Source: Deltaproteobacteria bacterium (GTDB lineage: Bacteria; Myxococcota; Myxococcia; Myxococcales; JAHFDP01). Taken from it: 33,780 nucleotides of DNA. The stretch covers positions 1 through 33,780 of the forward strand of contig JAHFDP010000046.1 in NCBI GenBank assembly GCA_023248955.1, read 5' to 3'. Below the pieces are notes generated by a model, which saw only the letters and a program-made list of their open reading frames with translations, made no database searches and had not been told where the DNA came from. How positions within the stretch are numbered: the stretch's first letter is position 1; every line of letters begins with the position of its first letter. The translations under genes were made by a program, and so were the position numbers. Of this stretch, positions 1-33,780 are shown piece by piece.

Positions 1-1410
1 TACTTTCCCATGCCGTTCCGTGAGAAGAACGGCTACGCGCCCATCGAAGATTTCCAGGCCAAGTACCGCGGGTCGGCGAGCTTTTTGCGGTTCGATCGCA
101 AAGCGGGCAACATCCTCTTGCCCGAGTCGTTCCAAATCGAGCTGCCGCCCTACTTCCAGGACATGTCCGTCCTCGGCCGCGGCCCATCGGATGGATGGCT
201 TTTTGTCAACTCCATGGACAGCGAGATGGCTATCGGTGGCGATCTAGAGAGAGAAAAGCGACCGCCGCTCGAGATTGGCGCCTCCCAGCGCGAGATGGAC
301 TACCTACACGTGATCGATTGGCACAAGGCCATCGAGGTGGCCAAAGACCCGGCGAAGTCGAAGCTGGTCAATGGCATTCGCGTGATTTCGCTGGCCACCG
401 CGATCGCCGAGAACTTGATCTTTTTCGTGCCGGAGTCCAAGAGCCCGCACGGTGTGGACATGGTCCCCGGCGGCGAATACGTGATCGTCTCCGGCAAGCT
501 CGATCCCCATGTGTCGGTCTTCAAGTTCGAGAAGATCAAGGCCGCGATCGACGCGAAGAATTTCGAAGGCAAGGACCCCTTCGGCGTTCCCATTCTCAAA
601 TACGATGCCTGCCTGGAAGCGCACGTCCAGGTCGGTCTGGGGCCGTTGCACACGGTTTTCGACGCCAACGGCAACGGCTACACGTCGCTCTTCCTCGATT
701 CGGCGGTGGCCAAGTGGACGCTTGGCCCGCCCTACAACCCACCCGAGAAGGCCTGGAAGCTCGTCGATAAAGTCGCGGTCCATTACAACATCGGTCACCT
801 GCAAGCGCCAGGTAGCAACACGCGCAAACCGACGGGCAAGTATATCGTCGCGCTCAACAAGTGGTCGGTGGATCGCTTCCCTCCGCTGGGGCCGCTCCAT
901 CCGCAGAACCTGCAGCTCATCGACATTAGCGGCCCGAAGATGGTGCTGCTCTCGGACACGCCCACCATCGGCGAGCCGCACAATTCGCAGATCATACCGG
1001 TGGAGATGCTGCAGTCGTGGACGGTCTATCCAGAGCCTGGCTTCGACGCGACCAAAATGGCCCACTCACCGGTCGCCACCGAGCAGGGCAAAGAGCGCAT
1101 CGAGCGGAAGGGCAACACCGTCACCGTTTACGGTACGGTGATTCGCTCCCACTACACGCCCGATATCGTGCGCGTGAAAGAGGGCGACAAAGTCGCTTTC
1201 CACTGGACGAACGTGGAGAGCGCGCGAGACGCCACGCACGGCTTCGGGCTGCATGGCTACAACGTCAACCTCTCCATCGATCCTGGTGCAACCGAGAGTG
1301 CGGAGATCACCGCTACGAAGGGCGGCGTCTATCCCTACTACTGCACCGAGTTCTGCTCCGCGCTCCACATGGAGATGACCGGCTGGCTGCTCGTCGAACC
1401 CAAGAAGTAG
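1..1410 (+). CDS. nosZ: Nitrous-oxide reductase NosZ, C-terminal part (5' end outside window)
   Basis: Periplasmic copper enzyme that reduces N2O to N2, the last step of denitrification. The frame is open from base 1, so 469 residues are seen of a family usually about 620-660 long; the N-terminal export signal and first propeller blades lie upstream. The visible part is the end of the seven-bladed beta-propeller, with His-containing motifs that fit CuZ ligands (EAHVQ, GPLHT, NIGHL, GEPHN), followed by a cupredoxin domain. The CuA site is complete: THGF about base 1234, then CTEFCSALHMEM at 1342-1377, giving the Cys-x3-Cys-x3-His-x2-Met ligand set. nosD starts 8 bases after the stop. The adjoining nos genes make the call very safe. 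Whether it is clade I or II cannot be read directly because the N-terminus is missing; the layout suggests clade II. Confidence 0.97.
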   Translation, partial: YFPMPFREKNGYAPIEDFQAKYRGSASFLRFDRKAGNILLPESFQIELPPYFQDMSVLGRGPSDGWLFVNSMDSEMAIGGDLEREKRPPLEIGASQREMDYLHVIDWHKAIEVAKDPAKSKLVNGIRVISLATAIAENLIFFVPESKSPHGVDMVPGGEYVIVSGKLDPHVSVFKFEKIKAAIDAKNFEGKDPFGVPILKYDACLEAHVQVGLGPLHTVFDANGNGYTSLFLDSAVAKWTLGPPYNPPEKAWKLVDKVAVHYNIGHLQAPGSNTRKPTGKYIVALNKWSVDRFPPLGPLHPQNLQLIDISGPKMVLLSDTPTIGEPHNSQIIPVEMLQSWTVYPEPGFDATKMAHSPVATEQGKERIERKGNTVTVYGTVIRSHYTPDIVRVKEGDKVAFHWTNVESARDATHGFGLHGYNVNLSIDPGATESAEITATKGGVYPYYCTEFCSALHMEMTGWLLVEPKK

Positions 1411-1418
1411 GAGCGGAC

Positions 1419-3407
1419 ATGCGCGACGGTTCATCAGAGCGGCAACCAGACGTGGCGGCGGTGGTGACGGTGTCGCTCGTTGCGGCGCTCTCGCTCGGCG
1501 CGGCCTGGATGCTGCCCTGGTGGATCATGGACGCACGTGCGCCGCAATATGGACAGCGTACGCTTACGATTGCGGTGGGGCCCCGCGCCGTCGAGGGCGA
1601 TCTGCACGAGATCGACACCCTCGGCCACTACGTTGGTATTCACCCGCTAGGCGACCTGGCGACGTTCGAGCGGAAATTTGCGCCGGTTGGTCTCATCGCA
1701 TCGGCGGCGGGACTGCTCCTCGCCGCTTGGCTACGGCGGCGCGCGTGGCGTCTGTTGGCCGTGCTTCCGGCGCTGCTTTTGCCAGCGATCTTTCTGGCGG
1801 ATCTCTCCTACTGGATGAACCGCACCGTCAACGACCGCGATGCGGACGCCGCGCTCTCCCTGACGGTTTCAGCCATCGACACCAAGTTGTTTGGCACCTA
1901 TTCGGTGGGGCAGTTTGTGATGATGGCGCGGCCCGGCGCCGGACTTTTCGCCACCGGAACGGCGGCACTCTTGGGTCTTGGGCTGGTGTTTGCGACACCG
2001 CTGGCGTTCGGGTTCAAAAGTCGCAAGAAGCGCCAGGTGCAGCCTGCGGTGACGGCTGTGGTGATCGGCACCATCCTTTGGCCCACACTCGGACGGGCCG
2101 CCGAGTACGGGGTGCGCTCCGGACAGAGCGTTGCGCAAGCGATGGCCGCAGCCGCAGAAGGCGACACGCTCAGGGTGCCGGCTGGCACTTACCACGAGCA
2201 TCTGGTCATCACGAAACGCTTGCGCCTGATCGGAGAGCCGGGCGCAATTCTCGATGGCGGCGGCAGCGGAACCGTCGTGCGCATCGAAGCGCCAAACGTC
2301 GAGCTTTGCGAGCTCTCCATTCGCGGCAGCGGCGACAGCTACACCATGGAAGACGCCGCGGTTCGCATCGATCACGCGCCCAACGTGAAGCTCTCGCGGA
2401 TCACCATCACCGATTCCCTCTTTGGAATTTTCGCCGCACAGGCCGACGATTGCGTCATCGAAAGCTCCGCGGTCGTCGGGAAAAATCTGCCGCCCGAACG
2501 GCGCGGCGACGGCATCCGCCTCTGGTATTCGAGCCGCTGCATCCTCTCCGCCAACCGCGTGATGCAGAGCCGTGACGTGGTCATCTGGTATTCGCAGGGC
2601 ACGCGGGTCGAGGACAACGTGGTGCGGGAGGGCCGCTACGGCCTGCACTACATGTATTCTGACAATAATATTTTCAAGCGCAACGTCTTCGAGGACAACC
2701 AGGTTGGCGCCACGGTGATGAACAGCCGCGGCATCGAACTTACCGACAACAGCTTTTCCTTCTCCAACGGGCCCTCGGCCTATGGGCTCTTGCTCAAGGA
2801 CGCGGACGACGTTTTCATCACGCACAACCGATTCGTGGGCAACGCCACGGCGCTCATGTTGGACGACGCGCCCGAGTCACGCGGTGGTGTGGTGCAGGTC
2901 CATCGCAACCTCATTGCGCGAAACGGCGTCGGTGTGGCAGTGCAGCCGCTCTCGCGCGGCGCGACTTTCTGGGAGAACAGCTTCGAGGAGAACCGCCTTC
3001 AGGTTCAGGTACTCGGCTCGGGCAACGCTTCCGGTGACGCCTGGGCGAAGGATGGCCGCGGTAACTATTGGAGCGACGCGGTAGTGTACGACCCGCGCGG
3101 CGATGGGGTGTCGCTCTTGCCCTACCGCGTCGAGAGCGCTTACGAGGCGCTCGCGCAACGCCGTCCGGAGCTGGCTTTTTTTGCGGGTACGCCGGCGGCG
3201 GAGGCCATCGATCAGGCGTCGCGGCTCTTCCCGCTCTTTGCGCCGCGCCCGCAGATGAGCGACCCGCATCCACTCGTCCATCCGCCTCTGGAAGTGGAGA
3301 AGACAGACCGCTCGAAAACAGGTGGCGTGGGTATGGCGGCGACCGGTGGCGGTCTGACTTTGGCGGCTGCCTGCCTGCTTCTTGTTTCGCGCCGGGTGCT
3401 CGCGTGA
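1419..3407 (+). CDS. nosD: NosD copper-site maturation protein fused to an N-terminal membrane domain
   Basis: NosD is a periplasmic right-handed beta-helix protein that works with the NosFY ABC transporter to build the NosZ copper centre. ATG at 1419 follows nosZ by 8 bases and gives 662 residues, well over the roughly 400-450 usual for NosD. Residues 230-560 hold the beta-helix (start VRSGQSVAQAM, then repeated N/D-rich turns such as DNNIFKRN), and a C-terminal membrane helix lies near 637-660. The first 200 residues are extra: hydrophobic segments at about 12-35, 89-105, 111-129 and 173-197. A fifth at 209-227, preceded by KSRKKR and ending GRAAEY, looks like the old NosD signal peptide now internal. 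I infer fusion with a separate small nos membrane protein. The stop overlaps the nosF start (GTGA). Confidence 0.9.
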   Translation: MRDGSSERQPDVAAVVTVSLVAALSLGAAWMLPWWIMDARAPQYGQRTLTIAVGPRAVEGDLHEIDTLGHYVGIHPLGDLATFERKFAPVGLIASAAGLLLAAWLRRRAWRLLAVLPALLLPAIFLADLSYWMNRTVNDRDADAALSLTVSAIDTKLFGTYSVGQFVMMARPGAGLFATGTAALLGLGLVFATPLAFGFKSRKKRQVQPAVTAVVIGTILWPTLGRAAEYGVRSGQSVAQAMAAAAEGDTLRVPAGTYHEHLVITKRLRLIGEPGAILDGGGSGTVVRIEAPNVELCELSIRGSGDSYTMEDAAVRIDHAPNVKLSRITITDSLFGIFAAQADDCVIESSAVVGKNLPPERRGDGIRLWYSSRCILSANRVMQSRDVVIWYSQGTRVEDNVVREGRYGLHYMYSDNNIFKRNVFEDNQVGATVMNSRGIELTDNSFSFSNGPSAYGLLLKDADDVFITHNRFVGNATALMLDDAPESRGGVVQVHRNLIARNGVGVAVQPLSRGATFWENSFEENRLQVQVLGSGNASGDAWAKDGRGNYWSDAVVYDPRGDGVSLLPYRVESAYEALAQRRPELAFFAGTPAAEAIDQASRLFPLFAPRPQMSDPHPLVHPPLEVEKTDRSKTGGVGMAATGGGLTLAAACLLLVSRRVLA

Positions 3408-4078
3408 TCGAAGCCGCCGATCTCACGCTCAATCTCGGAGGACGGTGCGTTCTCGACGGCGTGTCGTTTACGATCGCGGCCGGCGAAGCAGTGGCGCTGG
3501 TTGGACCGAACGGTTCGGGCAAGAGCAGTCTTTTACGCTGCCTGTTGGGACTCTTTCCCTACCAGGGTCACGTGCGGATCGCTGGTCGCGACGTGGCGCT
3601 AGAGCCCGTGGCCGCGCGCTCGCTCCTCGGCTACCTGCCCCAGCGCCCGGCGTTTGGCTTGGCAACGGCGCGCGAGGTGGTGACGTTCGCCGCGCGACTT
3701 CGGGGCGTCCGAATACAACGTATTACGGATGTATTGCACACGGTCGGGCTCGAATCGCGAGCAGACGATCGTGCTCGCGACTTTTCCGGTGGCATGCAGC
3801 AGCGCCTTTCGCTCGCCGTGGCGCTGCTCGGTGATCCGCCCGTGCTCCTCCTCGACGAACCGACGGCGAGCCTCGATCGTCATGGGCAGGACGTTTTTCT
3901 GGAAATCGTCGCGGGCCTGCGTCAACGCGGCCGGACGCTCCTCGTTGCGTCTCATCGATCCGAGGAGATTGCGCGGGTCACCGACCGAGTCCTGGCGGTC
4001 GAAGACGGGAACGTCCTGCACGTCGCGCGAAATGTTCCGCTTACCGCGCTGGCGATCGTTCCGGGAGTGGCCTCGTGA
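3404..4078 (+). CDS. nosF: ABC transporter ATP-binding protein NosF
   Basis: ATPase subunit of the NosFY(D) transporter needed to mature the CuZ centre of NosZ; it acts on the cytoplasmic face of the inner membrane. The start is GTG at 3404, overlapping the nosD stop by four bases, and gives 224 residues. All nucleotide-binding motifs are present: Walker A GPNGSGKS (34-41), Q-loop YLPQ (Q80), ABC signature FSGGMQQ (127-133), Walker B VLLLDEP (147-153) and the switch histidine in ASHRS (H184). It is somewhat shorter than many NosF proteins (about 300 residues), which usually carry a C-terminal extension. A longer upstream reading frame exists but runs inside nosD and is not used. Function rests on family membership plus position between nosD and nosY. 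Confidence 0.93.
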   Translation: MIEAADLTLNLGGRCVLDGVSFTIAAGEAVALVGPNGSGKSSLLRCLLGLFPYQGHVRIAGRDVALEPVAARSLLGYLPQRPAFGLATAREVVTFAARLRGVRIQRITDVLHTVGLESRADDRARDFSGGMQQRLSLAVALLGDPPVLLLDEPTASLDRHGQDVFLEIVAGLRQRGRTLLVASHRSEEIARVTDRVLAVEDGNVLHVARNVPLTALAIVPGVAS

Positions 4079-4908
4079 GGTTAACGCCGATCGCGTTGGT
4101 GGCCGCGCGAGAAATTCGGGAAGCCTTGCGCAGCCGCTGGTTTCTGATTTGCGCCGGTGCTTTCTGCACGCTGTCGTTGGGTCTCGCGTTGTTGGGCCTC
4201 GCCGGATCGCAGCGCGCGGGCCTGGCTGGCTACGATCGGACCACGGCCAGCCTCCTCGCGCTTGCACTCTTGTTCGTTCCACTCTTGGGGCTAGCGTTGG
4301 GTTCGGCAAGCCTGGCCGGCGAGCTCGAAGACGGCGCGCTTGGATTGTTGCTCGCGCAGCCGCTTACTCGTTTGGAGGTCTACGCCGGCAAGTACGCGGG
4401 GCTCTTTGGCGCGATCGCCGCCGCGGTTCTTCTGGGATTCGGCGCTACCGGACTCATTGTCGGGTTGTCGGCTGGCAGCGATCACGTCGGCGCGTTTCTG
4501 GCCTTGGTTGGCGTGGTGCTTTTGCTCGCGGCCGCTTCGCTGGCCATGGGCGTGGCGCTCTCGGCGGCGCTGCGCTCGCGCGCGAAAGCGGCGGGCGCGG
4601 CCTTCGCAGCGTGGCTAGTGCTCGTCTACCTTTCTGATCTCGGTTCTATTGGACTCGTCCTCGCGCGCGAGCTTTCGCCGGAACAACTCTTTGGCGTGGC
4701 GATGGCCAATCCCGTGCAGCAAGCGCGCGTCCTGGGCATGCTGGCGCTCACCGATCGGCTCGAACTGCTCGGCACGGTGGGCGCCTTCGGAATTGATCAC
4801 TTTGGTGTGAGTGGTCTCGCCGCGCTTCTTGGCTCGACGCTTGTTTTTGGCGCATTGACCACCCTCACCGCCGGATACGTTGGGTTTCGGAGGACGCCGG
4901 TGCCATGA
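4075..4908 (+). CDS. nosY: ABC transporter permease NosY
   Basis: Membrane subunit partnering NosF in NosZ copper-centre assembly. The GTG start at 4075 overlaps the nosF stop (GTGA), and 277 residues match the usual NosY size. The sequence begins with the motif ALVAAREIREALRSRW typical of ABC-2 permeases, followed by six likely membrane segments near residues 20-44, 60-80, 105-135, 143-163, 176-200 and 245-268. The segment GELEDGALGLLLAQPLTR is the cytoplasmic coupling region found in this permease family. The stop overlaps the nosL start (ATGA). High confidence from the context and the sequence type. Confidence 0.92.
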   Translation: MRLTPIALVAAREIREALRSRWFLICAGAFCTLSLGLALLGLAGSQRAGLAGYDRTTASLLALALLFVPLLGLALGSASLAGELEDGALGLLLAQPLTRLEVYAGKYAGLFGAIAAAVLLGFGATGLIVGLSAGSDHVGAFLALVGVVLLLAAASLAMGVALSAALRSRAKAAGAAFAAWLVLVYLSDLGSIGLVLARELSPEQLFGVAMANPVQQARVLGMLALTDRLELLGTVGAFGIDHFGVSGLAALLGSTLVFGALTTLTAGYVGFRRTPVP

Positions 4909-5381
4909 AGACCGTCTTTGCTCTCGTCGCAGTCCTGTTCTTCGCCGCACTGCTCCTGTGGCCGCGCGCCGCAAGGGAAGGTCCGGTGCTAATCGCTTAC
5001 GGCAAAGACGGCTGCGCGCACTGTCGCATGATCATCAGCGAGCGCGGGCTCGGCGGTGAACTTCGCGACGGTCACGGCACGCTGACGAAATACGACGACG
5101 TGGGTTGTCTGCTTCTTTCGCTCTGGCAGCGGCACGAAGAGGTCCCCGAAGCATGGGTTGAAGATCACGCGGGCGGTGGTTTTGTTCCACTGCTCGCGGC
5201 GCGATTCGTGCGCGGTGGCCGGGTGACCACGCCGATGGGCTACGGCGTTGTGGCCTTTCGCGACGAGGCCGCCGCCAGAACCTTTGCGCAAGAGCAGCAA
5301 GCCCAGGTCGCCACGCTCGAAGATCTCTTGCGGGACAAAGATCGCTTTGCCGGAAAACAGCCGCACGCGGGGTCGCCATGA
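4905..5381 (+). CDS. nosL: NosL copper chaperone
   Basis: NosL binds Cu(I) outside the inner membrane and delivers it to the NosZ maturation system. The protein has 158 residues. The copper-binding motif is GCAHCRM (C37, C40, M42), and the later TPMGYGVVAF is the conserved C-terminal NosL segment. Unlike many NosL proteins, which are lipoproteins, this one has no lipobox: residues 3-19 are a plain hydrophobic helix ending in WPRAAREG, so it is either membrane-anchored by an uncleaved helix or released by signal peptidase I. It overlaps nosY by ATGA at its start and the cytochrome gene by ATGA at its end, which indicates translational coupling across the operon. Confidence 0.93.
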   Translation: MKTVFALVAVLFFAALLLWPRAAREGPVLIAYGKDGCAHCRMIISERGLGGELRDGHGTLTKYDDVGCLLLSLWQRHEEVPEAWVEDHAGGGFVPLLAARFVRGGRVTTPMGYGVVAFRDEAAARTFAQEQQAQVATLEDLLRDKDRFAGKQPHAGSP

Positions 5382-6730
5382 GAAGCGGAGCAGTCACGGC
5401 CATACTCGTCCTATCGACAGCAGCGGTCGCCGACGAATCGCTGAACGGTCCGCCCCGGCCGCTTAGTGATGAGGATGCCAAAGCCGGTAAGCCGCTCTAT
5501 CTGCGCGAGTGCAGCGCCTGTCACGGGGATCGAGGCGATGGTGCCGGACCGGCCGCGGCTTTCCTCGATCCGAAACCGCGTAATTTCACCAAGCGTATTT
5601 TCAAGCTCCGCACCACCGAATCGGGACAGCAGCCCACCACCGCCGATCTCCTGGGCACGGTGGAGCGCGGCATTCCCGGATCGGCGATGCCGGCGTTTCG
5701 CTTTCTCCCAGAGGAGGAACGGCGCCGCATCGTTGCCTACGTCTTGCGATTGGCTGATCTGGCGGACGATCCCGAGCCGAAGCCGATCGCCGATCCCGGA
5801 GTGCCGCCAACACCCACACCCGCGTCGCTCACGCGCGGCAAGGCCGTCTACGCCGAGATGGGTTGCGCCAGTTGCCATGGCACGGGAGGAAGAGGCGACG
5901 GCGACTCGGCCAAGGATCTCAAAGACGACGACGGCAACCACATCCCCGTTCGCGATTTCACCGGCGGCCAATTTCGCGGTGGCGGCGATCGAATCGACCT
6001 CTACTACCGCTTCGTGACGGGCATGGACGGTTCTCCGATGCCGTCATTTGCCCAGTCCATCGATGGCGCGGATCGCTGGGCGCTCGTCGACTATGTGATG
6101 TCGCTGAAGGTGGTACCGCCAGCGGTACCGTTGCCCAAGGATCCGATCAAGGCCGGCCGAATGGTGACCGCGAAATACAGCTGCCGTGGCTGCCACGTTC
6201 TCGACGATGGCAAAGGCGGTGAGGTCGGTCCAGACTTGCGCGTGTCGGGGCAAAAGCTCGGCAGCGATTGGGTGCGAACGTTCCTAGCGGACCCACGCGG
6301 GTACGGAAAGATCTATCCGTGGCGCGTTTGGCGAATGCCGCACCTGGGCCTCGAAGGTGAAGAGGTCCAAGTGTTGGCGCGTTACCTCGCGGCGATGGGC
6401 AAACGCGCGGACGGGCCCGCCAAGACGCCCGATGTTGCGACCTTTCCGGCGGCGCGAATCGAGGAAGGCAAATCGCTTTTTACGTTGCGCTGCACCGAAT
6501 GCCATGCGTTGGGGAAGGTGATCGAGACGCCCCTCGCCAAGCAGCAGGGCCCCGATCTCATCCGCGTCGCTGGGAGGGTCGATTACGATTGGGCAAAAAA
6601 GTGGATCTTGGATCCGAAAAAGATCGATCCCAAAACGAAAATGACCGTTCCTGGAATTACGCCTGACCAGATCGATTCGGTGCGGATGTTCGTCTGGAAG
6701 TCTGCGGTCGACGCCAATTCCGAACGGTAG
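5378..6730 (+). CDS. Periplasmic tetra-haem c-type cytochrome of the nos operon
   Basis: Four CxxCH haem-binding motifs are visible: CSACH (45-49), CASCH (163-167), CRGCH (269-273) and CTECH (372-376). Each sits in its own class-I type domain of about 100 residues, with downstream methionines (for example SAMPAF, SPMPSF and WRMPHL) as likely axial ligands. Residues 1-19 form a Sec signal ending AVADES, so it is periplasmic. The 450 residues are best seen as four fused mono-haem cytochromes. Its ATG overlaps the nosL stop. I infer that it carries electrons to NosZ, comparable in role to the NosC cytochromes of other nos operons, but the four-domain layout is not a standard NosC. No gene symbol is assigned because orthology cannot be shown from the sequence alone. 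Confidence 0.88.
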   Translation: MRSGAVTAILVLSTAAVADESLNGPPRPLSDEDAKAGKPLYLRECSACHGDRGDGAGPAAAFLDPKPRNFTKRIFKLRTTESGQQPTTADLLGTVERGIPGSAMPAFRFLPEEERRRIVAYVLRLADLADDPEPKPIADPGVPPTPTPASLTRGKAVYAEMGCASCHGTGGRGDGDSAKDLKDDDGNHIPVRDFTGGQFRGGGDRIDLYYRFVTGMDGSPMPSFAQSIDGADRWALVDYVMSLKVVPPAVPLPKDPIKAGRMVTAKYSCRGCHVLDDGKGGEVGPDLRVSGQKLGSDWVRTFLADPRGYGKIYPWRVWRMPHLGLEGEEVQVLARYLAAMGKRADGPAKTPDVATFPAARIEEGKSLFTLRCTECHALGKVIETPLAKQQGPDLIRVAGRVDYDWAKKWILDPKKIDPKTKMTVPGITPDQIDSVRMFVWKSAVDANSER

Positions 6731-6786
6731 TTGATGACGAGGGCCGTGCACCCTGGCGAGCTTCGACTGACCCGCCACACGACGAC

Positions 6787-7085
6787 CTACATCGCGATAG
6801 AGAACATCCCCGCGGGCCCGTTGTAAACGAGCATGGTTCGTTCAAGGAGGTCGCAACCAATCAGGGCGACGATTCCCTTAGCTCGCGAGCACGGAACCAA
6901 TGACGGAGCTGAAATCGAAACTTAGGAAGCGGTGTGCCGGGGAATGCGAGACGCGCGGGATAGAGAAACTGGTAGGCAGTTACCGATGGAGTCTGCACTT
7001 GAACCTTGTTGATCGGCTGAACACCGAGCCCCTTCATGATGCCATCGTCAACGCACGTTCTTGAGGCGCCGGTGTCAATGAATGA
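6787..7085 (-). pseudogene. Broken retropepsin-like aspartic protease gene
   Basis: On the minus strand three reading frames together give a recognisable bacterial retropepsin-like protease. The first frame has the catalytic motif FIDTGASRTCVDD (about base 7070 downward) followed by GVQPINKVQVQTPS and FPGTPLP. A second frame continues SFDFSSVIGSVLAS. A third ends GIVALIGCDLLERTMLVYNG and stops at 6787-6789. In intact relatives these blocks are continuous, so at least two indels are needed. Sequence upstream of the DTGAS motif runs into the brnT promoter region without a credible start, so the 5' end is also lost. It is probably dead, or a victim of insertion of the neighbouring toxin-antitoxin unit. 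Sequencing error could explain the indels but not the missing 5' end. Confidence 0.7.
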
Positions 7086-7087
7086 TT

Positions 7088-7115
7088 TTGGGTGACACCA
7101 CAAGTGTGTTACACT
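7088..7115 (+). promoter_or_regulatory. Possible brnT promoter with palindromic operator
   Basis: TTGGGT (7088-7093) and TACACT (7110-7115), 16 bases apart, could be the -35 and -10 boxes. The -10 lies inside a perfect short palindrome, AGTGT-GTT-ACACT (7103-7115), which would suit binding by a ribbon-helix-helix dimer such as the BrnA antitoxin. Transcription would start at about 7122, next to the GTG start of brnT, which has no Shine-Dalgarno sequence. Prediction only. Confidence 0.35.
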
Positions 7116-7122
7116 AAATCTT

Positions 7123-7395
7123 GTGCGCTTTACCTGGAGCGACAAGAAAGCCGCCCGCAACATCGCCAAGCATGGCGTTTCGTTCGATGAGGCTGCCACG
7201 GTCTTCGCCGATCCGCTCGCGATGGTCGTCGAAGACGTGCTTCATGTAGGCCGCGCGCTCATGATTGGCCAGTCGAACCGGCATCGCGTCCTGCTGGCCG
7301 TTTACACCGAACTTGATGACGAAACGGTTCGCATTATCAGCGCTCGCCGCGCCACCTCGCACGAAAGGAGAAACTATGAAGAAGGGAAATCGTAA
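7123..7395 (+). CDS. brnT: BrnT-type ribonuclease toxin
   Basis: BrnT toxins are small RelE-fold ribonucleases that block translation and are neutralised by BrnA. This 90-residue protein shows the family features: the N-terminal FTWSDKKAARNIAKHGVSF followed by EAATVFADP, and the C-terminal RIISARRATSHERRNYEE that holds conserved Arg/Glu residues. The start is GTG at 7123. No ribosome-binding site precedes it, and the predicted transcription start is at the GTG, so the message may be leaderless. As is usual for this family the toxin gene comes first and the antitoxin second, overlapping by 20 bases. The pair sits beside a decayed gene in an otherwise gene-poor patch, which suggests horizontal arrival. 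Confidence 0.88.
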   Translation: MRFTWSDKKAARNIAKHGVSFDEAATVFADPLAMVVEDVLHVGRALMIGQSNRHRVLLAVYTELDDETVRIISARRATSHERRNYEEGKS

Positions 7396-7687
7396 GAACC
7401 AACTCGAGCCATCGCGGGCATCACTTCGGGAGATTCCCGAGGTTGATTTCACGGCCGCGAAGGTCATGCGCAACCCCTATGCGGCTCGCATTGCGGCCGA
7501 GGGCCTTCACGTCGGGCGTGGGCGGCCAAAGAAGGGCGAGGAGACGGGGCCCTCTGTGCCTCGTTCGATTCGCTTTCCTGCGCCGGTGTGGAAGCGTTTG
7601 GAAAAGCGCGCGAAGGTGGAGGGAATCACTTTGCACGCTGCGCTCCGTGCGGCGGTGTTGGAATGGGTGAACCATACCGGGCAGTAG
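7376..7687 (+). CDS. brnA: BrnA-like ribbon-helix-helix antitoxin
   Basis: Predicted DNA-binding antitoxin of BrnT, expected also to repress its own operon. ATG at 7376 is preceded by GAAAGGAG (7362-7369), a good ribosome-binding site, and gives 103 residues. The C-terminal 40 residues form the ribbon-helix-helix: the strand PRSIRFPAPVW, then helices KRLEKRAKVEGI and LHAALRAAVLEWV. The N-terminal half (EVDFTAAKVMRNPYAARI) should be the flexible toxin-wrapping part. An ORF extending upstream to 7265 lies inside brnT and is not the true start. The name is by pairing with brnT and by fold; some databases would call it a CopG-type antitoxin. Confidence 0.8.
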   Translation: MKKGNRKNQLEPSRASLREIPEVDFTAAKVMRNPYAARIAAEGLHVGRGRPKKGEETGPSVPRSIRFPAPVWKRLEKRAKVEGITLHAALRAAVLEWVNHTGQ

Positions 7688-7775
7688 CTCTTGGGTTTTC
7701 CCCTGATCGATCGGTCACCGGTTTGCCCAATGCAGCTCACGGAGCAGAGCCCTTGCCGGTTCCGGTGCACCAGCG

Positions 7776-7809
7776 CTGAAGAGCTGTCGATTAATCGGGA
7801 GCTCTTCAG
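7776..7809. repeat. Perfect 10-bp inverted repeat (hairpin) downstream of brnTA
   Basis: CTGAAGAGCT (7776-7785) and AGCTCTTCAG (7800-7809) are exact reverse complements separated by 14 bases. It lies 88 bases after the brnA stop. No T-run follows, so a standard intrinsic terminator is unlikely; it may be a transcript-stabilising hairpin or a protein-binding site. The rest of 7688-7956 shows no credible gene, only a second small inverted repeat ATTCGAA/TTCGAAT at 7916-7938. Confidence 0.5.
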
Positions 7810-7956
7810 TCCGACGCGCAATCTTGAGCGCTTCGAGCGCATTTTGCGCCCGTGTCCCCCTATCCCAGCTGGCGCAGTAAACCGACTTCGACCACGTTCG
7901 ACTGCGCTCCCGTATATTCGAAATCTCGACCTTCGAATCCCCGCAGGGACGCCAAT

Positions 7957-8160
7957 TTACTTTTCGGAATTACTCGGCTTGAACGCGGCGTCGACCGAAG
8001 CGATGTGGAAGTAGTTCACGCCGGCCGCGAGCGGGGCCGCGGGCAGTGTGTACGTTTCGGTCTGGATGAAGGTACCGTTCGAAGGACGGGTGGCCTCGAC
8101 CGACCCCAAGCCGATCTCTGGGTTTGGCGCCGGTGTATTCATTTGTATGTTTTTTGTATT
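7957..8160 (-). pseudogene. C-terminal remnant of a secreted-protein gene
   Basis: The minus-strand frame ending at 7957 reads smoothly from about 8160 as PNPEIGLGSVEATRP, then TFIQTETYTLPAAPLAAGVNYFHIASVDAAF and stop. The codons have the G/C-rich third positions of the neighbouring real genes, and the text resembles the last strands of a fibronectin- or Ig-like domain. Upstream of about 8160 the codon pattern fades and there is no signal peptide or sound start. I read it as the tail of a deleted surface-protein gene. It could be chance, but the composition argues against that. Bases 8200-8270 are AT-richer and may hold the promoter of the next gene. Confidence 0.4.
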
Positions 8161-8270
8161 GCGCCGGCCCCAACCGCGATGTGCGGTAAAAATTTCCATT
8201 GAAACTCGCCGCGGGGCACATTCGTATTAAATATCGAACGCAATTTTTCATCGTTGGATAAAGGTGCCCG

Positions 8271-11200
8271 ATGCGCAACCACGTTCTTTTCGCCATGCTC
8301 GCCCTGGTCGCGGGTTGCAAGAAAAAGATCGCTGGGCCGGCGCCATCTGTCGAGGGACTCGCTCCCGCCGGTGCCTGCACCGAGCAGCGCGTGACGTCCA
8401 TCGCGATCGCTGGCCACGGGCTCTCGCCGCTGGCTACGAAGACCCTGACTGGAACGCCGCGGCTCCAGCTGCCGCGGGTCACGCTCACGCAGGCGCTCGC
8501 CATCGACGGTGTGCCCGGCACGGGCCTCGCCCTGGACCTCGTCGATCCGCTCGACGCTGCTTCCACGTTGGTGCGCTGGACGAGCGAGACGAGCATGGCC
8601 TTCGACATCACGCCCGCCCGCTTTGTGCCGGGCCTCTATGGTATCGCCGTGCAGAACGGCGACAGTCAGCGCACGGTCTTCGACAAAGCGCTCTTGCTCT
8701 CGCCGCCGCCTACCGTCGCGCAGATCGACCCGGAGATCGTCGCGGCCACGAAGGGCGCCGCGGTCACCATCACCGGCGATTTTTTCATTCAGGCGGACGA
8801 ACTCAAGCCGACCGCGCTGTTTCGCGCGCCCGGCGTCGCGCCGGTGTCGCTCGCGCCGAGTGCGCTGGGCGATTGCCGCGCGCTGCCTGGGACCGCGGGT
8901 TACCGGGCGTGCAAGTCGATGACGGTGGCCATCCCCGCAGGCCTCTTCGCCAGTGGGAACTACGCGGTCGAGGTGCAGAACCCCGCCCCGGTCGGTTGCG
9001 ATTCGCACGGCGGCGCGCCGGGCGCGAGCGGGCAGATTCCACTGACGGTGGTGCCGGACCCCGTGCTAGCGCCGGAATCGAAGCCGTCGCCCATCGTGCC
9101 GGATCTCGTGGAGACCGCGCAGGCGGCCAACGCGCTCGCCGTGAGCGGGCACGACTTCGTTGTCTACGACGGGAAGACGCCGTTGCTCGATTTGGGCTCG
9201 CTCGCGCTTGCCACGACGGGCACGAGCTGCGTGCCGGTGCCGCTGGAGACGATCTTCGCCTTGCGGCGGCATGACCTCTTGCGCTGCACGGGTCTTGCTG
9301 CAACGCTCGTGCAGGGGGCTCTCACGCCCGCGAAGTACGCGGTGGCGGTGCAGAATCCTGCGCCGGCCGACGCGCTGTCGGGGCAGATGGTGTCGTTCGC
9401 AGTCGTGCCGCCGCCGACCCTCGCCGCGATCGTGCCGGACCTGGTGTGCACCGCGGAGGGGGGCGTCGGCGCGAGCGTCAGTGGAACCGATTTCCTCACC
9501 GTGGATGCCGTCGCGCCGACGATGCAGATCTCCGGGGTCGATCTCCCGACCACCGCCGCCGATTGCACGCCGATCGACGGCGCGGTGAACGAGTTCGCCG
9601 AGCGCTGCACGACGCTCGCGATGATGTTGCCTCAAGCGCTTGCAACGGGCGTGCTGCCGTTCGACATCGCGAACCCTGCGCCCGCGGCCGCCGTGAGCGG
9701 CACGATCGCGCTCGTCAACGTTGGGGCGCCCAACATCACGGCCGTGGAGCCGACACCCATCTGCAACGCGCAGGGCAACATCGCCATCACTGTGAACGGC
9801 ACCGGCTTTCTCGTGAACGACGGCGCGCTGCCGACCCTCGAAGTATCCCAGGGCGGCAGCTCGCACGCGATCGCCGACGTGACGCCGGGCGGCTGTACGA
9901 GCATCGCCAAGAGCGGCGGCGGCTCTGCGCAGCTCTGCACGTCGCTCGCCGTGACCGTGCTCAAGAACACGCTCCCGGACAGCCCGACGCCGTACGACGT
10001 CACGGTGCACAACCCGAAGACGGGCGACTGCTCCGGGGCGGCGAAGGGATCGCTCATCGTGGTTCCGCCGCCGACGGTGGCGTCGGTCGTGCCTGCCAAA
10101 ATCTGCTCGGGAGGCGGCACGCTCACCATCGCCGGCAGCGCGTTTCTCGACGGTGCGAGCGCCACGCTCGAGGGCGTTGGCGCGACGAGCGTGACCGTCA
10201 ATGGCGCGGGCGATACGGCGGTGGCGACCTTCCCTGGCGGGCTCGCAACGACTGGCAGCAGCAGCGCGGATCTCGCGCTCACCAATCCCACGACCTGCGA
10301 GAGCACGCTCCTGAGCGCGGTGAGAGTGGTGCCCGGTCCTGCGCTTTTTTTTGCGAATCCCTCCGTCGTTTACAACGGTGTCGATATCCAGGTGACGTTC
10401 TACGGGACGGGTTTCACACCGCCGCTCATGTCGGTGGCCATTCGGCCGGCGGGCTCGAGCGCCGCGCCGACCACCTTGCAAAATTTGAACTACGATTCCG
10501 ATCACCCCAACCGCGTGCAGGCCACGGTCAAGAAGGGCCTGGCGCCAGGGACCTACGACGTGCTGCTCAACGACCAGACGAGTTGCCCCGCGCTGCTCAC
10601 GGGCGGACTGATTGTGGTGGGCAACACCGCCCTCGCGCTCGGTGGCGTCACGCCCGGCTTCGGGGCGCAAGGCTCACCGACCGCGGTGGTGATCACGGCG
10701 GACGCGGTCGTCGGCGGCGGTGTACAGCCGATTCCGCAGGTCTACCTGACGGGAGTAGGAGGCACCTCCGCAACGCCGCTCACCTCGACCGCCGTGCAGG
10801 GCGGCGGCACGCTCACCGCGATCGTGCCGGCCACCCTCGCGAGCGGAACCTACGACCTCATCGTTGTGAACCCGCGCAACAACGCGAACCCCGGTGCGAC
10901 GGGCGTGGGTGTGTTGCTCTCCGCATTCAAGGTGGTGCCAGCCGCGACGCCGCCGCCCGTGGTGATGTCGGTGAGCCCGAGCGCGGTGCCGAACCAGAGC
11001 GGGCAGACCATCACGCTCGCCGGATCGAACTTCCGATCGCCCGACGTGAAGCTCTCTTGTACGTCGGGTGGGACGAGTGCGCCGATCGTGGTGCCGGCTA
11101 CAGTGACCAGTTCGAGTGCCACCTCGATCACCGCCAACTTCGATGCGAGCAGCTTCCAGTACACGGGGTGCGTCGTGCGCGCGACGGATACCGACAACGG

Positions 11201-12683
11201 CACCTTTGACGAGTTCTCGGCTTTGGTGGTGACGAATCCGGCGCAGAAGCTCGGGTCGTTCACCACGTCGGCCCAGACGCTCACGACCGCGCGCCGCGCG
11301 CTCTCGGCGGTCAGTGGTCGCGTGACGCGCGTGGCGCGATACCTCTACGCGCTGGGCGGCGATGATGGGACGGCAACCGGCGTATTACACTCAGTGGAGT
11401 CTACTCCCGTCGATCTCTTCGGTACGCCGGGAGCGTGGTTCACGCAGGCGAGAGGCCTCGGGACCGCGCGGGCATTCGCCGGGGCCGTCACGGTTGGACG
11501 CTTCATCTATGTGGTCGGCGGCACCTCTGACGGCGCGACTGCGCTCGACACCGTGGAGCGTGCGTGGCTGCTCGATCCTTCGGTGCGCACCGACTTCGAC
11601 GATCTCGATTTGCGCGTGGTTACGTCGAACGGACTTCCCGGCGGCGTCTACTACTACCGCGTCTCGGCGGTGATGGATGGCAGCGACAGCTTCAACCCGG
11701 GCGGCGAGTCGCTTCCCTCCGATTCGTTCGGCCTGTCGCTGCCCGCGCTGGCGAACGGCAACCTGGTGCAGGTGACGCTGTCGTGGCCCACGTTGGTGCA
11801 CGCGGCGAGCTACCGCATCTTTCGCACCGCGAAGGCGGGCGACGCGCCGGGCAGCGAGCAGCTCATCGGCACCACGTCGAGCACGCAGTTCATCGACATC
11901 GGGTTTTCGACCCAAGCAGGAACGCCGCTGCCCATCGGGTCGACCGGCGCCTGGACTACGTTGCCCGTGACGCTCTCGACCGGGCGGCAGGGGCTAGGCG
12001 TGACGACGGCCGTCGATCCCGGCAATGCGAGCAAGGTCTACCTCTACGCGCTCGCCGGTAAAGACGCGACCGGCACCGCGCTCGACTCGTACGAGGTGGC
12101 GCCGATGACACTCAACGGAGACGGCACGCAAACCGTGGGCGCCTTCTCCACAGGCTTGCTCGCGTTGCAAAACCGCCGCTGGCAGGTGAGCGCCTTGAGC
12201 GTTAACAAGACCAACGCGCCGAACGTGACGCTCGCAACCGACGCCTATGTCTATGTCGGCAGCGGTGTCGCGTCGGACGGCGCGTCGGTGGTCCCCGACA
12301 TCAACGCGGCCAAGGTCACCGTGGGTACGGGCGCGCTGGCCGGCGTGGCGAATGCGGTGGCCTGGGATGCGGTCGGTAAGTCGTCGCCGGGCCGCGCTGG
12401 TTACGGCGCGGCAGTGGCAAACAACTTCCTCTATTTCTTCGGCGGCGCCGGGGCGAGCCCCAGCAGCACAGCGAACCAGGCGCAGATTTGCGACGGCACC
12501 TGCTCGGGTGCGGGGGGCAAGGCCCTCGCGCCGTACCTCGCCAACAGCAACAACTCCACCTCGATGAACGCGGCCCGCTCCCTGATGGGGTCCGCCATCG
12601 AGAGCGCGTTCATCTACATGATTGGCGGGGCGTCGCCCTCGAGCACGACGCCGACGAACACAATCGAATACACGATCTGGTGA
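8271..12683 (+). CDS. Large TIG/IPT-repeat and Kelch-like surface lipoprotein
   Basis: A 1470-residue lipoprotein: signal peptide with lipobox LVAGC (Cys16) followed by KKK. Residues 30-990 are about ten Ig-like TIG/IPT repeats, each opening with a pattern such as PPPTVAQIDPEIV or PPTLAAIVPDLVC, and most closing with AVxVQNPAP or a variant. Residues about 1000-1100 and 1240-1465 read as Kelch-type propeller blades (ARYLYALGGDDG, RFIYVVGGTSDG, NFLYFFGGAG, FIYMIGGASP), split by a fibronectin-III-like insert at about 1105-1225 (VYYYRVSAVMDG ... ASYRIFRTAKAG). Probably a cell-surface adhesion or carbohydrate-binding protein anchored in the outer membrane. The gene for an outer-membrane barrel follows after 10 bases, so the two may form a pair. 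No enzyme motif is seen. Confidence 0.88.
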   Translation: MRNHVLFAMLALVAGCKKKIAGPAPSVEGLAPAGACTEQRVTSIAIAGHGLSPLATKTLTGTPRLQLPRVTLTQALAIDGVPGTGLALDLVDPLDAASTLVRWTSETSMAFDITPARFVPGLYGIAVQNGDSQRTVFDKALLLSPPPTVAQIDPEIVAATKGAAVTITGDFFIQADELKPTALFRAPGVAPVSLAPSALGDCRALPGTAGYRACKSMTVAIPAGLFASGNYAVEVQNPAPVGCDSHGGAPGASGQIPLTVVPDPVLAPESKPSPIVPDLVETAQAANALAVSGHDFVVYDGKTPLLDLGSLALATTGTSCVPVPLETIFALRRHDLLRCTGLAATLVQGALTPAKYAVAVQNPAPADALSGQMVSFAVVPPPTLAAIVPDLVCTAEGGVGASVSGTDFLTVDAVAPTMQISGVDLPTTAADCTPIDGAVNEFAERCTTLAMMLPQALATGVLPFDIANPAPAAAVSGTIALVNVGAPNITAVEPTPICNAQGNIAITVNGTGFLVNDGALPTLEVSQGGSSHAIADVTPGGCTSIAKSGGGSAQLCTSLAVTVLKNTLPDSPTPYDVTVHNPKTGDCSGAAKGSLIVVPPPTVASVVPAKICSGGGTLTIAGSAFLDGASATLEGVGATSVTVNGAGDTAVATFPGGLATTGSSSADLALTNPTTCESTLLSAVRVVPGPALFFANPSVVYNGVDIQVTFYGTGFTPPLMSVAIRPAGSSAAPTTLQNLNYDSDHPNRVQATVKKGLAPGTYDVLLNDQTSCPALLTGGLIVVGNTALALGGVTPGFGAQGSPTAVVITADAVVGGGVQPIPQVYLTGVGGTSATPLTSTAVQGGGTLTAIVPATLASGTYDLIVVNPRNNANPGATGVGVLLSAFKVVPAATPPPVVMSVSPSAVPNQSGQTITLAGSNFRSPDVKLSCTSGGTSAPIVVPATVTSSSATSITANFDASSFQYTGCVVRATDTDNGTFDEFSALVVTNPAQKLGSFTTSAQTLTTARRALSAVSGRVTRVARYLYALGGDDGTATGVLHSVESTPVDLFGTPGAWFTQARGLGTARAFAGAVTVGRFIYVVGGTSDGATALDTVERAWLLDPSVRTDFDDLDLRVVTSNGLPGGVYYYRVSAVMDGSDSFNPGGESLPSDSFGLSLPALANGNLVQVTLSWPTLVHAASYRIFRTAKAGDAPGSEQLIGTTSSTQFIDIGFSTQAGTPLPIGSTGAWTTLPVTLSTGRQGLGVTTAVDPGNASKVYLYALAGKDATGTALDSYEVAPMTLNGDGTQTVGAFSTGLLALQNRRWQVSALSVNKTNAPNVTLATDAYVYVGSGVASDGASVVPDINAAKVTVGTGALAGVANAVAWDAVGKSSPGRAGYGAAVANNFLYFFGGAGASPSSTANQAQICDGTCSGAGGKALAPYLANSNNSTSMNAARSLMGSAIESAFIYMIGGASPSSTTPTNTIEYTIW

Positions 12684-12693
12684 GGGAGCGATC

Positions 12694-13314
12694 ATGCGCA
12701 GTGTATTGCAAACGACATCGGTTGTCATCATGCTCGCCGCCGGCGCCGCGCGCGCCGAGGACAACGGCAAGCTCGGCATCTTCGTGGAGTCTCGCGTCGG
12801 TGGCGCGTTCCCCGGCCTCTTCAATCGCCTGAGGGTCGCGCCCACCTTCGCGCTCGAGGGCGGTGCTCTCTTCGCGCTGGACCAGCATCTGGGTGCGGTG
12901 TTCGAGATCTCCTACGCGCAGCCCCGCTCATCGCGCACGGTGGAAGACGCGCGACTCACCACGGGTGGTAAGTACAACGCGACCCTCACGATGCGCGACC
13001 TCGGTCTTTTCGCGGGCGGCAAGTGGCTCTTCCCATCGCTCGCCCAGAGACTGACTCCCTACGTGGAGGCGGGCGTGCGCGTGCACTTCATCGACACCAT
13101 CGTCCAGGGCAGCGCCGGCGCCGATTTCGGCCAGAACGACGAAACGTCGCCGCAGTGGGGCGCGGCGCTGCGCGTGGGGGCGAGCTATGCACTCGGACCC
13201 GGCGCGCTCTCCCTCACGGTGGAGGCGGCCTACGCCGAAGTCGCGCAGGTCGTGACCGGCGCGTCGAATATTTCTAATATATTGACGCAGCTCGGGTACG
13301 GCCTAAACTTTTAG
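12694..13314 (+). CDS. Outer-membrane beta-barrel protein
   Basis: 206 residues. ATG at 12694 has GGGAG (12684-12688) upstream; a longer frame from 12622 lies inside the previous gene. Residues 1-21 are a Sec signal ending ARAED. The rest alternates hydrophobic and polar residues in strands (GIFVESRVGGAF, LGAVFEISYAQP, YVEAGVRVHFID, ALRVGASYALG, SLTVEAAYAEV) and ends GYGLNF, with the C-terminal aromatic typical of proteins folded by the BAM complex. About eight strands are likely, as in OmpA/OmpW-like small barrels. It sits 10 bases behind the large lipoprotein gene, so co-transcription is likely. The specific function is unknown. Confidence 0.82.
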   Translation: MRSVLQTTSVVIMLAAGAARAEDNGKLGIFVESRVGGAFPGLFNRLRVAPTFALEGGALFALDQHLGAVFEISYAQPRSSRTVEDARLTTGGKYNATLTMRDLGLFAGGKWLFPSLAQRLTPYVEAGVRVHFIDTIVQGSAGADFGQNDETSPQWGAALRVGASYALGPGALSLTVEAAYAEVAQVVTGASNISNILTQLGYGLNF

Positions 13315-13623
13315 ATCGTCACCTCGACCGGTGCCTCGCCGAGCAGTCCCAGTGCCTCGTCTCTCGTTTCGTGGGAACGAGGCGCATGTGCCAATTCCCA
13401 ACAGCGTCAGCCGTTCACTTCTCGCCGGCCCACAATTTGCCCTCCAGCAACAGCTATCCGTCAGGTTCGCCTTGACCAGTTGAATGGGGATGGCCTCGAT
13501 TCTGTCTGCGCACGAATTTGGACGGTGCCCCGAGCGGAGAGACACCATGGTATTTGTCACCGAATGCACCAATTCAAACGCAACGACATCCCCGCGCGGC
13601 CTCAAGCTGCTGGGATGCCGTAA
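13315..13623. other. Intergenic stretch of 309 bases
   Basis: No convincing gene on either strand. A weak 7-bp inverted repeat, GCCTCGT (13354-13360) and ACGAGGC (13377-13383), is present without a T-run. The promoter of the following oxidoreductase operon should lie here, but no clear -35/-10 pair or ribosome-binding site is visible. Confidence 0.5.
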
Positions 13624-15771
13624 ATGCCGCGGGCGCATGTGGCGCGAGTCGGAGCGCGCGGGCCCAAGACGCGCGTCGTCGTTATCGGCGGCGGAATGGC
13701 GGGGCTCACCGCCGCCTCCTGTCTCACCGAGACGCCGGAGCTGCGACGGCGTTTCGACGTTAGCGTCTACCAGCTCGGATGGCGGCTCGGCGGCAAAGTA
13801 GCCAGCGGCCGCAATACTGCCGTTCATGACCGCAACGAGGAGCATGGCCTTCACGTTCTCTTCGGCTGCTACGAAAACACGTTCGGGCTCATCGCCCAGA
13901 CATGGGCCGAACGGCCCGCGATGGCTGGGTCCCCGTTTCCAACGTGGCAAGATGCATTTCGGCGCCAGGACTTCGCGGTCTTTGGCGACCTCCCCGATGG
14001 ACCAGGCCGTCGGCACTGGAGGCTTCCCTGGCCCAGGAATTCCGATGCGCTGCCCTCTGGCGCGCTGGTCACGCCCTGGGGCGCCGTCACTCACCTGTTC
14101 GGAATTGCCACCTGGGCCGTACAAGTCCTCGCCGACGCCGTGCGAAAACAGGGCGGAGCGCTCCCGCCTTCGCCGGAGGGCATGCCTTCCTGGCTAACCA
14201 CGCGGCTTGCCCAAACGGTGCGCTGGCTCTCTGACCCCAAGCTCGTTCTCGGACATGCCCAGGGATGGTTGTCGGTCGCCAGCGCGCTGGCCCAATCGCT
14301 CACGGACCCGGCCCAATCCAAAGACGAGCAAGACGCTGCGGGGCTTTTACTCTTGGCGGCCAAAGCGCGCGCCCTGCTGCGCAACGCTGCCGCCGACGAG
14401 ATCCGAAAGGACACCTACCTGCGCCGCGTTTGGGTGCTCGCGGATCTCACGTTGGCGTTCGTGCGTGGCATGTTGAACCCAGCGTATGGAATTTACCGCG
14501 ACTGGGATTTGAGTCGCATCGACCACCTGGAATTTTCCGACTGGCTCGCCAAAAACGGCGCGCACCGCGACGCGCTCGATGCGGGCCTGGTCCGCGGCAT
14601 CTATCACACCGTCTTTAGCTTCGGAGGCCAAGGCCAGGACGAGCGCGACATCGCCGCCGGGGCCGGCATTCGCTTCGTCTTGCGCATTATCGGCACCTAC
14701 AAGGGCTCGGTGCTCTACCTTCCGCGCGCGGGCATGGGCGAGCTGGTGGTCGCACCGGTCTACGAGGTTCTGCGCCAGCGCGGTGTGAAGTTCCATTTCT
14801 TCCGCAAACTGAGCAACGTCTTACCTGCTTCCGACGGAAGGTCCGTGGCGCGCTTCGACTTCGAAGTCCAAGCGCGCGAGAAACGCCCTTACGAGCCGCT
14901 GATCGCAGCAGGTGGGCTTCGCTGCTGGCCGGCCGCTCCGTTGTGGGATCAACTCGAAGATGGGGATCGGATGGCCAAGGCCGCCGTCGATTTCGAGTCG
15001 ACTTGGTGCCGGTGGCCGGCGGCTGCCCGAGAGAGCTTGAGCGCGGGGCGCGATTTCGACTTGAGTGTGCTCGCTCTGCCGATCGGCGCGCTCAAGAAGC
15101 TCAACGGCGATCCGACGCCCGCTGACGCCTTGGCTTTGCACAGCGAGCGACTGCGCGAGTCGCTTTCTAAAATTGGCGTGGCGCCCTCGCTTGCCGCGCA
15201 GTTGTGGCTCTCCAAGGATCTCGCCGAGCTTGGTTGGCGGCACGCGCGTGCGGCCATGGTCGCCGGCCCGCCACCGCTCGACATTTGGGCCGACATGAGC
15301 GACGTCCTGGCGACGGAAGCCGGAGTCCCGGCGCGCTCGCTTCACTATTTCTGCGGGACGTTGCACACCGATCTCCATCTTCGCCCGAGTGCACACGCCG
15401 GTGTCGCTGCCGAGGCGCAGGCACTCGCCCAGCGGGAAACCGATCGCTGGCTGGTGGACCACGCCCAGGCAATCTGGCCGGGCGCCTGCGCAGGTGGCGC
15501 GTTCGACTTTTCGAACCTCTCGGGTCAATTCGTGCGGGCCAACGTCGATCGCTCCTCGCTCTGCGCGCGCGCGACGGCGAAGACCATCACCGCGCGCCTC
15601 GATTGCGATGCTTCCGGATTCGACAACCTCTTTCTCGCGGGAGCTTGGCACAAAACTGGGCTGAACATGGAGTGCCTCGAAGCCGCCGTCATGTCGGGGA
15701 TGGAGTGCGCGCGCGCCGTTTCTGGCAGCCCCACGCGCGTGGTGGGCGAAGCTTTCATGCAGCGCCGGTGA
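13624..15771 (+). CDS. FAD-dependent oxidoreductase (amine-oxidase/phytoene-desaturase-like), copy 1
   Basis: 715 residues. The N-terminal Rossmann dinucleotide motif VVVIGGGMAGLTAA (18-31) follows RGPKTR, and the next conserved block VSVYQLGWRLGGK ... HGLHVLFGCYEN is the FAD-contact region of the phytoene desaturase/hydroxysqualene dehydroxylase superfamily. The mid part GMGELVVAPVYEVLRQRGVKFHFF and the end NLFLAGAWHKTGLNMECLEAAVMSG (FAD-binding C-terminal motif) are kept. The substrate is unknown; relatives act on isoprenoid or other lipid-like molecules. The start is uncertain: no ribosome-binding site precedes ATG 13624, and GTG 13636 is an alternative. A diverged paralogue follows 16 bases later, and a decarboxylase-domain gene converges on them. 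Confidence 0.85.
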   Translation: MPRAHVARVGARGPKTRVVVIGGGMAGLTAASCLTETPELRRRFDVSVYQLGWRLGGKVASGRNTAVHDRNEEHGLHVLFGCYENTFGLIAQTWAERPAMAGSPFPTWQDAFRRQDFAVFGDLPDGPGRRHWRLPWPRNSDALPSGALVTPWGAVTHLFGIATWAVQVLADAVRKQGGALPPSPEGMPSWLTTRLAQTVRWLSDPKLVLGHAQGWLSVASALAQSLTDPAQSKDEQDAAGLLLLAAKARALLRNAAADEIRKDTYLRRVWVLADLTLAFVRGMLNPAYGIYRDWDLSRIDHLEFSDWLAKNGAHRDALDAGLVRGIYHTVFSFGGQGQDERDIAAGAGIRFVLRIIGTYKGSVLYLPRAGMGELVVAPVYEVLRQRGVKFHFFRKLSNVLPASDGRSVARFDFEVQAREKRPYEPLIAAGGLRCWPAAPLWDQLEDGDRMAKAAVDFESTWCRWPAAARESLSAGRDFDLSVLALPIGALKKLNGDPTPADALALHSERLRESLSKIGVAPSLAAQLWLSKDLAELGWRHARAAMVAGPPPLDIWADMSDVLATEAGVPARSLHYFCGTLHTDLHLRPSAHAGVAAEAQALAQRETDRWLVDHAQAIWPGACAGGAFDFSNLSGQFVRANVDRSSLCARATAKTITARLDCDASGFDNLFLAGAWHKTGLNMECLEAAVMSGMECARAVSGSPTRVVGEAFMQRR

Positions 15772-15787
15772 GCGAAGGCAAGAAATC

Positions 15788-17611
15788 GTGACGACCGAGA
15801 AACAGACCCGAGTGGCTATTCTCGGCGGCGGTTGTGGCGCGATGGCTGCGGCCTTTGCACTCACGGCCACGCCCGAGTTGCGCCGGCGCTATGCCGTTAC
15901 GGTCTATCAGCGCGGCTTTCGGCTTGGCGGAAAAGGGGCCAGCGGCCGCAACCTCGAACGGCACGGACGCATCGAAGAGCACGGCATGCACATGTGGATG
16001 GGCTGGTATCAAAACGCTTTTCGGCTCCTGCGCGACTGCTACGCCGAGCGACGGCCCACGCCGCAAAATCCGCTCCAGCAATTTTCCGATGCCTTCACGC
16101 CGCAGCGCCGCGTCACGCTTCCGGAACCCGACGGCAACGGAGGATGGCGCCACTGGAACGTGGACTTTCCGCTTCTCCCTGGAGCGCCCGGCGACGAAGG
16201 CCCGGCACTTTCGGTGTCCCGCTTGGTTCCGCAGTTTTTGGCTTGGTTGCGATCGGCGGCAACTTCCGCGGGCCTTCGACAGGCGCCGGTGTTGCTCGAT
16301 CTGGGCGCCGCCATTGTGCGCGGGCTCGTGCTCGACGTGCTACCGCCGCTCGGGCGAGGCTTTGAGAGCATCGACGACGTCGAGCTCCGCGACTGGCTGG
16401 TGCGGCACGGTGCACGGCGGGAGAACACCTGGGCCCAGCCCATTCGCGCGATGTACACGATCGCGTTTTCATTTCTCGGTGGCGCGGCGTGTGACCCGGA
16501 GCGCGCGCGCATCGCCGCCGGTGTCGGGCTTCGGACGTGCCTGCTGATGGCGCTTGCCAACCGCGGCGCCCCGCTGTGGCGAATGAACGGAGGCATGGGC
16601 GACGTGGTCTTCGCGCCGCTCCATGAGGTGCTCGCCCAGCGTGGTGTTCGTTTCGAGTTCTTTCATCAAGTCGAGGCGCTGCGGCTCGCGTCGGATCGAC
16701 GCGCCATCGACTCCATCGAAGTCATTCGGCAAGCGCGCGCGAAAAACGGATCTTACGCGCCGCTTGTGGAAGTTCGCGGGATGCCGTGCTGGCCGTCGCG
16801 CCCGCTCTTTGCGCAACTCGCCCACGGTGAAGTGCTCGAGGCGAGCGGGGTAGACCTCGAGTTTGGCGACGTTCCCGCGCTCTCCGAAAAGCGCGTGCTG
16901 CGCAGCGGCGAAGACTTCGACGCTCTGGTCCTTGGCATTTCCCTCGGCGCGCTGCCAAAAATCGGTGCCGAGCTCGTCGCGGAGAGCAGCCGCTGGCAGC
17001 GCATGGTTGAAGGCATTCCCACCGTGGCCACACAAGCGGCCCAGCTCTGGTTCGCCAAATCTTTTGGTGGGCGCGCCTCTGGATGGGAGCCGACGGTCGC
17101 CTCGGCGCATGCTCCGCCCTTCGACTCGTGGGGTGACATGTCCCATCTCCTCGACAGCGAGAACTGGCCTCGGAAGGATGCTCCAAAGTCCATCGCCTAC
17201 CTCTGCGCCTGTCTCGAGGATATGTCGAGCGGCGCTGCGGAAACGTCGCCGCTCTCGCCCTCTGCCTCGACCGAACGGATCGAGCGCCAGGTCCGGACGT
17301 GGCTCGATCAGCAGGCCGCGACGACTTGGCCCGGCCTGCGAACCCCAGAGGGAAAATTCGATTTCGACCAGATCACGGATCACTATTTTCGCGCCAACGT
17401 GGACCCCAGTGATAGGTACGTCCTGACCCCGCCCGGGACGCCGTCACTGCGCCTTCACCCGGGCGATTCTGGTTTTGAAAATCTTTTTCTAGCGGGCGAC
17501 TGGACGTGGACACCGCTTTCTTGCAGTTGCGTCGAGGCCGCGGTGCAGAGCGGACTGCTCGCCGCGCAGGCCATTTCAGGCGCTCCGCGCAAGCTCCTCA
17601 GTAATTTTTAG
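15788..17611 (+). CDS. FAD-dependent oxidoreductase (amine-oxidase/phytoene-desaturase-like), copy 2
   Basis: 607 residues from GTG 15788. Same architecture as the gene before it: Rossmann motif VAILGGGCGAMAAAFAL, with Ala at the last glycine position, FAD-contact block VTVYQRGFRLGGKGASGR and HGMHMWMGWYQN, then MNGGMGDVVFAPLHEVLAQ, VRGMPCWPSRPL and the C-terminal FENLFLAGDWTWTPLSCSCVEA. It is about 110 residues shorter than copy 1, mainly in the middle helical region. The two are clearly paralogous but well diverged, so the duplication is old and the products may act in series or as a heterodimer. The stop codon overlaps by two bases the stop of the convergent decarboxylase-domain gene. Substrate unknown. 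Confidence 0.87.
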   Translation: MTTEKQTRVAILGGGCGAMAAAFALTATPELRRRYAVTVYQRGFRLGGKGASGRNLERHGRIEEHGMHMWMGWYQNAFRLLRDCYAERRPTPQNPLQQFSDAFTPQRRVTLPEPDGNGGWRHWNVDFPLLPGAPGDEGPALSVSRLVPQFLAWLRSAATSAGLRQAPVLLDLGAAIVRGLVLDVLPPLGRGFESIDDVELRDWLVRHGARRENTWAQPIRAMYTIAFSFLGGAACDPERARIAAGVGLRTCLLMALANRGAPLWRMNGGMGDVVFAPLHEVLAQRGVRFEFFHQVEALRLASDRRAIDSIEVIRQARAKNGSYAPLVEVRGMPCWPSRPLFAQLAHGEVLEASGVDLEFGDVPALSEKRVLRSGEDFDALVLGISLGALPKIGAELVAESSRWQRMVEGIPTVATQAAQLWFAKSFGGRASGWEPTVASAHAPPFDSWGDMSHLLDSENWPRKDAPKSIAYLCACLEDMSSGAAETSPLSPSASTERIERQVRTWLDQQAATTWPGLRTPEGKFDFDQITDHYFRANVDPSDRYVLTPPGTPSLRLHPGDSGFENLFLAGDWTWTPLSCSCVEAAVQSGLLAAQAISGAPRKLLSNF

Positions 17612-18939
17612 AGAAACCGGCGCAGCTGCGACCGCACTCTGCCGAGAAGGCCGGCGGACGCGCCAAGATCTTCCGGCAAGTAGTCTCGGCGGACCTGGCC
17701 CGCACCCAGCGTGAAACCCAAGCGGCAACGAAAGGCCGCGACGCATTCTCCGCCAACAAAAAAGGTGGGGTCGAAGAAGCGGAGGGCCGGGTTTTCAAGC
17801 AATGTGAACTCGCTCATCGGGTGAAGGCGAAAGGGAACCTCGACCAGTTGGTCAACCTGGAGGGTTCGCTCGCCGATCGAATTCGCCGCTGGAATTTGCT
17901 TGCGAACAAACACGCGAACCTGTGGCCCATGCGCAAGAACCACCTCGCGGTTGGCGAGTGCAAACAGATGGCCTGCGAGACCGCCGAGCGGCTGCGGTAG
18001 CGCGCCCAGCGGAGAGACGGATCCGAGAAGCGCCTCGGCGTAGGGTGCGGCTTCCACCGATCGCTCCGCGTCCCAGCGTGCTTGCAGGAGCAGTCGATTC
18101 CCCACGAAGAGCTCGACATGACGATCGCCGAGCGTGACCCGGCCGAAGCGCTTGGGGAACCCATAAATTTCGCGACCCAGTGCGATCGCCAAATACGCGT
18201 CCGGGTAGACCTCTGGCGTGTAGACACCCGGGCGAAACAAGCTGTCGACGCAGGGAATGAACGGCGTGGCCTCTTGGTAAGCGAAGACGCGCCCCGCTGC
18301 CTGCGGATGGGCGCTGCGTCCTCCCGAGATGAAACTGAAGGAGAGCAGGTAGCGACCGCCGAGGCCGGGAATCGGACGCAACCCTGGCGGGAGGAGGGCT
18401 TCGAGCCGCCGTGGATCGTCCTCCATGATGAACAACGACATCGGGAACGGCGGAAACTCGTAGGGGCCCGGGATGAGACGCGCGTTGGGTGATTCGAAAA
18501 AATCGTCGAACGATTCGAGCATGTCGAATTGCGCGTCGTAGAGGCCGCGCGTTTCGTGGGCGAGTTCACGGAGCACGTGGCGAGCGAACGTGGGGCTTGT
18601 CTCGAGCAGCTTGTCGAAGCAGTCGCGATCGATGGAGGCGATTTCAACGGGCGTGAGTGTTTTGACGGACGCGGAACGGCGACCACGATCGACGAGGCTA
18701 ACGAGCCCGACGGATCGGGGCGCGTCGAGGAGCGTCACCACGCGGCCATCGCGAAGAACCGCCAGCTCGCCGCTCAACAAAAAGATCAGCCGAGAGCCCT
18801 CGCCTCCAGCACGGATGACCTCCATCTCCGAGGGAAGGGATTCGTAGGCGACCGACTTTCGCACAAGTTCTTCCGCGCTCGGTTCGAGGCCCGCCAGCAA
18901 GGGAATGCGCGTCAGAACTTCGCGGGGGGCGCCGGTCAT
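17608..18939 (-). CDS. Cyclic-nucleotide-binding domain fused to acetoacetate-decarboxylase-like domain
   Basis: 443 residues starting MTGAPREV at 18939; a much longer open frame upstream is antisense shadow of the CLC gene and not used. Residues about 8-140 are a CNMP/CRP-type beta-roll (LAGLEPSAEEL ... GGEGSRLIFLLSGELAVL ... RSASVKTLTPVEIASID), with no DNA-binding helix-turn-helix after it. Residues about 165-440 are an acetoacetate-decarboxylase-family domain: FPPFPMSLFIM, PGVYTPEVYPDAYLAIALGREIYGFPKRFG. In the last block the Lys of PKR matches the Schiff-base lysine of the decarboxylase, with Arg in place of the second Lys. The enzyme may thus be gated by a nucleotide or other ligand. It lies 17 bases behind the CLC gene and converges on the FAD oxidoreductases. 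The true substrate is unknown. Confidence 0.85.
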   Translation of the reverse strand: MTGAPREVLTRIPLLAGLEPSAEELVRKSVAYESLPSEMEVIRAGGEGSRLIFLLSGELAVLRDGRVVTLLDAPRSVGLVSLVDRGRRSASVKTLTPVEIASIDRDCFDKLLETSPTFARHVLRELAHETRGLYDAQFDMLESFDDFFESPNARLIPGPYEFPPFPMSLFIMEDDPRRLEALLPPGLRPIPGLGGRYLLSFSFISGGRSAHPQAAGRVFAYQEATPFIPCVDSLFRPGVYTPEVYPDAYLAIALGREIYGFPKRFGRVTLGDRHVELFVGNRLLLQARWDAERSVEAAPYAEALLGSVSPLGALPQPLGGLAGHLFALANREVVLAHGPQVRVFVRKQIPAANSIGERTLQVDQLVEVPFRLHPMSEFTLLENPALRFFDPTFFVGGECVAAFRCRLGFTLGAGQVRRDYLPEDLGASAGLLGRVRSQLRRFL

Positions 18940-18956
18940 TCGTTTTCTCGTTTCAT

Positions 18957-20162
18957 TCAAGCGATGCGCTGCGCGGGATAGATTCCGCGGTGGCCAGCGA
19001 ATAGATACGCAAGCACGGCCACGATAACGACGTGCGGAAGGACGTTCGTTCCCAGCAGCTCGATGGCCATCACGGAGAGCGCCAAGGGCGTGTTGGCTGC
19101 GGCGGCAAACATGGCGGTGAGGCCCACGCCCGCGGCCAAATCGAGCGGCAGGCCGAGCAGCGGGCCGAGCGCATTGCCAAGTGCGGCGCCCACGAAAAAG
19201 AGCGGCGTGACTTCGCCTCCCAAAAAGCCCGCGCTCAATGTCACCGCTGTGAAGATTAGCTTCAGCAGAAAAGCGGTCGACGGCAAATGGGGATCGGAGA
19301 AGGAACGCAAGATCGTCGGAACGCCCAGGCCGAGATAGTCGTCGGTTCCGACCGCTTTCCAGAGGAGAACCACGAGCGCTCCGCCGATCGCCATGCGAAG
19401 CGGAAGGGATGGCAGCGCGTTCGCCAGCCGCGTTTTGAGCAGGTGGGTCAGCTCGACAAACAACGTCGACACGAGCGCGACGGCGAGTGCAAAGAGAATC
19501 CATTTTCCGACGACGAGCGGGGTCAATCCCAGAAATGCGGGCTGGGGATAAACAGTGTGAACGATGCCCAACCCGCGCGTCACCCAATCGCCGACGAGCG
19601 CCGCGATGAGCGCCGGGACCAGCGCCTCGTAACTCATCCGCCCGGCCACCACGACCTCGAGACCAAAGAGCGTTCCCGCGACCGGCGTACCGAAGACGGC
19701 GCCGAACCCGCCCGCGATTCCCGCGGCCAGCAGCTCGCGCCGCGTGTCCGCGCTCACACGAAAACGGTGCGACACATAGTCCGCAAGGCTGGCGCCCATC
19801 TGCACCGCGGTGCCTTCTCGGCCCGCGCTTCCGCCGAACAGGTGGGTGAGCACGGTTCCCACGAGAACCATCGGCGCCATGCGGACGGGAATTTCTGGAC
19901 TGTCTTCGTGAACCGTGTCGATGACGAGGTTGTTGCCGCCGAGGATCTTCAGGCCCCACTTGGCGTAGATGGCGCCGATCACCAGGCCCGCGAGGGGAAG
20001 TGTGTAGACGATGGTGTCGTGCGCATTTCGAAATGCGGTGGCGCGCTCGAGGAGGTTGAGAAACACCGCCGCCGCTACGCCGGAGAGGACGCCCACCGCC
20101 ACGCCAAGCAGCGCCCACTGAGGGAAGGCGCGTACGCGATGTTCGAGCGACGTTTTCGCCAC
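18957..20162 (-). CDS. CLC-family anion/proton antiporter, probable fluoride exporter (CLC-F type)
   Basis: 401 residues with about ten membrane helices. The canonical chloride-binding motifs are altered in the way reported for fluoride-specific CLCs: GGNNLVIDTV in place of GSGIP, GREGTAVQMG (not GREGP/GKEGP) with the gating Glu, and GGEVTPLFF in place of GGxFxP. Such proteins exchange F- for H+ and protect against fluoride. The call therefore leans to CLC-F, though selectivity cannot be read with certainty. GTG at 20162 lies just past the stop of the upstream lipoprotein gene; the alternative TTG at 20219 would overlap that gene. No fluoride riboswitch is visible upstream, so regulation differs from the classic case. 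It is probably co-transcribed with the decarboxylase-domain gene. Confidence 0.85.
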   Translation of the reverse strand: MAKTSLEHRVRAFPQWALLGVAVGVLSGVAAAVFLNLLERATAFRNAHDTIVYTLPLAGLVIGAIYAKWGLKILGGNNLVIDTVHEDSPEIPVRMAPMVLVGTVLTHLFGGSAGREGTAVQMGASLADYVSHRFRVSADTRRELLAAGIAGGFGAVFGTPVAGTLFGLEVVVAGRMSYEALVPALIAALVGDWVTRGLGIVHTVYPQPAFLGLTPLVVGKWILFALAVALVSTLFVELTHLLKTRLANALPSLPLRMAIGGALVVLLWKAVGTDDYLGLGVPTILRSFSDPHLPSTAFLLKLIFTAVTLSAGFLGGEVTPLFFVGAALGNALGPLLGLPLDLAAGVGLTAMFAAAANTPLALSVMAIELLGTNVLPHVVIVAVLAYLFAGHRGIYPAQRIA

Positions 20163-20164
20163 CG

Positions 20165-20623
20165 CTACGAGCGCCGCTGCCCGGTCAGGTGGGACTGTAC
20201 GTAACACGCCTGTGCGCAAACTGTGCCTTGCAGCACCGTCTCGTCGTAGTTGGTCCGCGCGTCAAACGTGGTGGATGTCGGGAAGGTTTCGCTGATGGTG
20301 TCCGTCGATTGCCAGCGGCACCCATCGGCGTAGGTGAATTGCTGGACCAGCGTGACGACGAAGTGGTCGCTCGCGTCGATGGTCCCTACGAAGTCCTTGC
20401 CGCCGAAATGAAACGTGGTGTTCGTCCCGTGGCTATCGATGGTGAGTTGGCCGTTGGCGATCGGTGAGACGCTGAAGTCGCAGGGGCCGGTGACATCGGA
20501 CACCACGATGTCGAAAGGCGCGTTGGACAGGTCGAGAATCGGGCGGACGTTTTGACTTCCGCCGCATGCCGCCGCAATAGAGCAGGCCGCCACCACCGTT
20601 TCGATTCGCACGCGTCCGCGCAT
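20165..20623 (-). CDS. Small lipoprotein of unknown function
   Basis: 152 residues from ATG 20623. A basic start (MRGRVRIE) and hydrophobic stretch lead to the lipobox IAAAC followed by GGSQ, so the mature protein is lipid-anchored, probably in the outer membrane. The mature part is rich in beta-forming residues and Thr/Asp (LTIDSHGTNTTFHFGGKDFVG) and has four cysteines that could pair (near CDFS, DGCRW, TVCAQACY). I recognise no family. An upstream ATG at 20659 would put residues before the signal and is unlikely. Its stop lies 2 bases before the CLC start, suggesting an operon. The 124 bases between its start and the divergent GH130 gene should hold both promoters. Confidence 0.65.
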   Translation of the reverse strand: MRGRVRIETVVAACSIAAACGGSQNVRPILDLSNAPFDIVVSDVTGPCDFSVSPIANGQLTIDSHGTNTTFHFGGKDFVGTIDASDHFVVTLVQQFTYADGCRWQSTDTISETFPTSTTFDARTNYDETVLQGTVCAQACYVQSHLTGQRRS

Positions 20624-20747
20624 GAAAGGAGACGGTACTCGCTGCTGGACCAATGGCAAGATGCGCGAAGTGATGGATGGTCATCATCCGAGAGGTCTCG
20701 GAGAATGTCGCGCAACTTCGCGTGCTATCGCCGTTTGCGGAGGCTCG

Positions 20748-22061
20748 ATGACGCATTGGCGGCTAGGCACGGTGGTTGTTTTTCTCGCGTGCGTGGCGTC
20801 CGCGACGGCGGCGTCGCGCAATCGGGCCCACTTGAAAGCGGCGCGATCGAGAATCACCGAAGAAGTTGGGCCGCGCACGAAACGTGCCGCATCGAGCAAA
20901 GCCTTCGCAGTGCGGCCAGCGAATCAACCGGCCGCGCGGTTTCGCGGTCTGCCGCCCACCGCCGCGCATGCCTACGCGCGTCCCGATTGGCTCGGCGGCG
21001 AGTTCCAAAAAATCGGCGTGGTGATTCGGCCCGACGCGAGCAAAGCCTCCATGGCGCGCGCCGTCTACAACCCCGCGGTGATGGCGATTGAGGACGGCCG
21101 CGGCGGGCAAGAGCTCCTGATGGCGGTCCGCGCGGAGGACAATGCCGGCGCGGGAAAGTGGTTCGGCACGTCGCGACTCCTCTTCATGCGGAGCCGCGGA
21201 ATCCAGAAATCCGTGGTTGATTTTTTATCAAGAGGCCACCGCGCGCATTTTGGCGACTTCCAAGAGACCAGCCTCAAGATGGAGCCCACCGAATGGTACG
21301 AGAAAAATGGTGGGCTGGAGGATCCGCGTTGGAGCACGATTCAAGTCGATGGCCGCGATCACGTTTTCATCACTTACACCGCGTATGAATTCGATGAAGC
21401 GACGAACGCTGGCACGGCACGCATTGCGCTGGCGCTGGCGGACAAGCGAGCACTCGCGACTTGGCGACCCGGCGCTTCGAATCCGATTCGCAAACTCGGT
21501 CTGATGTTTCCCGACGGCACGTTGAAACGCCCGGCAAGCGCCAATCCCAACTGGAGCAAATCCGCGGCGGTGGTTCAGTTGCCCAGCGGCGAGTTGCTTG
21601 CGTACTACGGCGACGATCGCGCGCTGCACCTTGCGAGGGCGCCGCGGCCCGAGGGACCTTGGGTCACCGTGAACGACGCCGTGTTTGAATCGCGTCCGAC
21701 ATTTTTCGATGCGGGGCTCATCGAGCCGGCCTTTGCGTGGCTCGACGGGAATCGAATTCACCTCGTCTACAACGGCGATGCGCCGCCCGGTCCACACTTT
21801 CCCGGTGGCTATTCCATTGGCGAAGCGGTGACCACGCTGGACAATCCCGCGCAGGTGGAGTCGCGATCGAAGTCGCCGTTTCTATTCGTGACCGAGCCGC
21901 ACGAACGCAAAGGGCAAGTCGACGACGTCATCTTTCTCGCCTCGGGAATGGCCAGGATTCGCGCGGGCGGTGACGAGGTCTTGCTGGCGTTCACGGGGGC
22001 TGGTGACAGCGTGATTACGGCGCAAGTGGCCAAGGCGCGACGCGGCGTTGGACCGCGCTGA
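20748..22061 (+). CDS. Secreted GH130-type glycoside phosphorylase/hydrolase
   Basis: 437 residues. ATG 20748 is preceded by GGAGG (20739-20743) and begins a signal peptide (THWRLGTVVVFLACVASATAA); the frame is open to 20622 but that extension lacks sense. The body is a five-bladed propeller of the GH130 family, which includes beta-1,4-mannooligosaccharide phosphorylases and some hydrolases. Visible signatures are YNPAVMAIED near the start, GGLEDPRW (about 187-194) containing the catalytic Asp region, and late VDDVIFLASGM. A signal peptide is unusual for phosphorylases, which are mostly cytoplasmic, so hydrolysis of external mannosides or N-glycan cores is a fair alternative. No carbohydrate transporter adjoins it. 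Confidence 0.8.
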   Translation: MTHWRLGTVVVFLACVASATAASRNRAHLKAARSRITEEVGPRTKRAASSKAFAVRPANQPAARFRGLPPTAAHAYARPDWLGGEFQKIGVVIRPDASKASMARAVYNPAVMAIEDGRGGQELLMAVRAEDNAGAGKWFGTSRLLFMRSRGIQKSVVDFLSRGHRAHFGDFQETSLKMEPTEWYEKNGGLEDPRWSTIQVDGRDHVFITYTAYEFDEATNAGTARIALALADKRALATWRPGASNPIRKLGLMFPDGTLKRPASANPNWSKSAAVVQLPSGELLAYYGDDRALHLARAPRPEGPWVTVNDAVFESRPTFFDAGLIEPAFAWLDGNRIHLVYNGDAPPGPHFPGGYSIGEAVTTLDNPAQVESRSKSPFLFVTEPHERKGQVDDVIFLASGMARIRAGGDEVLLAFTGAGDSVITAQVAKARRGVGPR

Positions 22062-22083
22062 TCGAATCCTCGCAAGTCGACCC

Positions 22084-22107
22084 ACAAGCGGACAAGCGGA
22101 CAAGCGG
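22084..22107. repeat. Short tandem repeat, three copies of ACAAGCGG
   Basis: Three exact 8-bp copies (22084-22091, 22092-22099, 22100-22107) in the 111-base gap between the GH130 gene and the CBS gene. It may vary in copy number by slippage and so alter spacing in the CBS gene's leader. No known binding-site match. Confidence 0.8.
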
Positions 22108-22172
22108 GGATTGCCCGCAGCTCCGCCGGTGCAGACCTTTGACGCACCGGAACTTCAGCCGAGGAGTGAGCG

Positions 22173-22607
22173 ATGCGTTGTGAAGAGCTGATGAAGAAAA
22201 ATGTGGCCTGCTGCAACGAGCAGGAGGCGGTCCAGACGGCGGCGAAGCTGATGCGCGATCAAAATGTCGGGTTCATTCCCGTCTGCAACAGCGACGGCAA
22301 AGTGCTGGGGACGATCACCGATCGCGACATCACCATTCGGCTGGTCGCCGACAACACGCCGCCCGCGAACACACGCTGTGGAACGGTGATGACGCGCGAG
22401 GTTGTGTACTGCAAACCCGACGACGAACTCGCCGAAGCCGAGCAGCTCATGGCGCGATACCAAAAGTCGCGAATCCTCGTGTGTGACGAGCAGAAGAAGC
22501 TGCTGGGCGTAATCAGCCTCTCGGACATCGCGGAGCGCGAGAGCGATGGCGCGCTGGCGCAGACGTTGCGGCGGGTGGCGTCGCGGGAAGTGAGCGTGCA
22601 GTTGTAG
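22173..22607 (+). CDS. Two-CBS-domain protein
   Basis: 144 residues, made almost wholly of a CBS pair (Bateman module) that senses adenine nucleotides or similar ligands. ATG 22173 has a strong GAGGAG (22161-22166) six bases upstream. The first CBS repeat covers about 8-62 (AAKLMRDQNVGFIPVC ... GTITDRDITIR) and the second about 72-130 (AEQLMARYQKSRILVCDEQ ... GVISLSDIAER). Such stand-alone proteins usually regulate a partner enzyme or transporter by binding. The likely partner is unknown: the neighbours are a GH130 enzyme upstream and a flippase-like membrane protein downstream. It is followed by a GC-rich hairpin, which suggests that transcription may end there. Confidence 0.9.
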   Translation: MRCEELMKKNVACCNEQEAVQTAAKLMRDQNVGFIPVCNSDGKVLGTITDRDITIRLVADNTPPANTRCGTVMTREVVYCKPDDELAEAEQLMARYQKSRILVCDEQKKLLGVISLSDIAERESDGALAQTLRRVASREVSVQL

Positions 22608-22630
22608 GATCGCAAGTCGTTGACGTAACT

Positions 22631-22654
22631 CCCTCCTCCGCAAAGGGGGGAGGG
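22631..22654. repeat. GC-rich hairpin after the CBS gene
   Basis: CCCTCCTCC (22631-22639) pairs with GGGGGAGGG (22646-22654), with one G-U pair and a six-base loop. It sits 24 bases after the stop. There is no T-run, so it may be a Rho-assisted terminator or an RNA-protecting hairpin. Confidence 0.45.
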
Positions 22655-22701
22655 CCACGCCGATTTGCTTACGCGCCGCTCTCGCTGCAACATCGGCTTA
22701 C

Positions 22702-23661
22702 GTGAGTGAACGACTCAAACGCACGCTCCTCGCGCTCGGCGGTCTCGCGCTGCTGACGCTGGCGTTGTGGCGCGTCGATCTGGCCGAAGTAGCGCGGGGT
22801 GCGCGTGCGCTCGGTTGGCGGCTTCCTGTGTTCGTGTTGGTGCCGTCCATTGCGACGCTCCTCACTTTTGCGGCAGGGCTCTCGCTCGCCACGCCACGTG
22901 ACGGTGTCGGGTATCGCGAATGGATCCGCTTGCACGCGCTGACGCAAGGCGGGAACGAACTCTTTGGCGGCACGGGCGAGCTCTTGAAGTTGCGCGCGCT
23001 GCTCGAATCGCTCACGCCCGATCGCGCGCTGGCGCTGCTGTTGCGCGCACATTGGCTCAACGGACTGACGCTGCCGCTCTTTTTCTGCATCACCGTCGGC
23101 GCGGCTCCCTTAAGTGCGGATCGCTTGGTGATCGTGATCGGCGCTATGGCGATTTTTTCAGCGGCGCTACTGCTCGGACTTCTCATGGCAGCGAGGCGTC
23201 CGCTTGGCCGGCGCATCGCCGTCCGTGCGTGCCAGAAACTTTTTCCCTCGGGTGATGGCGAAGCGCTGGCGAATGAATTGGCGATGTTGTCGCTCACCTC
23301 CACGCGATCGCTCGCCACGCTGATCGCGTTCTTGACGCCGCGCCTTGTCGCCGCCACGGAGGCCTACGCGCTCTTCCGATTTCTGGGAACGCCCTGTTCG
23401 TTCCCGGTAGCGCTCTTCGGGCAATGCGCGGTTGAGCTCGGCGCGGCGGCGCTGAGTGCCATTCCAGGCAGCGTCGGCGTAGCGGAAAGCGCGGCTGTGC
23501 TCGTCTTCGCGCCGCTCGGCGTGGCGCCAGCTTCGGGTGTGTTGCTCGCCTTGGTGCGCCGGGTGCGGCAGGTGAGCTGGATCGCGATCACCGCCGGTGC
23601 CATGACCATTGGAGCGCTTCCCGGCACGCGCTCGGAGACGGCCGTTGCCGCGACGGAGTAG
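22702..23661 (+). CDS. Flippase-like integral membrane protein (UPF0104/LPG-synthase membrane domain family)
   Basis: 319 residues from GTG 22702, with eight or so membrane helices. The C-terminal segment AIPGSVGVAESAAVLVFAPLGV followed by GVLLALVRRVRQV is the hallmark of the lysylphosphatidylglycerol-synthase membrane-domain family (also called UPF0104), whose members are thought to move lipids or lipid-linked precursors across the inner membrane. The N-terminal helix and VDLAEVARGARALGW also fit this family. There is no synthase domain. The last 17 bases overlap the SpoIID-type gene, which suggests a shared transcript and perhaps a common role in envelope assembly. The substrate cannot be told. 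Confidence 0.8.
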   Translation: MSERLKRTLLALGGLALLTLALWRVDLAEVARGARALGWRLPVFVLVPSIATLLTFAAGLSLATPRDGVGYREWIRLHALTQGGNELFGGTGELLKLRALLESLTPDRALALLLRAHWLNGLTLPLFFCITVGAAPLSADRLVIVIGAMAIFSAALLLGLLMAARRPLGRRIAVRACQKLFPSGDGEALANELAMLSLTSTRSLATLIAFLTPRLVAATEAYALFRFLGTPCSFPVALFGQCAVELGAAALSAIPGSVGVAESAAVLVFAPLGVAPASGVLLALVRRVRQVSWIAITAGAMTIGALPGTRSETAVAATE

Positions 23662-25375
23662 GGCGCTGATCGCGCTCGTCGTTGCCGCGTGCGCCACGCC
23701 GAAGCCGGTGTTGCTCTCCCCAAAAGCGCCTCCTACTCCCGTGACAGCTGAGGTCACAGCGCCACCCAAGCCCAGCACGGCCGCCGAGCCGGATCCGGCG
23801 CGCGCGCCCATTCCCGAACCGAACGATCCGGTCGAATTTCTCTACGCGCGTCGGCTCTCCTTCGAGGGTGGCGTTCCGCTGGTCAGTGTGCGAATCGCCG
23901 AGGGCCAGCGCGAGATCGCGCTGGTGCCCCAAGGATCGATGCATGTAGCACCTCGCCGTGGCGCCAGCGTCGACGCGCCCGCGGGTGGTGAGTGGCGCAT
24001 CAAACTGCTCTCGGGGGCGCCGGGTGTTTTTCGCGCCACCGCACTGGTCGAGGAGTTTCGCTACGCCGATCACGATGGCGCCTGGGCCGCGCAGCGCACC
24101 TGGACCGAACGTGGTTACGACGCGCGACTCACCACCGTGGGCGCGGCGTACGGAATTGCCGGACGCGTGGTCGATACGCGGCGCATGTTGATTGTCTTGC
24201 GCGGCGATGGTTCGGAAGCCTCCGCGCGTGCGCTGGCCGACGATGCGGAGCGGCGCTTTGCCGTTCGTCCCGAGATCAACCGCGAGATGATCCAGCGGCC
24301 GTCAGGCCACTTGGCACTCGTCTCGCCAAGCGGTGCGCCGGTGCTGGAAGGCGAAGATGCCTTCACGTTGACCATCGAAGGCGACGCCGGAGCACGCGTG
24401 CGGCAGGTCGAATTCGGAACCGGTTACGCCTTCCACGGATTCGAAGATCGCATCTACGCCGGCAAATTGATTGCAGTGGTCGACGCACACGGCACGCTGG
24501 CGCTGGTCGACGCGCTGCCGCTGGAGCGACTCGCCGCGGGAATCGTGCCGAGCGAAATTTTCGCCACGTCACCGGCGGAAGCACTCAAAGCGCAGGCGGT
24601 GACCGCGCGCGGCGAAATCCTCGCCAAGATCGGCGCGCGCCATTTGGGCGATCCCTATTCACTCTGCGCCGAGCAGCATTGTCAGGTTTACAAGGGACTC
24701 GCTTCCGAGCTCCCTGCGCCGAGTGCGGCGGTGGCAGCCACGCGCGGCGAAGCGCTCTTTGCGAAGTCGGGCCGTCTCGTCGACTCGGTCTACTCCGCGG
24801 TTTGCGGCGGATATACGGAAGACAACGACGTGGTGTGGGGCGGACCGCCGGATCCCTCGCTGCGCGGAAAGCCCGATTTCGATGCGCACGATGCGCTCGC
24901 AGATGCAGCGGGCGGCGTGAATGAATCCACGCTGCATCGTTTTCTGGCCAGCGACCCTGGCGCGTTTTGCATGGCCAGCGGCTTTGCGCGACCGAATAAA
25001 TTTCGTTGGGAACGCCACTTCTCAGAGACGGAGCTCGATGCGCTGGTGGCTGGCCTCGGCGTTGGTCACGTGATCGCGCTGCGTGTTCCGCGCCGCGGAT
25101 TGTCCGGTCGGGCGCGGGCGCTCGTTATCGAGGGCGACAAAGGTTCAGCGCGCGTAGGGCCTGAGCTTCCCATTCGACGCTTACTCAAAAATCTCAACAG
25201 CGCGATGTTCGAGGTGGAGCATCCGGCTGGCGAATGGGTTTTTCGCGGTGGCGGTTGGGGACACGGCGTGGGGATGTGCCAAACCGGCGCCATCGGCCGA
25301 GCGTTGCGTGGCGACGACTACAAGACGATTTTGAAGTACTATTTTTCGGACGCGCAGGTAGCGCGAATTTATTGA
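23645..25375 (+). CDS. SpoIID/LytB-domain lipoprotein (likely peptidoglycan lytic enzyme)
   Basis: 576 residues. I chose the TTG start at 23645, which gives a compact lipoprotein signal MPRRSRALIALVVAACATP with the lipobox at VAAC; TTG 23609 would add twelve residues before it. A Pro/Ala-rich linker follows (about 20-55). Residues about 290-575 form a SpoIID domain: the Glu of GIVPSEIF at the expected catalytic place, SPAEALKAQAVTARGEI, YSLCAEQHCQVYKG, YSAVCGGYTEDN, GWGHGVGMCQTGAIG and the end ILKYYFSDA. SpoIID is a lytic transglycosylase that cuts stem-peptide-free glycan; outside sporulating Firmicutes such proteins act in wall remodelling. About 220 residues before the domain have no recognised match. 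Confidence 0.87.
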   Translation: MPRRSRALIALVVAACATPKPVLLSPKAPPTPVTAEVTAPPKPSTAAEPDPARAPIPEPNDPVEFLYARRLSFEGGVPLVSVRIAEGQREIALVPQGSMHVAPRRGASVDAPAGGEWRIKLLSGAPGVFRATALVEEFRYADHDGAWAAQRTWTERGYDARLTTVGAAYGIAGRVVDTRRMLIVLRGDGSEASARALADDAERRFAVRPEINREMIQRPSGHLALVSPSGAPVLEGEDAFTLTIEGDAGARVRQVEFGTGYAFHGFEDRIYAGKLIAVVDAHGTLALVDALPLERLAAGIVPSEIFATSPAEALKAQAVTARGEILAKIGARHLGDPYSLCAEQHCQVYKGLASELPAPSAAVAATRGEALFAKSGRLVDSVYSAVCGGYTEDNDVVWGGPPDPSLRGKPDFDAHDALADAAGGVNESTLHRFLASDPGAFCMASGFARPNKFRWERHFSETELDALVAGLGVGHVIALRVPRRGLSGRARALVIEGDKGSARVGPELPIRRLLKNLNSAMFEVEHPAGEWVFRGGGWGHGVGMCQTGAIGRALRGDDYKTILKYYFSDAQVARIY

Positions 25376-25653
25376 TCCAGACTGGTTTGCGCGCGACGGC
25401 GTAGCCACAACAGCGCAACCAGGGCGAGCGGCAGACCGTCCGTCCTCGACCCACATCCGCATCCGCGCGGCGGCGACTTGACCGCGACCTTGCCTGTGCA
25501 GGCCGCGCTCCCATGCGCCGTTTGAATGTTTCCGCAACCGTCAGTCATGTTGACGTCGGGACGCCGCAACGGCTTGTAACAACGTGTGTCGGGTCCGGGC
25601 CCGGGAAGTCTTTCTGCTCGCCATTTCTTATAATGGCCGACATGGACGCGCAT
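25369..25653 (-). pseudogene. Orphan C-terminal tail with MYXO-CTERM sorting signal
   Basis: The minus-strand frame ending at 25369 reads PDVNMTDGCGNIQTAHGS ... SPPRGCGCGS, then a hydrophobic helix DGLPLALVALLWL and RRRAQ. The order Cys-rich motif, helix and Arg cluster at the extreme C-terminus is the MYXO-CTERM anchor found on myxobacterial surface proteins. Upstream there is no signal peptide: the frame runs from about 25653 into the tonB start region, so the body of the gene appears to be missing. It converges on the SpoIID gene, with the stop codons side by side. Best seen as a truncated gene; a short expressed protein without a signal would make little sense. Confidence 0.55.
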
Positions 25654-26799
25654 AGGCGCATGCGCTGGGCGGTGCTGGGGTCGCTCTTGGCGCACGCGCT
25701 ACTCGTACCGTTGCTCTTGCGCGGCGCAATTTCCCGAACTCCGTCGCAGCGGCCGCGCCCCGTGGAGCTGACGCAGCTCACTCCCGCGCAACTTGCCATG
25801 GCGCTCCGAAATGCGCGGGGCCCGCTCACCAAACAGACGCCCGCGCCCAAACCGATGCTTGCCATGCCCCCAACTCCCGAGCCGCCGAAGCCGCGCGGGC
25901 AAGTCGTCTCGGTCGCGCCGACCAACGACACGCGTCCTCCGCCCGATGGGCGCTTTGTCTCCGAATTCAACACGCGCGTGGATCACGAAACGGCGTCGCG
26001 CGAGCGAGGGCTCTACGATCACGTTTTGCCCAAAAAGTCAGAGGGCGCGAAGATGCCGAGCGGGGTGGCGTCTGCCGCGCCACGGGTCGAAGCGCGGCCG
26101 CCCGCACCGCCGTCCGCGCCGCATCCCGCGCGCGATCCCTTCGATCTTCAGCTGAATCTCTTTGGCGATGGTCGCGATCGCCAAGCTCATCGGGAGGCGC
26201 AGGCGCCGTCGGCGATGGCGCCCAAGCCGGACGTTGCGCGCGAAGGCGTGCCGGGGACGCAGGGTGACGCCGCGCCCGCGCTGGGCCTAGGTGCGGGCGA
26301 TCGTGGTCCACTAGCGGGAGGACCGGCGCCGGACGATCTGCGCGGCGTGGAAGAGGGCGACGCTACGCTCTTGAATAGCCGTGCGTGGCGCTATGCGGGT
26401 TTTATGAACCGAGTGAAAGAAACGGTGGCGCGCATTTGGATTCCACAGGTACAGCGCGAAGAGCAGCGCCGCGATCCCAGCGGCAACATCTACGCGTGGA
26501 AGGATCGACAGACGCTGGTGCAGGTCGAGCTCGATCGCACTGGCAAGGTTTCGCTGGTCTATGTCGCCGAGCCATCGGGCGTTGATTTTCTGGATCAGCT
26601 AGCGGTGAACGCGTTTCGCGAAGCGGAGCGGTTTCCAAATCCGCCCAACGGACTCCTCGAGCAAGACGGGCATGTGCGGTTCGCGTTTGGATTCGATTTG
26701 ACGTCGTCCCACGGCGGCACGGGTCTGCACATTGTGGGTGGCCCCGTGCCGGGAGATCACAGTAATTCCGGGTTTTTGCCGATCGCGCCCCGGAGGTAA
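25633..26799 (+). CDS. TonB-like energy-transducing protein
   Basis: 388 residues. A single N-terminal membrane helix (about 10-31, WAVLGSLLAHALLVPLLL) leads to a long Pro/Ala-rich periplasmic spacer (about 32-265), rich in PKP/PEPP motifs, and a C-terminal TonB-type domain (about 270-355: YAGFMNRVKETVARIWIP ... VQVELDRTGKVSLVYVAEPSG ... AFREAERFPNPP). TonB links inner-membrane proton-driven ExbBD to outer-membrane receptors; no exbBD or receptor gene is near, so it may serve a distant system or gliding-related machinery. The start is ATG 25633 or 25642; neither has a ribosome-binding site, and TATAAT at 25629-25634 hints at a leaderless start at 25642. An open frame extending upstream to 25513 is not used. 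Confidence 0.82.
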   Translation: MADMDAHRRMRWAVLGSLLAHALLVPLLLRGAISRTPSQRPRPVELTQLTPAQLAMALRNARGPLTKQTPAPKPMLAMPPTPEPPKPRGQVVSVAPTNDTRPPPDGRFVSEFNTRVDHETASRERGLYDHVLPKKSEGAKMPSGVASAAPRVEARPPAPPSAPHPARDPFDLQLNLFGDGRDRQAHREAQAPSAMAPKPDVAREGVPGTQGDAAPALGLGAGDRGPLAGGPAPDDLRGVEEGDATLLNSRAWRYAGFMNRVKETVARIWIPQVQREEQRRDPSGNIYAWKDRQTLVQVELDRTGKVSLVYVAEPSGVDFLDQLAVNAFREAERFPNPPNGLLEQDGHVRFAFGFDLTSSHGGTGLHIVGGPVPGDHSNSGFLPIAPRR

Positions 26800-27139
26800 A
26801 CTCACTTGCGCGTGGCGCACGTTCAATTGTTTCGAGTTCAACTGCGGTCGCCGTCGAGACAAGTGCACGTGCTTCGATAGCAGCTACGCCTGCCTCGAGT
26901 GCAGCCGCATCTGCTTCGAGTGCAGCGGTACCTGCTTCGAATACAGCCGCATCTGCTTCGAGTGCAGCGGCACCTGCTTCGAATACAGCTGCATCTGCTT
27001 CGAGTGCAGCGGTACCCGCTTCGAATACAGCCGCATCTGCTTCGAGTGCAGCGGTACCTGCTTCGAATACAGCTGCATCTGCTTCGAGTGCAGCGGCACC
27101 TGCTTCGACTGCAGGGTGTTCCTTGCGACCGCGGATCAT
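26402..27139 (-). CDS. Possible heptad-repeat protein read through the minisatellite
   Basis: ATG 27139 overlaps the stop of the preceding gene in the same operon as ATGA, the same coupling seen between its neighbours. The first 100 residues are twelve seven-residue units alternating AALEADA and AVFEAGT, which would form a long Ala/Glu-rich helix or coiled coil. Beyond the repeat the frame runs for nearly 400 bases antisense to the tonB gene and turns Arg/Pro-rich, which looks non-coding. Third codon positions in the repeat are A/T-rich, unlike the other genes. So either the N-terminal part is real and the tail is read-through after repeat expansion, or the whole ORF is accidental. Confidence 0.3.
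   Translation of the reverse strand: MIRGRKEHPAVEAGAAALEADAAVFEAGTAALEADAAVFEAGTAALEADAAVFEAGAAALEADAAVFEAGTAALEADAAALEAGVAAIEARALVSTATAVELETIERAPRASEFTSGARSAKTRNYCDLPARGHPQCADPCRRGTTSNRIQTRTAHARLARGVRWADLETAPLRETRSPLADPENQRPMARRHRPAKPCQCDRARPAPASVDPSTRRCCRWDRGAALRAVPVESKCAPPFLSLGS
26870..27121. repeat. Minisatellite of twelve 21-bp units in 42-bp dimers
   Basis: Units run in step from 26870. The core type A is TGCTTCGAGTGCAGCGGYACC (21 bases), and type B differs at four or more places (GAATACAGC, ending GCATC). A and B alternate from 26912 to 27100, so the true period is 42 bp, and small variants (TACC/CACC, CCGC/CTGC) hint at an 84-bp order. The edge units are degenerate. All six frames are open across the array. 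It fills the gap between the convergent tonB gene and the minus-strand operon. The unit is a multiple of three, so copy changes keep any frame. Confidence 0.95.
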
Positions 27140-27627
27140 CGCGCCGATTCGATCGCCGCCAGCCTCGCGTCCAATTCCCGCTCTTCGCGGGAGACATCGA
27201 ACCCGATTGCGCGCGCGGCGCCTAGAATCGACAAACTGAGCGAGACCGCATCCAGCGCGTTTTTGCCGCCCTCCGCTTCAGGATGCGCGGTGAGAAGGTG
27301 ATCGATGCGCGAAATCGCCGTGTAGAAATCGCGCAGGCAGACCACGGGGGGCAGCGCGAGAGCGGCGTTCACCGGCATTGGATCGAAGGCGATGCCGAAC
27401 TCGGTGAGAAAAAGTTGCCGGCCATCGTCGCGCAAGAGCGCCAAATAGGGCTGGCTCGTCTCGCGGTTGCTGTGCGCTTCGGCCCGTTTGATGCGGCCTA
27501 GGTCGATCGCCAAACTTCGGTTGACCCGCAGATCGTAGAGCGTGGTAGCCGCTTCGTCGAAGAGCACGCCACTGCCGGCGGTACGGCAATGGCGTGTAAT
27601 TATAGCCGTGGCTTCCGCGCGTTCCAT
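27136..27627 (-). CDS. Hypothetical protein in the maf-tusA operon
   Basis: 163 residues starting MERAEATAIITRH at 27627, where the ATG overlaps the tusA-like stop as TGATG; a longer start at 27660 is inside that gene. I recognise no family. It looks soluble and globular: an N-terminal SGVLFDEAATTLYDLRVN, a central stretch YLALLRDDGRQLFLTEFGIAFDP, PPVVCLRDFYTAISRIDHLL, and a C-terminal helix FDVSREERELDARLAAIESA of coiled-coil type. No signal peptide or membrane helix. Two cysteines. Tight coupling to tusA suggests a partner in sulfur transfer or tRNA modification, but that is inference only. Confidence 0.7.
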   Translation of the reverse strand: MERAEATAIITRHCRTAGSGVLFDEAATTLYDLRVNRSLAIDLGRIKRAEAHSNRETSQPYLALLRDDGRQLFLTEFGIAFDPMPVNAALALPPVVCLRDFYTAISRIDHLLTAHPEAEGGKNALDAVSLSLSILGAARAIGFDVSREERELDARLAAIESAR

Positions 27628-27872
27628 CAGGCGTGGCCAAGCCGAATGCGGATTTCCCACGCCCCGTTCGCGGCTTCGCGCGAGCTGACGACTTCGTGTC
27701 CCAGCTCTTCGGCGTTGCGGTTGATGTCGGGCACGGCAGGACGGTGATCGACGATCACACGCAAGAGGTCGCCTTCGGCTAGCGTGCTCAGCGCCTGCCG
27801 CGTGCGTGCCCAGGTGAGCGGGCAGAGAAGGCCGCAGAGATCGAGTTGGTGGTCATCCGATTGGTGCTCCAC
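27627..27872 (-). CDS. TusA-family sulfurtransferase
   Basis: 81 residues from GTG 27872, the size of TusA. TusA-type proteins carry sulfur as a cysteine persulfide for tRNA thiolation, molybdopterin synthesis or dissimilatory sulfur metabolism in the cytoplasm. The active-site region is LDLCGLLCPLTWARTRQAL: the conserved Cys before Pro is kept (CP), but the family's CPxP has become CPLT. The rest (LAEGDLLRVIVDHRPAVPDINRNAEELGHEV) follows the standard fold of two helices on a four-stranded sheet. The first cysteine of the motif (LCGLLC) is an extra one. Nine bases separate it from maf, and it overlaps the next gene. Confidence 0.85.
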   Translation of the reverse strand: MEHQSDDHQLDLCGLLCPLTWARTRQALSTLAEGDLLRVIVDHRPAVPDINRNAEELGHEVVSSREAANGAWEIRIRLGHA

Positions 27873-27880
27873 GCCTTTTC

Positions 27881-28465
27881 TTAGGGCAACGTCCACGGGA
27901 GCGCCAGCCCCGCCCGGGTGAGGAGCTCCAGCGTTTCGGCCAAGGGGAGTCCGACCACGTTGGACCAGCTCCCCACGATGCGCTCGATGAACGCACCAGC
28001 GCGGCCCTGCGCGGCGTAGGCGCCAGCTTTGTCGTCGCTCTCGCCGGAGTCGACCAGCCAGCGACGGACCGACGGCGAAAGGACGCGGAACTGAACCGAC
28101 GTGATGACGTGTGCCGTGCATTCCCGTTCACCGATAGCGCAGATGCCCGTGACAACCTGATGCGTTCGGCCGGAGAGCGCCGTCAACATGCGATCGGCAT
28201 CGGCGCGATCGCGCGGTTTGCCGAGAGTGGTTCCATCGACAACCACCACGGTATCGGCGCCCAAGGCGACGACGGCGTCGCCCGCGTGCACCGTTAAACC
28301 GGCGCGCGCTTTGGCCCGGGCCAAGCGCACCGGTAACTCGAGCGCGGATTCGCCGAGGAGCGTCGTTTCGTCGACGTCAGGAGCGACCACGTTGAAGGAG
28401 AGGCCGAGCTCCGAGAGCAGCGTGCGGCGACGTGGCGATGCGGAGCAGAGGAGAAGGTGATTCAT
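27881..28465 (-). CDS. maf: Maf-family nucleoside-triphosphate pyrophosphatase
   Basis: 194 residues, full length. Maf proteins hydrolyse dTTP, UTP or modified nucleotides to monophosphates in the cytoplasm and so clean the nucleotide pool; some affect septum formation. Signatures: the N-terminal LLLCSASPRRRTLLSELGL, then VVAPDVDET, ALGADTVVVVDG, LGKPRDRADADRMLTALSGRTHQVVTG, and the C-terminal YAAQGRAGAFIERIVGSWSNVVGLPL. The Asp of GADT and the KP lysine are the expected catalytic residues. The ATG lies 27 bases after the aminotransferase stop on the same strand, so it is probably the second gene of the operon. Confidence 0.95.
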   Translation of the reverse strand: MNHLLLCSASPRRRTLLSELGLSFNVVAPDVDETTLLGESALELPVRLARAKARAGLTVHAGDAVVALGADTVVVVDGTTLGKPRDRADADRMLTALSGRTHQVVTGICAIGERECTAHVITSVQFRVLSPSVRRWLVDSGESDDKAGAYAAQGRAGAFIERIVGSWSNVVGLPLAETLELLTRAGLALPWTLP

Positions 28466-28492
28466 GGGAGGTCGAAATAGCAGAATGCGACG

Positions 28493-29749
28493 CTACCGGT
28501 GCCGCGACACCAGTCGCTCCAATCGGTCCATCCCCTCCGCGCACGCTTCGTACGCGGGTCCGAACGAGAAGCGTACCTGCTCACGGAACCGGCTGGGCCG
28601 ATCTGCGCGGCGCTTGCCGGGGTTGACGTCGAAGAACTCGCCGGGAACGCAGATGACTTTTTCCTCAAGCGCGGCGCGAAAGAAAGCCATCCCGTCGGCG
28701 AGCGCTTTGGGGAGCGCGCGTGTCGATGCCCAAGCGTAAAACGTGCCCTCCGGATCGCAATCGATTTCGAATCCCATTTTGGTCAAGCGGCCAAGAAGCA
28801 GCGCGCGTTTTTTCGCAAAAGCGGTCTGGATGGCGGCAGCCTCGCGCAGCGTGAAGTCGGGGTCGAGCAGCGGGATGGCCGCGCGCTGGAGCGGTCGAGA
28901 TCCGCCACCATCGAGGAAGCTTCCCGCGCTCGACATCGCCTCGATCACGGCGCGCGGGCCGACCGCCCAGGTCACCCGCCAGCCGGGGTAGCGCCAGTTC
29001 TTGGTCAGGCCATCGAGCACCACCACGGGATCGCGATCGACGTCTTCGACGAACTCCGTCGCGCTGACGATTCGGCTTGGCTCTTTTGACCAAATATAAT
29101 GAGAATAAAATTCGTCGAAGATCAGCGCACAACCCAGTTCGCGTGAGGTGCGCACCCAGGCTGCGAGCGCCTCGCCCTGGACAGTCTTGCCGGTCGGGTT
29201 GCAAGGGTTCGAGAGCAGCACCGCCGAGAGCCCGCGCCCGAGCACTTCGCGGCGCAGGTCGTCCACGCTGAAGGTGTAGCGCTTCTCGCGCTCGAGAAGG
29301 ATTGGTGTGGGAACGAAGTTGCGGAAGATTCCGAGCAGCTCCTCGTAGGCGGTGTAGTCCGGCAGGAAGTGGCCCAGGTGTATTTCGCCGAGCGCCGCGC
29401 AGGCGCGGGTCAGCGCGCTGCGACCGCCGCCGGAAACGCAGACGTTCTCGGCGGTGTACGACGCGCGCCCCTGGCGATGGAGCGTGTTGTAGAGCCGCGC
29501 GATAGCTTCGCGGAGCTCCCAGAGGCCTGGCACCGGCGCGTATTCCTGATCGTCGAGCTCGACGGCGATGGACTGCACACGCGGCGGGGCGCCAGGAAGC
29601 GGGCCGGTCTCCGGCATGCCCTGACCGAGGTTCACCCAGTCCGGGGCACCGGAGCGATAACCGCGCTTGGCGGCTTCGGCGGTGACGAAGATGACGCCGG
29701 TGCGCGGGACGGCGCGGAAGCCGACGATGGGGGGTCTCGATTGTGGCAC
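28493..29749 (-). CDS. Class I/II pyridoxal-phosphate aminotransferase
   Basis: 418 residues from GTG 29749. Cytoplasmic PLP enzyme of fold type I. Visible features are VNLGQGMPETG near the start, VCVSGGGRSALTRACAAL (cofactor phosphate region), LPDYTAYEE, LLSNPCNPTGKTV with the conserved Asn of NPTG, LIFDEFYSHYIW with the PLP-ring Asp, and DGLTKNWRYPGWRVTWAVG with the Schiff-base lysine and the substrate Arg of GWR. The C-terminal half has FRFSFGP-like VRFSFGPAYEAC. The substrate is uncertain: relatives act on aspartate, alanine or aromatic amino acids. It begins 3 bases after the end of an RCC1 fragment, so its promoter must lie inside that debris, unless it was placed there by recombination. 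Confidence 0.92.
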   Translation of the reverse strand: MPQSRPPIVGFRAVPRTGVIFVTAEAAKRGYRSGAPDWVNLGQGMPETGPLPGAPPRVQSIAVELDDQEYAPVPGLWELREAIARLYNTLHRQGRASYTAENVCVSGGGRSALTRACAALGEIHLGHFLPDYTAYEELLGIFRNFVPTPILLEREKRYTFSVDDLRREVLGRGLSAVLLSNPCNPTGKTVQGEALAAWVRTSRELGCALIFDEFYSHYIWSKEPSRIVSATEFVEDVDRDPVVVLDGLTKNWRYPGWRVTWAVGPRAVIEAMSSAGSFLDGGGSRPLQRAAIPLLDPDFTLREAAAIQTAFAKKRALLLGRLTKMGFEIDCDPEGTFYAWASTRALPKALADGMAFFRAALEEKVICVPGEFFDVNPGKRRADRPSRFREQVRFSFGPAYEACAEGMDRLERLVSRHR

Positions 29750-29752
29750 GGA

Positions 29753-29935
29753 TTATTGGAACGGGAAGACGGAGACGGGGACAGAGCTGACCGTTGCTGA
29801 GTTGTTCCCAAGCCCGTCGGAGTTGTTGTACCCCCAGCATTTGCTAACGCCGTTCACCATCGCACAGGAGTCATACCAGCCGGCTGCAATCGTTTCCACA
29901 CCGCTCGTCGCTCCGACCACGGCGACGGGAACATG
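29753..29935 (-). pseudogene. RCC1-repeat gene fragment (C-terminal end)
   Basis: The minus strand reads HVPVAVVGATSGVETIAAG, then SCAMVNGVSKCWGYNNSDG, LGNNSATVSSVPVSVFPFQ and stop at 29753. This is one RCC1-type repeat (CA-x-VNG-x-x-CWG) and a C-terminus closely like the one at the right edge of the window (both end PFQ). At about 29935 the frame is broken and the sequence becomes a TIG repeat in another frame, so it is a gene piece joined by recombination. Confidence 0.75.
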
Positions 29936-30352
29936 GCTGTCCGAGCGCTGCCGGCCCAGTTCACACTTGAGGTGGAAACGAAGTTGGTGCCGTTCACTGT
30001 GAGCGTAAGCGCCGAAGCACCGAGCGCCGCCGACGTCGGACTGATGCTGCTCGTGGTCGGAGATGGGTTGTTGACCGAGAAGACCTGCGCACCGCTGGTA
30101 CCGCCGTTGGGCGTCGGGTTTGTCACGGTGATGTTGTAGGTACCGCCAGCGGTACCACCGAGATCGCCTGACGTAATTGCTGCCGTGACCTTCGTCGCGC
30201 TTACGTACGTTGTTGTTCGTGCGCTCCCGGCCCAGTTCACGGTGGAGGTGGAAACGAAGTTAGTACCATTCACCGTTAGCGTCAGTGCGGAGGCACCGAT
30301 GGCGGACGCGCTCGGGCTCAGGCTCGAGGTCGTCGGAACCGGGTAGACCCCA
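29936..30352 (-). pseudogene. TIG/IPT-repeat gene fragment
   Basis: An open minus-strand frame from a stop near 30360 reads two TIG repeats: VPTTSSLSPSASAIGASAL, LTLTVNGTNFVSTSTVNWAG ... TYNITVTNPTPNGGTSG, then PTTSSISPTSAALGASAL, LTLTVNGTNFVSTSSVNWAG. It has no start or signal peptide and breaks off in the middle of the second repeat, where the RCC1 fragment begins in another frame. Codon use is like that of real genes here. It is probably a shortened piece of a surface lipoprotein in which TIG repeats precede RCC1 repeats. Confidence 0.7.
29945..30342. repeat. Direct repeat encoding the two TIG units
   Basis: Bases 29945-30066 and 30221-30342 are about 75-80 percent alike and lie 276 bases apart, equal to one 92-codon TIG unit. 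The block GGCCCAGTTCAC and GAGGTGGAAACGAAGTT are identical in both. It offers homology for unequal recombination. Confidence 0.75.
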
Positions 30353-30360
30353 CAGCCTCA

Positions 30361-30735
30361 CCGGATCTGGCGGCATCGACGATCAGGGCGCATCGAACGC
30401 CTTTTCGTCTGGCTCCGTCGACGCGCAAACGGCCCTGCCGGCATTGAATGTAAAGACGCGCGTGCTGATCCCGATGACCCCAGGCACCGCGGTGACCGTC
30501 GGGACGACCTATGCGCTCACAGTCAAAGCTGACGTCGTCGGAACACTACGAGCGTTCGTGAGCGCCACGCCGGTCAACGATCCCAATGGCGGCGTGGCCT
30601 GGTGGTATTCGAAGCGCTACCACGCGGGCGGATTTGTCGCGCGCGGCGTGTTCACGTCGAGTCCTGCCGACTACACGGAAGGACACTGCGCACAATCTCT
30701 CCGGAAACGTCTTCATCGGTGGATCTCCACCTTGA
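30361..30735 (+). pseudogene. C-terminal fragment of an unidentified secreted-protein gene
   Basis: The plus-strand frame reads GASNAFSSGSVDAQTALPAL, VLIPMTPGTAVTVGTTYALTV, VSATPVNDPNGGVAWWYSKRY, GGFVARGVFTSSPADYTEGH with gene-like codon use, then after a probable one-base shift NLSGNVFIGGSPP and stop at 30733-30735. There is no start: to the left lies the TIG fragment on the other strand. The protein family is not recognised; the text is beta-rich and extracellular in style. Together with its neighbours it shows that several genes were cut and joined here. Confidence 0.45.
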
Positions 30736-31285
30736 TGTTCTGCCCAGCGCCGCCGGCGGTGCGAATCATGTCCAAGGCGACGAACGCCACCATGCCCTGC
30801 GTCGCGCCACCAACCGGGGCGGTGGCTTGAAACGTCTGCGCCGCTCTCTGAACAACGCGTGTCGTATTCTGGATAGCGACGCCGTTTCCGGCGAGCACTC
30901 CGTTGCCGCCGCCTCCGTTGGAAAAGCCGTTGACGCCCTTGGAGATGCTGACCGTCGCGTTCGCCGTGGTGTTGCCTGCGCCAGTGTCCGTGACCGTCAC
31001 CGTGTCGGTTGCGCCAGCCGAGCCCGGACCGCCCGAGGTGTACAGGCCCGCGGTGGTGATGCTTCCGGACGGCGTTGACTGCAGCGCCCAAGTAAAAGGT
31101 CCCGTGCCCGTCACGACAAATTGCTGCTGCGCGCCCTGCGCTAGCGTCACGTTGGCCGGCGATAGCGTGGGGTTGACTGCGGAGCGGCTGGTGCCGAGAC
31201 GAGTGCCGTGATCGACTGGCCGCGCACGGTTGCTACATGCGGATGCTAGCGACACGAGGAGGGTGGAGGCGACGACACTGCGCAA
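30713..31285 (-). CDS. Small Ig-like lipoprotein
   Basis: 190 residues. The TTG start at 31285 has GAGG (31293-31296) seven bases upstream and gives a lipoprotein signal MRSVVASTLLVSLASAC with the lipobox at ASAC. Residues about 38-115 form an Ig-like (Big-type) domain: LSPANVTLAQGAQQQFVVTG, TWALQSTPSGSITTAG, TVTVTDTGAGNTTANATVSI. A Gly-rich stretch and AQTFQATAPVGGATQGM ... GQNIKVEIHR follow. It appears intact at both ends, unlike its neighbours, but may be a shortened relative of the large TIG lipoproteins. The MITE-like element lies 37 bases upstream of the start and so falls in or next to its promoter. Confidence 0.6.
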   Translation of the reverse strand: MRSVVASTLLVSLASACSNRARPVDHGTRLGTSRSAVNPTLSPANVTLAQGAQQQFVVTGTGPFTWALQSTPSGSITTAGLYTSGGPGSAGATDTVTVTDTGAGNTTANATVSISKGVNGFSNGGGGNGVLAGNGVAIQNTTRVVQRAAQTFQATAPVGGATQGMVAFVALDMIRTAGGAGQNIKVEIHR

Positions 31286-31321
31286 CGAGGTGCCTCATAG
31301 TGAAGCACCTCTTCGTGTGTG

Positions 31322-31482
31322 TTTATCCTGAAAACCTCAGTTCGAGGGGATTCCCGGAAAAGTGATCGCGGATTTCCAAGTGACATTTGATGGTTACGTT
31401 GCGTCAAGCGAACTGCGCCACAGTTGGATTTTGTCGCGAGCCCGCGAGGTGATCAGCTCCCAATTGAGGTTTTCAGGTTTAT
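31322..31482. mobile_element. MITE-like element with 13-bp terminal inverted repeats and 5-bp target duplication
   Basis: CCTGAAAACCTCA (31327-31339) and TGAGGTTTTCAGG (31465-31477) are perfect inverted repeats bounding 151 bases, and both outer flanks carry TTTAT (31322-31326 and 31478-31482), a 5-bp direct repeat as left by transposition. The 125-base interior has no gene. It contains GTGATC twice in direct orientation near the two ends. This is what a non-autonomous miniature element looks like. The parent IS family is not determined. It occupies the gap between the small lipoprotein and the ruvB fragment; the rest of 31286-31625 shows nothing. Confidence 0.75.
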
Positions 31483-31625
31483 GTAAGTTTAAAAGTGAAC
31501 GCTTGATACTAGATCGGCGTTGCTTCGGCGACAAAAGCCGCGCGCGCAAATTTGGGTGCCCCGCTCGAAGTCAAGTGTGCGGACGGCGCTCGGTTGATCG
31601 AGCATCGTAGCGCTGACGTCGGACG

Positions 31626-32042
31626 CTAAATCAATGTGTTCTGCGCGCCGCGAGGGACCGCCAATTCAAGATGAATGAAGGCCTGCGGCGTGGCAACCCG
31701 ACCACGCGGTGTCCGTTGCAGAAGTCCCTGACGGAGAAGAAACGGTTCGTAGACATCTTCCACGGTCTCGGATTGTTCACCGACGACCGCAGCGATGGTG
31801 TCCAAGCCGACCGGTCCGCCTCCAAATTTTTCGCAGATGGTTTGCAGAATTCGCCGATCCATCGGGTCGAGACCCGAGGCATCGACCTGGAGCCGAGAGA
31901 GCGCACGATCCGCCACGGCCTGGTTGACACGGCCGTCGCCATCGACCTCCGCGAAATCGCGCACCCGGCGCAAGAGGCGGTTGGCGATGCGGGGCGTCCC
32001 CCTCGAGCGTCGCGCAATCTCGCGCGCACCGTCACTGTCTAG
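31626..32042 (-). pseudogene. C-terminal third of ruvB, fused to an RCC1 repeat
   Basis: From about 32040 the minus strand encodes [86 protein letters not shown] and stop at 31626. This is the arginine-finger-containing small ATPase domain and winged-helix domain of the Holliday-junction motor RuvB. The N-terminal Walker A and B domain is absent. Directly before it, in frame, is an RCC1 repeat ([21 protein letters not shown]). With no Walker motifs it cannot act as a motor. The full ruvB must be elsewhere if the cell is normal. Confidence 0.85.
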
Positions 32043-33600
32043 TTGACCAAAATCACCCCATCCCCAACACTTCATCCCGCCATTGACGAGCGCGCAATTG
32101 TGCTCCCAGCCATCCCGAGCGCGGTGACTCCACTCGTCAAACCGACAACCTGCACCGGAACCAGGCTGTTGTTGGTGCTGTTGTTTCCAAGCTGGCCGTG
32201 CTGATTCCATCCCCAACATTGAACGCCGCTGTTCACCACGGCGCAGCCCCCGTCTTGAAACGCAGCGAGCGCCAAAACTCAACCGGTTAGTCCTGAGACT
32301 TGGACAGGTACGTGGCTTTCGTTCGCCGCGTTGTTTCCAAGCTGGCCAAAGGTTCCGGCTCCCCAGCATTGAACACCACCGTTGACGAGCGCGCAGGAGA
32401 AGTGCCCTCCCGTCACCACCGTCTGAACGCCCGAGGAGAGACCGTAGACCGGCTTCGGAACAAGCCGAGGGTTACTCGTGGTGTTGTCGCCGATCTGGCC
32501 GTAGTCGTTTGCCCCCCAACACTGCGCGCCCCCGTTCACCACGGCGCAAACCTGGTCATCACCGCCGGAGATGTTTGGGCCGGTCACGTAATTGCTCGCC
32601 GCGGGGCTCAAGGTGGTCTCCACGATCGTGCCAATTCCCGTGGCGTTTCCCAAGGTCGCGTTAGCGGGGTTCGAAATCGTCACCAAGAACTTGAGATTTC
32701 CCAGGTAGCCCGAATGCGCCAACGTGGTGACCACGACGTCCATCGCCGTCTTACCCACAGCGATTGTCCCGGTCGCCGACAAGCTGGTGTAATCCGTTCC
32801 CGCTTTGGCGGTTCCATCGTGCGTGACGTAGTCGAACGTCACGTCGGCATTGATTGCGGCGCTCAGGGTTACCTTGAACGTGATGGGATCACCTTCGTTG
32901 GCCCAGGCTGCCGCGGTGATCGAGAGCGTTGGCTTTTTGCAAAGGAGTCCCGCGCAAAGACCCGATTGGCAGTCGGCATTCACTAGGCAGTCGAGCCCGT
33001 CCGCGCACGGGCCATACGAACCGCCGCAGTCAACGTCCGTTTCGCTGCCATTCTTGAGGGTGTCGCTGCACGGTGGCGCTACGCACATTCCTTCGATGCA
33101 CCGGTCGCTGGCATTGCACTTCTTGCCGCAGCCGCCACAATTTGTTTCATCGGACTCGACAAAAACGCAAGTCCCGGAACAGTCCTTCTGTTCGGGCGCA
33201 CACGGCTGCAACGTCCGCCCACCAGCGACACCGCGACCTGGCGCGCGGAATCGACGTCGGTCTCGAGGATCAGCGATGCACCGTCGGCCCCTTCGCTACC
33301 GGCACCGACGTAGGTGACCGAGAGCGTAGCGCTTTGACTGGGCCGCAGATCCTGGAGCGCGTCAGGGAAAGCACCGAGCTGAAACGTGGAGCGCACGTCA
33401 TGAACGATGCTCGCCTTGCTCACATGCAACGCCGCCTGCCCATCGTTGCTGATGGTAACGACGAGTTTGCTGCTGGCCCCTGGGCGGACGTTGCCGAAAT
33501 CGAGCACAGGTGGGGTTACGTTGATGGAAAGCCGGGCGCCGCGCACCGATCCCGAACGACAGCCAGCGGCGAGAAGAGCGAAAACAATGAGCCGTTTCAT
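32043..33600 (-). pseudogene. Broken RCC1/Calx-beta surface lipoprotein gene
   Basis: Starts at ATG 33600 with the lipoprotein signal MKRLIVFALLAAGC and a Hydin/ASPM-type Ig domain (VTPPVLDFGNVRPGASSKLVV). A one-base deletion near 33215-33222 shifts the frame. It continues with a Cys-rich segment (CGGCGKKC, GSETDVDCGG, CQSGLC), a Calx-beta domain (LSITAAAWANEGDPITFKVTL ... GTDYTSLSATGTIAVG) and RCC1 repeats ([42 protein letters not shown]). An in-frame TGA at 32279-32281 interrupts these, the next repeat follows in the same frame, and a second indel near 32115 precedes the junction with ruvB. Three lesions and the fusion mark a pseudogene. The intact form would be an outer-membrane-anchored protein ending in an RCC1 propeller. 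Confidence 0.8.
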
Positions 33601-33667
33601 GATGGACTCCGCGTTACGCACCGAGGTGAATTTTCTAGCACGCCGTCCCCGATCCGCGGTCGGCGCG

Positions 33668-33780
33668 CTACTGGAACGGATTGACGGTCACGGGGACGAG
33701 GCTGTTCGTCGTGGAGTTGTTGCCGAGCTGACCGGAGCTGTTGTTGCCCCAGCAGGAAACGGAGCTACCGATCAACGCGC
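33668..33780 (-). CDS. RCC1-repeat protein, C-terminal end (rest outside window)
   Basis: From the right edge the minus strand reads [31 protein letters not shown] and stop at 33668: the last RCC1 repeat of a gene whose start lies beyond the window. The ending PFQ matches the fragment at 29753. It lies 68 bases upstream of the broken RCC1 lipoprotein gene on the same strand, so the two are tandem paralogues. Whether it is intact cannot be seen. The gap 33601-33667 should hold the promoter of the downstream gene. Confidence 0.7.
   Translation of the reverse strand, partial: ALIGSSVSCWGNNSSGQLGNNSTTNSLVPVTVNPFQ

Follow-up and report, generated by a model that had tools for sequence, protein, structure and literature searches.

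A cyclic-nucleotide-type beta-roll fused to an acetoacetate-decarboxylase-superfamily domain in Myxococcota and Chloroflexota, with FAD oxidoreductase genes as recurrent neighbours

The stretch of DNA analysed here (the window) is a complete bacterial contig of 33,780 nucleotides, in which a single ATG-started reading frame, called at exactly 17608-18939 on the minus strand, encodes a protein that joins a beta-roll of the CRP/cNMP type to a domain of the acetoacetate decarboxylase (ADC) superfamily. A CLC gene on the same strand precedes it, with 17 bp between the CLC stop and the fusion gene. On its other side the fusion gene is convergent with the nearer of two FAD oxidoreductase genes, the pair overlapping by 4 bp at their 3' ends. 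No RNA element or riboswitch was found in the window at Rfam gathering scores. The features are as follows.

13624..15771, plus strand: paralogous FAD oxidoreductase, 715 aa, in tandem with the 607-aa gene and 36% identical to it
15788..17611, plus strand: HpnE/phytoene-desaturase-like FAD oxidoreductase, 607 aa (Pfam Amino_oxidase)
17608..18939, minus strand: roll-ADC gene, 443 aa, ATG at 18939, stop at 17608
18595..18927, minus strand: CRP/cNMP-type beta-roll, residues 5-115 (Pfam PF00027, PDB matches to M. tuberculosis CRP, AlphaFold2, Foldseek)
18667..18711, minus strand: degenerate phosphate-binding cassette, VGLVSLVDRGRRSAS (ungapped alignment with M. tuberculosis CRP, family table)
18703-18705, minus strand: L79, in place of the cassette Glu
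18676-18678, minus strand: R88, the kept cassette Arg
18505..18594, minus strand: long helix, residues 116-145 (AlphaFold2 secondary structure; position of the CRP C-helix)
17683..18504, minus strand: ADC-superfamily domain, residues 146-419 (Pfam PF06314, PDB alignments, Foldseek, family table)
18445-18447, minus strand: F165, in place of Arg29 of the Clostridium acetobutylicum enzyme (CaADC), in the ADC domain
18271-18273, minus strand: E223, equivalent to CaADC Glu76, in the ADC domain
18151-18153, minus strand: K263, the Schiff-base lysine of the ADC domain, followed by R264

Both halves of the protein score above their Pfam gathering cut-offs, cNMP_binding (PF00027) at residues 35-114 with 44.9 bits (E 1.2e-11, cut-off 27.5) and ADC (PF06314) at residues 173-297 with 51.3 bits (E 1.5e-13, cut-off 29.8). 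When the halves were searched against the PDB with phmmer, the N-terminal one matched M. tuberculosis CRP (E 2e-10) and the C-terminal one matched ADC-family structures. An AlphaFold2 model of the 443-residue protein, built from 19 homologues, has a pLDDT of 84.9 and a pTM of 0.79, and in it a beta-roll is followed by a C-helix of 30 residues and then by an ADC fold. Using Foldseek, the model retrieved ADC-family structures first and CRP-type structures next, with TM-scores by target of 0.71-0.76 for most of the ADC-family entries listed (3bgt, 3bh2, 3c8w, 5upb, 6eej; 0.73-0.76 for 3c8w, 3bgt and 3bh2) and of about 0.5-0.7 for the CRP-type entries. In the model the long helix runs into the ADC domain and not into a helix-turn-helix (HTH), and Pfam and Foldseek likewise place the ADC domain, instead of a C-terminal DNA-binding HTH, where CRP/FNR proteins carry one. 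Nor is the protein an acetyltransferase of the Pat/Kat type, as NCBIfam ActPatMycb56 scores 11.5 bits against a cut-off of 460, there is no GNAT domain and the enzyme half is ADC. The two folds and their order, a cNMP roll and then an ADC domain, are therefore as the original prediction had them.

The fusion is real and it recurs. A family-alignment scan of 84,980 species genomes returned 32 related loci, and beyond the window the fusion is present in about 20 other genomes, comprising nine loci of the Myxococcota clade (36-43% identical to the window protein), one unplaced proteobacterial bin (L026) and ten Chloroflexota loci, which are Anaerolineae and of which two have broken frames. Family HMMs found the roll and the ADC domain together in 20/20 fusion loci, with only an ADC fragment in the same frame as the roll in L036. 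The search for this domain pair that was originally suggested thus gives a positive answer, and because of this recurrence we reject a chance or chimeric reading frame. The domain order is the same throughout these loci, and in the Myxococcota the DDFFESPNARLVPGPY linker recurs as well. Within the window's own phylum, 4/195 genomes have the fusion at such similarity, counting that of the window, and three of these four are also among the loci of the larger scan. A maximum-likelihood tree of the ADC part places the window protein inside a Myxococcota clade (support 99/97), with L026 as its sister (92/85) and the Chloroflexota proteins as a second clade (87/92). The deep branches are without resolution, so the tree does not settle on a single origin of the fusion, and one origin or two would fit alike. 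Mean pairwise identity within Myxococcota is 0.37 for the roll, 0.42 for the helix and 0.45 for the ADC part, the roll being nearly as constrained as the rest of the protein. A mobile or viral source was considered and rejected: the fusion and its FAD neighbours have no relatives in viral contigs and the fusion has no plasmid match.

In the C. acetobutylicum enzyme, Lys115, Lys116, Arg29 and Glu76 have roles in the active site. The Schiff-base lysine (K263) and the Glu76 equivalent (E223) are present in 19/19 aligned homologues, and the PKR lysine on which the original prediction relied is indeed retained at K263-R264. Where acetoacetate decarboxylases read PKK, however, the window protein reads PKR, such that the second lysine (Lys116) is replaced by R264, and the position of Arg29 is taken by F165 and is Arg in 0/19. 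Profile, fold, Schiff-base lysine and Glu partner all agree with the ADC superfamily (PF06314), which also includes aldolase/dehydratases such as MppR (summarised in PMC7820114). By Foldseek, the structures of MppR and of the Sbi aldolase-dehydratase are nearly as close to our model as those of the decarboxylases. Because Arg29 is absent and the aldolase/dehydratase folds are nearly as close, the protein is filed as a putative ADC-superfamily enzyme and not as an acetoacetate decarboxylase (EC 4.1.1.4). With F165 at the Arg29 position, true acetoacetate decarboxylation is not supported, although the Lys and Glu76 equivalents are invariant, and acetoacetate is probably not what the enzyme acts on.

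The roll was compared residue by residue with M. tuberculosis CRP, whose cassette FGELSIFDPGPRTSS aligns without gaps to that of the window protein, and with a family table of 19 aligned sequences (ten Myxococcota, L026 and eight Chloroflexota). The cassette Glu, which contacts the ribose, is found in 0/19; its position is Leu in all Myxococcota and in L026 (L79 in the window), and in L027 a Gly-Glu is present, but several columns shifted. The cassette Arg, which contacts the phosphate, is kept in 9/10 Myxococcota, as is the R[ST]AS stretch, and it is absent from L026 and from the Chloroflexota; in the latter the family table has the whole cassette degenerate. An inspection of the Arg and Glu, as originally proposed, therefore gives a divided result, with the Glu lost from all homologues but the Arg kept by most Myxococcota. 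As a control, the Glu is kept in 12/14 of the other cNMP domains of the same genome (read by eye), and the window roll is the weakest-scoring of the 15. Four class III cyclases are encoded in this genome, and therefore cyclic nucleotides are probably made by the organism. Since the cassette Glu is lost in 19/19 while 12/14 of the controls keep it, a canonical cAMP switch in this protein is unlikely. For a Plasmodium cyclic-nucleotide-binding domain, the loss of cassette residues has been interpreted as an absence of binding (PMC12422582), and the CNNM4 homology domain binds neither cAMP nor cGMP by ITC and NMR and forms homodimers (PMC6940986). Weak nucleotide binding might persist in some rolls that lack the Glu. 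For the Myxococcota roll, the kept Arg and R[ST]AS hint at a ligand of another kind, anionic or phosphorylated, and the Chloroflexota roll may only hold an oligomer together. Taken as a whole, the roll probably responds to another signal or serves to keep the enzyme assembled.

In 14 fusion loci (the window, L018-L025, L027, L029, L030, L032 and L033) the ADC gene has a FAD gene next to it, either of the window type or of a related, shorter kind. Three loci (L026, L031 and L034) are clearly without a FAD gene nearby, and four further fusion loci are uninformative or broken in this respect. FAD genes also pair with stand-alone ADC genes in Bacteroidota, Actinomycetota and Alpha-, Beta- and Gammaproteobacteria (L040, L041, L043, L045, and Azospirillum and Catenovulum plasmids), and the Azospirillum pair is adjoined by a gene of the FadL type (outer membrane protein transport). 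A FAD partner is not a property of ADCs in general, as it was found at 1/30 stand-alone Myxococcota ADC loci (L089; 1.5 kb flanks), and the pairing is therefore a feature of particular ADC lineages. The FAD genes of the window are convergent to the ADC gene and do not form one operon with it. The CLC channel was considered as a functional partner and set aside, since no other homologue has a CLC gene next to it. With the HpnE profile (TIGR03467) the two FAD neighbours score 66.6 and 71.6 bits against a curated cut-off of 283, and the best Foldseek match of the 607-aa protein is a plant phytoene desaturase (5mog, TM by target 0.74), from a model with a pLDDT of only 71. It is from this fold similarity and from the neighbours that an isoprenoid link of the FAD/ADC pair may be proposed.

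A second kind of neighbour is a signalling protein with an AAA_16 domain. Genes for Ser/Thr-kinase-AAA_16 proteins lie beside the fusion in L018, L019, L020, L023 and L024, cyclase-AAA_16-TPR genes lie beside stand-alone ADC-FAD pairs in L040, L043 and L045, and the Azospirillum pair has a kinase-AAA_16-GAF-PAS-HATPase gene alongside. There is no such kinase- or cyclase-AAA_16 gene in the 33.8 kb of the window, which is the whole contig, and no kinase-AAA_16 gene near L021 or L022, so that this neighbour cannot be taken as a rule. These genomes are rich in AAA_16 proteins. A rough chance estimate from AAA_16 densities, which for L021 and L022 were assumed, gave P = 2e-4 for at least six of nine lineages, a value that is only indicative, as the pattern had already been noticed when the test was devised.

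CRP-type rolls gate transcription factors, channels and kinases, and rarely enzymes. The original prediction treated the first three as the normal partners, which is too narrow, because cAMP-activated acetyltransferases, MtKat (Rv0998) and MsKat (MSMEG_5458), carry a cNMP domain before the enzyme (PMC5861322). Like the window protein, these have an N-terminal cNMP beta-roll joined directly to a small enzyme domain, but theirs is a GNAT acetyltransferase activated by cAMP, whereas the window protein has a domain of the ADC family and lacks the cassette Glu. M. tuberculosis CRP (3h3u, 3d0s, 4a2u) is the best sequence match of the roll and among the best by fold, and has a C-helix after the roll; it differs in its HTH and in its intact cassette sequence. 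The roll also resembles the CNBH domain of CNNM4 (6G52), a cNMP fold that dimerises without binding cyclic nucleotides (PMC6940986), although CNNM4 is a human mediator of magnesium transport and has no enzyme domain. Acetoacetate decarboxylases and their near relatives (3bh2, 3bgt/3bh3, 3c8w) have the fold, the catalytic lysine and the Glu76 equivalent in common with the window protein, which departs from them in lacking Arg29, in having Arg for the second Lys of PKK, in its N-terminal roll and in an identity of 16-20%. MppR (4jm3-4jme), Sbi (4zbo/4zbt/6eej) and Swit_4259 (5upb) share the fold and the Schiff-base lysine with a chemistry that is not acetoacetate decarboxylation and, unlike the window protein, their structures have no roll. 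The FAD proteins of the window share a flavin amine-oxidase fold with HpnE, a hydroxysqualene dehydroxylase, and with 5mog, the former being the best NCBIfam match and the latter the best by fold, but they fall far below the HpnE cut-off (67-72 bits) and have 607-715 aa against a model of 430 positions.

We propose that the fusion protein is a Schiff-base enzyme of the ADC superfamily, with a non-canonical sensing or dimerising roll, acting in a lipophilic pathway together with the FAD enzyme, a reading to which we give a probability of roughly 0.55. In such a protein the ADC domain would form the Schiff base via K263, with E223 beside it, and the roll and C-helix would dimerise the enzyme. 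Where CRP signals to its HTH, the roll may signal to the ADC domain, the signal being presumably other than canonical cAMP or cGMP. The protein would more likely act on a carbonyl intermediate as an aldolase, dehydratase or decarboxylase, in a lipophilic (isoprenoid- or lipid-like) pathway shared with the HpnE/phytoene-desaturase-like oxidoreductases. The allosteric control of a small-molecule enzyme that was originally predicted is thus retained in so far as a regulatory roll is plausible, but its cyclic-nucleotide part is not supported, given the loss of the Glu in 19/19, the loss of the Arg in L026 and Chloroflexota and the genome controls.

It could be argued instead that cAMP or cGMP, bound by the roll, acts as an on/off switch for an acetoacetate-type decarboxylase, in the manner of cAMP in the mycobacterial Pat/Kat proteins. 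The roll is above its Pfam cut-off, the phosphate-contacting Arg and the S-A-S after it are kept, the genome has four class III cyclases, cNMP-gated enzymes have a proven precedent (PMC5861322) and cyclase-AAA_16 genes adjoin stand-alone ADC-FAD pairs in other phyla. We nevertheless consider this quite unlikely, as all Myxococcota members have Leu in place of the ribose-contacting Glu and none of the other homologues has the Glu either, the Chloroflexota cassette is wholly degenerate, the window roll is the weakest of the 15 cNMP matches in its genome and the Arg29 of true decarboxylases is missing. The same losses can be read as those of a purely structural module that binds no nucleotide and only dimerises the enzyme, since the roll is conserved even though the Glu is lost everywhere and both Glu and Arg are lost in Chloroflexota; the long C-helix in the model and the homodimers of CNNM4 (PMC6940986) are consistent with this. 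R[ST]AS, kept in 9/10 Myxococcota, would be needless in a mere dimerisation domain, and we regard this reading as possible, if somewhat doubtful.

A further alternative is that the ADC domain is a ligand sensor and not an enzyme, the roll-ADC and FAD proteins belonging to a signalling module with STAND-type kinase or cyclase proteins. The kinase-AAA_16 genes beside five of the fusions, the cyclase- and kinase-AAA_16 genes beside four stand-alone ADC-FAD pairs and the rough chance estimate all point in this direction. Against it, the catalytic Lys and Glu are invariant, which is not required of a pure sensor, the window copy, L021 and L022 have no such gene near them and AAA_16 proteins are common in these genomes, and we hold it to be very unlikely. 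A broader reading, which we put forward as rather doubtful, is that an ADC-like and an HpnE/phytoene-desaturase-like FAD protein would together constitute an undescribed metabolic module of two genes, widespread and connected to signal transduction, for the synthesis, breakdown or sensing of a lipophilic and perhaps isoprenoid molecule. In several phyla this module would be linked to STAND-type kinase- or cyclase-AAA_16 proteins, and a CRP-type roll, acquired in Myxococcota and Chloroflexota, would read a new ligand, not a cyclic nucleotide, to gate the ADC chemistry.

A cNMP roll placed before an enzyme is already known from MtKat and MsKat (PMC5861322), and in the open-access literature we found no paper joining an acetoacetate decarboxylase with a cyclic-nucleotide-binding domain. 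What is new here, besides this combination, is the FAD gene beside most of the fusion loci and the kinase- or cyclase-AAA_16 protein alongside several of them and also alongside stand-alone ADCs. If our proposal is true, the DNA-binding half of CRP has been swapped for a Schiff-base enzyme and the cassette Glu lost, which would make the protein a clean natural test of what else such a roll can sense. It is the wider association of ADC, FAD and signalling genes that most deserves specialist attention, as the conserved partner genes would give a handle on the substrate class and the regulators of a branch of the ADC superfamily for which we found no described function.

The window carries a nos-type gene cluster, comprising a NosZ-propeller/cupredoxin protein, NosD, an ABC-2 permease and a multi-domain cytochrome c, and a ruvB of which only the 3' part, encoding the lid and C-terminal domains, is present, with an RCC1/Calx-beta protein read upstream of it. 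Either this ruvB is truncated, or the contig is joined chimerically near 32.3 kb.

Window 10-6730, plus strand: nos-type gene cluster
Window 31626-33211, minus strand: partial ruvB and RCC1/Calx-beta reading

Two Chloroflexota fusion genes are each broken across two frames (L035:5566-6806 and L036:1027-2270), by either sequencing error or decay. The N-terminal stretch differs in a Pseudomonadota ADC protein (locus L038) and is putatively transthyretin-like, as judged by eye; this ADC lineage may have taken up various beta domains.

L038:5065-6819: ADC gene
L038:6842-8395: FAD gene, short type, directly downstream
L027:8905-10158 (Anaerolineae): cNMP-HisKA-HATPase histidine kinase, immediately following the ADC-FAD pair

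In Myxococcota, Bacteroidota, Actinomycetota and Proteobacteria the ADC-FAD pair is adjoined by genes for large STAND-type proteins, of Ser/Thr kinase-AAA_16 or class III cyclase-AAA_16-TPR make-up.

STAND-type genes, by locus
L018:8865-12584
L019:8974-12609
L020:9086-12898
L023:7196-12786
L024:5659-7299
L040:2383-5700
L043:2699-5779
L045:2409-5621
L098:661-6444

Together, the ADC-FAD pair and the STAND-type protein possibly constitute an undescribed signalling-metabolic module.
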